A DNA stretch of 64,000 bases from Limibacillus halophilus. GTDB lineage: Bacteria > Pseudomonadota > Alphaproteobacteria > Kiloniellales > CECT-8803. The notes beneath the pieces were generated by a model. That model worked only from the letters and a program-made list of their open reading frames with translations, did not search any database and was not told where the DNA came from. A program made the translations under genes and the position numbers. Shown piece by piece: positions 1 to 64,000 of this stretch (within the stretch, counting starts at the first letter, position 1; each line of letters starts with the position of its first letter). The DNA lies in assembly GCF_014191775.1 (NCBI RefSeq), contig NZ_JACHXA010000001.1, positions 496,001 through 560,000 of the forward strand, written 5' to 3'.

Positions 1-1238
1 TCGGTCGGTGACTTACTACCGGTCAGGGCCGCCTGAATGGCGTCGTCGAGCAGTTTTCGTACCCGGCCTGTCTGGTAGGTCGAAAGCTCAGCCGTTGCAA
101 ATTCGAGCTGATCACGAGCCACCGCGGCCGGCGGGAACTCGACCACGTAGTTCTTTAGCTTGTCAGTCTCATAGGCATCGGGGCGCGTGCCGATGTAACC
201 GGTCTTGATGCTCCATTCCGCTGTTCGTTCGGGCTGTGTCAAGAACTTAATCAGCTTCAAAGCGGCCTGCTGTTCGGCCTCGCTGGTGTCCTTGAAGATG
301 TAGAAGTTGCCACCGCCGGTTGGCGTTCCGCGGCTGACCTTCGAGGGTAGCATCGCTACACCGAAATCAAAGCTTGCGTTGTCCTTCACGGCGGTCAGAT
401 TGCCCGTGGAGTGCCACATAATGGCGGTTTTGCCTTCCAGGAAGTTCTGCCGCAAGGTACCCCATTCGATGGTCCCTTCCGGCATTACGCCCATTTCCGA
501 TCCAAGGCCTTTCCAGTACTCCAAAGCTTCGATGGTGGCGGGTGCGTCGAAAAAGGTCGTGGCGCCGTCTCCACTCATCAGAACCTGACCGTTCTGCTTG
601 GTCAACGCGCCGAACATCCAGTAGGGATACCCGGTGGAGGGGATCATGGCGCCCCATCTCTCGACGGTGCCGTCGCCTGCCTTCTTGACGAGCTTCTTGC
701 CCATGGAGGCAAGCTCATCCCAGGTTTGCGGCGGATTCTCGGGGTCCAGGCCGGCTTCGCGGAAAGCATCCTTGTTGTAGTACATCACGATGGTCGAGCG
801 CTGGAAGGGAATACCCCAGGTCTTGTCATCGGTAATACCGTTCTCCATGAGAGCCGGGTAAAAGCCCTTCAACCAAGCCTTGTCTTCCTCGCTGCTCACG
901 ATGTCGTCGAAGGCAATGATCGCGTCTTGCTCGATCAACTCGTAAATATCGATGGAGAACATGACGGCAAGCTGAGCGGGCTCACCACTCTTCAGCGCTG
1001 CCAGCGCCTTGATGCGCGCGTCGTTGTAGTTGCCGGCGTAGATGGCGTTGACATCGATGTCCGGGTTCTCCGCTTCGAAGTCGGCAACCAGCTTATCGAC
1101 CACCTCGGTCAAGGGTCCGCCGACCGCTACGGGGTAATACATGGTCAATTCGGTCTTTGCGTCCGCTGTCGCGGTGGCGGCCAGGCCCACGAGGGCTACG
1201 GCGGCTCCGAATGCGGTATTTCTGATGATCCTAAACAT
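1..1238 (-). CDS. UgpB-like ABC transporter substrate-binding protein (3' end outside window)
   Basis: Periplasmic binding protein of the UgpB/family 1 extracellular solute-binding class, likely for a sugar, polyol or glycerol-3-phosphate-like ligand. Translation from the ATG at 1238 gives a classical Sec signal peptide (residues 1 to about 28, hydrophobic core then ATADA), followed by family features such as AENPDIDV, YAGNYND, YYNKDAFREAGLDP and QTWDELA. The frame stays open through position 1, with 412 codons visible, so only a short C-terminus should be missing. It lies downstream of the UgpC-like ATPase on the same strand. The permeases are not seen and should lie beyond the left edge. 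Ligand identity cannot be read from the sequence. Confidence 0.88.
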   Translation of the reverse strand, partial: MFRIIRNTAFGAAVALVGLAATATADAKTELTMYYPVAVGGPLTEVVDKLVADFEAENPDIDVNAIYAGNYNDARIKALAALKSGEPAQLAVMFSIDIYELIEQDAIIAFDDIVSSEEDKAWLKGFYPALMENGITDDKTWGIPFQRSTIVMYYNKDAFREAGLDPENPPQTWDELASMGKKLVKKAGDGTVERWGAMIPSTGYPYWMFGALTKQNGQVLMSGDGATTFFDAPATIEALEYWKGLGSEMGVMPEGTIEWGTLRQNFLEGKTAIMWHSTGNLTAVKDNASFDFGVAMLPSKVSRGTPTGGGNFYIFKDTSEAEQQAALKLIKFLTQPERTAEWSIKTGYIGTRPDAYETDKLKNYVVEFPPAAVARDQLEFATAELSTYQTGRVRKLLDDAIQAALTGSKSPT

Positions 1239-1398
1239 GGGATTCTGTTCCTCCATGGTTTGCCGTATTTTGAGAGTTCCGGAAGAAACCGACTTCCAAT
1301 CCTCCCATCTCAGGGGCCTTGCTTGATCCGAGGTGACGGAAACGTTTCTTTATCATTGCCTCGGAATAACCGGTGCCCAGACCGGTGAACTCAAGAAA

Positions 1399-2448
1399 CT
1401 AACTGACTGCAGCCCTCACTCCTTGGGCATCGAATAGGTGCGCCGCCGTCGGGTTCCAGCCGATATGCACCGCTTCGCCCAGTTTCAGGTTGCTATGGCC
1501 GGCCGTGCGTACCGCCAGGCCCTGGCCACCAATTTCAAGGCTGACAACGGAATCGGCGCCCAAGTAGTCGATGGCGGTGACCCTTGCTGGCACGCCCTCG
1601 TCACAAAACTCAATGTCCTCGGGTCGCAAGCCGAGATGCCAGCCCTCGTCTGCCTCAAATGATATGGCCCCTTGGTCCCCCAGGCCGACTATACCCGTGC
1701 CGTTGGCCGTTCTCGAAAGACGCAGAAGGTTCATAGGGGGAAGTCCGAGAAAACGAGCGGCGAAGGCGGTTTGGGGGCGATTGTAGAGCGTGTCTGGGGT
1801 GCCGATTTGTTCGCATCGACCGTCACGCAGCAACACAACCTGATCAGCCATCGACATAGCTTCCGTCTGGTCGTGAGTGACATAGACCATCGTGATTCCC
1901 AACTTCCGTTGCAGGCCACGAATCTCAGCCCGCATTTCACCGCGCAGCTTGGCGTCGAGGTTCGACAGCGGTTCGTCCATCAGGCAAACTGGGTACTCGG
2001 CGATGATCGCCCGCGCCAGGGCAACACGCTGCCGCTGGCCGCCCGAAAGCTGCGCAGGTTTGCGTTCCAGATATCCCTCCAGTCCAACAATCTCGGCCAC
2101 ACGCTGCAATCGCTGTTCCCGTTCCACCCGCTTTACCTTTCGGACCTTCAGGCCGAAAACGATGTTCTCAGCCACGGAAAGGTGCGGGAAAAGCGCATAG
2201 GACTGAAACACCATGGCTAAATTGCGCTGTGCTGCGTCCAGGTTGGTAACGTCTCTTTCGCCAATCATGACGCGCCCGCCGGTGACGTCCTCGAGGCCGG
2301 CGATCATCCGCAGAGTCGTTGATTTTCCGCAGCCGGAGGGGCCGAGAAGGACCGTGAAACTGCCTTCTTCCACGACGAAAGAAAGATTGTCGACGGCCCG
2401 TTGGCCGCTCCATTCCTTTACCAGGGACTGTACTTCGATCCTGCTCAT
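1399..2448 (-). CDS. UgpC/MalK-type ABC transporter ATPase
   Basis: Energises carbohydrate import at the inner membrane. Walker A GPSGCGKST is at about residues 36-44, the signature LSGGQRQRVALARA at about 135, and Walker B with D-loop is in CLMDEPLSNLDAK. The C-terminal third is the TOBE/OB regulatory region typical of the MalK/UgpC group (LGLRPEDIEF). The 349-residue length is normal. I chose the ATG at 2448 because it overlaps the DeoR stop as ATGA (2445-2448), which implies translational coupling; an in-frame extension to 2535 would lie inside the regulator gene. It belongs with the binding protein at 1-1238. Confidence 0.92.
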   Translation of the reverse strand: MSRIEVQSLVKEWSGQRAVDNLSFVVEEGSFTVLLGPSGCGKSTTLRMIAGLEDVTGGRVMIGERDVTNLDAAQRNLAMVFQSYALFPHLSVAENIVFGLKVRKVKRVEREQRLQRVAEIVGLEGYLERKPAQLSGGQRQRVALARAIIAEYPVCLMDEPLSNLDAKLRGEMRAEIRGLQRKLGITMVYVTHDQTEAMSMADQVVLLRDGRCEQIGTPDTLYNRPQTAFAARFLGLPPMNLLRLSRTANGTGIVGLGDQGAISFEADEGWHLGLRPEDIEFCDEGVPARVTAIDYLGADSVVSLEIGGQGLAVRTAGHSNLKLGEAVHIGWNPTAAHLFDAQGVRAAVS

Positions 2449-3221
2449 TCCTCGGGTCGTCCTCGTCCCAGAACAAATTTTACGCCCGCATCCGATAAGG
2501 ACTTGCGGATTGTCTCCGGTGGGTCCTGATCGCAAAAGACGACGGACATTTCATGTATGTACCCGCCCCGGACGTGCGCGGGCCGCCCAAATTTTGTATG
2601 GTCGAGCACCAGCAATGACTGGCGGCAATTCTGGCGAATGGTTTCTCGAACCTTGACCTCATCCTCCGTGAAATCCAGAAGCGACCCGTCCGCATCGACG
2701 CCCCCAACACCGAATATCCCGAAGTCAACCTTGTAAGAGGCAAAGAACGCGTCGGCTGAAGGGCCGATGACGTCCATGTCCTGGTTGCGAAGTCGTCCGC
2801 CCGCCGTCGTTACCTCGAAGCTGGCATTACGACAGGCCGCCGCCGCGACATTGATGTTATTCGTAAAAACCCGAAGGTTCTTGTGGCCGGACAGCGCCGT
2901 GGCGACAATCTCCGGTGTCGTTCCAATGCTAAAAGCCAAGGACGCGCCGTCAGGCACATAATCGGCAACGGCACGGGCGATGCGCTGCTTTTCCCGAAGA
3001 GCCAGTATTTGTCGCATTGGGTAGGGCAGATTCTCGTTACCCGATGGCAGGTCAACACCCCCATGCCGACGGCGAAGGATACCGCGATCGCAAAGTGAAC
3101 GCAGGTCGCGGCGAATGGTCTGTGTGGTGACGCTAAAAGCCGCGGCAAGACTATCGACCGTCGTGAAACCCTCCCTGGCCACGATGTCCGCAATTGTGTG
3201 TTGTCGTCCAGTCAGGCTCAT
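2445..3221 (-). CDS. DeoR-family transcriptional regulator
   Basis: Repressor-type regulator of sugar catabolism. The N-terminal DeoR helix-turn-helix (VDSLAAAFSVTTQTIRRDL, about residues 22-40) is followed by a DeoRC sensor domain that resembles ribose-phosphate isomerase and binds phosphorylated sugars (SIGTTPEIVA, VTTAGGRLR, GVGGVDADGSL). With the start at 3221 the protein has 258 residues, the usual length; upstream in-frame residues look non-homologous. It is the first gene of a minus-strand operon with the ABC ATPase and binding protein, so it probably autoregulates and controls that importer. Repeated TTCATTT half-sites lie just upstream. Confidence 0.9.
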   Translation of the reverse strand: MSLTGRQHTIADIVAREGFTTVDSLAAAFSVTTQTIRRDLRSLCDRGILRRRHGGVDLPSGNENLPYPMRQILALREKQRIARAVADYVPDGASLAFSIGTTPEIVATALSGHKNLRVFTNNINVAAAACRNASFEVTTAGGRLRNQDMDVIGPSADAFFASYKVDFGIFGVGGVDADGSLLDFTEDEVKVRETIRQNCRQSLLVLDHTKFGRPAHVRGGYIHEMSVVFCDQDPPETIRKSLSDAGVKFVLGRGRPEE

Positions 3222-3247
3222 TCGATGCTCATTCACACATAAATCAC

Positions 3248-3353
3248 GTTCATTTTGTTTCAAGTGAACACAATAGCACGGCAACATGAAAATTAAATGT
3301 CATAAATAAGTAAAAATAGTTGCAATACCTCCAAGCAATGTTCATTTGAAAAT
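3248..3353. promoter_or_regulatory. AT-rich promoter region with candidate DeoR half-sites
   Basis: The 307-nt gap 3222-3528 between the deoR-type gene and the kinase end holds no gene that I can support. It is much more AT-rich than its surroundings. It contains two direct copies of GTTCATTT (3248-3255 and 3340-3347). The first is paired with an inverted GTTCACTT on the other strand (3262-3269), giving an imperfect dyad GTTCA-N12-TGAAC. DeoR-family regulators often use repeated TTCA-type half-sites, so these are candidate autoregulatory operators. No binding evidence exists. Confidence 0.4.
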
Positions 3354-3528
3354 TTCCATACAAATACACCCGGCAAAGCCCTCGCCGTTGCACGGAACAA
3401 TGCGCGCGGGGTTCAGCCGGATGTCGCTTTGGGCAGCGTGCTCTAGCGGTAGATGAGTGTCAGCACCGGAATAACAGGTGCGCGCTGCAAGTGCCCGCGC
3501 AAAGTATCACTTCTCGAATGACCGGGGC

Positions 3529-4434
3529 TCATGGGGCGCTTTCTTTCATGACATTGCTCGGCAGAATGGCGCCGGGGGACATAATGACCTTCGCCGCGAG
3601 GCGGTGGCCCGCCCGGGCTGCTTCCATTGGGTCGCCGCCGGAGAAACGGGTCGCCAGATAAGCGGCGTTAAAAGCGTCGCCCGCGCCGGTTGTGTCGCGT
3701 GGTTTAAGAACGGCGGGCGGCGTGACCTCAAGCGTCTTCCCCTGAAGCATCAGAAGGCATGGCGCTCCTCCTTGTTTCACCACGATCTCGGCTGCGGTCC
3801 GAGTAGCGATCTCCTGGTTGCCAAACAGCCGTTGCTCTTCGTCCGGACTGGTTACGACGATGCTGGAAGTGCGGTAAACTTCGCCCATCCAATGTTGCGC
3901 CGCGGCCATATCGGGCCAAAGCTGCGGCCGATAGTTCGGATCGCAGGCGACCATGGCGCCGGCGGCTCGAGCCTTCGCCAGCGCATCGAGCAGGGCTCGG
4001 CGACATTGGTTCGGCAAGATGGCGAGCGTGATGCCGCTGATATAGACCAAGGCCGCTCGTTCGATGGCCTCCAGCCGCTTTGCGTAGGCTCCTTGATTAA
4101 AGAGCTCGCGCGCGGGTGATTCCCCGCGCCAGTAGGTGAAGCTGCGCTCACCACGATCATCCAGATCGATGGCGTAAAGGCCGACGGTTCGCCCCGCTGC
4201 CGTTTCAACCAGTGTGGTGTCGAGACCCTCCAACCGCCAATCGTCGGCCATGTTCTTGCTCAGAGCGTCGTCGCCCAGACGGGTTACATATCCCACGAGG
4301 CCCTTGCCCAGCAGGCGGGCCATATAAAGTGCGGTGTTCAGGGTGTCGCCGCCATAGCCCAAGCATCGCCGTCCCTGATCGTCAGGCGGGCTCAACTCGG
4401 CCATGCATTCGCCAACGGCCAGTATTCTGGGCAT
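3529..4434 (-). CDS. kdgK: PfkB-family sugar kinase, 2-keto-3-deoxygluconate kinase type
   Basis: Predicted to phosphorylate 2-keto-3-deoxygluconate or a related 2-keto-3-deoxy sugar acid with ATP in the cytoplasm. PfkB signature 2 with the catalytic Asp is DTTGAGDAFNAAYLA near residue 255. The N-terminal ILAVGECMAEL and GGDTLNTA region resembles KdgK rather than fructokinase, and ACDPNYRPQLW is also typical. Length 301 aa. An in-frame TTG at 4446 exists, but the ATG at 4434 is a better start and lies 8 nt after the SDR stop. It forms an operon with the SDR at 4443-5195. Exact substrate is uncertain because the neighbouring dehydratase could make several 2-keto-3-deoxy acids. Confidence 0.85.
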   Translation of the reverse strand: MPRILAVGECMAELSPPDDQGRRCLGYGGDTLNTALYMARLLGKGLVGYVTRLGDDALSKNMADDWRLEGLDTTLVETAAGRTVGLYAIDLDDRGERSFTYWRGESPARELFNQGAYAKRLEAIERAALVYISGITLAILPNQCRRALLDALAKARAAGAMVACDPNYRPQLWPDMAAAQHWMGEVYRTSSIVVTSPDEEQRLFGNQEIATRTAAEIVVKQGGAPCLLMLQGKTLEVTPPAVLKPRDTTGAGDAFNAAYLATRFSGGDPMEAARAGHRLAAKVIMSPGAILPSNVMKESAP

Positions 4435-4442
4435 TGACTCGC

Positions 4443-5195
4443 TCAATAGGTTGCGCGGCCGCCGGAGAGGTCAAAAACCGCACCGGTCGTGAAGGAATTA
4501 TCTTCGGAGGCCAACCAAGCCACCATGGCGGCGATCTCCTTGACTTCGACAAAGCGCTTGCGCGGAATTTTCGACAGCATGTAATTGATGTGCTCCTCTG
4601 TCATTTGATCAAAAATTGCCGTCTTGGCTGCCGCCGGGGTAATGCAGTTTACCGCGATGTTGAATTCGGCCAATTCCTTGCCCAGTGATTTGGTCAAGGC
4701 GATCACGCCTGCTTTGGCTGCTGAGTAGGCCGCTGCGTTCGGATTACCCTCCTTGCCGGCGATGGAAGCGACATTGATGATTCGGCCGTAGCCTGCCGCC
4801 GTCATCAAGGGGACCGCCGCCTTGCAGCCGTGGAAGACGCCGTTCAGGTCCAGATTGATCACGCGATGCCACTCTTCGATCGGATAATCGGCGACGGACG
4901 CATTGAGACCCGAAATACCGGCGTTGTTCACCATAATGTCGATTTTACCGAGGTGGGCATGGGTTTCCTCGGCGGTTGAACTAACGCTGTGCCAATCCGT
5001 CATGTCGACTTGGTAGAAGATCGCGGGCCCGAGCTTTTTAAGCTCGTCAGCGGTTGCTTGCGCCGTTTCCATGTCGTTGTCCCATATCGCGACCGAGGCG
5101 CCGGACGCCAAAAACCGCTCGGCTACGGCCCGCCCAATGCCCTGCCCGCCGCCGGTAACGACAGCGCAGCGGCCTTTTAGGTCGATCAGATTCAT
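4443..5195 (-). CDS. Short-chain dehydrogenase/reductase
   Basis: Classical SDR of 250 aa. The cofactor motif TGGGQGIG is at residues 14-21, NNAG near 90, a serine in INVASIAG and the catalytic YSAAK near 156. NAD(P) oxidoreductases of this group next to KDG kinases and sugar-acid dehydratases commonly oxidise sugars, sugar acids or 2-keto-3-deoxy acids; which one here is unknown. It is divergent from the dehydratase at 5339, and a LacI-type palindrome lies between them (5241-5255). It is probably co-transcribed with the downstream kinase. Confidence 0.85.
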   Translation of the reverse strand: MNLIDLKGRCAVVTGGGQGIGRAVAERFLASGASVAIWDNDMETAQATADELKKLGPAIFYQVDMTDWHSVSSTAEETHAHLGKIDIMVNNAGISGLNASVADYPIEEWHRVINLDLNGVFHGCKAAVPLMTAAGYGRIINVASIAGKEGNPNAAAYSAAKAGVIALTKSLGKELAEFNIAVNCITPAAAKTAIFDQMTEEHINYMLSKIPRKRFVEVKEIAAMVAWLASEDNSFTTGAVFDLSGGRATY

Positions 5196-5240
5196 AGCTG
5201 CTTCCTCCCACTGTGGCTTGACCGCCGCGCGGCTCTCGCC

Positions 5241-5255
5241 TTAAATCGATTAAAT
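5241..5255. promoter_or_regulatory. Candidate LacI operator, copy 1
   Basis: TTAAATCGATTAAAT, a CG-centred near-palindrome with 6 of 7 half-site positions matching. It lies in the divergent promoter between the SDR (minus) and the dehydratase (plus). It is the same motif as the copies at 10945, 20421 and 21433. Central CpG symmetry is typical of LacI-family operators, and a LacI regulator is encoded at 16540-17592. Confidence 0.7.
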
Positions 5256-5338
5256 TCCACTCCAGCACGCTTGCCAAGCCCGGAGCGGTAAAAAACTGAA
5301 TGAAAACGCGACTCACCAAGATCGTCGGGAGGAATTCA

Positions 5339-7120
5339 ATGCCATCCAGTAAGGACCAGAGGCGATTACGCAGCCAGGAGTGGTTCGACAATCCCGACAA
5401 TCCGGCGATGACCGCGCTTTATATCGAGCGCTATCTGAACTACGGGCTGACACGCGGCGAACTGCAATCGGGAAGGCCGATCATTGGCATTGCGCAAACC
5501 GGCTCGGACCTGTCGCCCTGCAATCGAATTCATATCGATCTTGCTGAGCGCCTGCGCGCAGGAATACGAGACGCAGGCGGCATTCCCATCGAGTTTCCGG
5601 TGCATCCAATTCAAGAAACCGGGAAACGCCCAACGGCGGCGCTGGACCGTAACCTCGCCTATCTCGGGCTGGTCGAGGTGTTGTTCGGCTATCCGCTAGA
5701 CGGGGTGGTTCTGACGACGGGGTGCGATAAAACCACGCCAGCGATGCTGATGGGCGCTGCGACCGTCGATCTGCCTGCGATCGTCTTGTCCGGCGGGCCA
5801 ATGCTGGATGGTTGGTGGCGCGGTAAGCTGGCGGGTTCGGGAACGGTCGTTTGGGAGAGCCGCCGCCTGCTTGGTAGTGGTGAGATCGACTACGAGGAGT
5901 TTATGTCCAGGGTCTGCGCTTCGGCTCCTTCGATGGGTCACTGCAACACGATGGGAACGGCCTCCACGATGAATGCCCTGGCGGAGGCGTTGGGCATGAG
6001 TCTGCCCGGTTGCGCCGCCATTCCCGCGCCCTACCGGGAGCGAGGGCAGATGGCTTATGCGACCGGACGCCGGATCGTCGAGATGGTTTGGGACGATCTG
6101 CGGCCGTCGCAGATCTTGACCCGTGATGCCTTCCTCAACGCTATTCGGGTGAACACCGCGATCGGGGGCTCGACCAACGCGCCGCCGCATATACAGGCCA
6201 TCGCGCGCCATGCCGGTGTGGCGCTATCGATCGAGGACTGGGAGGAGCATGGCTACGCCTTACCGTTGTTGGTGAACATGCAGCCGTCCGGCAAGTATCT
6301 GGGCGAATCCTTCCAACGTGCCGGCGGTGTACCGGCGGTCATGGCGGAGATGCTGAAGGCGGGGAAGCTCGATGGGACGTGCTTGACCGTCACCGGGCGC
6401 AGCGTCACGGATAATCTGGAAGGCCAATGTAGTCAGGACCAAGACGTCATACGCTCTGTAGAAAATCCCTTGCGCGAAGATGCCGGTTTCATGGTGCTGT
6501 CGGGAAACCTCTTTGATAGCGCCTTGCTCAAGACTTCGGTGATATCGCCCGAATTCCGCAAGCGCTTCTTTGAGCGGCCCGGGTCCGAGGGTATCGTCGA
6601 TGCACGGGCCATCGTCTTCGAAGGCCCCGAGGACTATCATCAACGTATCAATGACCCGACCCTTGAGATTGATGAAACCAGCATGCTCTTCATTCGCAAC
6701 GTCGGTCCGGTTGGTTTTCCAGGCTCGGCGGAGGTTGTGAACATGCAGCCGCCCGATGCGATGATTCGACAGGGTATCGAGCATCTGCCCACCGTTGGGG
6801 ATGGCCGTCAGAGCGGTACCTCCGAAAGTCCCTCCATTCTCAACGCCTCGCCGGAGGCCGCCGTCGGCGGCGGCTTGGCTCTGCTCAGAACCGGCGATAG
6901 AGTGCGCCTGGACTTGCAGGAACGCCGTTTGGAGATGTTAATCGATGATGCGGAAATGACGGCGCGGCGAGCGGCTTACAAGCCTCCGGAATTGACGCAT
7001 CAAACACCCTGGCAGGAGCTATACCGCCAGCATGTCGGACAGCTTTCCGGCGGCGGTTGCCTGGAGTTTGCAACAGCCTATCAGCGTGTCGCGCGCGTGC
7101 TGCCACGCGACAACCACTAG
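5339..7120 (+). CDS. IlvD/Edd-family sugar-acid dehydratase
   Basis: Predicted iron-sulfur dehydratase converting an aldonate (arabinonate, xylonate, fuconate or similar) to the 2-keto-3-deoxy acid. Three conserved cysteines expected to hold the Fe-S cluster are visible in SDLSPCNRIH, TTGCDKTTPAM and GHCNTMGTAST. IGGSTNAPPHIQAI and the C-terminal GDGRQSGTS loop are family hallmarks. Length 593 aa matches pentonate dehydratases rather than the shorter amino-acid IlvD. The ATG at 5339 has a GGGAGG ribosome site 5-6 nt upstream; an upstream in-frame ATG at 5300 lacks one. It is followed by an FAH-family hydrolase, which points to a non-phosphorylative route. Confidence 0.9.
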   Translation: MPSSKDQRRLRSQEWFDNPDNPAMTALYIERYLNYGLTRGELQSGRPIIGIAQTGSDLSPCNRIHIDLAERLRAGIRDAGGIPIEFPVHPIQETGKRPTAALDRNLAYLGLVEVLFGYPLDGVVLTTGCDKTTPAMLMGAATVDLPAIVLSGGPMLDGWWRGKLAGSGTVVWESRRLLGSGEIDYEEFMSRVCASAPSMGHCNTMGTASTMNALAEALGMSLPGCAAIPAPYRERGQMAYATGRRIVEMVWDDLRPSQILTRDAFLNAIRVNTAIGGSTNAPPHIQAIARHAGVALSIEDWEEHGYALPLLVNMQPSGKYLGESFQRAGGVPAVMAEMLKAGKLDGTCLTVTGRSVTDNLEGQCSQDQDVIRSVENPLREDAGFMVLSGNLFDSALLKTSVISPEFRKRFFERPGSEGIVDARAIVFEGPEDYHQRINDPTLEIDETSMLFIRNVGPVGFPGSAEVVNMQPPDAMIRQGIEHLPTVGDGRQSGTSESPSILNASPEAAVGGGLALLRTGDRVRLDLQERRLEMLIDDAEMTARRAAYKPPELTHQTPWQELYRQHVGQLSGGGCLEFATAYQRVARVLPRDNH

Positions 7121-7188
7121 AACCATGGTATTGCGGCGTCCGTTTGGTCCGCTGCCAGTGACCAGGATAAGAAAGAAGGAGAGGGACC

Positions 7189-8037
7189 TTGAAATTACTG
7201 CGTTGGGGTGAAGCGGGCGAAGAGTTGCCAGGTCTTCTGGATTCAGAGGGGCGCATTCGAGATTTGTCGCACCTTATCGAGGATTTTGGCCCGCATAGTT
7301 TGACTGAACAGGGCATGGACAGCCTGCGGGCCATCGACCCGGAAGCGCTGCCGTTGGTTGAGGGAAGCCCACGTATCGGGGCCTGTCTGCCGTTCGTAAC
7401 GAACTTCTATTGTATCGGTCTCAACTACGCCAAGCACGCCGCCGAAAGCGGCATGCCGCCACCGGCCGAGCCGGTGCTTTTCTCCAAGGCCAGTTCCGCG
7501 CTGTCGGGGCCCTATGACCCCATCGTCATTCCCAAGGGTTCGGAAAAGACCGATTGGGAAGTTGAGCTTGGCGTGGTTATCGGGCGGGAAGCGTCTTACG
7601 TCAGCGAGGCCGAGGCGCTTTCCTGTGTGGCCGGGTACTGCGTCGTGAACGATGTGTCCGAGCGGGCTTTCCAGTTGGAAAGCACCGGCCAGTGGATCAA
7701 GGGAAAATCGGCGCCCACCTTCGGACCGACCGGCCCTCACCTGGTATCCGCCGATGCGGTTCCCGACCCTCAGGCCCTGCAGGTTTGGCTCGACGTGAAT
7801 GGCGAGCGTATGCAAGAAGGCGACACCTCGGACATGATCTTCAGCGTTGCCGAGATCATTTCCTACATGAGCCGTCATATGCTGCTGCAACCCGGTGATT
7901 TGATTGCGACGGGCACGCCGCACGGTGTGGGCATGGGGTTGAAGCCGCCGCGTTTCCTGAAAGCCGGAGACGAGGTCCGTCTCGGCGTCGAGGGTTTGGG
8001 TGAGCAGCATCAAACCGCCGTGGCGTGGGGAAGCTAA
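7189..8037 (+). CDS. Fumarylacetoacetate hydrolase family protein (2,4-diketo-3-deoxy-acid hydrolase type)
   Basis: FAH-fold metal-dependent hydrolase of 282 aa. Family features are FYCIGLNYAKHAAESG, the metal-binding glutamates in DWEVELGVVIG, NDVSERAFQLE, KGKSAPTFGPTGPHLV and DLIATGTPHGVGMG. Close families hydrolyse 2,4-diketo-3-deoxy-L-rhamnonate or -fuconate to pyruvate plus a hydroxy acid, which suits the flanking dehydratase and SDRs. Translation appears to start at TTG (7189), supported by AAGGAGAGGG just upstream and the family's usual MKLLRWG beginning. Ureidoglycolate-lyase-like activity is an alternative but is less consistent with the neighbours. Confidence 0.85.
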   Translation: MKLLRWGEAGEELPGLLDSEGRIRDLSHLIEDFGPHSLTEQGMDSLRAIDPEALPLVEGSPRIGACLPFVTNFYCIGLNYAKHAAESGMPPPAEPVLFSKASSALSGPYDPIVIPKGSEKTDWEVELGVVIGREASYVSEAEALSCVAGYCVVNDVSERAFQLESTGQWIKGKSAPTFGPTGPHLVSADAVPDPQALQVWLDVNGERMQEGDTSDMIFSVAEIISYMSRHMLLQPGDLIATGTPHGVGMGLKPPRFLKAGDEVRLGVEGLGEQHQTAVAWGS

Positions 8038-8040
8038 CCC

Positions 8041-9006
8041 ATGCAAGTCACAATTCTGGGCGCCGGCGGATTTCTTGGTCAAAAGCTGGCCGCGGCGTTG
8101 GCCGCCCGCGGTGTCCTGAGAGGGCAGGAAATTCGCGCGCTCCACCTCGTGGACTTGAGTGCGCCACCTGCCGTGGCTGCGGACTTCGTCATCACGACCA
8201 GGGCGGCTGATATTAGTGACGCAGCGTCGATCTCGCAGGCGATCCCAAATGGCACGGACGCAGTTTTCCATCTGGCGGCCGTGGTGTCAGGACAGGCAGA
8301 GGCTGAGTTCGAATCCGGGCTCCAGGCGAACTTGATGGGAACGCTCAACGTGTTGGAGCGTTGTCGTGCGCTGGAGACAGCGCCGGTTGTCGTTTTTTCC
8401 AGCTCCGTGGCGGTTTACGGAGGTGAAATCCCACAGCCCATAGAAGACTGGTACTTGCTGAACCCGCAAACTTCCTACGGAACCCAAAAGGCGATAGGCG
8501 AGTTACTGATCAACGATTACTCCCGCAAGGGCTTCATTGACGGGAGGGGCTTGCGGCTACCGACGGTTACCGTCAGGCCAGGCAAGCCCAATCGCGCGGC
8601 TTCCTCTTTCGCCTCGTCCATCTTTCGCGAGCCTTTGCAGGGCGACGAAGCCATCTGTCCGGTTAAACCGGAGTCGCCGATGTGGGTCTGCTCGCCGCGC
8701 GCGGTGATTGCCAATCTGCTGCACGCTGCGGAGCTGGAGGCAAAGGTGTGGGGCGAGAACCGCTGCATTGCGCTCCCTGGGTTGCTGGCGACCATTGGCG
8801 AGATGGTCGAGGCAATGCGGCGCGTCGCGGGCGATGAACCGGTTTCGCGCATTCGCTGGGAGCCGGATCCCGTTATTCAGAAGATTGTGGACGGGTGGCT
8901 CGCCGACCTGAGGCCCGAGAAGGCCACGAAGTTGGGCTTCATCGCCGACCATTCCTTCGAAGACAATGTCCGCGGCTTTCTGGAAGACGATATCCGACGG
9001 GACTAG
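8041..9006 (+). CDS. denD: D-erythronate dehydrogenase-like NAD-dependent epimerase/dehydratase family protein
   Basis: Extended SDR of 321 aa. The Rossmann motif GAGGFLG is at residues 7-13, with FHLAAVVSGQAEAEF, the catalytic SSSVAVYGG and YGTQKAIGELL, and VRPGKPNRAASSFASSI. These stretches match the DenD group that oxidises D-erythronate to 2- or 3-oxo-tetronate (family knowledge). It starts 3 nt after the FAH-family gene, so the two are translationally close and probably one operon with the dehydratase. Its 3' end overlaps the convergent gene at 9003 by 4 nt. The usual partners OtnK/DtnK kinase and OtnC aldolase are not in this window. Confidence 0.82.
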   Translation: MQVTILGAGGFLGQKLAAALAARGVLRGQEIRALHLVDLSAPPAVAADFVITTRAADISDAASISQAIPNGTDAVFHLAAVVSGQAEAEFESGLQANLMGTLNVLERCRALETAPVVVFSSSVAVYGGEIPQPIEDWYLLNPQTSYGTQKAIGELLINDYSRKGFIDGRGLRLPTVTVRPGKPNRAASSFASSIFREPLQGDEAICPVKPESPMWVCSPRAVIANLLHAAELEAKVWGENRCIALPGLLATIGEMVEAMRRVAGDEPVSRIRWEPDPVIQKIVDGWLADLRPEKATKLGFIADHSFEDNVRGFLEDDIRRD

Positions 9007-9917
9007 CCCGCACGCTGGTCGGCACCCTGGCCCAGGCGTTTGCCGCCATTCAGCGCCTCAAGCCATAGAAGATAGGCGCTGTGATCCTGGTTCCCGGCTG
9101 ACATCGCATCGTTGAGGTCGGAATAGGCGCGTTGTGCCTTTTCCGTCAGCGGCAACGTCAGGCCGGCCTCGCGCGCGACCTCGATCACATTGTTTAGGTC
9201 CTTGAGTTGCATGCGTATCGGGCCGCCAGGCATCCAGTTGCGCTCCAGCATTCGCTGGCCGTGTAAGTCGAGTATGCGCGAGGTCGCAAAGCCGCCCATG
9301 ATGGCTGATCGAACAGCGACCGGGTCGCAACCGCCTTCTTGAGCCAGAAGCAAGGCTTCAGCGACCGCGCCGATGGTGACGGCCACGATGGCTTGGTTAG
9401 CAAGTTTGGCCACCTGACCTGCGCCGTGATCGCCGACATGGGTCACGTTACCCATTGATTTCAATAAGGTCCCCGCGTCGGCAAGATCATCTTTACCGCC
9501 ACCTGCCATGATGGCGAGCGTGGCCTCGATAGCTCCTTTTTCGCCGCCGGACACAGGGGCGTCTAGATGGCGTTTTCTGATCTTCTCCAGCATAGCGGCA
9601 TGGTCGCGGGCGACGGAAGGTTGGATCGATGACATATCGATAAAGAGGCAGCCCTCCGGCGCCGCCGCCGCCGCGTCGCCGTCTCCGAAAAGCAACTGCG
9701 TCACGACACCAGAGTTCTCCAGCATTGTGACAACCGCATCGGCCTGAGCCGCGGCTTCTGCCGGCGTTGCGGCGACCGTCGTCACGTCACTCAAACGCTC
9801 CGCTTTGGAGGTCGTACGATTCCAGACGGTTACGGCGAATCCGGCGTTGGCGATGTTGCGCGCCATGGGGGCACCCATGATTCCGGTTCCCAGGACGGCG
9901 ACTTTTCGGATGGACAT
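9003..9917 (-). CDS. Beta-hydroxyacid dehydrogenase (GarR/tartronate semialdehyde reductase-like)
   Basis: NAD(P)-dependent oxidoreductase of 304 aa in the 3-hydroxyisobutyrate/6-phosphogluconate dehydrogenase superfamily. The N-terminal Rossmann motif LGTGIMGAPMARNI is followed by the substrate-binding DAPVSGGEKGA and the catalytic lysine region GAGQVAKLANQAIV. GarR-type members reduce tartronate semialdehyde to glycerate, but the sequence alone does not fix the substrate. It lies 19 nt downstream of the 2-hydroxyacid dehydrogenase on the same strand, so the two probably form an operon controlled from the palindrome at 10945. Confidence 0.82.
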   Translation of the reverse strand: MSIRKVAVLGTGIMGAPMARNIANAGFAVTVWNRTTSKAERLSDVTTVAATPAEAAAQADAVVTMLENSGVVTQLLFGDGDAAAAAPEGCLFIDMSSIQPSVARDHAAMLEKIRKRHLDAPVSGGEKGAIEATLAIMAGGGKDDLADAGTLLKSMGNVTHVGDHGAGQVAKLANQAIVAVTIGAVAEALLLAQEGGCDPVAVRSAIMGGFATSRILDLHGQRMLERNWMPGGPIRMQLKDLNNVIEVAREAGLTLPLTEKAQRAYSDLNDAMSAGNQDHSAYLLWLEALNGGKRLGQGADQRAG

Positions 9918-9936
9918 AGATCGTGACTCCTAAACT

Positions 9937-10875
9937 TTAGGCGACGGGCGTTAAAAGAGGCCGTCCCGCGAAATGCGCCGCCAGATTATCGATCACCAAC
10001 TGACCCATGGCGCGGCGCGTTTGGACGGTCGCACTGCCGACATGTGGCAGCAGCAAGACATTGTCGAGCCCGAACAATGCTTCAGGCACTTTAGGTTCCT
10101 GGGCAAAGACATCCAGCGCGGCGCCACCCAGCTTTCCACTGGTCAATAGCGCGACAAGAGCCGTCTCGTCTACCAATGAACCGCGCGCGACGTTCACAAG
10201 GCATCCTTTGGGCCCCAGCGCCTCCAGGACTTCGCGACTCACCAGCCCTTGGGTTTCTGCAGATCCGGGTGCAATGACCACCAGCCAGTCCACATCGCGC
10301 GCCATGGCGACCAAGTCAGAGTAATAGCGATAGGGTTGGTTCGCTTGCTGCGTTCGGCCGTGGTAGCTGATCTGCATTTTGAAGGCGCAACACCTCGCGG
10401 CAATCTCCTTGCCAATTCGCCCGAGACCCAGGATCCCCACCTGGGCCCCGGTCAGTTCGGCTGTCAGGGGATAGTGGGCCTTCAACCAATGACCTTTACG
10501 AACATACTGATCGCATTGGGGAATCCGGCGGCAAAGGCCGATCATCATGCCGAGAGTCAACTCGGCAACGGCATTACTTAGCACCTCTGGCGTGTTGGTT
10601 ACGGCAATACCGCGGGCCCGGGCCGCCTCCAGATCAATGGCGTCATATCCGACACCCTGGCACACAATGATCTCAAGGTTGGGGAGGCGGTCCATCAACG
10701 CGCGACTGGCGCCCAGATGTCCATCCGTCGCAATTCCTTTGATCTTTGCGCCTTCGGCAGCCAGAAGAGCGTCCTTATCATCGGCCTCCCAGTACCGCAG
10801 AAGGTCATAGTTCTGAGCCAGAGCCTCCTGAACCAACGCCATCAACGGGCCTATCATCAAAATTTTTTGTTTCAT
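9937..10875 (-). CDS. D-isomer-specific 2-hydroxyacid dehydrogenase (glyoxylate/hydroxypyruvate reductase type)
   Basis: Cytoplasmic NAD(P)-dependent reductase of 2-keto acids, 312 aa. Family features are the dinucleotide motif GILGLGRIGKEIA, the catalytic Arg in NVARGSLVDE, the Glu in FAQEP and the His in LLPHVGSAT. The ATG at 10875 has a GAAGGGGA ribosome site 5 nt upstream and is preferred over the in-frame start at 10893. It is divergent from the ABC ATPase at 11070, with a perfect LacI-type palindrome between. In this setting it may recycle glycolate, glyoxylate or hydroxypyruvate released from sugar acids. Confidence 0.88.
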   Translation of the reverse strand: MKQKILMIGPLMALVQEALAQNYDLLRYWEADDKDALLAAEGAKIKGIATDGHLGASRALMDRLPNLEIIVCQGVGYDAIDLEAARARGIAVTNTPEVLSNAVAELTLGMMIGLCRRIPQCDQYVRKGHWLKAHYPLTAELTGAQVGILGLGRIGKEIAARCCAFKMQISYHGRTQQANQPYRYYSDLVAMARDVDWLVVIAPGSAETQGLVSREVLEALGPKGCLVNVARGSLVDETALVALLTSGKLGGAALDVFAQEPKVPEALFGLDNVLLLPHVGSATVQTRRAMGQLVIDNLAAHFAGRPLLTPVA

Positions 10876-10944
10876 GGAATCCCCTTCCGCCAATTTTCAT
10901 GGGATTGGAGCCCGTTAGGCAGCATTTGTATACTGGTAGCCATC

Positions 10945-10956
10945 TAAATCGATTTA
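10945..10956. promoter_or_regulatory. Candidate LacI operator, copy 2
   Basis: TAAATCGATTTA, a perfect 12-bp CG-centred palindrome in the 194-nt divergent promoter between the 2-hydroxyacid dehydrogenase and the ABC importer operon. It matches the core of the 16-bp copy at 20421. Its position is suitable for controlling both directions. Confidence 0.75.
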
Positions 10957-11069
10957 AAAAAGCATTGACCAACGCGCTCAACGGTTCAATCATTGTTTTG
11001 CCGTTGCGTAGCGGTGGGGACAAAAAATCACCCGATAATGAAACTGCGCTAGGGAGGTTTGATTTCTGC

Positions 11070-12146
11070 ATGGCGTCTGTGACGATCCGTGATGTGCGCA
11101 AGTCTTTTGGTTCCGTGGAAGTTGTCCACGGCGTTTTCATTGACATTGAAGACGGTGAGTTCGCCGTTCTGGTCGGCCCCTCGGGTTGCGGCAAATCCAC
11201 CCTGCTGCGGATGCTGGCAGGCCTTGAGTCGATTACAGCCGGCGAGGTTCTGATCGACGACCGGGTCGTCAATATGGTGCCGCCCAAGGAGCGCGACACC
11301 GCCATGGTGTTCCAGAACTATGCGCTTTATCCGCACATGAAGGTTTATGACAACATGGCCTTCAGCTTGAAGCTCAGGAAGACGGATCAGGCGGAGATCG
11401 ACAGGCGGGTGCAGCATGCCGCCGATATCCTGGGGTTGGTCCCTTATCTGGATCGCTTTCCCCGGCAGTTGTCGGGGGGGCAGCGTCAACGGGTTGCCAT
11501 GGGCCGGGCCATCGTTCGCGACCCACAGGTCTTTCTCTTCGATGAGCCGCTATCGAACCTCGATGCAAAGTTGCGCGTGCAGATGCGTACCGAGATCAAG
11601 GCGCTGCACCAGCGCTTGGGCGCGACCACGATCTACGTGACCCACGATCAGATCGAAGCCATGACCATGGCCGACAAGATCGTGGTCATGCAGGGCGGCA
11701 ACGTCGAGCAGATCGGCGCGCCGCTCGAGCTTTACGACCACCCGAACAACCTTTTCGTCGCTGGGTTTATAGGCTCCCCCGCCATGAATTTCGTGGAGGG
11801 TGTGGCGCGGCTGGAGGGCGAGCGGGCGCAAATCGAGATCAACGGGGGAACCCGTATCGATATTCAACGGGTCGGCGGCCTGGAAGAAGGCAAGCCGATT
11901 GTCTTCGGATTCAGACCGGAGCACTTGGTGCTTTGCGGGGAGGGCCAAGGCTTTCGCTCGGAGGTGATCGTGACAGAGCCGACCGGGTCCGAAGTGCAGA
12001 TTGTCAGCAAGCTCGGAGACCATGAAGTCAATGCGCTGTTTCGTGAGAGGCATGCCTTCAAGCCGGGTGAGGGAATTCACATGCGACCTGATGTAGAGCG
12101 GGCGCATGTGTTCGACGCGGAAACGGGGCGGACGCTGGTCGCCTGA
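11070..12146 (+). CDS. UgpC/MalK-type ABC transporter ATPase (second system)
   Basis: ATPase of a carbohydrate importer, 358 aa. Walker A GPSGCGKST is at about residues 36-44, the Q-loop in VFQNYALYPHM, the signature LSGGQRQRVAMGRA and Walker B FLFDEPLSNLDAK. A C-terminal TOBE-like domain includes FGFRPEHLV. The ATG at 11070 lies after an AGGGAGG sequence (11051-11057) and fits family length; the frame upstream is open but crosses the promoter. It is the first gene of the operon with the Tat-exported binding protein and two permeases. Confidence 0.92.
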   Translation: MASVTIRDVRKSFGSVEVVHGVFIDIEDGEFAVLVGPSGCGKSTLLRMLAGLESITAGEVLIDDRVVNMVPPKERDTAMVFQNYALYPHMKVYDNMAFSLKLRKTDQAEIDRRVQHAADILGLVPYLDRFPRQLSGGQRQRVAMGRAIVRDPQVFLFDEPLSNLDAKLRVQMRTEIKALHQRLGATTIYVTHDQIEAMTMADKIVVMQGGNVEQIGAPLELYDHPNNLFVAGFIGSPAMNFVEGVARLEGERAQIEINGGTRIDIQRVGGLEEGKPIVFGFRPEHLVLCGEGQGFRSEVIVTEPTGSEVQIVSKLGDHEVNALFRERHAFKPGEGIHMRPDVERAHVFDAETGRTLVA

Positions 12147-12229
12147 CCCGCTGGCGTGGGGCGGCCGGTGCCGCGCTTGCGTCCAAAGACGGGGATCAAT
12201 CCCCAATGAACAAAGAATGGGAGGATAGT

Positions 12230-13543
12230 ATGTCATTTAATCGCCGTTCCTTTATGAAGGGATCGGCCGCCGCCGCGGCCCTACTTGCCGCGGAGAGGTC
12301 CGGTCTCCTTGATGTTGCCAAAGCATGGGCTGCCATGAACCCCTTCAAGCCCGAAGCGGGCGCTGAACTCCGCTTGCTGCGCTGGAAGCGTTTCATCCAG
12401 TCTGAAGAGGATGCTTTCAATGCCGCCGTGGCTGCCTTCACCGAGGCAACGGGGGTCGCCGTGACTGTCGAGAATGAGTTCATGGACGATATCCAACCCA
12501 AGGCGTCCGTGGCCGCCAACGTCGGTTCGGGCCCGGACCTGGTCTGGGGTCTCTATTCCACACCGCACCTGTTCCCCAATAAGCTGCTTGATCTAACCGA
12601 TGTGGCCGACCACCTGGGCGGTGAGTACGGCGGCTGGGTTGATTCAGCGAAGGCGTACGGCGTCAATGGCGGCAAGTGGATCGGATTGCCGATGTGCTTT
12701 AACGGCAACTACATCAACTACCGCCAGTCGGCGATTGAGAAGGCCGGCTTCAAGACTTTCCCCGATGACAACGCCGGGTTCCTGGAGCTCTGCAAAGCGC
12801 TTAAGGGTACCGGGATGCCGGCGGGCATGGCGCTGGGTCATGCATCGGGTGATGGTAATGCCTGGGTGCACTGGGCCTTGTGGAGCCATGGCGGCGCGAT
12901 GGTGGACGAGAATGACAAGGTTATCATCGACAGCCCTGAATCCCTTGCGGCCTGTGAGTATGTGAAGGAGCTTTACGACACCTTCATCCCGGGCACGGCT
13001 TCTTGGAATGACGGCAACAACAACAAAGCCTTCCTGTCGGGCGAAGTGGGCCTCACGAACAACGGCATTTCGATTTACACGAAGGCTGTGGTGGATGGGA
13101 TGGAGATGGCGGCGGATATCGACCATGCGGTCTGGCCGACCGGTCCGGTCGGCAAGCCGACGGAGTTCCACATCGCCTATCCGATCATGGCCTTCAACTA
13201 CACGAAGTTCCCCAACGCCTGTAAGGCCTTCATGGCATTCATGATGTCCAGCCCGACTTATGACAAGTGGCTGGATGGGGCCGTCGGGTATCTGACGCAC
13301 TCACTCAACGCCTTCGACAATGCGCCGGTTTGGACCGACGATCCCAAGCGGACGATTTTCCGTGAGGCGGCCAAGCGCACGCTCACGGCGGGTTATCAGG
13401 GTTCGGTCGGAGAGAAGGCCGCCGCAGCCTTGGCGGAGTTCATCGTGCTCGACATGTTCGCCTCGGTCGCGACCGGGCAATCGAGCCCGGCCGATGCGGT
13501 CAAACAGGCAGCCCGCAAGGCTGAACGTATCTACAGCCGCTGA
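12230..13543 (+). CDS. ABC sugar-type substrate-binding protein with twin-arginine signal
   Basis: Family 1 extracellular solute-binding protein of 437 aa. The N-terminus has a twin-arginine motif (NRRSFMKG, residues 4-11) followed by an alanine-rich hydrophobic stretch, so it is probably exported folded by Tat. Body features are KPEAGAELRLLRW, SGPDLVWG, NGNYINYRQSAIEKAG and GLTNNGISIYTKA. The ATG at 12230 follows GGGAGGA. A long perfect hairpin lies between this gene and the permeases, which would favour more binding protein than permease. The ligand is unknown; the regulon suggests a sugar acid or polyol. Confidence 0.88.
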   Translation: MSFNRRSFMKGSAAAAALLAAERSGLLDVAKAWAAMNPFKPEAGAELRLLRWKRFIQSEEDAFNAAVAAFTEATGVAVTVENEFMDDIQPKASVAANVGSGPDLVWGLYSTPHLFPNKLLDLTDVADHLGGEYGGWVDSAKAYGVNGGKWIGLPMCFNGNYINYRQSAIEKAGFKTFPDDNAGFLELCKALKGTGMPAGMALGHASGDGNAWVHWALWSHGGAMVDENDKVIIDSPESLAACEYVKELYDTFIPGTASWNDGNNNKAFLSGEVGLTNNGISIYTKAVVDGMEMAADIDHAVWPTGPVGKPTEFHIAYPIMAFNYTKFPNACKAFMAFMMSSPTYDKWLDGAVGYLTHSLNAFDNAPVWTDDPKRTIFREAAKRTLTAGYQGSVGEKAAAALAEFIVLDMFASVATGQSSPADAVKQAARKAERIYSR

Positions 13544-13555
13544 AGGTACTTACGA

Positions 13556-13595
13556 GGGCGGGAAACGGCGGTCAATTGACTGCCGGGTCCCGCCC
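13556..13595 (+). repeat. Long intergenic hairpin between binding protein and permease genes
   Basis: An 8-bp perfect outer stem (GGGCGGGA 13556-13563 with TCCCGCCC 13588-13595) encloses an inner dyad CGGCGGTCAA / TTGACTGCCG (13566-13585) with one G-U pair. No U-tract follows, so it is more likely an mRNA-stabilising or attenuating element than a full terminator. Similar hairpins follow the binding-protein genes at 31041 and 49794. Confidence 0.65.
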
Positions 13596-13670
13596 GGGTT
13601 GCCGGCCATGCACCGCTCCGTCAGGTCCGGTGTTGGCGTTGGTTTTTCTTAGAAGGGAGTTGTGCCAGGG

Positions 13671-14654
13671 ATGGCCGTGACCGACACGAAAGCCGCCGCA
13701 CAATCGAAGGGCCCACAACCAGGTCAATCGGGCGATGCGATGTATCTTTCCTTGGGTGCCAGGCTTGCCAACAACAAGGGCTGGCTGGGGTTCTGGTTCA
13801 TGCTGCCCGCGACCGCGTTTTTGGTTGCCTTTCTCACCTATCCCTTGGGTCTTGGCATCTGGCTTTCGTTGACCGACGCGTCCATCGGCCGGTCTGGTGT
13901 CTTTATCGGCATTGAGAATTTCGTCTGGTTGATGGACGACGACGTGTTCTGGCTTTCCGTCTTCAACACGATGCTTTACACGGTCGTGGCCAGCGTCTTC
14001 AAGTTCGCCATCGGCCTGTACCTGGCATTGCTTTTGAACAAGCACATTCCCTTCAAGGCATTTATCAGGGCAATCGTGCTCCTGCCCTGGATCGTACCCA
14101 CCGTGCTTTCGGCCATAGCCTTTTGGTGGATCTACGATGCGCAGTTCTCGGTAATTTCCTGGGCGCTTTCCGGTATGGGATTGATCGACGAGAACATCAA
14201 TTTTCTCGGTGACCCCTGGAACGCGCGTTGGGCAACGATCTTCGCCAACATTTGGCGCGGCGTGCCCTTTGTCGCGATTACTCTGCTGGCCGGACTGCAA
14301 ACGGTGTCGCCCTCGCTATACGAGGCGGCGACGATTGATGGCGCAAATCGTTGGCAGTTGTTCCGCTATGTCACCTATCCGATGCTGACGCCGATCATTG
14401 CCGTGGTCATGACCTTCTCGGTTCTGTTTACCTTCACCGATTTCCAATTGATCTACGCCCTGACGCGCGGTGGGCCGGTGAACGCCACGCACTTGATGGC
14501 GACACTCAGCTTCCAGCGCGCGATCCTGGGCGGAAATCTAGGCGAAGGGGCTGCTATTTCGACGGCTATGATCCCCTTCCTGCTCTCGGCGATATTGTTT
14601 TCCTGGTTTGGCCTGCAGCGCCGCAAGTGGCAGCAAGGAGAAGGCGATGACTGA
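13671..14654 (+). CDS. ABC sugar importer permease (UgpA/MalF type)
   Basis: Integral membrane permease of 327 aa with about six transmembrane helices, starting at LGFWFMLPATAFLVAFLTYP. The cytoplasmic EAA loop that contacts the ATPase is EAATIDGANRWQLFRYVTYP. A GTG at 13662 is an alternative start only 2 nt after the ribosome site AAGGGAG; the ATG at 13671 has better spacing. It overlaps the next permease by 8 nt. Confidence 0.9.
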   Translation: MAVTDTKAAAQSKGPQPGQSGDAMYLSLGARLANNKGWLGFWFMLPATAFLVAFLTYPLGLGIWLSLTDASIGRSGVFIGIENFVWLMDDDVFWLSVFNTMLYTVVASVFKFAIGLYLALLLNKHIPFKAFIRAIVLLPWIVPTVLSAIAFWWIYDAQFSVISWALSGMGLIDENINFLGDPWNARWATIFANIWRGVPFVAITLLAGLQTVSPSLYEAATIDGANRWQLFRYVTYPMLTPIIAVVMTFSVLFTFTDFQLIYALTRGGPVNATHLMATLSFQRAILGGNLGEGAAISTAMIPFLLSAILFSWFGLQRRKWQQGEGDD

Positions 14655-15573
14655 GCCTCAAGCGCAACAGATCAAACGCAAGACCATCTTTGGTACCGAG
14701 CGCAAGGAAAAGGATGAGCCGCAAGGCATGGACTTTCTTGTCACCCGCAGTTCGCGCTGGGTGACGGTTTATCTGCCTCTGTCGATCATTTCATTCGTGC
14801 TGCTGTTTCCATTTTACTGGATGACCACAACAGCCCTAAAGCCGAACGAGGAACTACTTGATATCCAGAATAGCAACCCCCTGCTCGTGCACTCACCGAC
14901 GTTGGATCACTTCTACAAGCTGATATTCGAGACGGACTATCCCTGGTGGATGTGGAACACAATGTTGGTTGCCGTTTGTGCCACGGTGCTCTCGCTGGTC
15001 GCGGCGGTCATGGCGGCCTATGCGATCCAGCGCATTCGTTTCCGCGGATCGCGGACGGTGGGCGGGTTAATCTTCCTCGCCTACCTGGTGCCGCCCTCGA
15101 TTCTGTTCATTCCCTTAGCGACGATCATCTTCCAGTACGGTTTGTTCGATAGTCCGATGGCCTTGATCCTCAGCTATCCGACAATCCTCATTCCATTCTG
15201 CACCTGGCTGTTGATGGGGTACTTCAAGTCGATCCCCTATGAACTCGAGGAATGCGCGTTAATGGATGGTGCAAGCCGCTTTCAGATCTTGGTGAAGATT
15301 ATCATCCCACTGTCGGTTCCAGGTTTGATCTCGGCGGGTATCTTCGCCTTCACGCTCTGTTGGAACGAGTTCATCTATGCGTTGACCTTCATCTCAACCA
15401 GCAGCAACAAGACCGTGCCTGTCGCCGTCCTATCGGAGTTGGTGGACGGTGACGTCTATCACTGGGGTTCACTGATGGCCGGTGCGTTGCTGGGATCCTT
15501 GCCGGTGGCTATCCTCTACAGCTTCTTCGTCGATTACTACGTATCGTCGATGACCGGTGCGGTTAAGGAGTAG
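14647..15573 (+). CDS. ABC sugar importer permease (UgpE/MalG type)
   Basis: Second permease subunit, 308 aa, with a cytoplasmic N-terminus of about 40 residues and then about six membrane helices (LSIISFVLLFPFYWMTTTAL onward). The EAA motif is EECALMDGASRFQILVKIII. It starts inside the end of the upstream permease gene (8-nt overlap), typical of coupled translation. With the genes at 11070, 12230 and 13671 it makes a complete importer; ltnD follows after 46 nt and is probably in the same transcript. Confidence 0.92.
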   Translation: MTEPQAQQIKRKTIFGTERKEKDEPQGMDFLVTRSSRWVTVYLPLSIISFVLLFPFYWMTTTALKPNEELLDIQNSNPLLVHSPTLDHFYKLIFETDYPWWMWNTMLVAVCATVLSLVAAVMAAYAIQRIRFRGSRTVGGLIFLAYLVPPSILFIPLATIIFQYGLFDSPMALILSYPTILIPFCTWLLMGYFKSIPYELEECALMDGASRFQILVKIIIPLSVPGLISAGIFAFTLCWNEFIYALTFISTSSNKTVPVAVLSELVDGDVYHWGSLMAGALLGSLPVAILYSFFVDYYVSSMTGAVKE

Positions 15574-15619
15574 CCCTCCCGCTGTCGCCTAACCTCGAAC
15601 ATTCTTGGAGACATAAGCT

Positions 15620-16516
15620 ATGAAGATTGCCTTTGCAGGTTTGGGCGCAATGGGTCGTGGAATGGCCGGAATGCTGTTGCAGGCCGGGCACGATGTCACA
15701 GGGTTTGATCTTAGCGATGCCGCCTTGTCATGGCTGGAGGAAAACGGTGGCCGCAGGGCGACAACTGTGGCGCAAGCCTGTATGGGCGCTGATGCGTTGG
15801 TGATCATGGTGGTGAATGCGAGCCAAGCCCGCACGGTGCTGTTCGGGGAGGACGGCGCTCGCGGCGCGCTGGGAGCCGGCGCACTTGTTCTGTGCTCTGT
15901 GACCATGCCCGCAGGAGATGCAGCCGCTATGGGACAGGCCGCCAGCGATGCGGGCTGGCGCTATCTGGACGCACCTGTTTCCGGCGGGACGGTGGGGGCT
16001 GAGGCAGGCACCTTGACCTTCATGACCGCCGGTGAGGATGCCGCTTTCGAAGCGGCCGGACCGCTGCTCGATGCGATGGGGCGCAACATCTATCGCTTGA
16101 GTGACAAGCCCGGCGCGGGCTCGACCATGAAGATGGTTCATCAACTTGCGGCAGGCGCAAACTTGGCGGTGGCGGCCGAAGTCATGGCCTTTGGCACCGA
16201 TCAGGGGCTTGAGCCCGCGCTGCTGCACGAAGTTCTCATGAATTCGGCGGGTTCAAGCTGGATGATCGGTGATCGCGGGCCGCGCATGATCACGACACCC
16301 GACAGCGCCAAGTCGGCAGTTGATATTTTCGTCAAGGATTTGGGCATCGTTCTGGATGCCGCGCGCGAGGAGCGCTTTCCCTTGCCTTTGGCCACCGCTG
16401 CGCTACAGGTATTCCTGGGTGCGGCTTCGGCGGGCTACGGAAAGGCCGACGATAGTCAGGCAGTGAAGTATTACGAATGCCTTGGCGGCAAGCCCGTGGA
16501 CGGCCAATCGGGCTGA
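15620..16516 (+). CDS. ltnD: L-threonate dehydrogenase-like beta-hydroxyacid dehydrogenase
   Basis: NAD-dependent oxidoreductase of 298 aa. The Rossmann motif FAGLGAMGRGMAGMLL, substrate loop DAPVSGGTVGA, catalytic lysine region STMKMVHQLAAGANLAVAAE and the distal NSAGSSWM and SAVDIFVKDLGIVLD resemble the LtnD group. LtnD oxidises L-threonate to 2-oxo-tetronate in the known threonate pathway. It lies directly after the ABC permeases, suggesting that the imported ligand is, or is converted to, a C4 acid. The downstream OtnI/OtnK/OtnC enzymes are not found nearby. Confidence 0.75.
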   Translation: MKIAFAGLGAMGRGMAGMLLQAGHDVTGFDLSDAALSWLEENGGRRATTVAQACMGADALVIMVVNASQARTVLFGEDGARGALGAGALVLCSVTMPAGDAAAMGQAASDAGWRYLDAPVSGGTVGAEAGTLTFMTAGEDAAFEAAGPLLDAMGRNIYRLSDKPGAGSTMKMVHQLAAGANLAVAAEVMAFGTDQGLEPALLHEVLMNSAGSSWMIGDRGPRMITTPDSAKSAVDIFVKDLGIVLDAAREERFPLPLATAALQVFLGAASAGYGKADDSQAVKYYECLGGKPVDGQSG

Positions 16517-16539
16517 TCAGCGGCGTAGGATCGAGAGGA

Positions 16540-17592
16540 TTAGTTTTCGCCCGGACTGCCGCAGGATTCTCGAACCGTAAGGACTGGCTCAATCGCGATG
16601 TGCTGGAAGGGTGCTGCCGGGTCGGCAAGCCGCTCCAACAGGAGATTGGCAGCCACGGCGCCGATGCGACCGGGGTGATTGGAAACAGTCGTTAAGGGGG
16701 GGAAGCAGGCCTGCGCTTCCTGTGAATCGTCGATGCCGACGACGGCGATGTCCTTGCCGGGGACCAGACCGGCGGCGCGGATGCCGTTCATAGCGCCGAA
16801 GGCGACCAAATCATTGAAGCAGGCAAAGGCAGTGGGTCGTGGGGTTCGTGACAAGGCCTGACGCGCCAGCTCGACCCCGACAATACGTTTTGCGGCACCT
16901 GGAAGGTGCAACTCATCACGCCAGGTCAGTCCCTCTGCAATCACAGCCCGGCGAAAGCCTGCCAGGCGATTGTCGCCGGTTGTGGTGCCGGGAAGACCGC
17001 CCAACATAACGATTTCCTTGTGACCCAGACTCAAAAGGTGCCTGGTGGCGATCCCCATGCCAAGTACGTCGGCGTTGCCTGCGAAGTCGGCGTCGAATCC
17101 GGGCAGGTAACGAGAGATGAACACGATGGCAGCGCCGGCTCGGCGAAGCAATTGCAGCATCTCCGGGTCGGTTCCCAACGCTGGTGAAACGATCAAACCG
17201 TCTGCGCCGTGCTCGCGCAGGCCTTCAACGAAGCGCCTGAGGCGTTCCGGGTCGTCGCCATGATTGTTGATGAAGATCGCCTTACCGCTTTCCGACAGGC
17301 TGTCCTCGATTGACGCTAACATCTCGGCGAAAAACGGGTGGACGATATCGTGGAAACTCACGCCGACGATGCGGGTCTTTCCGGTTCGCAGGGACGCGGC
17401 GGCAACATTGTAGACGTAGCCGCTTTTCTGCATCGCATCACGCACGAGCTTGCGCGTTTCCTCGGCAATCATTGGGCTGTCACGTAGGGCGAGTGACACC
17501 GTAGCCGTCGAGAGCCCCAGTTTGTCCGCAAGCTGCTTTTGCGTCATCGGACGCTTTGTGCTGCTGCCTTTTCTGCCCTTGCCTGCACTCAT
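16540..17592 (-). CDS. LacI-family transcriptional regulator
   Basis: Repressor of 350 aa. The LacI helix-turn-helix (TQKQLADKLGLSTATVSLAL) is at about residues 17-36 with the hinge before about residue 70, then a periplasmic-binding-protein-like sensor domain (VGVSFHDIVHPFF, GLPGTTTGDNRLAGFRRA, FACFNDLVAFGAM, VVGIDDSQEAQACFPPLTTV). It is the last gene of a minus-strand operon SDR-tktN-tktC-lacI whose promoter carries the best operator copy (20421-20436), so autoregulation is likely. It is the natural candidate reader of all four palindromes. Confidence 0.9.
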   Translation of the reverse strand: MSAGKGRKGSSTKRPMTQKQLADKLGLSTATVSLALRDSPMIAEETRKLVRDAMQKSGYVYNVAAASLRTGKTRIVGVSFHDIVHPFFAEMLASIEDSLSESGKAIFINNHGDDPERLRRFVEGLREHGADGLIVSPALGTDPEMLQLLRRAGAAIVFISRYLPGFDADFAGNADVLGMGIATRHLLSLGHKEIVMLGGLPGTTTGDNRLAGFRRAVIAEGLTWRDELHLPGAAKRIVGVELARQALSRTPRPTAFACFNDLVAFGAMNGIRAAGLVPGKDIAVVGIDDSQEAQACFPPLTTVSNHPGRIGAVAANLLLERLADPAAPFQHIAIEPVLTVRESCGSPGEN

Positions 17593-17607
17593 AGACTTTC
17601 TCTTCCT

Positions 17608-18666
17608 TCACACGGAAAGGGCGCTTCGGACCTTTGCTGCCACACCCTCACCATCCAAACCGTAGTGCCGATACAGGTGCGTCGGCGGGCCAAGCAGGGA
17701 ATATTCATCAGGCATACCGATTGAGGTCAGGCGTGCGGCCAAACCCTCTCCGGCGATTACCTCAGCGATGGCAGCCCCTAGTCCCCCTGTAACGTTATGT
17801 TCCTCTGCACTGAGAATTATCCCATGCATCTTTGCGGCGCGGCGAACCGCGTCGCGGTCTATGGGTCGGATTGAGTACAGATCGACCACTTCTAAGTCCA
17901 CACCTTCTTTCGCGAGTATAGCCGCCGCATCCAATGATGCCTTTACGAGATTGCCGATCGCAAAGACCGTTGCGTGCTTTCCCTCGCGTAGGAGATTTGA
18001 CCCGCCGATACGCCAATCGGGCGGGCTGTCGTAGACCTGTGCTTCGCGTCCGCGGCCGGTTCGGAAGTAGATCGGACCTTGGTGATCGATCGTGGTGGTC
18101 AAGGCGGCGCGGATCGCGTTGCCGTCGCAAGGCGCCATCAAGGTCAAATTGGCAAGCGTTCTCAGTGCGCCGATGTCCTCGCAACAATGGTGCGATGTGC
18201 CGTAAAAGCCCATGGCGATCCCGGAATGGGTGCCGATCATCCGCACGTTCAGATTGGTGTAGCAGATGTCGTTACGGATGTTCTCAAGCCCCATCAGCGC
18301 TAGGAAGAAAGAGTAGTTCGAGATGACCGGCAACATTCCCGTAGTCGCCAGCCCGGCGGCTGCACCGATCATGTTGCGCTCGGCAATGCCGAAGTTGAAG
18401 TAGCGGTCCGGGAAGCGGCGCCCAAAGTCGACGACCTGCGTTGGCCGACCAAGATCGGCGGTACAGACAACGATATCATCCCGTCCCGCCTCAGCGAGGT
18501 CCGTCAAGACCTTGCCGGTCGTCAGTTGCTGAGACAGCCCGAGTGAAACCACCATATCCCACGTGGCCGCATCGAAGGCGTCTGTGACGGTCGATTCACG
18601 CAGGTCCAGTCCGGCCTTGATCTCGCGGGTCATCAAAGGCGTGGCGCTTTTGGAGGATTGTGTCAT
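17608..18666 (-). CDS. Transketolase C-terminal half (split transketolase, pyrimidine-binding and C domains)
   Basis: 352-aa second subunit of a two-gene transketolase. It carries the pyrimidine-binding domain with the expected acidic and aromatic residues (NFGIAERNMIGAAAGLA, SNYSFFLALMGLENIRND) and the C-terminal transketolase domain (VVDLYSIRPIDRDAVRRAA, EEHNVTGGLGAAIAEV). It is separated by 15 nt from the N-terminal half upstream and by 15 nt from lacI downstream. It would transfer two-carbon ketol units with thiamine diphosphate in the cytoplasm. Its place in a LacI-controlled operon suggests a catabolic substrate rather than the housekeeping pentose phosphate role. Confidence 0.9.
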   Translation of the reverse strand: MTQSSKSATPLMTREIKAGLDLRESTVTDAFDAATWDMVVSLGLSQQLTTGKVLTDLAEAGRDDIVVCTADLGRPTQVVDFGRRFPDRYFNFGIAERNMIGAAAGLATTGMLPVISNYSFFLALMGLENIRNDICYTNLNVRMIGTHSGIAMGFYGTSHHCCEDIGALRTLANLTLMAPCDGNAIRAALTTTIDHQGPIYFRTGRGREAQVYDSPPDWRIGGSNLLREGKHATVFAIGNLVKASLDAAAILAKEGVDLEVVDLYSIRPIDRDAVRRAAKMHGIILSAEEHNVTGGLGAAIAEVIAGEGLAARLTSIGMPDEYSLLGPPTHLYRHYGLDGEGVAAKVRSALSV

Positions 18667-18681
18667 GGCGATATCATTCCC

Positions 18682-19536
18682 TCAGCCAATTGTGCCGCTG
18701 TTGATTTCCTGGTAGGCGCGGTCGAGATCTAAAGGCCCAAGGAAACCGAGGTGCCATTGCCAGGTTCCTTCCATGAAGGACACACCCTTACCCGCAACGG
18801 TGTAAGCTAGAACACAGCACGGCTTTTCCCGTGGTGCGTTCAGGGCCCGATTGAGTGCGTCGAAGACTTGATCCAGGTCGTGGCCGTCCTCAAGCACGAT
18901 GACATCCCAACCGAAGGCCTCCCACTTTGCTTTCAATGGCTCGGTGCGCATGGTTTCCTGGGCGATGCCGTCGGAGCCCGCACCGTTGATGTCGACGAGG
19001 CCGACGAGATTGGACAGGTTCCAGTGAGCAGCAGAGATGGCCGCTTCCCAAACCTGGCCCTCCGTCTGCTCACCGTCACCCATCATGCAGACGACACGGC
19101 CAGGCGACCCTTGGCACTTGAGCCCCAAAGCCATGCCGACGGAGACGGACAGGTTGTGCCCGATGGAACCAGAGGAGAAATCTGCGCCCTTCACCTTTTT
19201 CATATCCGGGTGGTCGCCCAGAGGAGATCCAAGACGGGTGTAGCTGTCCAGATCGCTGGCCGGGAAAAAACCAAGATCGGCAAGTACAGGATAGAGGCCG
19301 ATGGCAGCGTGACCCTTGCCCATGGTGAAGCGATCGCGGTCGGCCCACTGAGGCTCGTCCGGCCGGACATTGAGGAGCTGGTAATAGAGAACCGTTAGCA
19401 ATTCGGCGATGGAAAAGGCGGAACCGTAGTGACCCGATCCGCAGATGTCAGTGAGGCGCAGAACTTCCCGTCGAATCATGCGCGCCTTTTCTCGCAGATC
19501 CTGCTTAGAGGTGTTCGTGACCTGGCGTGCCGCCAT
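18682..19536 (-). CDS. Transketolase N-terminal half (split transketolase, ThDP/PP domain)
   Basis: 284-aa first subunit with the diphosphate-binding domain. GDGEQTEGQVWEAA followed by a distal VDIN forms the thiamine diphosphate/Mg motif. SGHYGSAFSIAELLTVLYY and MGKGHAAIGLYPVLADLG are typical of the family. It needs the adjacent C-terminal half to act. The ATG at 19536 has a GAGGAGAAAAG ribosome site. A short 13-bp tandem repeat lies just upstream. Confidence 0.9.
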   Translation of the reverse strand: MAARQVTNTSKQDLREKARMIRREVLRLTDICGSGHYGSAFSIAELLTVLYYQLLNVRPDEPQWADRDRFTMGKGHAAIGLYPVLADLGFFPASDLDSYTRLGSPLGDHPDMKKVKGADFSSGSIGHNLSVSVGMALGLKCQGSPGRVVCMMGDGEQTEGQVWEAAISAAHWNLSNLVGLVDINGAGSDGIAQETMRTEPLKAKWEAFGWDVIVLEDGHDLDQVFDALNRALNAPREKPCCVLAYTVAGKGVSFMEGTWQWHLGFLGPLDLDRAYQEINSGTIG

Positions 19537-19554
19537 CGCTTTTCTCCTCTCGCG

Positions 19555-19593
19555 TTCAGCGCCCCGATTCAGCGCCCCGATTCAGTGACCCGA
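19555..19593. repeat. 13-bp tandem repeat, three units
   Basis: Units TTCAGCGCCCCGA at 19555-19567 and 19568-19580 are identical; the third, 19581-19593, is TTCAGTGACCCGA with two changes. The array fills most of the 58-nt gap between the SDR stop and the transketolase start. It is probably a local slippage duplication; a regulatory role is not shown. Confidence 0.8.
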
Positions 19594-19594
19594 T

Positions 19595-20344
19595 CTAGTG
19601 AATGTGACTGCCACCATTGACATCCACCTCGCTGCCCGTGCAGTAGGCCGAAAGATCGGAAGCGAGAAAAAGGCAGCATCCGGCCACGTCTTCGGCCCGT
19701 CCGGTGCGACCCATCGGTATGCCGGCAACGATCTGCTCAAGCATCTCCGGAGTCAGCTTGCCGCCGGTAATATCGGTGTCGATGAAGCCGGGGCAGACAG
19801 CATTAACCCGGATGCCCGCAGGGGCGAGCTCGCGGGCCATCGCTTTCGTCAGGCCCAGAATACCGGCTTTGGCAGCCGAATAATGCGGGCCGCCAAAAAT
19901 ACCGCCGCCGCGTTGAGCGGACACCGAGGAAATGTTGATGATCGCGCCGCTCCGGCGTTGCGTAAAAAGAGGAATCACGGCTTGGCTCATGTAGAGCGTG
20001 CCCCGCAGGTTCACGTCCAGCACTTGGTCATAGTGGTCGCCCGAAACCTCCATGACCTTCAGCGGTTGGGTAATGCCGGCGTTGTTGACCAATGTGGTGA
20101 TGGGCCCCAGTCGCTGTTCGACGGCTGCGACCGCCGCCATGCAGGATTGCTTATCGGTCACGTCGCAGGTGATGCCCAGGTGGCCGTCGCCCAAAGCCTT
20201 CGCCTGCGCTTCCGCCGCCTCGCCGTCGCGGTCGAGGATGGCGACGGCCGCGCCCTGCTCGGCAAAAAGCCGCGCGGTCGCCTGACCCAAGCCCCGCTTG
20301 GAGCCGCCGCCGGTCACGATGGCCACCTTGCCGATTAGCAACAT
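19595..20344 (-). CDS. Short-chain dehydrogenase/reductase, first gene of the transketolase operon
   Basis: Classical SDR of 249 aa. The cofactor region is VTGGGSKRGLGQATA, with an insertion that lengthens the usual TGxxxGxG loop, then NNAGIT, ISSVSAQRG, the catalytic YSAAKAG, and the C-terminal GSEVDVNGGSHIH. It resembles FabG-like polyol or sugar-acid dehydrogenases. As first gene of the operon with split transketolase and lacI, it may make the ketose or keto-acid used by the transketolase. It is divergent from the dehydrogenase at 20456. Confidence 0.85.
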   Translation of the reverse strand: MLLIGKVAIVTGGGSKRGLGQATARLFAEQGAAVAILDRDGEAAEAQAKALGDGHLGITCDVTDKQSCMAAVAAVEQRLGPITTLVNNAGITQPLKVMEVSGDHYDQVLDVNLRGTLYMSQAVIPLFTQRRSGAIINISSVSAQRGGGIFGGPHYSAAKAGILGLTKAMARELAPAGIRVNAVCPGFIDTDITGGKLTPEMLEQIVAGIPMGRTGRAEDVAGCCLFLASDLSAYCTGSEVDVNGGSHIH

Positions 20345-20420
20345 GAAGCTTTGTTCCTCCTCCCCGAAATTCCGGCGCGACAGAGTGCGCTTCCCTCCTT
20401 ATGATCCCAGATTATCCGAG

Positions 20421-20436
20421 TTTAAATCGATTTAAA
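20421..20436. promoter_or_regulatory. Candidate LacI operator, copy 3 (best copy)
   Basis: TTTAAATCGATTTAAA, a perfect 16-bp CG-centred palindrome between the divergent genes at 20344 (minus) and 20456 (plus). It ends 20 nt before the start codon of the plus gene and partly abuts its ribosome site region. It gives the consensus for the weaker copies. Confidence 0.8.
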
Positions 20437-20455
20437 AGAATTGGAGGATAGAAAA

Positions 20456-21373
20456 ATGACAACCAATCTCGTTGTAGGTTTCATCGGTGCCGGTTTGATG
20501 GGCTGGGGGATGGCCAAGAATGTGGTGGAGAAGGGGTTTGACCTCCGGGTCATGGCCCACCGGAAGCGGGAAGCTATCGACGATCTGGTGGGACGCGGCG
20601 CAGTTGAAGTCGCCAATCCCAAGGAAATGGCCGAGCAGTGCGACGTGATCGTACTTTGCGTCACGGGTGCGCCTCAGGTCATGCAGGTTCTAGAGGGCGA
20701 AAGTGGGATTCTGGAGGGCGCGCGCGAGGGTTTGACCATCGTTGACACCTCGACCTCCGAGCCGGACCAAACCGAAAGGCTTCACAAAGAGCTTGCGGCC
20801 CGTGGAATCGCGCTTGTCGATGCGCCGTTGTCCCGGACACCGGCGCACGCTTGGGACGGTGAGTTGACCACCTACGTCGGCGGCGATGAGGCAACCATTG
20901 AGCGCCTGCGGCCCCTGCTGTCCACGTGGGCGACGGCGATCATTCCAACCGGCGGTCCGGTCGGTTCGGCCCATGCGGCAAAACTCATCAACAATGTTGT
21001 TGCAATCGGTTTCGCATCCATTTGGGCGGAGTGTTACACGATGGTCCGCAAGGTCGGCCTGAAGCCCCAGGTTTTTAGGGAAATTCTGACCAATTCAGGC
21101 ATGAACTGCGGTAACTTCCAGAGCTATTCTAAGTACATCTGCGAGGGCGATCCAAACGCTCATAAATTCACCCTGCGAAACTGCTTGAAGGACATCACCT
21201 ATTACAATCGTCTGGCGACAAGGAACAACGCGGCTACCTTGATGTCCGATGGCGCCTTGCAAGCCATGAAACTCAGTCTCAATCTGGGATACGGGGACAG
21301 ATTCATGCCAGAACTTGTGGATGTGTTCGCCGCTTTGAGCGATCTGGAACCATCCCCGGATACAAAGGCCTGA
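20456..21373 (+). CDS. Beta-hydroxyacid dehydrogenase family protein
   Basis: NAD(P)-dependent oxidoreductase of 305 aa in the 3-hydroxyisobutyrate dehydrogenase superfamily. The Rossmann motif IGAGLMGWGMAKNV, the substrate loop DAPLSRTPAHAWDG and the lysine in SAHAAKLINNVVA are present. The substrate loop diverges from the DAPVSGG form of GarR and LtnD, so the substrate is probably different. The start at 20456 follows TTGGAGGATAG. It is controlled from the divergent operator at 20421. It is the third member of this superfamily in the island. Confidence 0.82.
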   Translation: MTTNLVVGFIGAGLMGWGMAKNVVEKGFDLRVMAHRKREAIDDLVGRGAVEVANPKEMAEQCDVIVLCVTGAPQVMQVLEGESGILEGAREGLTIVDTSTSEPDQTERLHKELAARGIALVDAPLSRTPAHAWDGELTTYVGGDEATIERLRPLLSTWATAIIPTGGPVGSAHAAKLINNVVAIGFASIWAECYTMVRKVGLKPQVFREILTNSGMNCGNFQSYSKYICEGDPNAHKFTLRNCLKDITYYNRLATRNNAATLMSDGALQAMKLSLNLGYGDRFMPELVDVFAALSDLEPSPDTKA

Positions 21374-21432
21374 ACGGCCGATCTGTCACTTGGCGCGGCT
21401 TGCACGGGGGCGTGGGGAGAGGCAGAGTCCAT

Positions 21433-21444
21433 TCAATCGATTTA
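21433..21444. promoter_or_regulatory. Candidate LacI operator, copy 4
   Basis: TCAATCGATTTA, matching the core of the other copies with one mismatch in one half-site. It lies 57 nt upstream of the SDR at 21501 in the 127-nt gap after the beta-hydroxyacid dehydrogenase, so this SDR may have its own regulated promoter. Confidence 0.55.
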
Positions 21445-21479
21445 GCCCGGCTGGAACAGGCTTGGCAGGTAAAGTATGA

Positions 21480-22244
<765 letters not shown>

Positions 22245-22353
22245 GCGGGCGGTTCTCGCTCATCGATCGCCGACATCCAGGGGTGCCGCCAGGGAACCAT
22301 CCGCGCGTTTCGACATCCAATAGGCATTGGCGAATGCAGATTGGAGATGATTC

Positions 22354-23019
22354 ATGAATGCGCTTCCGGGTTCGGAGCTCGATCATAAAGCGACCCTGTT
22401 GGACAAGCCGGATTTCTCAAAGCGAGAACGTGGCGCGGCGGGTGATGTGAGGCGGCGACCGAGCCGGTCTGAGGCCGAAGCGGCGGTAGAAACGCTGCTG
22501 CGCTGGGCCGGCGACGATCCTTACCGCCCAGGGTTGCTTGAGACCCCAGGACGGGTTGTACGCGCCTATGAGGAATGGTTTAGCGGTTATCGGCAGGACC
22601 CAGTGGCGTTCTTGAACCGGACCTTTGGTGAGGTCGGCGACTACAATGATGTGGTGACGCTGAGCGATATTCCCTTCCATTCAGTGTGTGAGCATCACAT
22701 GGCGGCAATTCGCGGCGTCGCCCATGTGTCGTATCTGCCGGTTGAGCGGGTCGTTGGCATTTCCAAGCTGGCCCGGGTTGTGGAGGCTTGTGCGCGACGT
22801 CTCCAGGTGCAAGAACGCCTGACGGACGAGATTGCCCATGCGATAGCCAAAGGCCTGAAACCCGGTGGTGTTGCGGTGGTCCTGGTCGCGGAGCATGCCT
22901 GTATGACGACGCGCGGTGTGCGGGCCCACGGCGTCCGCATGGTGACACGACGGCTGCTGGGGGCTTATCGTGATGACGCGGCCTTGCGTCGGGAGTTTCT
23001 TGGCTCCATCGGGATGTGA
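22354..23019 (+). CDS. folE: GTP cyclohydrolase I
   Basis: First enzyme of tetrahydrofolate (and tetrahydropterin) synthesis, converting GTP to 7,8-dihydroneopterin triphosphate in the cytoplasm. Zinc ligands are in VCEHHM (Cys112, His115) and HACMTTRGV (Cys183). RPGLLETPGRVVRAYEEWF and the distal RGVRAHGVRMVT are family signatures. Length 221 aa. It is the first gene after the LacI island and is followed by an ECF sigma gene with its own promoter. The 109-nt gap upstream shows no clear element. Confidence 0.93.
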   Translation: MNALPGSELDHKATLLDKPDFSKRERGAAGDVRRRPSRSEAEAAVETLLRWAGDDPYRPGLLETPGRVVRAYEEWFSGYRQDPVAFLNRTFGEVGDYNDVVTLSDIPFHSVCEHHMAAIRGVAHVSYLPVERVVGISKLARVVEACARRLQVQERLTDEIAHAIAKGLKPGGVAVVLVAEHACMTTRGVRAHGVRMVTRRLLGAYRDDAALRREFLGSIGM

Positions 23020-23031
23020 CAAATTTTCTCG

Positions 23032-23059
23032 GGAACTTTTCCGCCGGATGATCATCTAA
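23032..23059 (+). promoter_or_regulatory. ECF-type promoter upstream of the sigma factor
   Basis: GGAACTT (23032-23038), a 16-nt spacer, then TCTAA (23055-23059). This matches the classic RpoE-like ECF promoter form. It lies about 50 nt upstream of the sigma gene start at 23108, which suggests autoregulation. Confidence 0.7.
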
Positions 23060-23107
23060 TAGGGGACGGTAATGTCGCCAATGGTCCGTTCGGAGGGAGG
23101 GAACCCG

Positions 23108-23812
23108 ATGCAACCAGCCCGGGCTCATGTTGCGCATCAGTTTGACGGTATTGCGGACGAGGACCTGGTTCCACTGGCTCGGAACAAGGACGAGGCCGCC
23201 GTGCGAGCGCTTGTACGCCGTCACAATCAACAGCTTTTCCGGGTCGCGCGCGGCGTTGTTCGTGACGATGCGGAAGCCGAGGATATCGTCCAGGAAACCT
23301 ATGTTCGCGCTTTTACGAAACTGGAGAGCTTTGAAGGAAAGTCGTCCTTCTCTACCTGGCTGACCCGGATCGCCTTGAACGAAGCCTTGGGTCGGATTCG
23401 GCGACGACGACCGACCGTAGAGCTTTCTGAACTCGACAGTAGCACTGAGCCCGACGGAGGGCGTTTGATCATGGTCTCGTCATCGCTTTTTCCAGCCAGT
23501 CCGGAATCGGAAGCCAGCCGGGCACAAGTACGGCGTATGCTCGAATGGGCGGTGGATGCCCTGCCGGAGGCCTTTCGACTGGTGTTCATTTTGCGTGATG
23601 TCCAGGGACTAAGTACCGATGATACCGCACGTCGCTTGGATATCCGTCCGGAAACGGTAAAGACCCGATTGCATCGCGCTCGACGCCTGATGCGGGCGAC
23701 GTTGGAGGAGTCACTGGCGCCGCGCCTTTCTGAGCTATTCCCTTTCGACGGCGCCCGTTGTGCCCATGTCGCCGACAAGGTGGTACAGCGTTTGCGTGCA
23801 GGCGGCTGGTAG
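23108..23812 (+). CDS. ECF-family RNA polymerase sigma factor
   Basis: Sigma factor of 234 aa. Region 2 is LFRVARGVVRDDAEAEDIVQETYVRAF-like (DAEDIVQE core, DNA melting and -10 recognition), and region 4 contains LPEAFRLVFILRDVQGLS with a helix-turn-helix ETVKTRLHRARRLMR. The tail FPFDGARCAHVADKV is shared by a stand-alone alphaproteobacterial group. The ATG at 23108 follows GGAGGGA; the upstream in-frame ATG at 23072 does not. No anti-sigma gene is adjacent: the next gene is convergent. It probably drives its own promoter at 23032. Confidence 0.9.
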   Translation: MQPARAHVAHQFDGIADEDLVPLARNKDEAAVRALVRRHNQQLFRVARGVVRDDAEAEDIVQETYVRAFTKLESFEGKSSFSTWLTRIALNEALGRIRRRRPTVELSELDSSTEPDGGRLIMVSSSLFPASPESEASRAQVRRMLEWAVDALPEAFRLVFILRDVQGLSTDDTARRLDIRPETVKTRLHRARRLMRATLEESLAPRLSELFPFDGARCAHVADKVVQRLRAGGW

Positions 23813-23820
23813 ATCGCAAC

Positions 23821-24168
23821 CTATTTCTCCAGAACCTCTTTCAGAACCACCGCCTGACTGTGGACCTCGTCCTTTGCTGAGAAGAGCAGGGTGATAGCAC
23901 CCTTCCTGGCCCGTTCACGGGGCCGCTCAAGGGCGTCTGTCTGCGCCGCTAGTTCGTCCTTGTAGCGCCGCCGAAACTCTTCCCAGCGCTTCGGGTCGTG
24001 GCCATACCATCTTCGCAGTTCGTGAGAAGGCGCTATGTTCTTGGGCCAATCGTCCAGGGCGGCGGCGTCCTTCGAAATTCCGCGCGGCCATAGTCTGTCG
24101 ACGAGTACGCGATAACCGTCTTCGCCAGCAACGGGTTCATAGATACGCTTGATTTGAACGGCGTTCAT
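23821..24168 (-). CDS. DUF488 family protein (YeaO-like)
   Basis: 115-aa protein with the DUF488 signature YRVLVDRLWPRGISKDAAALD, then HELRRWYGHDPKRWEEF and LLFSAKDEVHSQAVVL. The length equals the YeaO type when started at the ATG at 24168; an in-frame extension to 24246 has no family similarity. Function is unknown. It is convergent with the sigma factor gene, 8 nt apart. Confidence 0.85.
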   Translation of the reverse strand: MNAVQIKRIYEPVAGEDGYRVLVDRLWPRGISKDAAALDDWPKNIAPSHELRRWYGHDPKRWEEFRRRYKDELAAQTDALERPRERARKGAITLLFSAKDEVHSQAVVLKEVLEK

Positions 24169-24285
24169 TGGGTCCATCTGTGCGGTTCGGTGCCAAGCTA
24201 CAGCATCAAGGGTAGGGCAGGCTGTCAACAGGTGGTGAGGTCGCACCGCCGTGACGAAGTGTTGTCCGCAGTCAGCGGCGAGCCC

Positions 24286-24310
24286 GTGGAAACCCTATTC
24301 AGGTTTCCAC
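24286..24310. repeat. Perfect 9-bp inverted repeat, 7-nt loop
   Basis: GTGGAAACC (24286-24294) and GGTTTCCAC (24302-24310). It lies in the 279-nt intergenic stretch 24169-24447 between DUF488 (minus) and the GlxA-type regulator (plus), where I see no gene. It has no T-tract, so it may be an operator or a decayed terminator. Confidence 0.55.
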
Positions 24311-24447
24311 CCAAAGGGCACAGGACTGTTGCCTTCCCCTCCCCGATAGCCGATACCATGGATTAGGTTTGAGTTTCACGCCTTGGGCTGTCTGATTTCG
24401 GCGGACATCATGAGGTTGTGCGGCGACCAACGCTGGAGACAAGGTTG

Positions 24448-25455
24448 ATGAACGACGCAGCGGCTAGGTCGGTGAGGCACCATCGGGTTGGTCTTGTACT
24501 GTTCGATGGTTTCGACCTTCGTGGTTATGCCAATCTGGCGGAATGCCTGGCAGTCTTGAATGCCCGCCTGGTCGACGATTTCTATGAATGTATTCCAATC
24601 GGTTCGGCCTGGAGTCCCGTAAAGGCAAGATGCGGCACCAAGATCTCGGTCAAGGCGCGGGTCGGTGAGGGGATCGATTACCGGTTGATCCTCGTGCTTG
24701 GCGAACGCAACGCCATAAGCGCTGAGACCGGCGCCTTGCCTGAGTGGTTGCGGCGTGCTCAGCGATTTGGATCGGAACTTGGCGGTGTTGGCTACGGGAC
24801 ATGGCTGCTTGCGCAAAGCGGCGTGCTGGATAATGGCCCTGTTACAGTGCCGCCGGATAGCCGCGAAAGCTTTCGTGAGACCTTCAGCGTGACCCTTGAA
24901 GCAGCGCAGAGCAGTTGCAGCGGCAAGGGTATCATTACCGCGGCCGGTTCAAGTGGCGCCATGGATATGATGCTGGCGTGGTTGCGGCGACGCCATGGCG
25001 ATCTGTTAGCCGCCCTGGCGGCGAAGGACCTTGGCTTAACGGTCGAGGACTTTGCCTTGCCTGGTGCGGCTCCGGAGGTGGCTCAACGCTTGGGATTGAC
25101 CCATCCGGCTTTGACCGCTTGCATCGAGTTGATGGAAAGGAACGTGGAAACGCCGCTCTCAAAGGCGGCGCTGGCCAAGGCATCGAAGATTTCGCTGCGT
25201 CAGCTCGAACGTTTGTTCCACCAGCATGTGGGCATGCCGCCGAAGGTCTTCTACCGGCATCTGCGCCTGAAGAAAGCACATCAGTTACTGCTGCATACAC
25301 CGCTTTCGGTCATGGAGGTTGCCCTGGCGACCGGTTTTCAGTCGGCCGGGCATTTTTCGAGAGTCTACAAAGAGGCTTTTGGGTCCTCTCCGTCGCAACT
25401 CCGCCGTACCATCAGCACGCGCGAAGACCCTCGGGCTCTGATAGCCCTGGTCTGA
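24448..25455 (+). CDS. GlxA-type AraC-family transcriptional regulator
   Basis: 335-aa regulator with an N-terminal class I glutamine-amidotransferase-like (DJ-1/PfpI) domain and a C-terminal AraC helix-turn-helix pair. The N-terminal domain shows VGLVLFDGFDLRGYANLAEC; the usual Cys in its nucleophile elbow is replaced by Tyr in GGVGYGTWLL, consistent with a sensor and not an enzyme. The DNA-binding domain has ISLRQLERLFHQHVG and the second helix ending VALATGFQSAGHFSRVYKEAFG. Such regulators (GbdR, CdhR, ArgR types) control use of betaine, carnitine or arginine. No target gene is adjacent. The ATG at 24448 is preferred over the GTG at 24418. Confidence 0.88.
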   Translation: MNDAAARSVRHHRVGLVLFDGFDLRGYANLAECLAVLNARLVDDFYECIPIGSAWSPVKARCGTKISVKARVGEGIDYRLILVLGERNAISAETGALPEWLRRAQRFGSELGGVGYGTWLLAQSGVLDNGPVTVPPDSRESFRETFSVTLEAAQSSCSGKGIITAAGSSGAMDMMLAWLRRRHGDLLAALAAKDLGLTVEDFALPGAAPEVAQRLGLTHPALTACIELMERNVETPLSKAALAKASKISLRQLERLFHQHVGMPPKVFYRHLRLKKAHQLLLHTPLSVMEVALATGFQSAGHFSRVYKEAFGSSPSQLRRTISTREDPRALIALV

Positions 25456-25457
25456 CG

Positions 25458-25946
25458 CTATCCCATGGCCGAAAAGGCGGCAGCATGACGTATCTGGCCG
25501 GATAGGATTGGCAGTGCGCCTCCCTTGAGGGCCAGCGCCATAAGGTGGGGTCCGGCGTAAGGAGATGAGAAGGGGCGAGCCAGCCCGGCTCGAAAGCCAA
25601 AGCAATGGTAAAACGCCGGATCGCCAAGAACGAATACGCCCTCCCAGCCGGAATCCCGCGCTCGCTGAAGGCCGTTTTCAATCAGGCGCGAAGCGACGCG
25701 CTGTCGACGCCAGGGTAAAGCAACCGCAACCGGCGCCAGTGCCAAGGCCTTGAAGGGCGCTATCATCCTGGAAAACATCGCCTGGCCAATGACCTGCTCA
25801 TCCCGCAAGGCGATCAAACTAATCACTGCATCACTATCGGCGTGCAAACGCTCCACGAGGTCGGCCTCAGCGGCGCTAGGGAAAGCCCCTAGCAACAGGG
25901 CTCGGATGCGGTCGCGATGATTTGGCGTTTCGGGAACAATGACCAC
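25458..25946 (-). CDS. GNAT family N-acetyltransferase (YhbS-like)
   Basis: 162-aa acetyltransferase. LALAPVAVALPWRRQRVASRL is the acetyl-CoA binding core (a Q/R-x-x-G/A variant), followed by VFVLGDPAFYHCFGFRAG, typical of the YhbS group. The substrate is unknown. It is convergent with the regulator at 24448, 2 nt apart, so the two share no terminator. Confidence 0.85.
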   Translation of the reverse strand: MVIVPETPNHRDRIRALLLGAFPSAAEADLVERLHADSDAVISLIALRDEQVIGQAMFSRMIAPFKALALAPVAVALPWRRQRVASRLIENGLQRARDSGWEGVFVLGDPAFYHCFGFRAGLARPFSSPYAGPHLMALALKGGALPILSGQIRHAAAFSAMG

Positions 25947-26011
25947 GTCGCACCTAAAGTGAATATGCCGATCCGGCGGAGAACCCCCATGCTATAATAA
26001 AGACCGGTGCG

Positions 26012-26572
26012 TCAGTCAGCGCCTAATGTGTGGGCGAGAACCTCGAACCCGAGTTCCACTTCGTCACTGAACAAAGGGTCTCTATTGGTGATGAAGGCGC
26101 GTTCGATGGCTTGCCAGTCGGCCTCCGTCAGAGCCTCGAGCGCAGCAGGCAATATGACGTCTTCCTCGTGGCGCATGTGAGCAAACTCGGCATCGACATA
26201 GCTCGACACCTGCGCTTGGAAGGCAAGCAGTGTCTCGAGCGCAGGGTTATCTTGAAGTGACTTGTAGCTCGCTTCCAGTTCTTCAAGCGCTCTGTCGCCC
26301 TCCATGTGCTGCTGCCGCAATGCGGCGACCTCGGCTTTCAGTGCAGGCGCGCGTTTCAAAAGCGCCGGGAACAGGTAATCCTCTTCCTTCGGGTGGTGCA
26401 TCTTGTTCGGAAACACTCGGATATAGAAAAGCATGCGGTAGAGCAGGTCGAGATGCCGGGCGGTAAGTGCGTCCGGCGTTGTACTTGTCACTCGGTCCCG
26501 CAATTCAGCCAGCACCCGACCCATGTTCTTGTGTTCATGGCGAATTTGGTCGACGACACGTGGCGCGCGCAT
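26012..26572 (-). CDS. Hemerythrin domain-containing protein
   Basis: 186-aa helical protein with a hemerythrin-like di-iron site: an early His in RHEHKNM, HHPKEEDYLF, QQHMEGD and FAHMRHEEDVILP supply the H-HxxxE-H-HxxxD ligand pattern. Such proteins sense or buffer oxygen, nitric oxide or iron. It lies alone between GNAT and the membrane hydroxylase on the minus strand. No FNR or NsrR site was seen upstream. Confidence 0.85.
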   Translation of the reverse strand: MRAPRVVDQIRHEHKNMGRVLAELRDRVTSTTPDALTARHLDLLYRMLFYIRVFPNKMHHPKEEDYLFPALLKRAPALKAEVAALRQQHMEGDRALEELEASYKSLQDNPALETLLAFQAQVSSYVDAEFAHMRHEEDVILPAALEALTEADWQAIERAFITNRDPLFSDEVELGFEVLAHTLGAD

Positions 26573-26659
26573 GCTCTGGCCTCCCGTTCTACCGAAGGCG
26601 TAGCCTCCAATGATGAAAGATCGTCGGCGACCCCTCGGTCCGGAAGCCGCCGATTTTCC

Positions 26660-27460
26660 TCAGGCAGTGGCCCCCGCAGTTGATTGCTTCTTGGCCCTAG
26701 CCGGTTTCGGGGTCCGTGAAACCTTACGCAGATCGGTCCGCAGGTGCTTGGTGCTGTAGCCGTTGAAGATATGGCCAAGCAGCCCTCGGTTCAGATCAGA
26801 GGTGCCGAACAACCAGTCTGAGATCGGGAAGGTCAGGTTCATATTCCGCTCCATCATGATGGCTTGGTTGTGATGGGCGGTATGATGGCGCCGGAGCGTG
26901 TTCACAAAGGGACAGTAGCGGACAAACCAGCTCTCTTCGACATGGCAGCAGAAATGCATGAACTCATAGGTCAGGTACATGCCCGTCGTCGTGCACATGA
27001 TCAGCCAGCCGACGTTTGCCGAAACCAGATATCCCATGACGGCGGAAGGCGGGATCGACATCAGGATGAAGACCGCCAAAGCAAAAGGTGGGAAAAAGGT
27101 GACACGCCAGTCCTTCTGGTCGGCAAACCGCATCTCGGACTCAGTAAAGAACTGATGGTGCTGCAGAGTGTGGCGATTGTAGATCGCTCTGAGACCTTTC
27201 CAGCGCAGCGGCCGGTGCATCACATAGCGGTGCAGGAACCATTCGAAGATATTGGTGATCATAAAGACCACGGGGATTGTAAGCCACTCCCACCACTGCA
27301 CATTTCCGATGTGGGCAGTATAGAGATAGATGGCGGTGAGGCCGATCACATAGATGATCACCACGTGCAGCCAGCCATTGTACCAGCCGGCGATCCGACG
27401 GCGATACTCCGAACGGTAGTTGCGCTGACGCTCGTCCATCGGGCTTTGGCTGAGTTCCAT
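26660..27460 (-). CDS. Fatty acid hydroxylase/sterol desaturase superfamily membrane protein
   Basis: 266-aa integral membrane di-iron oxygenase-like protein. Histidine clusters HRYVMH, HTLQHHQF and RRHHTAHHN are in the order expected for the superfamily. Hydrophobic segments include VVIIYVIGLTAIYLYT, IPVVFMITNIFEWF and FALAVFILMSIPPSAV. A GAGGAG ribosome site precedes the ATG at 27460. The substrate cannot be assigned. A TGATATATCA palindrome lies 30 nt upstream. Confidence 0.85.
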   Translation of the reverse strand: MELSQSPMDERQRNYRSEYRRRIAGWYNGWLHVVIIYVIGLTAIYLYTAHIGNVQWWEWLTIPVVFMITNIFEWFLHRYVMHRPLRWKGLRAIYNRHTLQHHQFFTESEMRFADQKDWRVTFFPPFALAVFILMSIPPSAVMGYLVSANVGWLIMCTTTGMYLTYEFMHFCCHVEESWFVRYCPFVNTLRRHHTAHHNQAIMMERNMNLTFPISDWLFGTSDLNRGLLGHIFNGYSTKHLRTDLRKVSRTPKPARAKKQSTAGATA

Positions 27461-27490
27461 GACAAAATCTCCTCACTAGGCCATCGGTAA

Positions 27491-27502
27491 CTGATATATC
27501 AG
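27491..27502. promoter_or_regulatory. GntR-type palindrome CTGATATATCAG
   Basis: Perfect 12-bp palindrome 30 nt upstream of the membrane hydroxylase start, inside the 109-nt gap after the end of the cysteine-dioxygenase-like gene. Near-copies lie at 32480 and 34235 in promoters of the same strand. FCD-type GntR regulators commonly bind such short AT-centred dyads, and one is encoded at 32618. Confidence 0.6.
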
Positions 27503-27569
27503 ATGCACATTACCAAAGAAAACGGCAGTTGAAAAGGGGTTGGTGAATGCTTGAGGCGCTTACTTGCGG

Positions 27570-28151
27570 TCAACCCCAAAGATTGGGAACCACGTTCGAA
27601 GCGTACCCGGAAACAAATGGTTTCTCAGCCCCGGTCTGGGGATCGAAGACGCGGCGGCGGACGGCGCCGATGTTTGCGCCATAGAGGTGAATCGAGATCG
27701 AAACCCGGTCCTCATACGCATTCGAAACCGCATGAATGTCGCCGAGGCTGGGACGGAGTATTTCGATATCGCCGGGTTCCAGGCGGCGGCGCTCGCCTTT
27801 CTCCAATGCTTGACCGCGTTGACTATAGGCCTGGGAGAACTCGGCCCCGCGCAGCATGCCTACCAACCCCCAGACGCCGTGGTCATGTATCGGCGTACGC
27901 TGTCCGGGCCCCCAAACAAAACTTACGAGGGAGAACCGCTCCAACGGATCGCAGTGCAGCAGATATTGCTGGTAATATTTCGGGTGAGGCTTGGCGAAGG
28001 CGTCACCCAACCAGTCATCCTCCGAAATCAGAGCGGCCAGGTGGCCACGGGCGGCGTCGATCAATGCTTCCTCGTCATCCGCAAGCCGATCGACGGCTCC
28101 CGTCATCCCGATAATGAAGGACCGCAGTCTGCCAAGATTCTGAGGCGCCAT
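27570..28151 (-). CDS. Cysteine dioxygenase family protein (thiol dioxygenase)
   Basis: 193-aa cupin. The iron-binding histidines are in TPIHDHGVWGLVG (HxH) and GDIHAVSNAYEDRVSISIHLYG (third His), as in cysteine and 3-mercaptopropionate dioxygenases, which oxidise a thiol to the sulfinate with O2. It lies 6 nt downstream of the PhyH-family gene and is the last gene of the TRAP operon. This suggests a thiol or sulfur-containing compound in the pathway. The exact substrate is unknown. Confidence 0.83.
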   Translation of the reverse strand: MAPQNLGRLRSFIIGMTGAVDRLADDEEALIDAARGHLAALISEDDWLGDAFAKPHPKYYQQYLLHCDPLERFSLVSFVWGPGQRTPIHDHGVWGLVGMLRGAEFSQAYSQRGQALEKGERRRLEPGDIEILRPSLGDIHAVSNAYEDRVSISIHLYGANIGAVRRRVFDPQTGAEKPFVSGYASNVVPNLWG

Positions 28152-28157
28152 CTTACT

Positions 28158-29057
28158 CTACTCCGCTGCGGGCATTCCGGCTTTCTGCTGTAAATCGAAA
28201 ATCGATGTGTAGCCGCCGCTCCAGTCGGGCGGAATAAGGAAGCGACCCTCTTCATGGTGCGCCCATTTCGCGGGTACGCCACGAATCAGCTGCTGTTCAT
28301 ACTTCGAGTGCAGGGGATTGTGCGTGTAGGGAACAGCATCGGCGGCGGACATGACATTGAGCAGAAGGGGTCGTCCAATGTCCGACTGATTTGCCTTTGA
28401 GCCATGAACGGTACGGTAGTTGTGTAGCGTTATCGATCCGGCAGGGCCGCAAAGATACTGCGCAGTACCGACCGGCACCGAGGGCAGGTCTTCCGGCTGA
28501 ATGTCGCCGGTCCAAACGCCCTTGGTGTTGTAATGGTCGTAGATCGGATTCTTGTGACTTCCGGGAATGACACCCAGCGGCCCCTGTTCCATGCCGCAGT
28601 CGTATATATAGGTGCCGCAGGTCAAGACGGCATTATTCGTGTGCGGAAAGAAAGGCACATCCTGGTGCCATTTGACCTCGGAACCGCCTTTGGCCCATTT
28701 GAAGTTGAGCTTTGACTGATAGAACTTCACATCCGGGCCCAGCAGGTCAGCCAGCAGATCGCCAATCCGGGATTCTACCAGGAACTGCCAGAATACAGGA
28801 TCCTGGTCGCAAGGTGAGGACACCCGGCGCAATCGCGGATCGTCGCTTCTGTGATTGGGCTCAAGATCAAAGACGCTGTCCGACTGCGTTACCTTGCGGC
28901 TCAGTTCAACCTGCCGGTCGATGGCATCGCGCAGCTTTTTCAGCCAGATTCTGTCCACGAATTCCTCAACCAGCAGATACCCCTGTTCAAAGTAGAACTC
29001 GCGCTGTTTTTGGCTCAAAACGCGTGGGGCTTGGGAAAGGATCTCATCCGGCGTCAT
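28158..29057 (-). CDS. Phytanoyl-CoA dioxygenase (PhyH) family protein
   Basis: 299-aa Fe(II)/2-oxoglutarate-dependent oxygenase-like protein. The iron-binding HxD is in VKWHQDVPFF, and the distal His with 2-oxoglutarate-binding Arg is in HNYRTVHGSKANQSDIGRPLL. PGSHKNPIYDHY is a family-typical loop. It is encoded between the TRAP permease and the thiol dioxygenase in one minus-strand operon, so it is probably a catabolic hydroxylase acting on the imported compound or a derivative. Confidence 0.87.
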   Translation of the reverse strand: MTPDEILSQAPRVLSQKQREFYFEQGYLLVEEFVDRIWLKKLRDAIDRQVELSRKVTQSDSVFDLEPNHRSDDPRLRRVSSPCDQDPVFWQFLVESRIGDLLADLLGPDVKFYQSKLNFKWAKGGSEVKWHQDVPFFPHTNNAVLTCGTYIYDCGMEQGPLGVIPGSHKNPIYDHYNTKGVWTGDIQPEDLPSVPVGTAQYLCGPAGSITLHNYRTVHGSKANQSDIGRPLLLNVMSAADAVPYTHNPLHSKYEQQLIRGVPAKWAHHEEGRFLIPPDWSGGYTSIFDLQQKAGMPAAE

Positions 29058-29112
29058 GGTTCATACTCCTTCTTCTCGGCTGCCCGCCGATTGCTGCCGA
29101 CGGGCGCCCAAC

Positions 29113-30426
29113 TCAACGGAAGCCAAGTACCTGCTCCGGCAGCCACAAGGCCGTTTCCGGGAACATCATTACAATCAGCAGAGCCACCATCTGGATCGCC
29201 AGGAAGGGGACCACGCCCACGTACATATGCCGCAAGGTCATCTCCGGTGGTGCTATACCGCGCAGGTAGAAAATGGCCGGCGCCATCGGCGGTGTCAGGT
29301 AGCTGGTTTGGATCATGATCAGAATGAGCATGCAGAACCAGACCGGATCGAACCCTGCGTCGCGGATGAAGGGCATGAACAGCGGCACGAAGATCAACAG
29401 GATCGATATCCATTCCAGGAAGAACCCGGCAACGAAGACCAGCAGCAGGAAGATAATCAGCAGACCCCATGGGCCCAAACTGATCGCGTCGAGCAGATCG
29501 CGCATGATCGACATCCCGCCGCTGCCAGCATAAACACCGGTGAAGATACTGCCGCCCAGGAGGATCAGCATGATCATTGAGGTGACGGTCAGCGTCTTGA
29601 CCAAGGCTTCGCTGAAAGTCTGCAGCGTGAACTTGCCATAGGCAATCGTCAGGACGATGGCGCCAGCAGCGCCCAGCGCTGCCGCTTCGGTTGGGGCTGC
29701 CCAACCGAGCATGATCGACCCCAGCACGGCGAAGATCATGAAGAGCGGTGGGACCAGCGCCTTGACCGTAACCACCAGCTTCTCACCTAAAGGCATCAGC
29801 GGCTCGTCATCATCGACACGAGGCGCCGCCGTTGGACTGAAGGTGCAAAGCAGGATGATGTACACGATATAGAGTCCCGACAGGATCAAGCCTGGAAAGA
29901 TCATGCCGACCATGAGATCGCCGATCGAAACGTTGGCAATCGGTCCCAATACGACCACGACCACTGACGGCGGAATAATCGTGCCCAGTGATCCGCCCGC
30001 GCAGATCGTGCCGCTAATGAGGGATTTGCTGTAGTTGAGGCGCATCATTGAGGGGATGGCAAGGAGTCCGACTACGGTCTCCGTCGCACCGATGACACCG
30101 GTCGAGGCGGCAAAGATGATGCACATAATCACCGTACCGACAGCGACGCCGCCTGGCAGCCGGCGGGTCCAAAGGTGCACTGCGTGGAACAGCTTCTCGG
30201 CAATGCCGGAGCGCTCCAGCATGGCGCCCATGAAAACGAACAAGGGGACCGCCGCAAGGATGAAGTTGCTGGCTACATCCTCGATCTTCTGCATGAACTG
30301 AAAGAAAGCCGCGTCGCCGAAGGTATAGTAACCAAAGACGAAGGCCACGGACATGAGCGCGAAGGCGACCGGGAACCCCAGGAAAATCAGCAGGAAGAGC
30401 GCCGGGAACATCAACAAGGCTTCCAT
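29113..30426 (-). CDS. dctM: TRAP transporter large permease subunit
   Basis: 437-aa DctM-type membrane protein with about twelve hydrophobic segments. Recognisable regions are LFLLIFLGFPVAFALMSVAF, GAMLERSGIAEKLFHAV, GGSLGTIIPPSVVVVVLGPIA and LTPPMAPAIFYLRGIAP. It forms the ion-driven import channel with the small subunit at 30430. The gap to the small-subunit gene is only 3 nt. Confidence 0.93.
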   Translation of the reverse strand: MEALLMFPALFLLIFLGFPVAFALMSVAFVFGYYTFGDAAFFQFMQKIEDVASNFILAAVPLFVFMGAMLERSGIAEKLFHAVHLWTRRLPGGVAVGTVIMCIIFAASTGVIGATETVVGLLAIPSMMRLNYSKSLISGTICAGGSLGTIIPPSVVVVVLGPIANVSIGDLMVGMIFPGLILSGLYIVYIILLCTFSPTAAPRVDDDEPLMPLGEKLVVTVKALVPPLFMIFAVLGSIMLGWAAPTEAAALGAAGAIVLTIAYGKFTLQTFSEALVKTLTVTSMIMLILLGGSIFTGVYAGSGGMSIMRDLLDAISLGPWGLLIIFLLLVFVAGFFLEWISILLIFVPLFMPFIRDAGFDPVWFCMLILIMIQTSYLTPPMAPAIFYLRGIAPPEMTLRHMYVGVVPFLAIQMVALLIVMMFPETALWLPEQVLGFR

Positions 30427-30429
30427 GTC

Positions 30430-30948
30430 TTAGGCCTCCTCCGCCTGATCATCGGCGTGGCGGAGTGTCATCACGCACTTCAAAATTTCTGCAATAGTTT
30501 GGACGGTAAGTAGCGCGATGGCGCTGGAGATCATGATGCGGAACGGCCAGATCACGGGGTTCCAGGCCGACTGGCCGGTGCGCTCGCCGCTCACGAAGGA
30601 ATCAAAGGCATAGCTGAGCATCCAATAGGACACGATCGTTAAAAACGGCAGCAGAAAAATCACGTAGAAGAAAAGATCGATCGTCGCCTTTGTCTTGGGT
30701 TTGAAGTTTCCATAGAGCACATCAATGCGAATGTGCCCGCCACGCTGCAGCGTCAGTGCCGCGCCCAGCAGGAAGTGAACACCCATCACGGAGTAACCAA
30801 GCTCAAACGCCCAGATCGTTGGCGAGCCGAAGGCGTAGCGAGCAAAGACTTCGTAGCAGGTTGCCAGTATCAGTGGGACAATGAGGACCGACGCGGCGTA
30901 GCCGATTCCTACCGTCAACTTTTCGAGCGCGGTGACAATGCGTTTCAT
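30430..30948 (-). CDS. dctQ: TRAP transporter small permease subunit
   Basis: 172-aa DctQ-type protein with four hydrophobic segments. VFARYAFGSPTIWAFELGYS and LGAALTLQRGGHIRIDVLYG are the family core. It is followed by the large subunit and preceded by the binding-protein gene with a 92-nt gap that holds a strong hairpin. Confidence 0.92.
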   Translation of the reverse strand: MKRIVTALEKLTVGIGYAASVLIVPLILATCYEVFARYAFGSPTIWAFELGYSVMGVHFLLGAALTLQRGGHIRIDVLYGNFKPKTKATIDLFFYVIFLLPFLTIVSYWMLSYAFDSFVSGERTGQSAWNPVIWPFRIMISSAIALLTVQTIAEILKCVMTLRHADDQAEEA

Positions 30949-30981
30949 GGGAAACCGAACGTTAGGGCTTATGGGAAGTGA

Positions 30982-31012
30982 CGCCCGCGCGGCTGTTGTT
31001 TGCCGGCGGGCG
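30982..31012 (-). repeat. Intergenic hairpin between dctP and dctQ
   Basis: CGCCCGC (30982-30988) pairs perfectly with GCGGGCG (31006-31012), with an inner GGC/GCC extension. It lies just downstream of the binding-protein gene, like the hairpins at 13556 and 51396, and lacks a U-tract. It probably protects the upstream mRNA or attenuates permease expression. Confidence 0.6.
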
Positions 31013-31040
31013 CCCCGAGTTCAAACGGCTGAACGTGATC

Positions 31041-32096
31041 CTACTCGGTCTTCACGTTGCGGTACCGATTGGCGTCTTTCCACAGATCAGCAAAAGCCTT
31101 CTGATGGTCTAGAACCTTGCGGAACCATTCGTTTCCCTCTGCCTGCTTCTCGGCCCAGGCGATACCGGCATTGTGTGCAGCGATTTGCACTTCGGCATCG
31201 AGTTCGACGATCTCGTTGCCTTCCTGGCGATAAACCTCCAGGGCCTTGGCATCTTCCTGGCCGATGGTCAGCCAGCTGTTCATCGTCGTATAGAAGGCCG
31301 CGTCACTGATAAGTTTCTGATCAGCTTCCGACAGTTTGGCCCAGGAGTCCTTGTTGACCACCAGCTCGAACGGCGCAGTCGGCTGATGCACACCCGGGAT
31401 GATCACGTATTTTGTCACCCGGTAGAATCCAGGAGAAAGGTTCTCCCAGAGCGTGCCCCATTCGGTCGCATCGATGGTGCCGCGCTCAAGAGCCGGATAC
31501 ACGTCACCGCCCGGCATGGTGACCGGTGCGGCGCCCATGGACTGGGAGATATCCAACCATGCGCCAGCGGTACGAAGCTTCAGCCCTTGCAGGTCCTCAA
31601 GCGTGCGAACGGGCTTGCGGGAATGCAAGAACACTTCGGAGGTGCGAATGAAGAGCGGCATGGCGACCAGGCCGAACTGTTCATCGCGCCACTGGGCGTG
31701 CAGTTCGGCGCCGCCTGCACGATAGAGCCAGTGCAGCATCCGCTCGCTGTCGAAGCTGCCGGCGTACCCGCCAAACAACACTGCCGTCGTGTCCGCGCCC
31801 CAGTCGTAACCGACCCAGGTATGGCCCATATCGGCAACGCCGTTCTTCACGGTCTCGGAGACTTTCAGGCCCGGGCCCAAGGTGCCTGACGGAAAGACTT
31901 CGATCTCAATGCGTCCACCGGAGGTTTCCTTAACCCGGTCGGCGAAGGCCTGAGCGCCAATGTCGGTCAGTGGTCCGCCGCTCCAAGCGGTGGCCATTTT
32001 AAACTTGTGCTCTTGGGCGTTGGCCAGACCCGTGACCGCAAGGGTCACGGCCAGTGCCGCGCCGGCAAGCACGCGTGGTGCAAAATGTTTCAACAT
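31041..32096 (-). CDS. dctP: TRAP transporter substrate-binding protein
   Basis: 351-aa periplasmic DctP-type protein. The Sec signal peptide is residues 1 to about 28 (hydrophobic core then LANA-Q). FKMATAWSGGP, FPSGTLGPGLKVSETVKNGVADMGHTW and the conserved ligand-carboxylate Arg region LKLRTAGAWLDIS are present. These features suggest an organic acid ligand, as for most TRAP proteins. It is first of the transporter genes and lies 69 nt after the DUF6166 gene on the same strand. Confidence 0.92.
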   Translation of the reverse strand: MLKHFAPRVLAGAALAVTLAVTGLANAQEHKFKMATAWSGGPLTDIGAQAFADRVKETSGGRIEIEVFPSGTLGPGLKVSETVKNGVADMGHTWVGYDWGADTTAVLFGGYAGSFDSERMLHWLYRAGGAELHAQWRDEQFGLVAMPLFIRTSEVFLHSRKPVRTLEDLQGLKLRTAGAWLDISQSMGAAPVTMPGGDVYPALERGTIDATEWGTLWENLSPGFYRVTKYVIIPGVHQPTAPFELVVNKDSWAKLSEADQKLISDAAFYTTMNSWLTIGQEDAKALEVYRQEGNEIVELDAEVQIAAHNAGIAWAEKQAEGNEWFRKVLDHQKAFADLWKDANRYRNVKTE

Positions 32097-32165
32097 GGTT
32101 CTCCTCCCTCAATATTAAGTATCATTGTAGTCCGCATCTGCTCCCATGAGGTAAGGGCAGGCGGA

Positions 32166-32453
32166 TTACTCCGGTTCGAGCGCCGACATCACGTCGGCCT
32201 CGGTCATTTCCCAGTCATTCTGGAAATTAGCGACAACCTCCTGCATGAAGGTGTCGTAGTGCTTTAGTGCTGTGGCGTCGCCCGCACAGTCCGCCAGGAT
32301 CGCCAGCGCCAACTGTGCAGGTTCCGGTCCCTCGTAACTCCATTCGAATCCATTTTTGGATATTTGCTTGAGATCGACGCGCTCCTTCAGTGGCTTTCCA
32401 TCCACCGTGACCTGCACGCCATCGATCGTCCGGTCCCCCCTATAGACTTTCAT
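32166..32453 (-). CDS. DUF6166 domain protein
   Basis: 95-aa protein beginning MKVYRGDRTIDGVQVTVDGK, with FEWSYEGPEPAQLALAIL as the family core and a helical C-terminus ending DWEMTEADVMSALE. The ATG at 32453 matches the family start; an in-frame extension to 32504 runs into the promoter palindrome. Function is unknown. It is the first gene of the TRAP operon, directly downstream of a GntR-type site. Confidence 0.75.
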   Translation of the reverse strand: MKVYRGDRTIDGVQVTVDGKPLKERVDLKQISKNGFEWSYEGPEPAQLALAILADCAGDATALKHYDTFMQEVVANFQNDWEMTEADVMSALEPE

Positions 32454-32479
32454 ACTTCTCTCCGACAGGTCATCGACGA

Positions 32480-32491
32480 CTGATATATCTG
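32480..32491. promoter_or_regulatory. GntR-type site upstream of the DUF6166-TRAP operon
   Basis: CTGATATATCTG, one mismatch from the perfect palindrome at 27491. It lies 26 nt upstream of the DUF6166 start in the 164-nt gap 32454-32617 after the gntR gene, where it could control the whole TRAP operon. Confidence 0.6.
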
Positions 32492-32617
32492 GCGTATGGT
32501 ACAAGGCAATACCTGGGTTGGAAAGAGGGTCTTTCGGAGGAAATGATTGTTATTCTCAGGTATAGGGCCCGGGGCGCGAGATTCTCTCTCGCAACTAGCA
32601 ATCTCAGATTGTGTAAG

Positions 32618-33277
32618 TCAATTCCCGGTCCCGAAATCCAAAGTTGCGCGCGTAAACTGCTCGACATAGTCCATCAAGGCGTCGGTTGCCTGAGCTGCGC
32701 CGGCGCTGTCACCTTCACCGACTTTCGTCGCCACGTCGGCATGAAGCCTGGCACATAGGGGCAGATCCGCCACCTCGCGATAATGCGAATACCAAAATCT
32801 CCGGGACATGCCGTGCGTGAGCGACATTGCGCTGTTGATGAACTCATTGCGCGCGGCGTGACAAAGCAGAAGATTGAGTTGCCGGTCATATCGCATGAAC
32901 ATGATGTCATCATTGATGCGGGCCGCTTCGTGCATCCCTTCGGCGATCATCTCAAAAGCCTGCTTCTCCTCGGAAGTGGCGCGCCTGGCCGCTTTTCGTG
33001 CCATCAGGCGCTCGACCTCGCGGCGCAACTCCTGCAAACGAAGCTGCCGGCGAACGTTCAGTTCGCTGACCAGGATGCCGCGGCGCGGCAAAATCAGGAC
33101 CAATCCTTCCCGCGCCAGCCTTTGAAGAGCCTCCCGGATGGGTGTGCGTCCGATGGAAAACTGCTTGGCCAATGCAGACTCGGAAAGAACCGCGCCGGGC
33201 TCCAATCGCAGCATGACGATCTGTTCTTCCAGGAGGCGATAGGCCTTTTGCGTCAGGCTATCGTTTGGAGCCCCCAT
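32618..33277 (-). CDS. GntR-family transcriptional regulator (FCD domain)
   Basis: 219-aa regulator. The winged helix has EQIVMLRLEPGAVLSESALA and IGRTPIREALQRLAREGLV; the all-helical FCD ligand domain follows (LQELRREVERLMARKAA, RYDRQLNLLLCHAARNEFI), with His and Asp residues that often hold a metal and an organic acid. The ATG at 33277 is chosen; a GTG at 33388 would add 37 residues but overlap the panB-like gene by 46 nt. It is probably co-transcribed with that gene. It is the candidate reader of the TGATATATCA sites. Confidence 0.88.
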   Translation of the reverse strand: MGAPNDSLTQKAYRLLEEQIVMLRLEPGAVLSESALAKQFSIGRTPIREALQRLAREGLVLILPRRGILVSELNVRRQLRLQELRREVERLMARKAARRATSEEKQAFEMIAEGMHEAARINDDIMFMRYDRQLNLLLCHAARNEFINSAMSLTHGMSRRFWYSHYREVADLPLCARLHADVATKVGEGDSAGAAQATDALMDYVEQFTRATLDFGTGN

Positions 33278-33342
33278 TCTTTCCAGATCATCGAGCACGC
33301 GTTGGCCAGCGTTCCGAGCGCTGACCGGCGCGTCGTTGCCGC

Positions 33343-34215
33343 TCAAATCTGCTTGCGCTTCTCGACCATGCTCAGGAATTTCTCGCACTCCTCGTCATTC
33401 ACGCCGTAACTGTGTTCTTCATCGGGGAACTGGCCCGCTTTGACCTCTTCAACATAGCGCCGCAGGCCGTCAACCGCTACCTCGGTCAGGTTGGCATACC
33501 GTTTTGTGAACTTGGGTTTGAAATCCGTGAAAACTCCAAGAAGATCGTAGCTCAACAGAATCTGGCCATCAGTGCCCGCGCCCGCGCCAATGCCTATAGT
33601 CGGGATCTCCAATTGCTTGGAAATGATCGTCGCTATCTTGGCGGGAACGGCTTCGAACTCGAGCATGAAACATCCTGCATCCTGGATGGCAAATGCGTCT
33701 TCTAGAATCTTCATGGCTGCGTCAGCCGTTCGGCCTTGAATCTTGAAGCCGCCGAACATGGCGATGGTGTGGGGCGTCAGCCCGATATGCGAGGCCGTTG
33801 GGATACCGGCATCGACCAAGGCTTTCAGGATATGAGCCTGGCTCTTGCCGCCCTGAGGCTTCACGGCATCGCAATCCGCGTCCTGCATGAACCTGCTGGC
33901 GTTGGCCAGTGCGCGATCTACCGTGTTGTAACTTTGATAAGGCATGCACCCCAGTACGAAGGTGTTGGGCGCTCCACGACGTACGGCACCCGCATGCATG
34001 ACCATCATGTCCATGGTTGCCGGGATCGTACTCTTGTGGCCATGGGCCACCATCGCCAGACTGTCACCGACAACGCAGACGTCCGCACCGGCCATCTCGG
34101 CCCAACGCGCGGAGGTATAGTCGGGAACCGATGTGTAAACCATCTTTTCGCCGGTATGTTTAGAGTCGCGGATCTCGGTAATCGTCCGCTTCTTTTTCTC
34201 GGACTCTTGGGACAT
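33343..34215 (-). CDS. PanB-like ketopantoate hydroxymethyltransferase paralog with altered metal site
   Basis: 290-aa TIM-barrel protein clearly related to PanB: VVGDSLAMVAHGH, ASHIGLTPHTIAMFGGFKIQG and PTIGIGAGAGTDGQIL. Compared with E. coli PanB as I remember it, the ligand Asp45 is kept (Asp51 here), but Asp84 is replaced by Cys90 (GCMPYQSY) and Glu114 by Gln121 (VKPQGG). The substrate-site His (His143) and Glu are retained. The metal site change and the GntR/TRAP context argue against the housekeeping pantothenate role. A related aldol or retro-aldol reaction on another 2-keto acid is an inference. Confidence 0.8.
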   Translation of the reverse strand: MSQESEKKKRTITEIRDSKHTGEKMVYTSVPDYTSARWAEMAGADVCVVGDSLAMVAHGHKSTIPATMDMMVMHAGAVRRGAPNTFVLGCMPYQSYNTVDRALANASRFMQDADCDAVKPQGGKSQAHILKALVDAGIPTASHIGLTPHTIAMFGGFKIQGRTADAAMKILEDAFAIQDAGCFMLEFEAVPAKIATIISKQLEIPTIGIGAGAGTDGQILLSYDLLGVFTDFKPKFTKRYANLTEVAVDGLRRYVEEVKAGQFPDEEHSYGVNDEECEKFLSMVEKRKQI

Positions 34216-34234
34216 CTTGGTCTCCCCTGGACTT

Positions 34235-34246
34235 GTGATATACTAG
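34235..34246. promoter_or_regulatory. Degenerate GntR-type site upstream of the panB-like gene
   Basis: GTGATATACTAG, 9 of 12 positions matching CTGATATATCAG, followed by a second TGATAT at 34247-34252. It lies 20-30 nt upstream of the panB-like start. It may serve autoregulation of the panB-like/gntR operon. Confidence 0.4.
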
Positions 34247-34343
34247 TGATATGCATATGGTATGGTCAATGACCGGTCAAGCGAACAGCTTGTGTTTGGT
34301 TCATGAGCGAGACCTCAGTCGAATAATGCTTAAGGCTTGATAC

Positions 34344-34712
34344 ATGGTATTGGGAGTTCTGCCGATTGCGATCTTCACCCTTGGCGTTTTTGCGACGACG
34401 GTGGGTATTGTGCTGGTGGCCGGCTTTTTGCCGGTGTCGGCTATGCCGGAGGGCTGGTGGACACCGTCGCGCTCATTTCTTGTCACCGGCAACGGTATTC
34501 TGATCGTGCTGTTGGTCGGCGGACTATTGCTGTTCGCGATTCAGGAACTTGACTGGGCGACCGCCGTGATTGCTGGCGGGCTCGCTTTGCTTGCGGGGCC
34601 TCCTGGGTTCCAGCAATTGCCCGCGGCGTTACGCAATCGCCCCGTCGGCTTGGTGGCTTTCATGGGGATCGGCTTGGCAGTACTGATGGTGACTGTCGCC
34701 ACGACGATTTGA
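34344..34712 (+). CDS. Small hydrophobic membrane protein, unknown function
   Basis: 122-aa protein, nearly all hydrophobic, with about four predicted membrane segments: PIAIFTLGVFATTVGIVLVA, ILIVLLVGGLLLFAI, WATAVIAGGLALLAG and GLVAFMGIGLAVLMVTVATT. I do not recognise a family. The coding pattern is regular and the frame is open over the full length, but the ribosome site is weak. A second small membrane gene follows after 72 nt with a hairpin between them. Confidence 0.6.
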   Translation: MVLGVLPIAIFTLGVFATTVGIVLVAGFLPVSAMPEGWWTPSRSFLVTGNGILIVLLVGGLLLFAIQELDWATAVIAGGLALLAGPPGFQQLPAALRNRPVGLVAFMGIGLAVLMVTVATTI

Positions 34713-34729
34713 AACAACTTCGAACCACG

Positions 34730-34748
34730 CTTCCACCATCAGTGGAAG
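34730..34748 (+). repeat. Short perfect hairpin between two small membrane genes
   Basis: CTTCCAC (34730-34736), loop of 5 nt, GTGGAAG (34742-34748). No T-tract follows, so its terminator strength is doubtful. Confidence 0.5.
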
Positions 34749-34784
34749 GGGGCTCTACATGATGAGAACATTGGGAGACGAGCG

Positions 34785-34970
34785 ATGCCAGCACATCTAA
34801 AAGCCATGCTGTCGGTTCTGGTGGGAGTCGTGGCGTTGGTTGCCTATTGGTTGGAGGGTCAATCGCCCGAAGGCCCCGCCCCTTGGATCATCCTGGCCCT
34901 GGGAGCCTTCATGATCGTTGCCATGTGGGTTTTCCCCGAAGCCGGCAAGGACAAGGTCAAAAAGCAGTAA
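34785..34970 (+). CDS. Small membrane protein, unknown function
   Basis: 61-aa protein with two predicted membrane helices (AMLSVLVGVVALVAYWL and PWIILALGAFMIVAMWVF) separated by a short Pro/Glu-rich loop and ending in a basic tail. A GGGAGACGAGC ribosome site precedes the ATG. No family recognised. It is convergent with merA. Confidence 0.6.
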   Translation: MPAHLKAMLSVLVGVVALVAYWLEGQSPEGPAPWIILALGAFMIVAMWVFPEAGKDKVKKQ

Positions 34971-35007
34971 CGCGCCCTTTTTCTAGCGCCGGACAGCCGT
35001 TTTGCAC

Positions 35008-36399
35008 TTAGCCGGCGCAGCAGGAAAGTTTGGCCACGTCCTTATCGAAAGTCTGCGCCGCGAGCTTCAGTCCTTCAACGGTCGTCAGGTACGGGAAGAT
35101 CATGTCCGCAAGATTTTGCACGGTCATGCCTTGGCGGATCGCTAGCGCCGCGGTTTGAATGCTGTCGCAGCCTTCGGGAGCGAGAATATGCGCCCCCAGC
35201 AAGCGGTCTGTCGTTCGATCGGCTACCAACTTGATCAAGCCGCGTGTGTCGCGTGCTGCGAGTGCGCGCGGCAGGTAGGACAAGGGTAGCACGGATGACT
35301 TGACGGCGTGGCCGCGTTGCCGGGCCTCTGCTTCCGTGAGACCGACACTTGCAATCTGCGGGTCCGTGAAGACCACGGCGGGTACCGCGCTGTCATCGTA
35401 CCGCCGGCCATCTCCGTTCAAGGCGTTTTCCGCCGCTATCTTGGCGCCATGCGCGGCCATGTAGACGAATTGATCCTGGCCGGTCACGTCGCCTGCGGCA
35501 TAGACGTTCCGGCGGCTAGTGCGCATGCAGGAGTCGACCACAATACGCCCGTCGGCTTCTGTGTCGATGCCGGAAACCTCGAGGCCGAGCCCTTCGCTAT
35601 TTGGCCGTCGCCCCGTGGCGACAAGAACCTGCTGGGCATGGTGGGTTGTGGTTTCACCGTCGCTGACGGTCGTCAAGACAACGCCGCCGTTATCCTGAGC
35701 AATGCTTTGATAAGAAAGTCCGGCGTGTACCACAATTCCTTCCTCGCGCAGGTATCCGGTGATGGCATCGCCTATCTCCGGTTCCGTGTCAGGCACAAGC
35801 CGCCGCCGCGTAAAGAGGGTGACACCTACACCGGCACGGGCAAACATCTGGGCCAGTTCGCAACCGATGTACCCACCACCGATCACAAATAGGGATTCGG
35901 GCAGGGTTTGAAGTTCGAGCGCGGTGGTGCTGGTCAGATAGGAAACACCGTCGATTCTCGGAATGGCGGGAATGGCGGCCGCCGCTCCGGTGGCGATGAT
36001 GACCTTGTCCGCAGGCGCTCGTTGACCGTTTACCAGGACACCTTCTCGGTCAAACGTCGCCCTCCCTTCCCGATAGATGAGCTTATCGTAGGCGGGTAAA
36101 AGGTCGGCGTACTTGGCTTGGCGAAGCTGCTCGACAAGGGTGTCCTTCTGCGCCACCAGAGTTTGCCAGTTTTGGAGGCGGGCGGTCGCTTCGATTCCCA
36201 AGAAGCGTGAGGCCTCGTTTGCATGATGCAGCGCTTCCATGGCGCGGATGAGAGCTTTGGACGGCACACAGCCGACATTGACGCAGGTGCCACCGATGGT
36301 CCCCTGGCCGACCAGTGTAACTTCCGCGCCCAGTTCCGCTGCGGTGATGGCTGCAGAGAAGCCTGCTGAACCGGCTCCGATGACAATAAGATCGGTCAT
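35008..36399 (-). CDS. merA: Mercuric reductase
   Basis: 463-aa FAD-dependent pyridine nucleotide-disulfide oxidoreductase that reduces Hg(II) to Hg(0) with NADPH in the cytoplasm. The FAD motif is VIGAGSAGFSAA, the redox-active pair is in GGTCVNVGCVPSK (Cys39, Cys44), and the C-terminal vicinal cysteines (Cys460-Cys461, in LSCCAG) distinguish it from dihydrolipoamide dehydrogenase. The N-terminal mercury-binding HMA domain of many MerA proteins is absent. The ATG at 36399 is 4 nt after the merF stop; a frame extension to 36468 lies within merF. Confidence 0.9.
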   Translation of the reverse strand: MTDLIVIGAGSAGFSAAITAAELGAEVTLVGQGTIGGTCVNVGCVPSKALIRAMEALHHANEASRFLGIEATARLQNWQTLVAQKDTLVEQLRQAKYADLLPAYDKLIYREGRATFDREGVLVNGQRAPADKVIIATGAAAAIPAIPRIDGVSYLTSTTALELQTLPESLFVIGGGYIGCELAQMFARAGVGVTLFTRRRLVPDTEPEIGDAITGYLREEGIVVHAGLSYQSIAQDNGGVVLTTVSDGETTTHHAQQVLVATGRRPNSEGLGLEVSGIDTEADGRIVVDSCMRTSRRNVYAAGDVTGQDQFVYMAAHGAKIAAENALNGDGRRYDDSAVPAVVFTDPQIASVGLTEAEARQRGHAVKSSVLPLSYLPRALAARDTRGLIKLVADRTTDRLLGAHILAPEGCDSIQTAALAIRQGMTVQNLADMIFPYLTTVEGLKLAAQTFDKDVAKLSCCAG

Positions 36400-36403
36400 G
36401 GCT

Positions 36404-36646
36404 TTAGCGGCCATCCGGCTTGTCGGCGCAGACAGAGTCCGGGTGGAACTTCCGACGGTAGAGGGCATAGGCGGTCAACAGCAAGAAGAAGCCCAGTGCC
36501 GGGAACAGAACATAGTCGATCCATCCGAGCCAAGCAGATAGGCCAACCAGGCCGAAAAGCACGACTAACAAGGGTGTGAAGCAGCAAAGGGCGACAATGA
36601 TCGATCCAATCGCACCCGTGCGGAACAGTTTTTCGTCGGATTTCAT
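36404..36646 (-). CDS. merF: Mercury transporter MerF
   Basis: 80-aa membrane protein with two helices. The vicinal Cys pair in VALCCFTPLLVVLFGLVGLS matches the mercury-handling motif of MerF, followed by WIDYVLFPALGFFLLLTAYA. It imports Hg(II) across the inner membrane to MerA. The ATG at 36646 fits family length and lies about 30 nt after the predicted transcription start; an in-frame extension to 36718 would cover the promoter dyad. Only one Cys pair is present; the C-terminal pair of the plasmid-type MerF is reduced to a single Cys (SVCADK). Confidence 0.88.
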   Translation of the reverse strand: MKSDEKLFRTGAIGSIIVALCCFTPLLVVLFGLVGLSAWLGWIDYVLFPALGFFLLLTAYALYRRKFHPDSVCADKPDGR

Positions 36647-36683
36647 AAGACTCAGGGCTCTCCATATGATGGCGGATGGAAGA

Positions 36684-36714
36684 ACCATAACGCCTGTATC
36701 AACTACAGGCTCAA
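36684..36714 (-). promoter_or_regulatory. MerR-type promoter and dyad for merFA
   Basis: On the minus strand TTGAGC (36714-36709), a 19-nt spacer and TATGGT (36689-36684) mirror the elongated spacer of MerR-family promoters. The spacer carries a perfect dyad GCCTGTA-N5-TACAGGC (36692-36710 on the plus strand). No merR gene is seen in the window. The rest of the 108-nt gap to ccoS holds nothing obvious. Confidence 0.7.
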
Positions 36715-36754
36715 GCACTAAATTTTCACGAATTGGTAAAGGGGTTGGACGGCA

Positions 36755-36904
36755 CTATCCGGGCGTGTCCTCGTCCAGAAGGATGCGCGCAGCCGCGCCA
36801 TCTAGATCTTCATATTGACCGCTGCGCAATGACCAGAGGAACGCGCAAAGGGCAACCAGTCCTAAAAGCAACGCAATGGGAATGAGAAAAGTCAGGCTGC
36901 TCAT
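36755..36904 (-). CDS. ccoS: cbb3-type cytochrome oxidase assembly protein CcoS
   Basis: 49-aa protein, MSSLTFLIPIALLLGLVALC then a second short segment WSLRSGQYEDLDGAAARILLD. One membrane helix and the GQYEDLDG motif are diagnostic for CcoS/FixS, which assists cofactor insertion into the oxidase. Start ATG at 36904 overlaps the ccoI stop by 1 nt; an ATG at 36907 is also possible. Confidence 0.9.
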   Translation of the reverse strand: MSSLTFLIPIALLLGLVALCAFLWSLRSGQYEDLDGAAARILLDEDTPG

Positions 36905-39180
36905 CATCCGGTGCTCCGCACGACGTGAAGGTCGTGGCGCGGCCCGACCAGTTGCGGCTCGCCCTTCTTCCTGGCGGTAGTATTGGAGGCTCCCAATCGA
37001 AGGGCATTCACGATAACGAGGAGGGAGGAGACCGACATCGCTAAGGCAGCGACCAACGGCGTGACGTAGCCAGCGACTGCGACGGGAAGCGCCAACGAAT
37101 TGTATAGAATTGCGAGCAGGAAATTCTGTCGAATCAATTGCCGCGCGCGCCGCGCTGTCTCCAATGCGGCGGGAACCGCTTCTAGGCTGTCATGCAGGAA
37201 CACGAAACCCGCGGCGTTTCGACCAATGTCGGCGGCGGATGCCGGCGCCATCGACACCTCGGCGGCGACCAGAGCAGGGGCGTCGTTCAACCCATCGCCG
37301 ATCATCGCGACCTTGTGTCCGGCCTCAGTGAGCGCCACGATATGCGCCAGCTTGGCCTTGGGAAGCATGCCGGATTCGTAGGCGGGAATGCCCAGTGCCT
37401 CCGCGATCGCGCGGACCGACTCTTCGTGATCGCCGGAGAGTATGCCCAGCGCAAGCCCTTCGCGTTGTAGCCGCATCACGGCGTCCTTCGCGCCGGGACG
37501 TAGGCGATCCTGAAAGGCGAAGGTGGCAATGAGCCGCCCGTCTTCGCTCAGAACCGTGCGCCCGAACAAGGTCGCATCCGCGCACGCTGTTAGGGCCCAT
37601 TCGGCCCGGCCAAGCCGGTAGGTGTGGCCCAGCAGACTGGCTTCCATACCCAAGCCCGGTGTCTCTGTCACGTTCTGGGGCGCGTAACCGAAACGTTGTG
37701 CTGGGCTGGTGGCCGCGGCAATAGCCTTTGCCAAGGGATGACTGGAGCGCTCAGCAATGGCTCCGGCTTTGCCGAGAACCTCCGGGCGATAGGCCTCCGG
37801 CGTCAAAAGTGCGGGACGGCCCAATGTGAGAGTTCCGGTCTTGTCGAAGATCACGGTATCAATTCCGGCCAAACGCTCCAGGGCGGTACCGTCTTTTGCC
37901 AGAACGCCCCCATCGAACAGCCGCCTCGCCGCCACGACCTGGACGATGGGCACCGCCAATCCAAGCGCACAGGGGCAGGTGATGATGAGGACGGAAATCG
38001 CTACGCTGACGGCGTTGTGCCAGTCTCCGCTGGTCAGCATCCAGCCGAGGAAAGTCAACAAGGCCGCGGAATGAACAAGGGGGGAGTAAGCTGCCGCGGC
38101 ACGATCGGCAATGCGCCGATAGCGTGCGGCCCCACCTTCGGCCACCTCCATGAGTCTCAGCATCTCGGCGAGAAAGGAATCTTCGGCGCGCGCCGTCACC
38201 TCGACGGTCAGCGCCCCCGTCAGGTTGACCATCCCCGCCTTGAGATACGAACCGCGCTCGACCGGCAGGGCCATACTTTCGCCCGTTGCAATGGATGCAT
38301 CGATATCGGAGCGGCCCTCGACAACCCGGGAATCCAGGCCGACACGGTCGCCGGGGTTGATTCGTAGACGCATGCCGGGAGCAATCTCGCTAATCGGCCG
38401 GTATTCCTGACTGCCGTCGCTCAGCAGCACCGTTGCCCCGCGCGGCGCCAAACGCATCAATCCACGCACCGCGACGCGTGCTTTCTCCCGCATCATGTGA
38501 TCGAGCGTGCGGCCGATCAAAAGGAAGAAGAGAAGTGTCACCGAGGCATCGAAGTAAGCATGCTTGCCGCCGGTCAGGGTGTCATAGAAACTAAGGCCGA
38601 ACGCCAGGGACACGCCGATGGTGATCGGCACGTCCATATTGGTTCGCCGAGCTTTCAGCGCTGTCCAGGCAGAACGGAAAAACACTTGGCCGGAGTAAGC
38701 CAGGACGGGTAAGGCGATGAAGGCGGATACCCAGTGAAACGACTGCCGCGTGGCAGTATCCGCTCCAGACCAGATCGACACAGACAGCAACATGATGTTC
38801 ATTGCGCCGAACCCGGCGACCGCGAGCGCGCGTATCAGGTGCGTCAGTGTTTTGTCTTCGTCCTCCTTTCGGTCTTCATAGAGGTGCGCTGCATAGCCGG
38901 TTTGTCTCAAGGTCTCGATAAACGGCGGTACATTGTTGCCCCGCCACTTGATGCTGACTCGTTTGGTAGACAGGTTGACGCGCGCGTTCTCTACACCCTC
39001 TAGAGCCTTGAGGCCGCCTTCGACCGCGCGAATGCAGGCAGCGCAATGAATGCCCGGAACCGACAGATCGGTCTGTAGCAAACCGCCACCAAGATCATAG
39101 CTGGAAAGACGCAACTCGTCCGACAAGGGAGGGCCGCCCTCGCCTTGCGTCATTGCCGCATTGGGAAGGCAGCAGCTCAT
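36904..39180 (-). CDS. ccoI: Copper-transporting P-type ATPase CcoI/FixI
   Basis: 758-aa P1B-type ATPase that supplies copper to the cbb3 oxidase. An N-terminal HMA domain has the metal site GIHCAACIRAVEGGL (Cys46, Cys49). Membrane segments include the transport motif TCPCALGLAVP. The phosphorylation site is FDKTGTLT and the hinge is GDGLNDAPAL. It starts with a Cys-rich MSCCLP. The ATG at 39180 overlaps the DUF2189 stop as ATGA. It lies in one minus-strand operon with ccoNOQP and ccoS. Confidence 0.93.
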   Translation of the reverse strand: MSCCLPNAAMTQGEGGPPLSDELRLSSYDLGGGLLQTDLSVPGIHCAACIRAVEGGLKALEGVENARVNLSTKRVSIKWRGNNVPPFIETLRQTGYAAHLYEDRKEDEDKTLTHLIRALAVAGFGAMNIMLLSVSIWSGADTATRQSFHWVSAFIALPVLAYSGQVFFRSAWTALKARRTNMDVPITIGVSLAFGLSFYDTLTGGKHAYFDASVTLLFFLLIGRTLDHMMREKARVAVRGLMRLAPRGATVLLSDGSQEYRPISEIAPGMRLRINPGDRVGLDSRVVEGRSDIDASIATGESMALPVERGSYLKAGMVNLTGALTVEVTARAEDSFLAEMLRLMEVAEGGAARYRRIADRAAAAYSPLVHSAALLTFLGWMLTSGDWHNAVSVAISVLIITCPCALGLAVPIVQVVAARRLFDGGVLAKDGTALERLAGIDTVIFDKTGTLTLGRPALLTPEAYRPEVLGKAGAIAERSSHPLAKAIAAATSPAQRFGYAPQNVTETPGLGMEASLLGHTYRLGRAEWALTACADATLFGRTVLSEDGRLIATFAFQDRLRPGAKDAVMRLQREGLALGILSGDHEESVRAIAEALGIPAYESGMLPKAKLAHIVALTEAGHKVAMIGDGLNDAPALVAAEVSMAPASAADIGRNAAGFVFLHDSLEAVPAALETARRARQLIRQNFLLAILYNSLALPVAVAGYVTPLVAALAMSVSSLLVIVNALRLGASNTTARKKGEPQLVGPRHDLHVVRSTG

Positions 39181-39974
39181 TTCATTGCCCGGTATCCATG
39201 CCAGGTCGCGTGCCCCAGGAGCGGAAAGACCAGAATCAGCCCTACTAGTCCAGTCGCCACACTCAGAAGGAAGAGCAGCAGGACGATGGCACCCCAGGCG
39301 ATCATGACCGGGAGGTTGTTCCATACCATGGAAATGCTGGTACCCATCGCGGTGAAGGCATCGGTCCGCTCGTCATAGAGGCGGGGAACGGCGAAAACGC
39401 TGATGGCAAAGGAGAAGGCGGCGAACAAACCACCGATAGCGGTGCCCACGAACAGCATTGCCCAGCCAATCGATGTGGTGAAAAGCATGGCGGCCACATC
39501 ATCCAACCCAGGGAAGGGCCGAAGGCCGAAAAACAGGGCATAAACAATCACCGCAGCCCGAATCCAGGCCAGTATCAATAGGCAGAGAATGGTTCCCGTA
39601 AAAAGTACCTGCGGTCCGGATTTGGCCCGCACCATAATCATCCGCCCCAACCGCACGGGCGCATCGGTTTCGAGCGCGTGGCTCTTTTCATAGAGCCCGA
39701 TTGCCAGCAAGGGCCCGACAACCATGAACCCGGCCAGTGCCGGAAACAGGATGTAATCCATGCCGAGCGCAATGAGCCCCCAGACGATGCCGAGCGATAC
39801 GCCGAATACCGCAACGCCATAGGCCAGACTGGGCAGCGGTTTGTTCCATAGATCGCGCCAGCCGGCGGCCAGCCAGTCAAAAGCCGCCGTCGCGGGTAGG
39901 TTGCGTTGGCGCTGCTGCGCCAAGGGCACCGTGCTGTCTTGGGTGGGGCTATTCGGAGTCGCTGTGTTGCTCAT
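39177..39974 (-). CDS. DUF2189 domain-containing membrane protein
   Basis: 265-aa protein with about six membrane helices. DWLAAGWRDLWNKPLPSLAY and the following long hydrophobic runs (GVAVFGVSLGIVWGLIALG, FPALAGFMVVGPLLAIGLYE), plus VYALFFGLRPFPGL, are typical of DUF2189. It sits in the oxidase operon where ccoG often lies, between the small protein at 39985 and ccoI. A role in oxidase assembly is an inference from position only. Confidence 0.85.
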   Translation of the reverse strand: MSNTATPNSPTQDSTVPLAQQRQRNLPATAAFDWLAAGWRDLWNKPLPSLAYGVAVFGVSLGIVWGLIALGMDYILFPALAGFMVVGPLLAIGLYEKSHALETDAPVRLGRMIMVRAKSGPQVLFTGTILCLLILAWIRAAVIVYALFFGLRPFPGLDDVAAMLFTTSIGWAMLFVGTAIGGLFAAFSFAISVFAVPRLYDERTDAFTAMGTSISMVWNNLPVMIAWGAIVLLLFLLSVATGLVGLILVFPLLGHATWHGYRAMK

Positions 39975-39984
39975 CTGCGGGTCC

Positions 39985-40209
39985 TCAGCAAGCCGATTTG
40001 GCGGCGCGGAACGGGGATTCCTCGCCGATCTTTTCCGCGGCGGGAGATTTTAAGTGCGGTACGCAATCGGGCTGTGAGGTTACCGCCACATAGACGAAAT
40101 GCGCGTTTGCACCGACCAGAATCAACGCCCCGAGGAACACGGCGACAAGCCAGCCCGATGAACGCTTCCGACTGTTCACGCGTGGGCCGCCAAACGGAAA
40201 TTGGCTCAT
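39985..40209 (-). CDS. Small membrane protein at the FixH/CcoH position
   Basis: 74-aa protein with one N-terminal membrane helix (GWLVAVFLGALILVGANAHFVYVAVTS) and a short periplasmic tail with two Cys (QPDCVPHL and the terminal AAKSAC). It overlaps the ccoP stop as ATGA. Its helix and position recall the anchor of FixH/CcoH, but the roughly 80-residue periplasmic domain of FixH is missing. It could be a reduced FixH or an unrelated oxidase accessory protein. Confidence 0.7.
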   Translation of the reverse strand: MSQFPFGGPRVNSRKRSSGWLVAVFLGALILVGANAHFVYVAVTSQPDCVPHLKSPAAEKIGEESPFRAAKSAC

Positions 40210-41087
40210 CGCGAGGCCCTCCCCAGTGTTCCCACATAGATAGCCAGCATCTTTATCTCAGTGGACGATAGGCGGTTCTCCCAGGCCGGCATCTGGCCCT
40301 GGCGCCCTTGCATGAGTGTGGTGAGGATCGCTTGGCGATCACCGCCATATATCCAGATCGAATCGGTCAGGTCGGGGGCGCCGACCTCGGTCATGCCGCG
40401 CGCGTCCTCGCCGTGGCAGGCCGCGCAGTTATCCGCGAAAAGATTGCTTCCTGATTGAATTCGCTCAGGCGGCTCACCGCTTACCGCCTGCGGGTCGCTC
40501 AGGGATTGCACGTAGGCGGCTACGTCCTTGATCTCCGATCGCGCGAGAATCCCGTCCCGACCAAAGGCCAGCATCTGCGACTGCCGGGTTTCGGGGTGCG
40601 TGGCGTTGATACCCACGCGAATGGTTTCGGCCAGGGTTTCCGGATCGCCCCCCCACAGCCATGACTTGGCCGAAAGGTCAGGGAAGCCGGGATTTCCGGT
40701 TCCCTCAACGCCGTGACAAACGCCGCAGTTGTCAGCAAAGAGCGTGCGTCCGGTTTCGCCGATCTTAGTCATCAACTCAGGGTCCGCGGCTATGGCATCG
40801 AAGCTCCGTGCCGCCACTTCGTCGGTCCAAGCGCCACGCTCGGCTTGGGCGCGCTCGACCTGCATCTGAACGATATCTTTTTGATCCAACCCAAGCAGAC
40901 CTCTGGTGTAGGTCGTGCCGATCGGCCAGGCGGGCATTAGGATCCAGTAGATGATCGAGAACAGGATCGTTGCCGCCAGGAAGAAAAGGACGACACGCGG
41001 AATCGGCGTGTTCAGCTCTTCGATGCCATTCCACTCATGGCCCGTTGTTGTTCGTCCGGTAATGGGGTCGCGCTTGCCTATGTCCAC
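40206..41087 (-). CDS. ccoP: cbb3-type cytochrome c oxidase subunit III (di-haem)
   Basis: 293-aa subunit with an N-terminal membrane anchor (VVLFFLAATILFSIIYWI) and two periplasmic c-type haem sites, CGVCHG and CAACHG, each with a distal Met. The first part, EWNGIEELNTPIPR, is the CcoP/FixP hallmark. Translation starts at GTG (41087) and overlaps the ccoQ end by 10 nt, which suggests tight coupling. Confidence 0.93.
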   Translation of the reverse strand: MDIGKRDPITGRTTTGHEWNGIEELNTPIPRVVLFFLAATILFSIIYWILMPAWPIGTTYTRGLLGLDQKDIVQMQVERAQAERGAWTDEVAARSFDAIAADPELMTKIGETGRTLFADNCGVCHGVEGTGNPGFPDLSAKSWLWGGDPETLAETIRVGINATHPETRQSQMLAFGRDGILARSEIKDVAAYVQSLSDPQAVSGEPPERIQSGSNLFADNCAACHGEDARGMTEVGAPDLTDSIWIYGGDRQAILTTLMQGRQGQMPAWENRLSSTEIKMLAIYVGTLGRASR

Positions 41088-41251
41088 GGCCTGTCATCCT
41101 TGTCGAGAATGCTTTTCTTGGCCTGCTGAAATCGAGATTGGTTGCTAGGCCAGAAGGTGTAGATGAGAACGCCTAATGCCAGGGCGATGAGATAGAAAAG
41201 GCCCCAGCTTTTCGAAAAGCCGACCAAGGTCTGGTGATCAAAGAACTCCAT
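41078..41251 (-). CDS. ccoQ: cbb3-type oxidase subunit CcoQ
   Basis: 57-aa protein starting MEFFDHQTLVGFSKSWGLFY with one membrane helix (LIALALGVLIYTFWP) and a charged tail (KKSILDKDDRPWT). Size, helix and place between ccoO and ccoP identify it as CcoQ/FixQ. The gap to ccoO is 5 nt. Confidence 0.9.
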   Translation of the reverse strand: MEFFDHQTLVGFSKSWGLFYLIALALGVLIYTFWPSNQSRFQQAKKSILDKDDRPWT

Positions 41252-41256
41252 CTTGC

Positions 41257-41985
41257 CTACTCCTTGACCGCAGGCGCCGCATAGGCGGCGTCGGTCAGTT
41301 TACCGAGTATTTGAAGGTAAGCGACAACCGCATCCATCTCGGTCAACCGGGACGGGTCGCCGTCAAAGGCGCGTAGGTGCGTAGCTTCACCGTAGCGCTG
41401 AGTCAGACCCTCCACACCGCGGCTGTCCGGTGTAGCTTGTGCCTTTGCATCCTCGGTGGCGTTCTGGATCATGTCATCCGAGTAGGGAACGCCGACCTTG
41501 CGGAGCGCCGCGAGATGTTGATCCAGATCCTCGACCTTCAGGCGTTGGCGCTGCAGCCACCCATACTTTGGCATGACCGATTCAGGCACGACGTCGCGCG
41601 GATTGATAAGGTGGGCGACATGCCAGTCATCGGAGTACTTCTCGCCGAGGCGGGCGAGGTCCGGCCCGGTGCGTTTTGAACCCCACAGCATAGGATGGTC
41701 GTATTGGGATTCCACGGCCAGCGAGTAGGGCCCATAGCGCTCCACCTCGTCGCGCAGAGTGCGAATCATCTGCGAGTGACAGGCATAGCAGCCCTCACGG
41801 ATGTAAATATTGCGGCCGGCTATCTCCAGTGGCGTGTAGACGCGCATATCCGGCGCGGCCTCAACCGTTTCGTCGATCGTGAAGAGCGGAGCAATTTCCA
41901 CGATGCCGCCGATAGCGGCCACCAGGACGATGGCGATGACGAAGCCGATGGAGTTGCGTTCTAGCTTGCGATGAAAATCTGGCAT
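41257..41985 (-). CDS. ccoO: cbb3-type cytochrome c oxidase subunit II (mono-haem)
   Basis: 242-aa subunit with one N-terminal helix (IGFVIAIVLVAAIGGIVEI) and a haem c site REGCYACHSQMIRTL. YGPYSLAVESQYDHPMLWGSKRTGP is typical of CcoO/FixO. It passes electrons from CcoP to CcoN in the periplasm-facing part of the complex. Confidence 0.94.
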   Translation of the reverse strand: MPDFHRKLERNSIGFVIAIVLVAAIGGIVEIAPLFTIDETVEAAPDMRVYTPLEIAGRNIYIREGCYACHSQMIRTLRDEVERYGPYSLAVESQYDHPMLWGSKRTGPDLARLGEKYSDDWHVAHLINPRDVVPESVMPKYGWLQRQRLKVEDLDQHLAALRKVGVPYSDDMIQNATEDAKAQATPDSRGVEGLTQRYGEATHLRAFDGDPSRLTEMDAVVAYLQILGKLTDAAYAAPAVKE

Positions 41986-41991
41986 GATCTT

Positions 41992-43650
41992 TTACTCACC
42001 CGGCTGGAGTAGCGGTTTGGCGGCATCCGCCGGGATATCCTTGTCATCGGCGGTCTGCACCGTTCCCGGGGCCGCCGCGCGGATGGTTTTGAGAACATTG
42101 TAGGTGCCAACCATTGCGCCCAGCAGGAACAGCAGGCCCCCAAAAGTGCGGGCGATATAGTAGGGATGCATCGCCACCAGGGAATCGATGAAGGAGTAGG
42201 CCAGCGTGCCACTGTCATTGTATGTGCGCCACATCAGGCCCTGGATGATGCCCGAGTTCCACATGGCGAAGACGTAGACGATGGTTCCGGACAGCGCCAA
42301 CCAGAAGTGCACTTCCACCAGTCTGGCCGAGTACATGCGCTCGCGCTTCCATATCCAGGGGACCAAGGCGTAGATAGAGCCGAAGGTGATCATCGCCACC
42401 CAGCCCAAAGCGCCTGCGTGCACGTGGCCGACGGTCCAGTCGGTATAGTGAGATAGGGAGTTCACCGGCCGGATGGCCATGAAGGACCCTTCAAAGGTGC
42501 TGAGACCGTAGAATACGGCTGCCACCATCATAAACCGTAGCGTTGCGTCGTCGCGAACCCGGTGCCAGGCGCCATTGAGCGTGGCCAGGGCGTTGCCCGC
42601 CGAGGCCCAGGAGGGAACCAGCAACACGACGGAGAACGTCATGCCCAACGTCTGCACCCACTGCGGCAAGGCCGTGTAATGAAGATGATGGGACCCGGCC
42701 CACATATAGAGGAAGGTGATTCCCCAGAAACTGATGATCGAGAGGCGATAGGAAAAGATCGGCCGTTCGGCGCGCTTGGGTAGATAGTAGTACATCATGC
42801 CAAGGAAGCCGGCGGTCAGGAAGAAGGCCACCGCATTGTGTCCATACCACCACTGGGTCATGGCGTCCTGGACACCGGAAAACAGCGAGTAACTCTTGGC
42901 GGTCCCCAGGGAGACCGGGATCGCCAGATTGTTGACGATGTGAAGCATGGCCACGACCAGAATGAAGGCCAGGTAATACCAGTTGGCGACATAGATGTGC
43001 GGCTCCTTGCGCCGCGCCAGGGTGCGGATGTAGAGGAGGAAATAGACAACCCAGACGATTACCAGCCAGATGTCTGCATACCACTCTGCTTCGGCATACT
43101 CCTTGGATTGGGTGAGGCCCATGAAATAGCCGCTGATCGCCAGAATGCAGAACAGGTTGTATCCCAGGAGAACGAACCAAGGCGAAAACTGATCGGGCAG
43201 ACGTGCACGCGATGTCCGCTGCATTACATGGAACGACGTAGCGATAAGCGCGTTGCCGCCAAACCCGAAAATGACCCCGGAGGTGTGGACGGGGCGCATA
43301 CGGCCGAAACTCGCCCACCCAGCGTCGAAGGTTAGATCCGGCCAGGCCAGAAGGGCCGAAACCCACAGCCCGAAGAACATGCCGAACACGGCCCAAAGCA
43401 TAGTGAGGACGACGCCGACCTTGATCGGATCGTCATAGTAACTCGACAGACGTTCGGGGTCGGGCTCGGCTTCGAAATAACCATGCATCACGACGAAGGC
43501 CAGGCCAATCGCATAAAGTAGAATGATAAGCCCGTGAACGCCGAGCGGCGCGCCGTTTCCAGCCCCGGCAAAAGCCAGTCCGATGACCGCGAGCAACAGC
43601 AACACGGCCAGCGACCCAAGCCGCTCACTTCTGGTCAATTGTGAAATCAT
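41992..43650 (-). CDS. ccoN: cbb3-type cytochrome c oxidase subunit I
   Basis: 552-aa catalytic subunit of the high-affinity microaerobic terminal oxidase, with about twelve helices and haem b/b3-CuB. Conserved segments include RPVHTSGVIFGFGGNALIA, QWWYGHNAVAFFLTAGFLG (CuB ligand His and the cross-linked Tyr region), GSHHLHYTALPQW and DWTVGHVHAGALGW. It is the first gene of ccoNOQP, with an FNR-type box about 90 nt upstream. Confidence 0.95.
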   Translation of the reverse strand: MISQLTRSERLGSLAVLLLLAVIGLAFAGAGNGAPLGVHGLIILLYAIGLAFVVMHGYFEAEPDPERLSSYYDDPIKVGVVLTMLWAVFGMFFGLWVSALLAWPDLTFDAGWASFGRMRPVHTSGVIFGFGGNALIATSFHVMQRTSRARLPDQFSPWFVLLGYNLFCILAISGYFMGLTQSKEYAEAEWYADIWLVIVWVVYFLLYIRTLARRKEPHIYVANWYYLAFILVVAMLHIVNNLAIPVSLGTAKSYSLFSGVQDAMTQWWYGHNAVAFFLTAGFLGMMYYYLPKRAERPIFSYRLSIISFWGITFLYMWAGSHHLHYTALPQWVQTLGMTFSVVLLVPSWASAGNALATLNGAWHRVRDDATLRFMMVAAVFYGLSTFEGSFMAIRPVNSLSHYTDWTVGHVHAGALGWVAMITFGSIYALVPWIWKRERMYSARLVEVHFWLALSGTIVYVFAMWNSGIIQGLMWRTYNDSGTLAYSFIDSLVAMHPYYIARTFGGLLFLLGAMVGTYNVLKTIRAAAPGTVQTADDKDIPADAAKPLLQPGE

Positions 43651-43733
43651 GTCGTACCTGTCTCTTCACGTGAGGGTCGCCGGATTGGGGCGAACGTTCT
43701 TCCTGTTTCTATGAAACCGCGCGCCACCTGTCT

Positions 43734-43747
43734 TTGAGCTAGATCAA
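43734..43747. promoter_or_regulatory. FNR/FixK-type box for ccoN
   Basis: On the minus strand TTGATCTAGCTCAA, one mismatch from TTGAT-N4-ATCAA. Its centre is about 90 nt upstream of ccoN, giving room for a start site near 43699 at the usual -41.5 spacing. It overlaps the end of the nsrR gene. It would give low-oxygen activation. Confidence 0.7.
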
Positions 43748-44205
43748 TTGAGCGAGCCCAGGTTTTCGGTACCGGGAATTTCCAACAGGGCGGCCAGCGC
43801 GGGTCCGTTCCCCAGCGCATCGGCGAGCGAATAGGCGCGCAATACGTCGAGGTAGGCCTCCAGCGCCTCGTGGAACATGCCCTTCAAGCGGCATTCCGGT
43901 GATATGACGCAGTTGCCGCCGGTCGGCTTCATGCATTCCACCAAAGCAAAATCGGTCTCCAGCGATTTCATTAACGCGCCAATATTGATGTCAGCCGGAT
44001 CGACCGCGAGATTGATTCCGCCGCTGCGCCCGCGAAGGCTATCGACTAATCCCAGGTTCTTTAGTTGCAATGCCACTTTCAAAAGGTGATGGCGGGATAG
44101 TCCATATGCCTCTGCGATCTCACTGACGGTGCAGGTCCGGTCCGTCCTCAATGCCAGGAAGACCAGCAACCGTAGGGCATAGTCGCTGTGCTGGGTCATA
44201 CGCAT
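43744..44205 (-). CDS. nsrR: Rrf2-family regulator, NsrR type
   Basis: 153-aa iron-sulfur regulator. The winged helix includes YALRLLVFLALRTDRTCTVSE and AYGLSRHHLLKVALQLKNLG; three cysteines in VECMKPTGGNCVISPECRL match the NsrR cluster ligands (C-x7-C-x5-C). NsrR senses nitric oxide and represses detoxification genes. An AAGGAA ribosome site precedes the ATG at 44205. It is divergent from nnrS with an NsrR-like operator between. Confidence 0.85.
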   Translation of the reverse strand: MRMTQHSDYALRLLVFLALRTDRTCTVSEIAEAYGLSRHHLLKVALQLKNLGLVDSLRGRSGGINLAVDPADINIGALMKSLETDFALVECMKPTGGNCVISPECRLKGMFHEALEAYLDVLRAYSLADALGNGPALAALLEIPGTENLGSLN

Positions 44206-44261
44206 CGCTTAGTTCCTTGAATGGGCCGCCCCAAATTTCAGGCTCTTGCGGATTTTGTTAA

Positions 44262-44284
44262 AAGTAGTATTTAATATGCCACTT
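44262..44284. promoter_or_regulatory. NsrR-like operator between nsrR and nnrS
   Basis: Two 11-bp arms AAGTAGTATTT (44262-44272) and ATATGCCACTT (44274-44284) around one central A; 8 of 11 arm positions are complementary. The layout and the AAG...CTT ends fit the NsrR 11-1-11 consensus. The site also sits where it could cover the nnrS promoter. Confidence 0.65.
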
Positions 44285-44352
44285 AAATGATTAAGCGTCC
44301 ACCCGGAAATCGCCAAGATCGAGTCGGCGCTTGGAAAGAATGGCAGGTAATC

Positions 44353-45513
44353 ATGGAACGGTTGTTTGCGCGTGCCTTCGCGGTCTTTTTTCCAGCTGCC
44401 GGCCTGCAGGCCGCTCTGCAGATCGGCATTTGGGTAAACGGTCTGAGCGGCGGTTGGGTGCCGCCATCGGCGCTCGACCCTCTGGCACTACACATTCATG
44501 AAATGCTTTTCGGATTTCTTTCAGCGGTAATTGCCGGGTTCTTATTGACGGCGGTCCCGAACTGGACGGGCCGACTACCCCTGAAAGGGCGGCGGTTGGC
44601 GTTCCTCTTCTTCTTGTGGTTGGCCGGGCGGTTGGCGCTGCTCTTTGGCGATTCAGCACCTCAATTGGCGGCGGCGATCGATAGCTTGTTTCTGCTGGTT
44701 CTGGCGGCTGCGGTCTGGCGGGAAATCCTGGCGGCCGGAAATAAGAAGAACATACCGGTATGCATCCTCATATCCCTGCTGGCCCTGGCGAACGCCGGTT
44801 GGTTGATCTCATATCTTTCGGGCTTCGAATCCCGCGGCTTCGAGCGGGCGGCCTTAGGCGTTTTTGCGATGTTGATCGCTATGATTGGCGGGCGGATTAC
44901 ACCGAGTTTCACGCGAAACTGGCTTGCGAAACGAGGAGATAGGGAAGGGCTTCCGGCTTCCGTCGGCACTTTCGATAAGGTCGCGTTGGTTTGTGTGGCG
45001 GTTGCGTTGGTTGGTTGGGTTGCGGCGCCGGAGTCCTTGGCTGCCGGCATATTGCTCCTCATTGCTGGTGCAGCCACGCTGCTGCGCTTAGGCCGCTGGG
45101 CGGGCCATCGCACGATCGCTGAGCCGCTTTTGCTGGTGCTCCATGTCGCCTATGGCTCGCTGGGGATCTCGCTCCTGCTGTTGGGCGGAGCAGCACTCTG
45201 GCCGCATCTGATTTCTGTGCCCGCCGCGCTGCACAGTCTTACCGCCGGAACCATTGGGCTGATGACCCTGGCTGTCATGACGCGTGCCATGCTTGGGCAT
45301 GCCGGTCGTCCCTTGACCGCCGACAAGGTGACCCAGGTCATTTATCTGCTATTGGTGGTCGGCGCCGTGTTGCGTGTGGCGATGGGTTGGATCGACACAG
45401 CCACACAGCCATTCCTGATGTTGGCTGGTATGTCCTGGGGCGGGGCCTTTGCGCTGTTTGCGTTCTGGTATGTGAGGCTGCTTTGCCTGCCTCAACGCGA
45501 GCCCGGTCACTGA
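44353..45513 (+). CDS. nnrS: NnrS family protein
   Basis: 386-aa haem/copper membrane protein with about twelve helices that helps cells tolerate nitric oxide and nitrosative stress. LHIHEMLFGFLSAVIAGFLLTAVPNWTG-type core (HEMLFG, LTAVPNWTG), GGRITPSFTRNWL and AVMTRAMLGHAGR are NnrS signatures. The ATG at 44353 is chosen because an upstream in-frame ATG at 44287 is only 2 nt from the NsrR operator and would leave no promoter room. Confidence 0.9.
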   Translation: MERLFARAFAVFFPAAGLQAALQIGIWVNGLSGGWVPPSALDPLALHIHEMLFGFLSAVIAGFLLTAVPNWTGRLPLKGRRLAFLFFLWLAGRLALLFGDSAPQLAAAIDSLFLLVLAAAVWREILAAGNKKNIPVCILISLLALANAGWLISYLSGFESRGFERAALGVFAMLIAMIGGRITPSFTRNWLAKRGDREGLPASVGTFDKVALVCVAVALVGWVAAPESLAAGILLLIAGAATLLRLGRWAGHRTIAEPLLLVLHVAYGSLGISLLLLGGAALWPHLISVPAALHSLTAGTIGLMTLAVMTRAMLGHAGRPLTADKVTQVIYLLLVVGAVLRVAMGWIDTATQPFLMLAGMSWGGAFALFAFWYVRLLCLPQREPGH

Positions 45514-45592
45514 ATTAGACCTGCCGCTCGCAGCAGTCCCAGCATACCACCGCAAGCCTACCGCCTGTCTGTGCCAAGCGATCCAGCAGCTA

Positions 45593-46972
45593 TCAGATAA
45601 TAACGTTCTTTGGCATGTTGTATTGCGATAGGGTGTCATTGATCCGCATCAGCCCTTCTTCCATGAGGGCTTGATTCTCAGGCAAGCCCAGACTGATGCG
45701 CACAGCTCTTGGGGCATCCCTCGGATCAACGGCAAAGGGGCTGCTTGGGGCAATTGCAACGCCGTTGGCCCTGGCGGCCTGGACGAAATCTTCGCTGCGC
45801 CATTCTTCGGGCAGGCGCAACCACAGGTGATAGCCAAACGGCTGGTCCGTAATATCGAACTGTCCCAGAATACGTCGAGCGGCGGCTTGCCGACGACCCG
45901 ATTCCGCTCGATGCCACTCTAGCACGCGGTCGGCAATCCCGGACTCGATCCAGGAGGTGACAATCTCCGCAGTAAGCGGTGGGGCCGACCACGTCGTGGC
46001 ATGGACGGCGTTAGCCACATAATGGATCATATGCGACGGCGCGACCAGATAGCCGATCCGTAATCCCGGCGCTACGGTCTTGGAAGTTCCACAGACGTAG
46101 TAGCAATCGCCAGTCGCCATCGTGAAAATCGGTGCCGGATTACCAGCGGTAAGGGGGCCATAGATATCGTCCTCGACAATGGGCACCTGATAGCGCTCGG
46201 CGATTCTGGCAATCTCCTGGCGCCGCTCCAACGGTAAGACCGACGCTGTCGGGTTGTGGATCGTTGGCGTAAGGTAAAGTGCCGCCGGCTTCTCTTCCCG
46301 GCATACTTCCTCCAGGCTGTCTGGCACCAGCCCTTGGTCATCAATCCGCAAGCCCCTTAGCCGGACACGGAAAAGGTCTGCCAAACTGCGAATACCGGGA
46401 TAGGTGAGGGCTTCGGTGACGACCAGGTCGCCTGGTTGCGTCAAGACTGCGAACGTTGCCATAAGGGCCTGCTGCGCGCCGTTGGTCAACACGACCCGGC
46501 CCGGTTCTACAAAAACACCAGCACGCTCGACCCACTTCGACCCGGCAATGCGGTGCTGCAACTTACCAGGCGCTTGATGATACCCGAGCAGCCCCATAGT
46601 GCGCACCCGGCCCGAGAAGGCCGCCAGCTCACGAGATAGGGCCTTTTCGACTTCAGATGTCGGCGGTTGATTGATCCTGAAGTCGATGATACCGCTTTCG
46701 GTGGTGGCGCGCTCGCTTGATGCGGAAGGATTGCTGACATAGGTGCCGCGCCCCACCTCGCCGACCAGAAGCCCGCGCAATCGTGCTTCCGAATAGGCGC
46801 GCGTGACCGTTGCCACATTGACGCCCAGTCTGTCTGCCAGGGCGCGGTGGGTCGGCATTTGGGTTCCGTGCCGGAGAACGCGGTCCGCGACATCGCGTTC
46901 GATAGCATCGGCGATCGCTCGGTACAAAGGGACCTTGCGATCATCGATATTCGGTGTCCATTCTTCAACCAT
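45593..46972 (-). CDS. MocR/PdxR-type regulator (GntR helix-turn-helix fused to aminotransferase)
   Basis: 459-aa fusion of an N-terminal GntR winged helix (PLYRAIADAIERDV, THRALADRLGVNVATVTRAY) and a class I aminotransferase-like domain. The PLP lysine is in CGTSKTVAPGLRIGYLVAP; TNGAQQALMATFAVL and TPTIHNPTASVLPLERR are also typical. Such regulators bind PLP or an amino-compound adduct and control amino acid, GABA, taurine or vitamin B6 genes. The ATG at 46972 is preferred; 46990 is adjacent to a dyad. It is divergent from the nitrilase gene. Confidence 0.88.
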   Translation of the reverse strand: MVEEWTPNIDDRKVPLYRAIADAIERDVADRVLRHGTQMPTHRALADRLGVNVATVTRAYSEARLRGLLVGEVGRGTYVSNPSASSERATTESGIIDFRINQPPTSEVEKALSRELAAFSGRVRTMGLLGYHQAPGKLQHRIAGSKWVERAGVFVEPGRVVLTNGAQQALMATFAVLTQPGDLVVTEALTYPGIRSLADLFRVRLRGLRIDDQGLVPDSLEEVCREEKPAALYLTPTIHNPTASVLPLERRQEIARIAERYQVPIVEDDIYGPLTAGNPAPIFTMATGDCYYVCGTSKTVAPGLRIGYLVAPSHMIHYVANAVHATTWSAPPLTAEIVTSWIESGIADRVLEWHRAESGRRQAAARRILGQFDITDQPFGYHLWLRLPEEWRSEDFVQAARANGVAIAPSSPFAVDPRDAPRAVRISLGLPENQALMEEGLMRINDTLSQYNMPKNVII

Positions 46973-46990
46973 GAGTTCTCTATAAAGCAT

Positions 46991-47008
46991 ATTGTCTGTG
47001 TAGACAAT
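46991..47008. promoter_or_regulatory. Dyad upstream of the MocR-type gene
   Basis: ATTGTCT (46991-46997), 4-nt centre, AGACAAT (47002-47008): a perfect 7-bp inverted repeat immediately upstream of the regulator's start codons. Probably an autoregulatory site. Confidence 0.6.
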
Positions 47009-47215
47009 TCATGAAATCACTCTCAAAGATGGCGTATTTAACCATAGCCGATCCGGCAGCAGCCCCGGTCTTGCGGTTAGCCTTCGAATTTTCGTCAGGG
47101 GCTTGTTGTAGCAAGAGATTTCAAAGAGAATTGCTGTGCATCTCGACCGGTAGTGACGCGCAGATCTCTTGGGTATCGCCATAAAAACAGTACAATTATG
47201 CGAAAAATTCAGATA

Positions 47216-47272
47216 TTGACTGACATTGTAAGCTTACGTAATCCTAATTGTTGCGGTCAATTGTATTACAAT
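47216..47272 (+). promoter_or_regulatory. Sigma70-like promoter with downstream operator for the nitrilase operon
   Basis: TTGACT (47216-47221), 17-nt spacer, TAATCC (47239-47244), and then a perfect dyad ATTGTA-T-TACAAT (47260-47272) where a repressor would block early transcription. A further palindrome GTAAGCTTAC lies in the spacer (47228-47237). The whole gap 47009-47318 has no gene that I can support. Confidence 0.55.
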
Positions 47273-47318
47273 ATCGACCAGGCGTTTGAAACTGGGCGAA
47301 AAATGAGGAGGGGTTAAA

Positions 47319-48140
47319 GTGCGAACGGCACTCATTCAAATGAAGGCGTCGATGGAGCGTGACGAGAATCTATCCCGTGCGGAGGCAATGTTACGCCAGG
47401 CCGCCGAACAGGGCGCGCAGGTCGCCTGCCTTGCCGAGTGTTTTGCGACTTGGTTTTTTCCGCAGAAGATCAATCCGGACGACCAGCAATTGGCAGAGCC
47501 GATTGACGGGCCGACGATGACGTTGATGCGCCGTACGGCTAAGGCCTTAGGCATGGTGCTTGTGGTGCCCTTCTACGAGCGGGTTATGGCGGGCGAACTT
47601 TACAATTCGACCGCGGTTGTCGATGAGAAGGGCGAAATTCTGGGCCTTTACCGAAAGCACCACATTCCCATGAGTGCCTATTTCAACGAGAAGTTCTATT
47701 TTCGCCCTGGGAACAAGGGGTACCCAGTGTTTGACACCACTTTCGGAAAGATCGGCGTGCTCATTTGCTATGATCGCCACTTCCCGGAGGGTGCACGGTG
47801 CTTAGGGTTGAATGGTGCAGAGGTGGTTTTTGTTCCAACCGCCACCACCAAACGTGGATTCTCTCAGAGCGTCTGGGAGCCAGAACTGCGCGGCCATGCG
47901 ATTGCCAATGGTTATTTTGTGGCTGGCGTGAACCGCGTCGGCACCGAATTCGAGAGTGAGTATTACGGCAAGAGCGTTTTTGTCGATCCTATCGGGCAGA
48001 TCATCTCGCAGGCGAGCGATACGGAAGAAGAGATTCTGATCGCCGACCTCGACCGCGCACGTTTGGAAGAGGTGCGGCAGGTTTGGCCTTTCTATCGGGA
48101 TCGTCGGCCGGAAGCTTATGGAGCCATTGTCGATGCCTGA
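47319..48140 (+). CDS. Nitrilase-superfamily amidohydrolase (carbamoylase type)
   Basis: 273-aa carbon-nitrogen hydrolase. The catalytic triad is Glu40 (CLAECFATWFF), Lys113 (YRKHHIP) and Cys150 (GVLICYDRHFPEG). The sequence around the triad resembles N-carbamoylputrescine amidase, N-carbamoyl-D-amino acid hydrolase and beta-ureidopropionase. It starts at GTG (47319) after GAGGAGGGG. It overlaps the MmgE/PrpD gene by 8 nt. A second family member is at 60645. Substrate is probably a ureido or amide compound. Confidence 0.88.
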   Translation: MRTALIQMKASMERDENLSRAEAMLRQAAEQGAQVACLAECFATWFFPQKINPDDQQLAEPIDGPTMTLMRRTAKALGMVLVVPFYERVMAGELYNSTAVVDEKGEILGLYRKHHIPMSAYFNEKFYFRPGNKGYPVFDTTFGKIGVLICYDRHFPEGARCLGLNGAEVVFVPTATTKRGFSQSVWEPELRGHAIANGYFVAGVNRVGTEFESEYYGKSVFVDPIGQIISQASDTEEEILIADLDRARLEEVRQVWPFYRDRRPEAYGAIVDA

Positions 48141-49524
48141 AACCGCAACGCTGGCCGAAAAGCTGGCTGGATTTACCACGCGACTGATAACCGAAGGTTG
48201 TGACGATGCAGCGATGTCCAGGGCAAAAACCTATGCCCTGGACACACTGGCCGTAACACTTGGTGGGGCGATGGCGGAATCCTCCAAACGAACGGTCTCC
48301 GGGCTGACCCGGTTCGGTAGCGGCGGTCCTTCCGCCGTCTTCGGTAGCGGGTTGCGCCTGAGTTGCGGCGAGGCCGCTTTGGCGAACGGAACGTTAGCCC
48401 ATGCGTTGGAGTTGGACGACGATCATCGGATCGGCGTTTTGCATCCCGGCGCGGCTGTGGTGCCTGCCGCTTTCGCAATCGCAGAGGCGTCGGGGGCCAG
48501 CGGCCGGGATTTTCTTCTGGGACTCATCGCTGGCTATGAGGTGGCCTGTCGGCTGGGAGAGGTCTTCCGTGGCAGCTTGTTTCGCTACGGTTTCCACCCG
48601 ACCGCGCTTTGCGGTGCTTTGGGCGCTGCTGCTGCCGGTGCGGTTGTTCTGCGCTTGGATAGCATCGCTGCAACACGCGCGCTTGGTATTGCGGGGACAC
48701 AAGCCGCCGGATTGGTGGAATGGCGTGCAGACGGCTCCTGGATAAAGCGCTTGCATCCAGGTAGGGCCGCTCAGTCCGGAGTAATTGCCGCGCTGCTGGC
48801 GGCAGAAGGCTTTACGGGGCCCGCCACGATCCTGGAAGGGGCGGGCGGCTTTTTTGCAGCCTTTGGCCACGATCAGAAACTGGACACCGAGGCCGTCACG
48901 CGGGGCTTAGGAACAGACTTGCGGGGGCTAGGGACGGCGATCAAACCCTATCCCTGTTGCCGCTTTGCCCACGGCGCCATTGATCTCGCCTTGGAGGCGC
49001 AGCGCGCCGGGATCGCAGTTCAAGACATTTCAGAGGTCGAAGTCCGCTTGTACCGGACCGATGTGCTTACATATCATCCGGTCCCCATCAATGCGGTCGA
49101 TGCGCAGTTCAACGTCCCCTACCATATCGCCTGTTGCCTGCTCCAGGGAAACATAGGCCTGAAAGACTTTACCGTCGAGGCCGTGCAAAGGCCTGAGATC
49201 CTCGCTTTGGCGGCTAAGGTAAAGGTCGTCGAAGATGATGCGCTGAGTGCGCTCTATCCAGAGGAGTATCATACAGTCCTGCGTGTGAAGACGCTCGACC
49301 GCGAGGTCAGACAGTTCTTAAGCACCTGCCCGAGCGGCGACCCCGAGGCCGACCGCTATAAGATCGACAGCAGTCTCTTTGACAGGGAGGCGATGGCAAA
49401 AACTAGGTCGTTGCTGAGTGAGTGTGGTTACGGAAACCGGGTTGAGAAACTGATCCAATTGACGGACGGACTGGATACGGCGCGGGATTTGTCCCCGCTT
49501 TCTGAACTGCTGGGCCAAAAATGA
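48133..49524 (+). CDS. MmgE/PrpD family protein
   Basis: 463-aa protein of the MmgE/PrpD fold, which includes 2-methylcitrate dehydratase, cis-aconitate decarboxylase and iminodisuccinate epimerase. Family features are LANGTLAHALELDDDHR, LGLIAGYEVACRLGE, GFHPTALCGALGAAAAG, GSWIKRLHPGRAAQSGV and IKPYPCCRFAHGAIDLAL. Acting on a di- or tricarboxylate is the usual theme; isomerisation, dehydration and decarboxylation are all possible. The ATG at 48133 overlaps the nitrilase stop (ATGCCTGA). The next gene starts after 269 nt with its own operator. Confidence 0.88.
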   Translation: MPETATLAEKLAGFTTRLITEGCDDAAMSRAKTYALDTLAVTLGGAMAESSKRTVSGLTRFGSGGPSAVFGSGLRLSCGEAALANGTLAHALELDDDHRIGVLHPGAAVVPAAFAIAEASGASGRDFLLGLIAGYEVACRLGEVFRGSLFRYGFHPTALCGALGAAAAGAVVLRLDSIAATRALGIAGTQAAGLVEWRADGSWIKRLHPGRAAQSGVIAALLAAEGFTGPATILEGAGGFFAAFGHDQKLDTEAVTRGLGTDLRGLGTAIKPYPCCRFAHGAIDLALEAQRAGIAVQDISEVEVRLYRTDVLTYHPVPINAVDAQFNVPYHIACCLLQGNIGLKDFTVEAVQRPEILALAAKVKVVEDDALSALYPEEYHTVLRVKTLDREVRQFLSTCPSGDPEADRYKIDSSLFDREAMAKTRSLLSECGYGNRVEKLIQLTDGLDTARDLSPLSELLGQK

Positions 49525-49594
49525 TGAGTGCCGTAACCTCTTGTATCAAAATGACGATCTGGAGTTCCGCCTCTTTCGTGTGCCAGTATGCGGA

Positions 49595-49613
49595 AATTGT
49601 ATGCCATACAATT
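49595..49613. promoter_or_regulatory. 19-bp palindromic operator upstream of the dipeptide-type ABC operon
   Basis: AATTGTATGCCATACAATT: 9-bp arms around one central C, perfect symmetry. A shorter palindrome ATTGG-A-CCAAT lies at 49632-49642, and TTGACG at 49648-49653 is a possible -35 element. The outer ATTGT/ACAAT ends match the dyads at 46991 and 47260, so the MocR-type or another GntR regulator is a likely reader. The 269-nt gap 49525-49793 has no gene that I can support. Confidence 0.7.
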
Positions 49614-49793
49614 AATCCATTTTGATCGATTATTGGACCAATTGTGCTTGACGTTACCCCCGGACAATCCATAGACTTTTATACTGCCGATGAAATGAGA
49701 GCCGGCGAAGTTCCGCCTTGAGAATGCTCATGAGGGCGCCATCAAAGACGCCGCAGCGGAAACCGAGTGAAACCAGGGAGAGGGGTTGTTTCG

Positions 49794-51386
49794 ATGAAAA
49801 ACAGGTTACTTTCAATTGTTGGAGCAGGAGGCTTGGCTGTCGCCTTGTCCGCCGCCGCTACTATGAACGACGCCCGCGCGGCAGAGTTTAAGTGGGCCTT
49901 CTCTGGCGATGCCCAGACGCTTGATCCATACGGCTTGAGCGAGATCTATACGACGGGGTTCCAGGGTAACTTTTATGAATCTTTGGTTCGGCGTGGCCGC
50001 AACCTTGGCATTGAGCCCGCATTGGCCGAATCCTGGGAGAGGGATGGCGATACGGTTTGGCGCTTCAAGTTGCGTGCGGGTGTGACATTCCATAATGGAA
50101 ATCCCTTCAACGCAGACGATGTGATTTTCTCCTTTCAGCGTGCCAGAGGCGAAACGTCCGACGTTAAGGCCAAAATTCGCTCTATTGCGGAGCTGAAGAA
50201 AGTCGATGATCTGACGGTTGAGATAACCACCAACGGCCCAAGTCCAACGCTGCTCAATGAAATCGCCGACTGGTACATAATGGATCAGGAATGGAGCGTC
50301 GAGAACGGTGCGGAGGAAGCGGCCGACGTGCGTAAGGGAAGCGAAAACTACGCGACCCGTAATGCAAACGGCACCGGCCCCTTCATGGTCGTCAGCCGTG
50401 AACCTGACGTACGAACGGTATTCGAACCCAATCCGAACTGGTGGGATAAGCGTGAGCACAACGTCGACAAGGCGATTTTCACGCCGATCAAATCCGACGC
50501 AACACGCGTTGCCGCCCTGTTGTCGGGTGAGGTAGACATGATCTATCCCGTTCCGTTGCAAGATGCCGGCCGCGTCGATAGCAGCGATCAGACAAAGATG
50601 CTGCAGGGCGAAGAGATGCGGATCATCTTCTTCGGTTTCGATCAAAATCGCGACGAGCTGCTTTACTCCAACGTAAAGGGCAAAAATCCCTTCAAGGACC
50701 GCCGTGTCCGTGAGGCTGTTTATCTGAGCATCGACGAGAATGCGATTGCCGACCGGATCATGGAAGGCGCAGCCAAGCCGACGGGCTCCTATATCGCGCC
50801 TCAAGTCGAAGGCTATGACCCCTCCATGGAGGAGCGCCCTGCCTATGATCTCAAGCGCGCCAAGCAACTGCTTACCGAAGCGGGTTATCCCGATGGCTTT
50901 GAGGTGACTTTGGATTGTCCCAATGATCGCTATGTAAAGGACGAGGACATTTGCGTTGCAACGGCAACGATGCTGGCCAGGGTCGGTATCAAGACGCGGG
51001 TTAACGCAATGACCAAAACCAAGTACTTCGGCAAGGTTCTGGACCGTGATACCAGTATGTACATGATGGGTTGGGTTCCGCCCACCTATGACGCGCACAA
51101 CGTGCTCTACGACTTCCTTGGCACCAAGGCAGAGGGAGGACAGGGCAAGTGGAACATGGGTGACTACTCCAATCCCAAACTTGATGCGCTGCAGCAAAAA
51201 ATTGCGATGACCGTGGATGCCGACGAACGCAGGGCTTTGATCAAAGAGGCTTTGAGGTTGGCGGCAGATGATATCGCGATGATTCCTCTGCATCAGCAGA
51301 CACTAGCCTGGGGCGTTCGTGAGAATGTCGAAGTCAACCAGCGCGCAGATAACGTCTTCGAGTTGAAAACGACGAAGATAAAGTAA
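49794..51386 (+). CDS. ABC transporter substrate-binding protein, family 5 (dipeptide/oligopeptide/opine type)
   Basis: 530-aa periplasmic binding protein. The Sec signal peptide covers residues 1 to about 30 (LLSIVGAGGLAVALSAAAT core, ending ARAA). KWAFSGDAQTLDPYGLSE, LAESWERDGDTVWRFKLRAGVTFHNGNPF and RVREAVYLSIDENAI are hallmarks of the DppA/OppA family. It leads a complete importer operon (two permeases, two ATPases) that ends with a hydantoinase, so the ligand may be a ureide, N-carbamoyl compound or modified amino acid. The start at 49794 follows AGGGAGAGGGG. Confidence 0.92.
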   Translation: MKNRLLSIVGAGGLAVALSAAATMNDARAAEFKWAFSGDAQTLDPYGLSEIYTTGFQGNFYESLVRRGRNLGIEPALAESWERDGDTVWRFKLRAGVTFHNGNPFNADDVIFSFQRARGETSDVKAKIRSIAELKKVDDLTVEITTNGPSPTLLNEIADWYIMDQEWSVENGAEEAADVRKGSENYATRNANGTGPFMVVSREPDVRTVFEPNPNWWDKREHNVDKAIFTPIKSDATRVAALLSGEVDMIYPVPLQDAGRVDSSDQTKMLQGEEMRIIFFGFDQNRDELLYSNVKGKNPFKDRRVREAVYLSIDENAIADRIMEGAAKPTGSYIAPQVEGYDPSMEERPAYDLKRAKQLLTEAGYPDGFEVTLDCPNDRYVKDEDICVATATMLARVGIKTRVNAMTKTKYFGKVLDRDTSMYMMGWVPPTYDAHNVLYDFLGTKAEGGQGKWNMGDYSNPKLDALQQKIAMTVDADERRALIKEALRLAADDIAMIPLHQQTLAWGVRENVEVNQRADNVFELKTTKIK

Positions 51387-51395
51387 GCCGTGGTG

Positions 51396-51440
51396 CAAGA
51401 ATTCCCGGGGCGGAGAGGATTTTTCCGTCCCGGGTTCTTG
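51396..51440 (+). repeat. Long intergenic hairpin after the binding-protein gene
   Basis: CAAGAA (51396-51401) pairs with TTCTTG (51435-51440); after a 2-nt bulge CCCGGGGCGGA (51404-51414) pairs with 51424-51434 with one G-U. No U-tract follows. It is the third such element located between a binding-protein gene and its permease gene. Confidence 0.65.
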
Positions 51441-51511
51441 CCGGTACTGCGAAATAATTGTTACCTCACTCGAGTCGCCACCCCCAGCCAGCGAGAGACA
51501 TGATTTAAGAG

Positions 51512-52498
51512 ATGATCGCCTTTATCCTACAGCGCTTCTCGCAGGCCGTTTTGGTGGTTCTCACCGTCGGATTGATCGCTTTTGCATTGTTTCGCTTTGT
51601 TGGCGATCCGGTGAACAACATGGTTGGCCAGGACGCGACATTGCAGGAACGCGAAGCCTTGCGCGAAAACCTGGGCCTCAACGATCCGGTTTATGTACAG
51701 TTTGGCCGCTTTGTGCTGGGGGCGGCACAGGGAGAGCTGGGAATCTCGTATCGGATGGGGCGTCCGGTGTCCGACCTTTTTGCCGAGCGCCTGCCTGCTA
51801 CATTGGAGTTGAGCCTGCTATCAGGCTTCCTCGCGTTGGCTTTTGGAATCCCCATGGGCGTTCTTGCCGGGGTTTATCCCCGCCGCCTTTCAAGCCGTGG
51901 ATTCATGCTTGTTTCGTTATTTGGAATCTCCTTGCCGCCCTTCCTGGTCGGTATTCTGCTGATCATGATTTTCTCGGTCATGCTCTCCTGGCTGCCGTCT
52001 TTTGGCCGCGGAGAAGTGATTGGGCTTGGCTGGTGGACGACGGGAATGCTGACCGCTAGTGGCTGGAAGGCTTTAATTTTACCGTCCGTCACATTAGCAC
52101 TGTTTCAGATGACCTTGATCATGCGACTGGTCCGCTCGCAGATGCTGCAGGTCTTGCGTTCGGACTATGTGCGGTTTGCCCATGCACGGGGCTTGATTCC
52201 GCTGCGGGTCAATTTCCGCCATGCATTGAAGAACGCAATCGTCCCCATCATCACGGTCACTGGACTCCAAATCGGATCTATTATCGCATTCGCGATTATC
52301 ACCGAGACGGTGTTTCAGTGGCCGGGTATGGGGCTCTTGTTTATTACGGCGGTCCAGTTCGGTGATATTCCCGTGATCGCGGCTTATCTGCTGCTGGTTT
52401 CGGTCATGTTCGTCTTGATCAACCTGATCTGCGACCTGCTGTACTTCGTTGTGGACCCGCGGCTGCGCGCTGAGTTCACGCAAAAGCAAGCAGCTTAG
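51512..52498 (+). CDS. ABC transporter permease, DppB type
   Basis: 328-aa inner-membrane permease with about six helices. The family start MIAFILQRFSQAVLVVLTVG, FRFVGDPVNNMVG, and the C-terminal EAA-like loop (SDYVRFAHARGLIPLRVNFR) followed by ETVFQWPGMGLLFI are typical of DppB/OppB. It pairs with the DppC-type subunit 12 nt downstream. Confidence 0.93.
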   Translation: MIAFILQRFSQAVLVVLTVGLIAFALFRFVGDPVNNMVGQDATLQEREALRENLGLNDPVYVQFGRFVLGAAQGELGISYRMGRPVSDLFAERLPATLELSLLSGFLALAFGIPMGVLAGVYPRRLSSRGFMLVSLFGISLPPFLVGILLIMIFSVMLSWLPSFGRGEVIGLGWWTTGMLTASGWKALILPSVTLALFQMTLIMRLVRSQMLQVLRSDYVRFAHARGLIPLRVNFRHALKNAIVPIITVTGLQIGSIIAFAIITETVFQWPGMGLLFITAVQFGDIPVIAAYLLLVSVMFVLINLICDLLYFVVDPRLRAEFTQKQAA

Positions 52499-52510
52499 AG
52501 GAGGCTGATC

Positions 52511-53455
52511 GTGGCAACAGAAGGTGCAACGGCAGCGCGAACGACAGGCTTTCTTGCGCGCCTGCGCGGCAGCGACGCTGTATTCTCGCTGATAACGTCT
52601 CCGGTGACCTTAATCTCGGCGATCATCACGGTTGTGCTGTGTGTCGCTGCGGCACTTTCGCCCTGGATTTCTCCGCATGATCCCTTCGATCTGGCGTCAA
52701 TTGACCTATTGGCCTCTCGCTTGCCGCCAGCTTGGACGGATGAAGGTTTGGACGGGTATCTGCTCGGCACCGATGCGCAGGGGCGCGACATGCTCTCCTT
52801 GATCCTGCACGGGATGAGAATTTCTCTGCTTGCGGGGCTGCTTTCCATGGCCTTTGCATCGGTGGTAGGCATTATCCTGGGGCTGATCAGCGGTTATGCC
52901 GGCGGTATGATCGATGCGGCCATCATGCGGCTTGCCGACGTGCAGTTGAGCTTTCCGGCTATCTTGATTGCTCTGCTGATAGACGGCGTGACGAGAGGCT
53001 TTCTGCCCGCAGAGGTGCACGATGCGCTGGCGCTGTACATCATCGTGCTGTCCATTGGCCTGGCCAACTGGGCGCATTTTGCCAGGACGGTGCGCAGTGC
53101 GACGATGGTCGAACGCCGACGCGAGTATGTGCAGGCAGCCCGTATCATCGGCGTTAGCCCAATGCGGATCATGCGCAAACACATCTTGATCAACATCGTC
53201 GAGCCGGTGTTCGTGATCGCGACTGTCGGGTTTGGGATCGCGATCATCATGGAGGCAACACTGTCGTTCCTGGGCGTGGGCCTCCCGCCGACGGCGCCTT
53301 CTCTCGGGACGCTCATCCGCATCGGTAATGATTATCTCTTCTCCGGTTACTGGTGGATGACGATCTTTCCCGGCGCCGCATTGTTGTTGCTTGTCTTGTC
53401 TATAAACATCTTGGGGGATTGGCTGCGAGATGTCCTCAATCCTACCCTTCGCTGA
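52511..53455 (+). CDS. ABC transporter permease, DppC type
   Basis: 314-aa permease starting at GTG (52511) with an AGAGGAGG ribosome site. SPWISPHDPFDLASIDLLAS, LLGTDAQGRDMLSLILHGMR and the EAA loop REYVQAARIIGVSPMRIMRK identify the DppC/OppC family. It ends 10 nt before the first ATPase gene. Confidence 0.92.
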   Translation: MATEGATAARTTGFLARLRGSDAVFSLITSPVTLISAIITVVLCVAAALSPWISPHDPFDLASIDLLASRLPPAWTDEGLDGYLLGTDAQGRDMLSLILHGMRISLLAGLLSMAFASVVGIILGLISGYAGGMIDAAIMRLADVQLSFPAILIALLIDGVTRGFLPAEVHDALALYIIVLSIGLANWAHFARTVRSATMVERRREYVQAARIIGVSPMRIMRKHILINIVEPVFVIATVGFGIAIIMEATLSFLGVGLPPTAPSLGTLIRIGNDYLFSGYWWMTIFPGAALLLLVLSINILGDWLRDVLNPTLR

Positions 53456-53465
53456 GGGCCGCAGT

Positions 53466-54503
53466 ATGACCTCAGCACCATCGAAAGAACCGATCCTACG
53501 GATTGAAAAGCTCAACGTCGGACTTCCGACTCGCCAAGGCAACCTCAAGATCCTGGATGACGTCAGCTTTTCGATTCAACCGGGCGAGGTCCTGGGAGTC
53601 GTTGGTGAATCGGGCGCTGGCAAGTCAATGACTGGGGCGGCGGTGATTGGCTTGCTGCCACAGCCTGCCCGAATAGCCTCGGGTGAAATTTGGGTGAACG
53701 GTCGCCGGATCGATAACCTCTCCGAGCAGGCGATCAGGGCCATTCGTGGCCGTGAAGTCGGGACGATCTTCCAGGACCCCATGACCAGTCTCGACCCTCT
53801 GTTCACGGTTGAAGATCAACTTGTGGAAACCATCCGCACTCACTTCAATGTGACGCCGGCCGAAGCGCGGAAGCGATCGGTCAAGCTGCTAGACGATGTC
53901 GGCATCCCTGACGTGGAACAGCGGATCAAGCAGTATCCGCACCAGTTTTCCGGCGGTATGCGGCAGCGCGTGGTGATTGCCCTAGCGCTTGCAGCCAATC
54001 CCACACTCATTATTGCCGATGAGCCGACTACAGCGCTCGACGTGTCGGTTCAGGCCCAGATTCTGGGCGTCTTGAAGCGGCTCTGCCGGGAGAATGGTAC
54101 CGCCGTCATGCTGATTACCCACGATATGGGGGTGATCGCCGAGATGGCGGACCGGGTCGCTGTCATGTACGCCGGGCGGGTCGCGGAAATCGGTAAGGTC
54201 GAAACATTACTCGAAGCGCCAAACCATCCCTATACGAAGGGCCTGATGGGTTCGATACCGCTGTTGGGCGCGCGCCAGGACCGCCTGACGCAGATTGGCG
54301 GTGCGATGCCACGGCTTGGGCAGGTGCGACCGGACTCCTGTCCCTTCTCGAGCCGCTGCCCGGTTGCCATGGATCGTTGCTCGATGGAGCGTCCGCGCCT
54401 GGAAGCAGCCGGTGCCGGGCTGGTGGCTTGTTGGCGCAATGATCTGCCGACGCTTGATAGCGGTGAAGCGCCTAACAGGCCCAGGAAGGTAGCCCAACGA
54501 TGA
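53466..54503 (+). CDS. ABC transporter ATPase, DppD type
   Basis: 345-aa ATPase. Walker [10 protein letters not shown]-loop [13 protein letters not shown], signature [15 protein letters not shown], Walker [14 protein letters not shown], and a C-terminal oligopeptide-type extension with Cys residues ([14 protein letters not shown]) that can bind an Fe-S cluster in this family. The ATG at 53466 follows GAGGGCCGC; an upstream in-frame ATG at 53430 lies inside the permease gene. Confidence 0.93.
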
Positions 54504-55534
54504 CCGAAGCGCCGCATTTTCTGGAAATTTCAGGGGCCGTCAGGCATTTCGATGTGTCAGCCCCCAAGATTCAACGTCTTCTGACCGGGGCACCACGGCG
54601 AATTCTAAAGGCCGTTGACGGAATCGATCTGTATGTCCGTAAGGGCGAGACCTTCGGTTTGGTCGGCGAATCCGGGTGCGGAAAATCCACGGTCGCTAGA
54701 TTGGTGGTCGGACTGTACGACTTGTCAGCGGGTGCGATCAGTGTCGATGGGCAACCGATTGGCTTGCCATCTGGTGGCCGCGAACAGGGATCGACGGCAC
54801 CGCGTGTCCAGATGATTTTTCAGGATCCCTATTCGTCACTCAATCCGCGCTGGCGCATTGCCGATATCATTGCCGAGCCCATTCGCGAGGGGCGACTCAT
54901 CGAGGGTGAAAAGGAGACTGCGCGACGCATTGCCGAGTTGTTGGAGTCCGTAGGGTTGTCGGAAAGCGATGGTCGTCGGTTCCCGCACGAACTATCCGGC
55001 GGTCAGCGCCAACGAATCTCCATCGCCAGGGCATTGGCAGGCGAGCCAGAGCTTCTGGTGTGCGATGAGCCGACTTCGGCCCTCGATGTTTCGGTGCAAG
55101 CGCAGATACTGAACCTGATGCGCGACCTGCAAGAGCGCTACAAGCTGACCATGCTCTTCATTTCCCACAACCTGGCCGTCGTTGATTTCATGTCGGACAA
55201 AGTGGGCGTCATGTATTTAGGGCGGATCTGTGAGATCGGCACCCCTGACGAGGTATTTGCCCATCCCAGACATCCCTATACCCGGATGCTTGTCGACAGC
55301 ATTCCAGACCTTTCGAAGCGCCGTAGAGATCGAGACGGCGCAGCGGGCGAATTGCCCAGCCCAATCAATCCGCCACCAGGGTGCTCGTTCAGTTCGCGCT
55401 GTCCGCTGGCCCAGGAACGCTGCCGGAGCGAAGCCCCGCAGTTGAAGCCCTATGGAGAGAGTTGGGCGTCCTGCCACGCAGCTGAGGAAGGGCGCTTGCC
55501 TGCCTGGAGCCGCTCGGGCAGCGCAGGGGGCTAG
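54500..55534 (+). CDS. ABC transporter ATPase, DppF type
   Basis: 344-aa partner ATPase. Walker A GESGCGKST, IFQDPYSSLNPRWRI, signature LSGGQRQRISIARAL, Walker B LLVCDEPTSALDV and the C-terminal PGCSFSSRCPLAQERC extension. It overlaps the DppD-type gene as ATGA (54500-54503). The hydantoinase follows after 51 nt on the same strand. Confidence 0.93.
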   Translation: MTEAPHFLEISGAVRHFDVSAPKIQRLLTGAPRRILKAVDGIDLYVRKGETFGLVGESGCGKSTVARLVVGLYDLSAGAISVDGQPIGLPSGGREQGSTAPRVQMIFQDPYSSLNPRWRIADIIAEPIREGRLIEGEKETARRIAELLESVGLSESDGRRFPHELSGGQRQRISIARALAGEPELLVCDEPTSALDVSVQAQILNLMRDLQERYKLTMLFISHNLAVVDFMSDKVGVMYLGRICEIGTPDEVFAHPRHPYTRMLVDSIPDLSKRRRDRDGAAGELPSPINPPPGCSFSSRCPLAQERCRSEAPQLKPYGESWASCHAAEEGRLPAWSRSGSAGG

Positions 55535-55585
55535 CCAGAACTGAAGCGCCGAGGACGGCGTCGGTGTTAGAGAGGGAGAGTCTAG

Positions 55586-56950
55586 ATGTTTGATCTTTTG
55601 TTAACTGGCGGAAACGTCGTTGATCCTGTGAACGGGACCTTTCGAGGCGATATTGGTATCAAGGATGGTCTGATCGCAGGCATCTTGGTTCCGGGTTCCG
55701 GTGCGGCGGCGAAGAAGATCGTGTCGGTCGACGGGAAGCATGTGTTCCCGGGCGGCATCGATCCGCATACGCACTTGGGCTACGCGAATCCTTTCGCGCA
55801 GGACGTAAACACCGAGACCGTTTCAGCGGCGCTTGGCGGGGTGACGAGTGTGTTGAGTTTCCATCGTCACTACCAGAACGCCATACCGACACCCTATGAC
55901 GACTACCCGGACCTTGTGTCCATGGTGGAAGACCAGGCCCATGTTGATGTCGGCCTGCATTTTGGAATCCTGACCGAATCACAGGCTGATGAGCTGGACA
56001 AGTACATCGACCTCGGCGTCTCTTCCTTTAAGTTCTACATGGCCTATCGCGGCGCTGACGGCAAAACCGTTGGTATGATCAATGAAATCGACGATGGCGT
56101 GATGTTCGACAGCTTCAAGAAGCTCGCGGCGCATGATCATGCAGTCGCCTGCGTTCATTGCGAGAACACCGACATCATCGGCCGTTACGCCAAGCGCGTG
56201 AAGGAGAGCGGCATGGATGGGTTGGCGGCTTGGAACGCCGCGCGGCCAGCCTTTGCCGAGGCAGAACACGTCCGTCGCGCCGGTTATTTCGCGGAGCAGG
56301 CCGGTTGTTCGCTTTACTATGTTCATATCGGCGCGAAGGAAGGCTTGCAGGAAGCCTTGATCCAAAAACAACGTTACGGGCGGATTACGGTGGAAACCTG
56401 CACCCACTACCTGACCCTGACCGAAGATTCCGATGTTGGCACGCTGGGAAAAGTGAACCCGCCGCTGCGCAAACAGGACGATTTGGAGCGTATCTGGGAG
56501 GGTGTGATTTCCGGTGAGATTTCCTGTGTCGGCACCGATCACTGCGCGGTTTGCCGCGCACAGAAGCAGGGCACGATCTGGCAGGCGGCGTCCGGTTTCC
56601 CAGGTATGGCAACCATTTTCCCGGTTATGTTGACCGAAGGCTATCACAAGCGTGGGATGTCCCTGCAGCGGGTTGCCCAGGTGACCTCCTACAACGCGGC
56701 TAAAACCTTTAACCTCTATCCGCGCAAAGGCACGTTCCAGATCGGCGCGGACGCGGATTTGGCCGTTGTCGATATCGAAATGGAGCGGGTGGTGGACGCT
56801 TCCGTCCTTGGCTCGGCGTCCGATTTTTCGTTGTACGAGGGTAAGACGCTTAAGGGCTGGCCGGTCATGACCTTTCTGGGCGGCAATCTTATCGCCCGTG
56901 ATGGTAAGGCTCTTGGCGCGCGTGGTAACGGTAGCTTCCTGAAACGCTGA
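55586..56950 (+). CDS. Dihydropyrimidinase/hydantoinase-type cyclic amidohydrolase
   Basis: 454-aa binuclear zinc amidohydrolase that opens cyclic ureides (hydantoins, dihydropyrimidines) to N-carbamoyl amino acids. Metal ligands are visible: His61 and His63 (DPHTHLG), carboxylated Lys149 (SSFKFYMAY), His191 (VHCEN), His247 (YYVHIGAKEG) and Asp318 (GTDHCA). GTFQIGADADLAVVD is the usual C-terminal signature. It is last in the dipeptide-type ABC operon. The nitrilase-family enzymes at 47319 and 60645 would be logical next steps. Whether the ring is hydantoin, N-methylhydantoin or a pyrimidine cannot be read. Confidence 0.9.
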   Translation: MFDLLLTGGNVVDPVNGTFRGDIGIKDGLIAGILVPGSGAAAKKIVSVDGKHVFPGGIDPHTHLGYANPFAQDVNTETVSAALGGVTSVLSFHRHYQNAIPTPYDDYPDLVSMVEDQAHVDVGLHFGILTESQADELDKYIDLGVSSFKFYMAYRGADGKTVGMINEIDDGVMFDSFKKLAAHDHAVACVHCENTDIIGRYAKRVKESGMDGLAAWNAARPAFAEAEHVRRAGYFAEQAGCSLYYVHIGAKEGLQEALIQKQRYGRITVETCTHYLTLTEDSDVGTLGKVNPPLRKQDDLERIWEGVISGEISCVGTDHCAVCRAQKQGTIWQAASGFPGMATIFPVMLTEGYHKRGMSLQRVAQVTSYNAAKTFNLYPRKGTFQIGADADLAVVDIEMERVVDASVLGSASDFSLYEGKTLKGWPVMTFLGGNLIARDGKALGARGNGSFLKR

Positions 56951-56970
56951 CCGGGGTCAGCGTATGCAAC

Positions 56971-57000
56971 AACGGCGCCGCTATCGAAAGCGGCGCCGTT
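56971..57000. terminator. Bidirectional hairpin between convergent genes
   Basis: A perfect 12-bp stem, AACGGCGCCGCT (56971-56982) with AGCGGCGCCGTT (56989-57000), 6-nt loop, in the 73-nt gap between the hydantoinase (plus) and the FAD oxidoreductase (minus). T-rich flanks are short on both sides. It probably terminates both transcripts. Confidence 0.85.
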
Positions 57001-57023
57001 TCCAATTTCCATCCGGGGCGTTT

Positions 57024-59483
57024 TCAGGCGCCGTCGTCGACCTTCATTCGTGCGCCCTTCGGATCGTGCAGGGCTTGAAGGCTGGCCGTCGCCGCGTGGC
57101 GCTTCCCTGCGGCCTCGATCTCGAACTTACCTTGTTTAACCAAGGCCGCTGCGTCGGCCCCCTGAAGGCTCATGTAGCCCATGGCAACCGCGCTGCCGAT
57201 CGTATAACCGTAAGCTGCGGATGTTGTGTGTCCACAGACTCGTCCATCAACAATGATTGTCTCGCTGCCCTGTAGCATGACCTCCGGATCGTCGGCTTTG
57301 AGCAGAATGCGCCGGCGGTTGATTCCAAACTCACGTTGCTTCAGCAACGCGTCGCGTCCAATGAAATCACAGCCTTTATCGAACTTCACAGTGAAGCCCA
57401 TACCGGCGTGCAACGGTGTGTCGTCGGTGCCGATGTCGTGACCCCAGGAACAATATCCCTTCTCCAAACGCAGGCCGCCCATTGCCACAGTCCCACCGCA
57501 CCGCAAGCCGAGACCCTGCCCGGCATCAAGCAGTGCGTTGTATACGGGGAGTGCTTGATCGGAAGCGATATGGATTTCCCACCCGAGTTCGCCGACGTAG
57601 GACACGCGTGCGGCGCGCGCCACCGTTTTGCCAATCTCTATCTCTTGATGTGTCATGAAGGGAAAATCGGCGTTGCTAAAGCTTGCATTACTGACGCGCT
57701 TTAGAAGGGTGCGGGCATTGGGGCCCATGACGGAAATAACTGCATAAGCGCTGGTCACGTTCACCAGTGTTACCCATTCGTCATCGCGCCGTTGCTTGCT
57801 TAACCAATGGAGATCGCGTTCGGTTTGCGCTGTGCCGGTGATGAACAGGTAGCGATCGCTGGCCAGACGCATCAAGACAGCATCGCTTTCGTAGCCGCCG
57901 CGCTTGTTGAGAAGGGGAGTATAAACAAGCCGGCCAACAGGAACGTCGACGTTGTTGGCGGCAACCCTTTGCAGGTAGGCCACCACATCGCGACCCTCGA
58001 TCTGCAGTTTGCCGAAGGGGGATTGGTCGAAGATCGCGACTTTTTCGCGGGCGGCCTTGTGTTCCTCAGCCACGATATCGAACCAGCCCGGCTTGCCGTA
58101 GGTGAGGGTCGGATCGAACGGTGTGTTTTCGGGGATGAAAAAATTGGGCCGCTCCCATCCGGACCGTTCGCCGAATTGCGCGTTGTTGCGCTCATGCGCG
58201 CTGTGTAGCGGCGTCAGGCGAACATTGCGTGCGGTCTCGGGCTCACGGCCTGGATAGCTGATGGCGTAATGCTTGGAAAGCATCTCCGCGGAGCGTTCCT
58301 TTAGTGTCGCAAGATTATTGCGGAATCGGCCGAAGCGGCGGATATCGACTGAAGAGAGATCCAGTGTCGGCTCGCCGTTGATGACCCATTCAGCCAGTGC
58401 GCGCCCAACGCCGCCGCCGCTCGCCATGCCCATGGAGTTCATTCCACAACCAACGAACAGGCCCGCCAGCTCCGGCGCTTCGCCCATCAGGAAGTTGCCG
58501 TCGGTGGTAAAGCTTTCCGGTCCATTGATAAGTGTTTTGATCTCGGCACTTTCGAGCGCCGGTATGCGGCGGATAGCACCTTCGATAATCGGTTCGAAGT
58601 GGTCCCAGTCTTCCTTGAGAAGATCGAAGCAGAAGTCGTTTGGCAGGTCTGCCAGATCAATTGCACGGGCGTTCGGCTCAAAGCAGCCGATCAGCAGGCC
58701 GCCAACCTCGTCGCGGATGTACATATGGTTGTCGTGATCGCCGATGATCGGCATGCCGATGCGCACCCCATCGATGGCTTTGGTCATAATTGCATAGTGT
58801 TCGCATGGATTGAGGGGGATGGATGCGCCCATCATCAAGCCAACACGGCGACTCCACAGACCGGAGCAGACCACCAGTTTGTCGCAGGTGATCGTCCCTT
58901 CGGCGGTTTCGACGCCGCTGACACGGCCGTTTGTCACGCGAATGTTGGTGACCGCTGTGTCCTCGTAAAAACTCACGCCCCGCATCTTTGCGCCCTTTAC
59001 GAGGGCCGCGCAGGTATCGCTCGGATTGACCCTACCATCGTTCGGTGAATAGATGCCGCCGATAACGTCATCCAGGTTTGCAATGGGCCAGTAGTCGGCT
59101 ATCTCGTCAATCCCGATTTCCCAAGCCTCGACATTGAATGCCCGCGCCAAGGTACCTTGGCGCCGGTTGTGGGTCATCCGATCGGGTGTGCTGGCGATGG
59201 AAATGCTGCCGCACTTAATCCAACCGGTTTCCTGCCCCGTTTCCTCCGCTAGCGAAGAGTACAGCTCCGTGCTGTACTTGGTAAGTTGTGTGAGGCTCAC
59301 CGTCGATCGCAACTGCCTGACCATAGCTGCGGAGTGCCAAGTGGTGCCGCTGGTCAGCTTCGCGCGCTCCAAAAGCACGACGTCTTTGCAGCCATTCTTC
59401 GCCAGATGATAGGCCGTGGAGCATCCAAGGATGCCGCCGCCCACAATGACAATTTCAGCGTGGCTTGGTAGGGTTTTCGTCAC
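57024..59483 (-). CDS. FAD-dependent oxidoreductase with GcvT domain (sarcosine/dimethylglycine dehydrogenase type)
   Basis: 819-aa two-part enzyme. The N-terminal DAO domain has the FAD motif IVIVGGGILGCSTAYHL and the flavin-attachment-type region SGTTWHSAAMVRQLRS; residues from about 430 form the aminomethyltransferase (GcvT) and GcvT-C domains (GWFDIVAEEHKAAREKVAIFD, SYVGELGWEIHI, GHTTSAAYGYTIGSAVAMGY). Relatives demethylate dimethylglycine or sarcosine and pass the C1 unit to tetrahydrofolate. It is monocistronic on the minus strand and divergent from rpiR. It could act on sarcosine released from N-carbamoylsarcosine; this is an inference. Confidence 0.9.
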   Translation of the reverse strand: MTKTLPSHAEIVIVGGGILGCSTAYHLAKNGCKDVVLLERAKLTSGTTWHSAAMVRQLRSTVSLTQLTKYSTELYSSLAEETGQETGWIKCGSISIASTPDRMTHNRRQGTLARAFNVEAWEIGIDEIADYWPIANLDDVIGGIYSPNDGRVNPSDTCAALVKGAKMRGVSFYEDTAVTNIRVTNGRVSGVETAEGTITCDKLVVCSGLWSRRVGLMMGASIPLNPCEHYAIMTKAIDGVRIGMPIIGDHDNHMYIRDEVGGLLIGCFEPNARAIDLADLPNDFCFDLLKEDWDHFEPIIEGAIRRIPALESAEIKTLINGPESFTTDGNFLMGEAPELAGLFVGCGMNSMGMASGGGVGRALAEWVINGEPTLDLSSVDIRRFGRFRNNLATLKERSAEMLSKHYAISYPGREPETARNVRLTPLHSAHERNNAQFGERSGWERPNFFIPENTPFDPTLTYGKPGWFDIVAEEHKAAREKVAIFDQSPFGKLQIEGRDVVAYLQRVAANNVDVPVGRLVYTPLLNKRGGYESDAVLMRLASDRYLFITGTAQTERDLHWLSKQRRDDEWVTLVNVTSAYAVISVMGPNARTLLKRVSNASFSNADFPFMTHQEIEIGKTVARAARVSYVGELGWEIHIASDQALPVYNALLDAGQGLGLRCGGTVAMGGLRLEKGYCSWGHDIGTDDTPLHAGMGFTVKFDKGCDFIGRDALLKQREFGINRRRILLKADDPEVMLQGSETIIVDGRVCGHTTSAAYGYTIGSAVAMGYMSLQGADAAALVKQGKFEIEAAGKRHAATASLQALHDPKGARMKVDDGA

Positions 59484-59532
59484 AGGGGAACGCTCCTATT
59501 GTAGATGTTTGGCATCGATAAAAATAAATGGT

Positions 59533-59540
59533 ACATTTGT
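59533..59540. promoter_or_regulatory. ACATTTGT motif in the divergent rpiR promoter (repeated at 60551-60558)
   Basis: The AT-rich divergent region 59484-59615 carries ACATTTGT at 59533-59540, and the same octamer recurs at 60551-60558 upstream of the nitrilase-F420 operon. RpiR-type regulators bind short repeated elements near their own genes, so both are candidate sites. The motif is short and may be chance. Confidence 0.35.
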
Positions 59541-59615
59541 TCGGTAAATTTAGAGACTGAAAAAAATGTTTTGTCAACTCCGCGTCTGAGCGGATGTTTG
59601 GAAAGGGCGTGTTGT

Positions 59616-60500
59616 ATGACCGTAGAAGAGGTTCGAAATAAGATCCTTGCTGAATTTCCCGCCATGAGCCCGCAGCTTCGGCGGGCCGCGCAGTACGTTC
59701 TCGACAATCCCAATGGCGTCGCTGTCAGCTCCATCCGCAAACTATCGGAAGCCGCTGGAATCAAACCAAATACCTTGGTGCGTCTAGCACGAATTCTCGG
59801 CTTTGCCGGCTTCGAGGAGTTCAGGCAACCCTTCCGTGATTCTGTGACAGGGGCGGTTGATAGCTTCCCCGACCGCGCCCGCTGGTTGCAGGCTCTGGCC
59901 AAATTCAACAGTCACGGCCAGCTGTACAGCCAGATGGCCGCGGCCTCGTTGGCAAATATCGAACAGTTGTTTTCTAACACCAGCACGGATCAGCTTCGCG
60001 CCGTTGCGAAACGGATCGTGAAGGCGCGCAATACCATGATTGTCGGTCTCGGAAGTTGTTATGCGCTGGCCTACAGCTTCTGGTACGTAGGCCGTATGGC
60101 GTTGGACAACCTAGTCTTGTTGCCAAATCATGGAAGTTTGCCTGTGGATGACGTCGCACGGATCGGCAAGCAGGATGTCTTGATAGTGATTTCCTTCAAT
60201 CCCTATCGGACGGAGGTGATTCAGTCCGTCCAACTCGCCAAGCGACAAGGAGCAACCGTCGTGGCGATAACAGACAGCCAGGCCGCGCCAATCGCTTTTC
60301 AAGCTGATTACGTTTTTGTTTCGCCAACGCGCACGCCGCAATTCTTTCCCTCAACCCAAGCCCCATCGGCGTTGCTGGAAACCTTGCTGGCTTTCATAAT
60401 CGGCGAGAGCGACCCGAAGGTTATCGACAGGATTAATTCATTCCACCGTAGACGCCAAGATATGGGTGCCTACCGGGAAGAGCCTTTCCTCGACTCTTGA
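59616..60500 (+). CDS. RpiR/MurR-family transcriptional regulator
   Basis: 294-aa regulator with an N-terminal RpiR helix-turn-helix (VRNKILAEFPAMSPQLRRAA, SIRKLSEAAGIKPNTLVRLA) and a C-terminal SIS domain (IVGLGSCYALAYSFWYVG, VLIVISFNPYRTEVIQSVQL, ATVVAITDSQ). SIS domains bind phosphosugars or other small ligands. The ATG at 59616 has a GGAAAGG ribosome site; the open frame upstream to 59505 covers the promoter. It is divergent from the FAD/GcvT oxidoreductase and 144 nt from the nitrilase-F420 operon. Confidence 0.9.
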   Translation: MTVEEVRNKILAEFPAMSPQLRRAAQYVLDNPNGVAVSSIRKLSEAAGIKPNTLVRLARILGFAGFEEFRQPFRDSVTGAVDSFPDRARWLQALAKFNSHGQLYSQMAAASLANIEQLFSNTSTDQLRAVAKRIVKARNTMIVGLGSCYALAYSFWYVGRMALDNLVLLPNHGSLPVDDVARIGKQDVLIVISFNPYRTEVIQSVQLAKRQGATVVAITDSQAAPIAFQADYVFVSPTRTPQFFPSTQAPSALLETLLAFIIGESDPKVIDRINSFHRRRQDMGAYREEPFLDS

Positions 60501-60644
60501 TATACGACCCAAAAAAACAAACAAAAATTCTATAACTTGACTTCAAGAAAACATTTGTATCATTCTCTCCTTGAGCGATGAGCTCATACAGATTTATGCG
60601 CCGAGGGGTTCTGAGGCGCCGCAGATATCCGCGGGAGAGGAGAA

Positions 60645-61565
60645 ATGGTGACCACTGATAAGAAGCGTGAGGTCGAGGTACTTGTCGTTCAGTGCGGCGG
60701 TGCCGACCCGGTTCCCGAAAAGAATGTCGAGGCTAACATCAAGCTCGTTTACGAAGCAGTGAAGGATAGGAAACCGCACTTCATCGTATTCACTGAGCTT
60801 TCAAACACCCAGTATTTTTGCGGCTACAACGACCCCAAGTGGTTTGGCCTCGCCGAGCCGATCGATGGCCCGAGTGTGACGCGTATGCGCGAAGTCGCCA
60901 AAGATATCGGCTGCTACATCCTTTTCACATTCTATGAAAAGGGATTCGTAAAGGGAGAGTACTTCAACAGCCTTGCAGTGATTGATCCGCGCGGCGAGCT
61001 CGTGCCCGGCACTTTGCCGGACGGTCGTCAGGTCAAGTGCTATCGTAAGTGCCATATCCCCGATCAGTACAGCTACTCACCGGGCCTCAACGAGCGCTAC
61101 TACTTCAAGGGCGGCCCGGGTCTGCCGGTTTTTGACACCGACCACGGCCGAATCGGCTCGTTGATCTGCTACGAGCGCTCCTTCCCCGAGGGCTGGCGTG
61201 TTCTGGCGCTGCATGGTGCGGAAATCATCTTCGTACCGACCGCTGCCTGGGGCAATTATCGCGCCGACAGTTGGGGGTTCGAATTGCGTACCACGGCTGT
61301 TCAGAATGGCGTCTTCGTGGTGGCTCCGAACAAGGGTGGGTCGGAGATAACCGAGGGCGAGCGAATTTTCTACGGACATAGCATTGTCTATAGCCCAATG
61401 GGCGAATTGTTGGCTGAGGGGCCGAAGCAACAGGGTCCGGCAACCATCTGGGCAACCCTGGATATGTCCGAGGTCGAGCGCCATGGGCGCCGTTACACCT
61501 TTTTCCGCGATCGGCGGCCGGAGCTCTATAGCTCGCTCGCCGACGTGTCCCGCAATGGTTACTGA
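60645..61565 (+). CDS. Nitrilase-superfamily amidohydrolase (second copy, carbamoylase type)
   Basis: 306-aa carbon-nitrogen hydrolase. Catalytic Glu51 (VFTELSNTQYF), Lys135 (YRKCHIPDQ) and Cys175 (SLICYERSFPEG) are visible. It has an extra loop with GTLPDGRQVKC before the Lys, unlike the copy at 47319, so it probably takes a different substrate. The ATG at 60645 follows GGGAGAGG. It leads the operon with the LLM oxidoreductase, Fno and CofE. The gap to the LLM gene is 23 nt. Confidence 0.9.
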   Translation: MVTTDKKREVEVLVVQCGGADPVPEKNVEANIKLVYEAVKDRKPHFIVFTELSNTQYFCGYNDPKWFGLAEPIDGPSVTRMREVAKDIGCYILFTFYEKGFVKGEYFNSLAVIDPRGELVPGTLPDGRQVKCYRKCHIPDQYSYSPGLNERYYFKGGPGLPVFDTDHGRIGSLICYERSFPEGWRVLALHGAEIIFVPTAAWGNYRADSWGFELRTTAVQNGVFVVAPNKGGSEITEGERIFYGHSIVYSPMGELLAEGPKQQGPATIWATLDMSEVERHGRRYTFFRDRRPELYSSLADVSRNGY

Positions 61566-61588
61566 TTAAAAGTAAGGAATTTAGAGCT

Positions 61589-62596
61589 ATGGATGTAGGC
61601 GTTTTTCTGGGCACGCAGCACTTGCCCGATGCGAATATTCGTCAGGAATTCGAGAACCACCTCGTGCAAACCAGAGCGATTAGGGACGCTGGATTCGATG
61701 CCCTTTGGCTCGCACAGCATTACCTGACCTACCCGGATCAGTTCTTGCAGACGACGCCGATGATGGCGCGCCTCGCGGCAGAAACCGGCGATATGACGCT
61801 GGGCACCAACATTTTCGTCCTTCCGCTGCACAACATCATCGACGTGGCAGAGCAGTATGCCACGCTGGATATCATCACCGGTGGCAAGTTGATCTTCGGC
61901 GCCGCCCTGGGGTATCGGGACATCGAGTACAACAATTTCGGCGTCGACCGGAAGCGCCGCGCAAAGTTGTTCGACGAGCAGATCGATGCACTGAAGCTGT
62001 TGTGGGAAGAGGACAACGCCACCTTCGAAGGTGAGTTCGTGAAATTCGAGAACATCTCGATCCGCCCGCGCCCCTTGCAGCGCCCCCGTCCGCCCATCTG
62101 GCTGGGTGCGGCCGCTGATCCGGCCATCAAGCGTGCGGCGATCAAGGGCGATGCTTGGATTGCAACGTCCGTCACGCAGTATGATGCCGTGAAGGAGCAA
62201 GTCGGTCTTTATCATCAGGTTCGCAAGGATGCCGGCCTACCGAGGCATCCGGAGGGAATCACCAAGTGCGTCGAGCTTTACTGCGCGCCTACCAAGGCCG
62301 AAGCCATGGAGATGGGCGCACCCTTCATGGCCAACAAGTATAAAGCCTACTATTCCTGGGGCATGGGCAAGAACGTGCCGGGCGTATCCGGCGAGGACCT
62401 GCCGCTTGAGGAGTTGATCAAGGGGCGTTTCGTCGTTGGTGACCCGGAAGAGTGCATTGCCGAGTGCCAGCGCCATCGTGACGAGCTCGAGTGCTCGCAC
62501 TTGCTGGTGCGTATGAACTTCCCGGGTATGCCGCTGGAGAACGTGCTGAAAGGCATCAAGCTCTTCGGTGAAGAGGTTCTGCCGCATATCCGCTAA
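61589..62596 (+). CDS. LLM-class flavin/F420-dependent oxidoreductase
   Basis: 335-aa TIM-barrel oxidoreductase of the luciferase-like superfamily. Features include RAIRDAGFDALWLAQHYLT, LGTNIFVLPLHNIIDVAEQ, DIITGGKLIFGAALGYRDIEY, FDEQIDALKLLW and RPRPLQRPRPPIWLGAAADP. The family uses either FMNH2 with oxygen or cofactor F420. The two genes directly downstream encode an F420 reductase and an F420 glutamyl ligase, so F420 use is favoured, but an FMN monooxygenase is not excluded. Substrate unknown; amide or ureide chemistry is suggested by the nitrilase upstream. Confidence 0.88.
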   Translation: MDVGVFLGTQHLPDANIRQEFENHLVQTRAIRDAGFDALWLAQHYLTYPDQFLQTTPMMARLAAETGDMTLGTNIFVLPLHNIIDVAEQYATLDIITGGKLIFGAALGYRDIEYNNFGVDRKRRAKLFDEQIDALKLLWEEDNATFEGEFVKFENISIRPRPLQRPRPPIWLGAAADPAIKRAAIKGDAWIATSVTQYDAVKEQVGLYHQVRKDAGLPRHPEGITKCVELYCAPTKAEAMEMGAPFMANKYKAYYSWGMGKNVPGVSGEDLPLEELIKGRFVVGDPEECIAECQRHRDELECSHLLVRMNFPGMPLENVLKGIKLFGEEVLPHIR

Positions 62597-62621
62597 ACAA
62601 TTGCAAGAAGAAGAGGGTGTT

Positions 62622-63293
62622 ATGTCGTCGAACAAACCGAGTGTTGCTGTAATCGGTGGTACGGGGGCGCTCGGTGGCGGCATCGCCTATCGCCTGACGT
62701 TAGCGGGTTATCGCGTGATCCTTGGATCGCGCGATGCCGCTAGGGCCGCTGAGGCCTCGCAGGCGTTGAACGCACGTGTTGGAGGGGGTATGGCTGTCGG
62801 AGCCTCCAACCGAGACGCGGCGGAAAAGTGTGAGGTGGTCATTCTGGCTGTGCCTTTCTCCACGCATGAGGAAATTCTGACCGATATTGCCGGGCAGTTG
62901 GAAGGAAAGGTTGTGGTCGATACGACCGTTCCACTTGTGCCGCCAAAGGTGTCGACCGTCCAGGTTACACAGACGGGGTCGCCGGCAGCCCGGACAGCGG
63001 AAGTTCTGGGTGATAAGGCGCAGGTCGTCTCTGCCATGCAGAATGTTGCCGCCGACAAGTTGGCAAGTGGTGAAGACGTTGCTTGCGACGTGCTGGTCAC
63101 CGGTAACAACGGCGACGCCAAAGCCACAGTGATCACCTTGATTACCGACATGGGTATGCGCGGAATCGACGCCGGTCCCCTGGCAAATAGCATCGCCGCC
63201 GAGGCCTTGACATCGATTCTGATAGGCTTGAACCGTCGGTACAAAGTAAAGGGCGCAGGTATCCAAATCACTGGTCTGGAAACTGCATCCTAG
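62622..63293 (+). CDS. NADPH:F420 oxidoreductase (Fno/NpdG type)
   Basis: 223-aa Rossmann-fold protein matching the Fno family. The N-terminal VAVIGGTGALGGGIAYRL and VILGSRD (NADPH phosphate-binding Ser-Arg) are diagnostic. VVSAMQNVAADKL and DAGPLANSIAAEALTSILIG align with the archaeal Fno regions that bind the F420 deazaflavin ring. It transfers hydride between NADPH and F420. The ATG at 62622 follows AAGAAGAAGAGGG. It sits between the LLM gene (25 nt) and cofE (38 nt). Confidence 0.85.
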   Translation: MSSNKPSVAVIGGTGALGGGIAYRLTLAGYRVILGSRDAARAAEASQALNARVGGGMAVGASNRDAAEKCEVVILAVPFSTHEEILTDIAGQLEGKVVVDTTVPLVPPKVSTVQVTQTGSPAARTAEVLGDKAQVVSAMQNVAADKLASGEDVACDVLVTGNNGDAKATVITLITDMGMRGIDAGPLANSIAAEALTSILIGLNRRYKVKGAGIQITGLETAS

Positions 63294-63331
63294 TCCGGAA
63301 AGCTATCAGAGGAGGGGGCGAAAGCTCGACC

Positions 63332-64000
63332 ATGGGGCCTGCAGCAGTCACCTTGAGCGCAATAGGCGGTATACCGATCGTCGAACCGGGAGATGATATC
63401 GCTGCGCTCTTGATTGCGGGTCTGAACCACAACGGCATTACCCTTCAGGACAATGACGTTTTGGTCGTTGCGCAGAAAATCATCTCAAAGGCCGAGGGCC
63501 GCTTCGTCGATCTGCGCGCTGTTGAGCCAAGTCCGCAGGCCCGAGATTATGCAGATCGGGCGGGCAAGGACCCGCGCGTTGTCGAATTGATTCTGGCTGA
63601 GTCGACAGAGGTTCTGCGCTGCGTTCCGGGTGTTATCATCGTGGCGCATCGATTGGGACATGTCGCGGCAAACGCGGGCATTGATCAGTCCAACGTACAA
63701 AAGGCGGATGGTAAAGAGCCCGTACTTCTTCTTCCGGTGGATCCGGACGACTCCGCTTCGCGCCTGAAACAAGCCCTTGATCGCCATTTTGGCGTTCGCG
63801 TTGCAGTGATCATCAATGATAGCGTCGGCCGCGCTTGGCGTTTGGGCACCGTGGGCATGGCGCTGGGGGTTGCCGGGCTCCCGGCACTGGTTGATAAGGT
63901 GAACCAGCCGGACTTGTTCGGCCGCAAGCTGGAATCCACACAGATAGGGTTTGCCGATGAACTGGCGGCTGCGGCATCGCTGGTCATGGGACAGGCCGAC
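63332..64000 (+). CDS. cofE: Coenzyme F420-0:L-glutamate ligase (3' end outside window)
   Basis: The 223 codons visible cover most of CofE, which adds gamma-linked glutamates to F420-0 with GTP. Signatures are DVLVVAQKIISKAEGR, DSVGRAWRLGTVGMALG, and DELAAAASLVMGQ near the window end. It is the stand-alone form and lacks evidence so far of the FbiB-type fusion because the C-terminus is cut. Last seen gene of the operon. The presence of a biosynthetic F420 gene next to Fno and an LLM enzyme supports real F420 use; CofC, CofD and CofGH should lie to the right or elsewhere. Confidence 0.92.
   Translation, partial: MGPAAVTLSAIGGIPIVEPGDDIAALLIAGLNHNGITLQDNDVLVVAQKIISKAEGRFVDLRAVEPSPQARDYADRAGKDPRVVELILAESTEVLRCVPGVIIVAHRLGHVAANAGIDQSNVQKADGKEPVLLLPVDPDDSASRLKQALDRHFGVRVAVIINDSVGRAWRLGTVGMALGVAGLPALVDKVNQPDLFGRKLESTQIGFADELAAAASLVMGQAD

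Follow-up and report, generated by a model that had tools for sequence, protein, structure and literature searches.

PanBx, a PanB-like protein encoded in a window of 64,000 nucleotides from Limibacillus halophilus, is best read as a neofunctionalised, misannotated PanB paralog belonging to a GntR-linked catabolic regulon. We assign a probability of about 85% to the core of this reading, namely that PanBx represents a separate clade in which two of the canonical Mg ligands have been lost, has an operator-like site in common with genes for TRAP (elsewhere ABC) transporters and oxygenases, and is kept in genomes devoid of panB and panC. Apparently, PanBx is switched on together with genes for uptake and oxidation and not with vitamin genes, and most likely it serves the breakdown of a small organic compound, a job other than that of PanB. 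The panBx gene is the first of a same-strand array, listed below with counts for the 93 loci whose neighbourhoods were analysed by tblastn and a codon-hexamer gene caller.

33343 to 34215, minus strand: PanBx, a PanB-like TIM barrel of 290 aa in which C90 and Q121 replace D84 and E114
32618 to 33388, minus strand: GntR regulator carrying an FCD domain; a start near 33277 is favoured by the coding score; homolog in 70/93 loci
32166 to 32504, minus strand: DUF6166 protein; start probably near 32453; 39/93 loci
31041 to 32096, minus strand: TRAP solute-binding protein DctP (domain scan)
30430 to 30948, minus strand: TRAP small permease DctQ (domain scan)
29113 to 30426, minus strand: TRAP large permease DctM (domain scan)
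28158 to 29057, minus strand: PhyH-family Fe/2-oxoglutarate dioxygenase; 43/93 loci
27570 to 28151, minus strand: thiol dioxygenase, nearest to 3-mercaptopropionate dioxygenase; 6/93 loci
26660 to 27460, minus strand: FA_hydroxylase-family protein (membrane di-iron type); 63/93 loci

Active site and conservation of PanBx

A profile scan matched PanBx over its full length to the Pfam family Pantoate_transf (PF02548) with 8e-95, the score against the panB equivalog model TIGR00222 exceeded the cut-off (277.6 versus 207.55), and solved PanB structures were matched at the sequence level. Structure search with the AlphaFold model (mean pLDDT 80) retrieved PanB first and methylisocitrate lyases next, E. 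coli PanB (1m3u) being 38% identical over 265 columns; the loops at approximately 57-59, 150-155 and 210-236 are poorly modelled, leaving the predicted geometry of the site uncertain. Mg in E. coli PanB is bound by D45, D84 and E114, and the catalytic acid/base is E181. Alignment of the metal-ligand columns clearly demonstrated that D45 is kept as D51 and that D84 and E114 are replaced by C90 and Q121, respectively. S46, K112, H136 and E181 are all kept, as S52, K119, H143 and E188. The alignment thus agrees with the original prediction, which described a full-length PanB-like barrel with C90 and Q121 in place of D84 and E114 and with the equivalents of D45 and H136 retained.

Among 99 close homologs selected at a threshold of 75% identity to PanBx and in fact 82-90% identical (clade X), C90 and Q121 were invariant without exception (99/99), compared to Asp and Glu at both ligand positions in 37/37 other PanBs. 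With so strict a division, neither chance nor sequencing error can account for the exchange, and the Cys/Gln substitution is a trait of the whole PanBx family and not the mark of a broken gene. Likewise, no variation was seen in the catalytic Glu, Lys and His. Its sister, clade Y, carries Ser or Ala at the first changed position and Gln at the second. In a phylogenetic tree X and Y each formed a clade of their own and grouped together outside canonical PanB with 100/100 support, the tree being unrooted, with a long-branched E. coli row and an exclusively alphaproteobacterial canonical sampling. Clades X (Cys/Gln) and Y (Ser or Ala/Gln) offer a natural experiment on what becomes of the PanB/class II aldolase fold after loss of its metal site.

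Homologs 81-90% identical to PanBx were detected in alpha-, beta- and gammaproteobacteria (80 loci kept from genome collections). The carriers include Candidatus Pelagibacter (SAR11), Stella, Tistlia, Fodinicurvata and Hyphomicrobium, many of them metagenome-assembled genomes (MAGs) with uncertain names, and the copy of Methylobacterium nodulans is plasmid-borne. PanBx was present in 7 of 289 alphaproteobacterial genomes (source genome counted), in which identity to PanBx fell into separate bands of at least 84%, 47-53% and at most 45%. The uppermost band corresponds to clade X and the middle one to clade Y. The median identity between the gene and its homologs at codon positions 1, 2 and 3 was 89, 91 and 47%, arguing for strong selection at the protein level. 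Strong constraint is also evident within the cluster, where no other protein is as conserved as PanBx (median identity 85% compared to 49-67% for the others).

The GntR-linked gene cluster and its operator-like site

A GntR gene and a TRAP operon had been proposed to lie near PanBx, and both were confirmed by open reading frames and domain scan. DctP is encoded near PanBx in 57 and DctM in 51 of the 93 loci, and the solved structures nearest to DctP include TTHA0766 (named lactate-binding), SmoM (2hzk) and a 'ketoacid-binding protein'. At some PanBx loci a branched-chain-type ABC transporter takes the place of the TRAP system, and in M. nodulans an MFS transporter adjoins the GntR gene. The commonest enzyme partner of clade X after FA_hydroxylase is PhyH, and the same or a related PhyH is present at clade Y loci. 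MtaA/CmuA-like and corrinoid proteins are encoded at about a dozen loci, a few of which additionally carry a pterin-binding methyltransferase-like protein. Single cases in clade Y comprise a sarcosine oxidase, RACo with pterin proteins, and a Rieske protein with a DmdA-like protein. At the solitary PanBx loci (Hyphomicrobium L093, L094 and L108; L081), neither a transporter nor a demethylase was found nearby. With PhyH left out of the count, demethylases occurred at 12/66 loci compared to 1/20 canonical control loci, a difference that is not significant (p = 0.28) and that was obtained with few, exclusively alphaproteobacterial controls and with loci sharing ancestry, which are not phylogenetically independent. 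A strict mutual replacement of corrinoid modules and PhyH was considered and dropped, as both are present at some loci. Similarly, a 3-mercaptopropionate/DMSP-type sulfur pathway, suggested by the thiol dioxygenase, was set aside since this enzyme occurs in 6/93 loci only.

Divergently from PanBx, two small conserved membrane-like proteins are encoded on the plus strand (34344-34712 and 34806-34970), the larger of which (34344-34712) gave no Pfam match. Relatives of the two are present at 23/93 and 28/93 loci and frequently occupy the corresponding divergent position, sharing the operator region. Further upstream (35008-39324), reading of the sequence indicated a flavin reductase resembling MerA and terminating in CCAG, a small membrane protein resembling MerT/MerC and a P-type ATPase for heavy metals, which probably constitute a metal-resistance group. 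In two Methylibium-labelled MAGs (L045, L046), PanBx is preceded by genes that on sequence reading resemble a malonate decarboxylase operon.

Three operator-like sites are located within the array and upstream of it.

27492 to 27501, no strand assigned: palindrome TGATATATCA, operator-like, upstream of the FA_hydroxylase gene; the sole exact copy in the 3.48-Mb genome
32481 to 32490, no strand assigned: TGATATATCT, a one-mismatch copy upstream of DUF6166-TRAP
34235 to 34254, minus strand: GCATATCACTAGTATATCAC, a tentative degenerate operator upstream of PanBx with ATATCAC repeated at 11-bp spacing

The site GCATATCACTAGTATATCAC sits downstream of TTGACC -35-like boxes. Upstream of PanBx, TGATATA/TATATCA was clearly enriched (49/80 versus 1.2 expected from shuffles). 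Allowing at most one mismatch, 155 TGATATATCA sites were obtained across the loci compared to 14 after mononucleotide shuffling; they precede the genes for FA_hydroxylase (46), PanBx (44), DUF6166 (16), PhyH (14), the ABC binding protein (6), corrinoid proteins (5, at three loci) and DctP (4). Exact matches numbered 23 in 17 PanBx genomes, whereas the reversed pattern gave none. One-mismatch sites are not specific in the source genome (27 versus 12 for the control). The GntR regulator of the cluster presumably binds to this operator-like site. Copies elsewhere in PanBx genomes pointed to no consistent additional pathway gene, and some belong to other GntR genes. At one locus (L207, 4426-6174), TGGTATATCA and TGATATATCA are located between another GntR gene and a dihydrodipicolinate synthase-like gene; the motif may therefore be shared by related GntR regulators. 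The conserved site defines a directly testable regulon for a catabolic pathway of oligotrophs including SAR11.

Possible chemistry of PanBx

PanBx would act as the product of the first gene in a GntR-linked array for uptake and catabolism. Since the acid/base Glu (E188), His143, Lys119, Asp51 and Ser52 are kept, its substrate is probably still an enolisable 2-oxo acid or a comparable carboxylate. With the usual Asp/Asp/Glu Mg site gone, the protein would bind either no metal or a softer one held by D51 and C90. Formaldehyde or CH2-H4F might be released by PhyH, by the membrane hydroxylase or, elsewhere, by corrinoid, Rieske or sarcosine-oxidase demethylases, and PanBx would capture this one-carbon unit on an acceptor; alternatively, it would act in reverse and release a hydroxymethyl group that the hydroxylase had formed. 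We prefer this one-carbon role, as the enzymes of the cluster are oxygenases or, elsewhere, demethylases, but it is a weaker inference than the catabolic assignment and taken as a whole has somewhat less than an even chance of being correct. The operator-like site is found in front of PhyH and some corrinoid genes, but the reaction of PhyH need not be a demethylation and the enrichment of other demethylases was not significant. A bolder suggestion, which we consider doubtful, is that X and Y together constitute a new family of hydroxymethyl transferases or lyases that are linked to folate or formaldehyde, depend little or not at all on a metal, and channel the methyl carbon of an environmental compound into one-carbon metabolism. 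If true, a GntR-linked TRAP/PhyH regulon would give oligotrophs including SAR11 access to a source of methyl carbon.

The main rival makes the idea of the original prediction concrete. The TRAP system would import a 2-oxo or 2-hydroxy acid, which either PhyH or the membrane hydroxylase would convert into a 4-hydroxy-2-oxo acid. As a retro-aldolase or lyase, PanBx would then cleave this product, yielding a 2-oxo acid of smaller size together with an aldehyde bigger than formaldehyde. PanB can act as a metal-dependent aldolase that accepts numerous aldehydes and 2-oxo acids (review PMC7610986), and in line with such a reaction DctP most closely resembles binders of 2-oxo and hydroxy acids, PhyH and FA_hydroxylase co-occur with PanBx, and E188, K119 and H143 are retained. 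Nevertheless, class II aldolases normally require the metal site that is changed in PanBx, and several loci contain corrinoid methyltransferase-type genes instead of PhyH, which makes this chemistry unlikely, though a serious contender. Of the catabolic aldolase or lyase with changed chemistry that had originally been put forward, the catabolic direction is supported by the GntR/TRAP cluster found across classes, the shared site and the retention of PanBx without panC; the aldolase or lyase chemistry stays a proposal.

We regard it as improbable that PanBx is a class II enzyme that binds a softer metal (Zn, Fe, Co) via C90 and transfers a hydroxymethyl group to a different 2-oxo acid in biosynthesis. 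The invariance of C90 in clade X would fit such a site; however, Ser or Ala occupies this position in clade Y, whose neighbours are similar in kind, and through the operator-like site PanBx is linked with uptake genes. Even less probable is a catalytically weak or dead protein that has become a ligand-binding sensor or scaffold of the operon. Two of the three metal ligands are indeed lost and PanBx directly precedes the regulator gene, but a protein more conserved than any other of its cluster, with invariant catalytic Glu, Lys and His, argues against such a role. Returning to the preferred one-carbon role, it is favoured by the frequent partner PhyH, by the MtaA/CmuA-like and corrinoid proteins, and by the DmdA-like, Rieske, RACo/pterin or sarcosine oxidase neighbours of clade Y, whereas the solitary loci count against it.

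Pantothenate synthesis and known PanB-like systems

A search of the source genome for a second, canonical panB beside panC had been suggested as a check. A second PanB with all ligands present is indeed encoded on contig C6, but panC lies on contig C9 with no panB adjoining. A changed function of PanBx depended on the existence of such another panB, and the canonical copy consequently favours it. This canonical PanB (G000:C6:147899-148624, L003) is long-branched within canonical PanB, and according to sequence reading its gene adjoins genes resembling those for a B12-dependent acyl-CoA mutase and a crotonyl-CoA reductase, not panC.

Across PanBx loci, panC was not detected within approximately 8 kb at any of 58, compared to 14 of 20 canonical panB loci. 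Moreover, 5 of 18 PanBx genomes lack panC, and in four of these five (G006, G013, G018 and G207, two of them isolates) canonical panB is absent as well. Two genomes of one genus (G128, G301), both represented by fragmented assemblies, contain panC and PanBx without an intact canonical PanB, and a residual PanB role may therefore persist in this genus. That PanBx in general still makes ketopantoate, as a genuine PanB whose metal site is unusual, is very improbable, as the TIGR00222 score and the two genomes just mentioned speak for it, whereas the canonical PanB of the source genome, the retention of PanBx in genomes without panC and canonical panB, the lack of panC near any PanBx locus, the operator-like site in common with catabolic genes, and the failure of a metal-less Rhizobium etli paralog to complement panB (PMC3082293) all speak against it. 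The current equivalog model labels a widespread, strongly conserved protein as a vitamin enzyme, and the resulting false panB calls could mislead the prediction of prototrophy, for example in Fodinicurvata and Stella, in which no panC was found.

PanBx resembles PanB (EC 2.1.2.11; PF02548; E. coli 1m3u) in fold, length, the catalytic Glu, His and Lys and the first Asp; it differs by the replacement of two ligands (Cys and Gln), its separate clade, the GntR/TRAP cluster, its consistent separation from panC and its retention in genomes without panC. The 2-methylisocitrate lyase or isocitrate lyase/PEP mutase superfamily, which performs enolate-type chemistry, shares a related TIM-barrel fold according to structure search, but is only 12-17% identical and has other active-site loops. 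In open-access papers searched for PanB paralogs with TRAP, PhyH or corrinoid genes, no description of the PanBx clade and its regulon was found.

Divergent PanB paralogs not serving pantothenate synthesis are nevertheless already known, as a plasmid-borne panB paralog of R. etli lacks a detectable metal-binding domain, and a panB mutant of this organism was auxotrophic despite the paralog, whose expression gave no complementation (PMC3082293). This protein, RHE_PE00443, carries P, G, Y and A in the columns of D45, D84, K112 and E114, and its relatedness and residue pattern give no indication that it belongs to the PanBx clade. Among the main active-site positions checked in its gene (L143 18818-19633, R. 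etli p42e), only Ser46, His136 and Glu181 are kept, and its neighbours encode a MocE-type ferredoxin, a desaturase and an FAD oxidoreductase. RHE_PE00443 is possibly a second demethylation-linked offshoot of PanB. Like PanBx, it has conserved His and Glu at their positions, has lost metal ligands and adjoins oxidative genes; unlike PanBx, to which it is only about 32% identical, it additionally lacks D45, K112 and a loop, and it is accompanied by other neighbours and another regulator.
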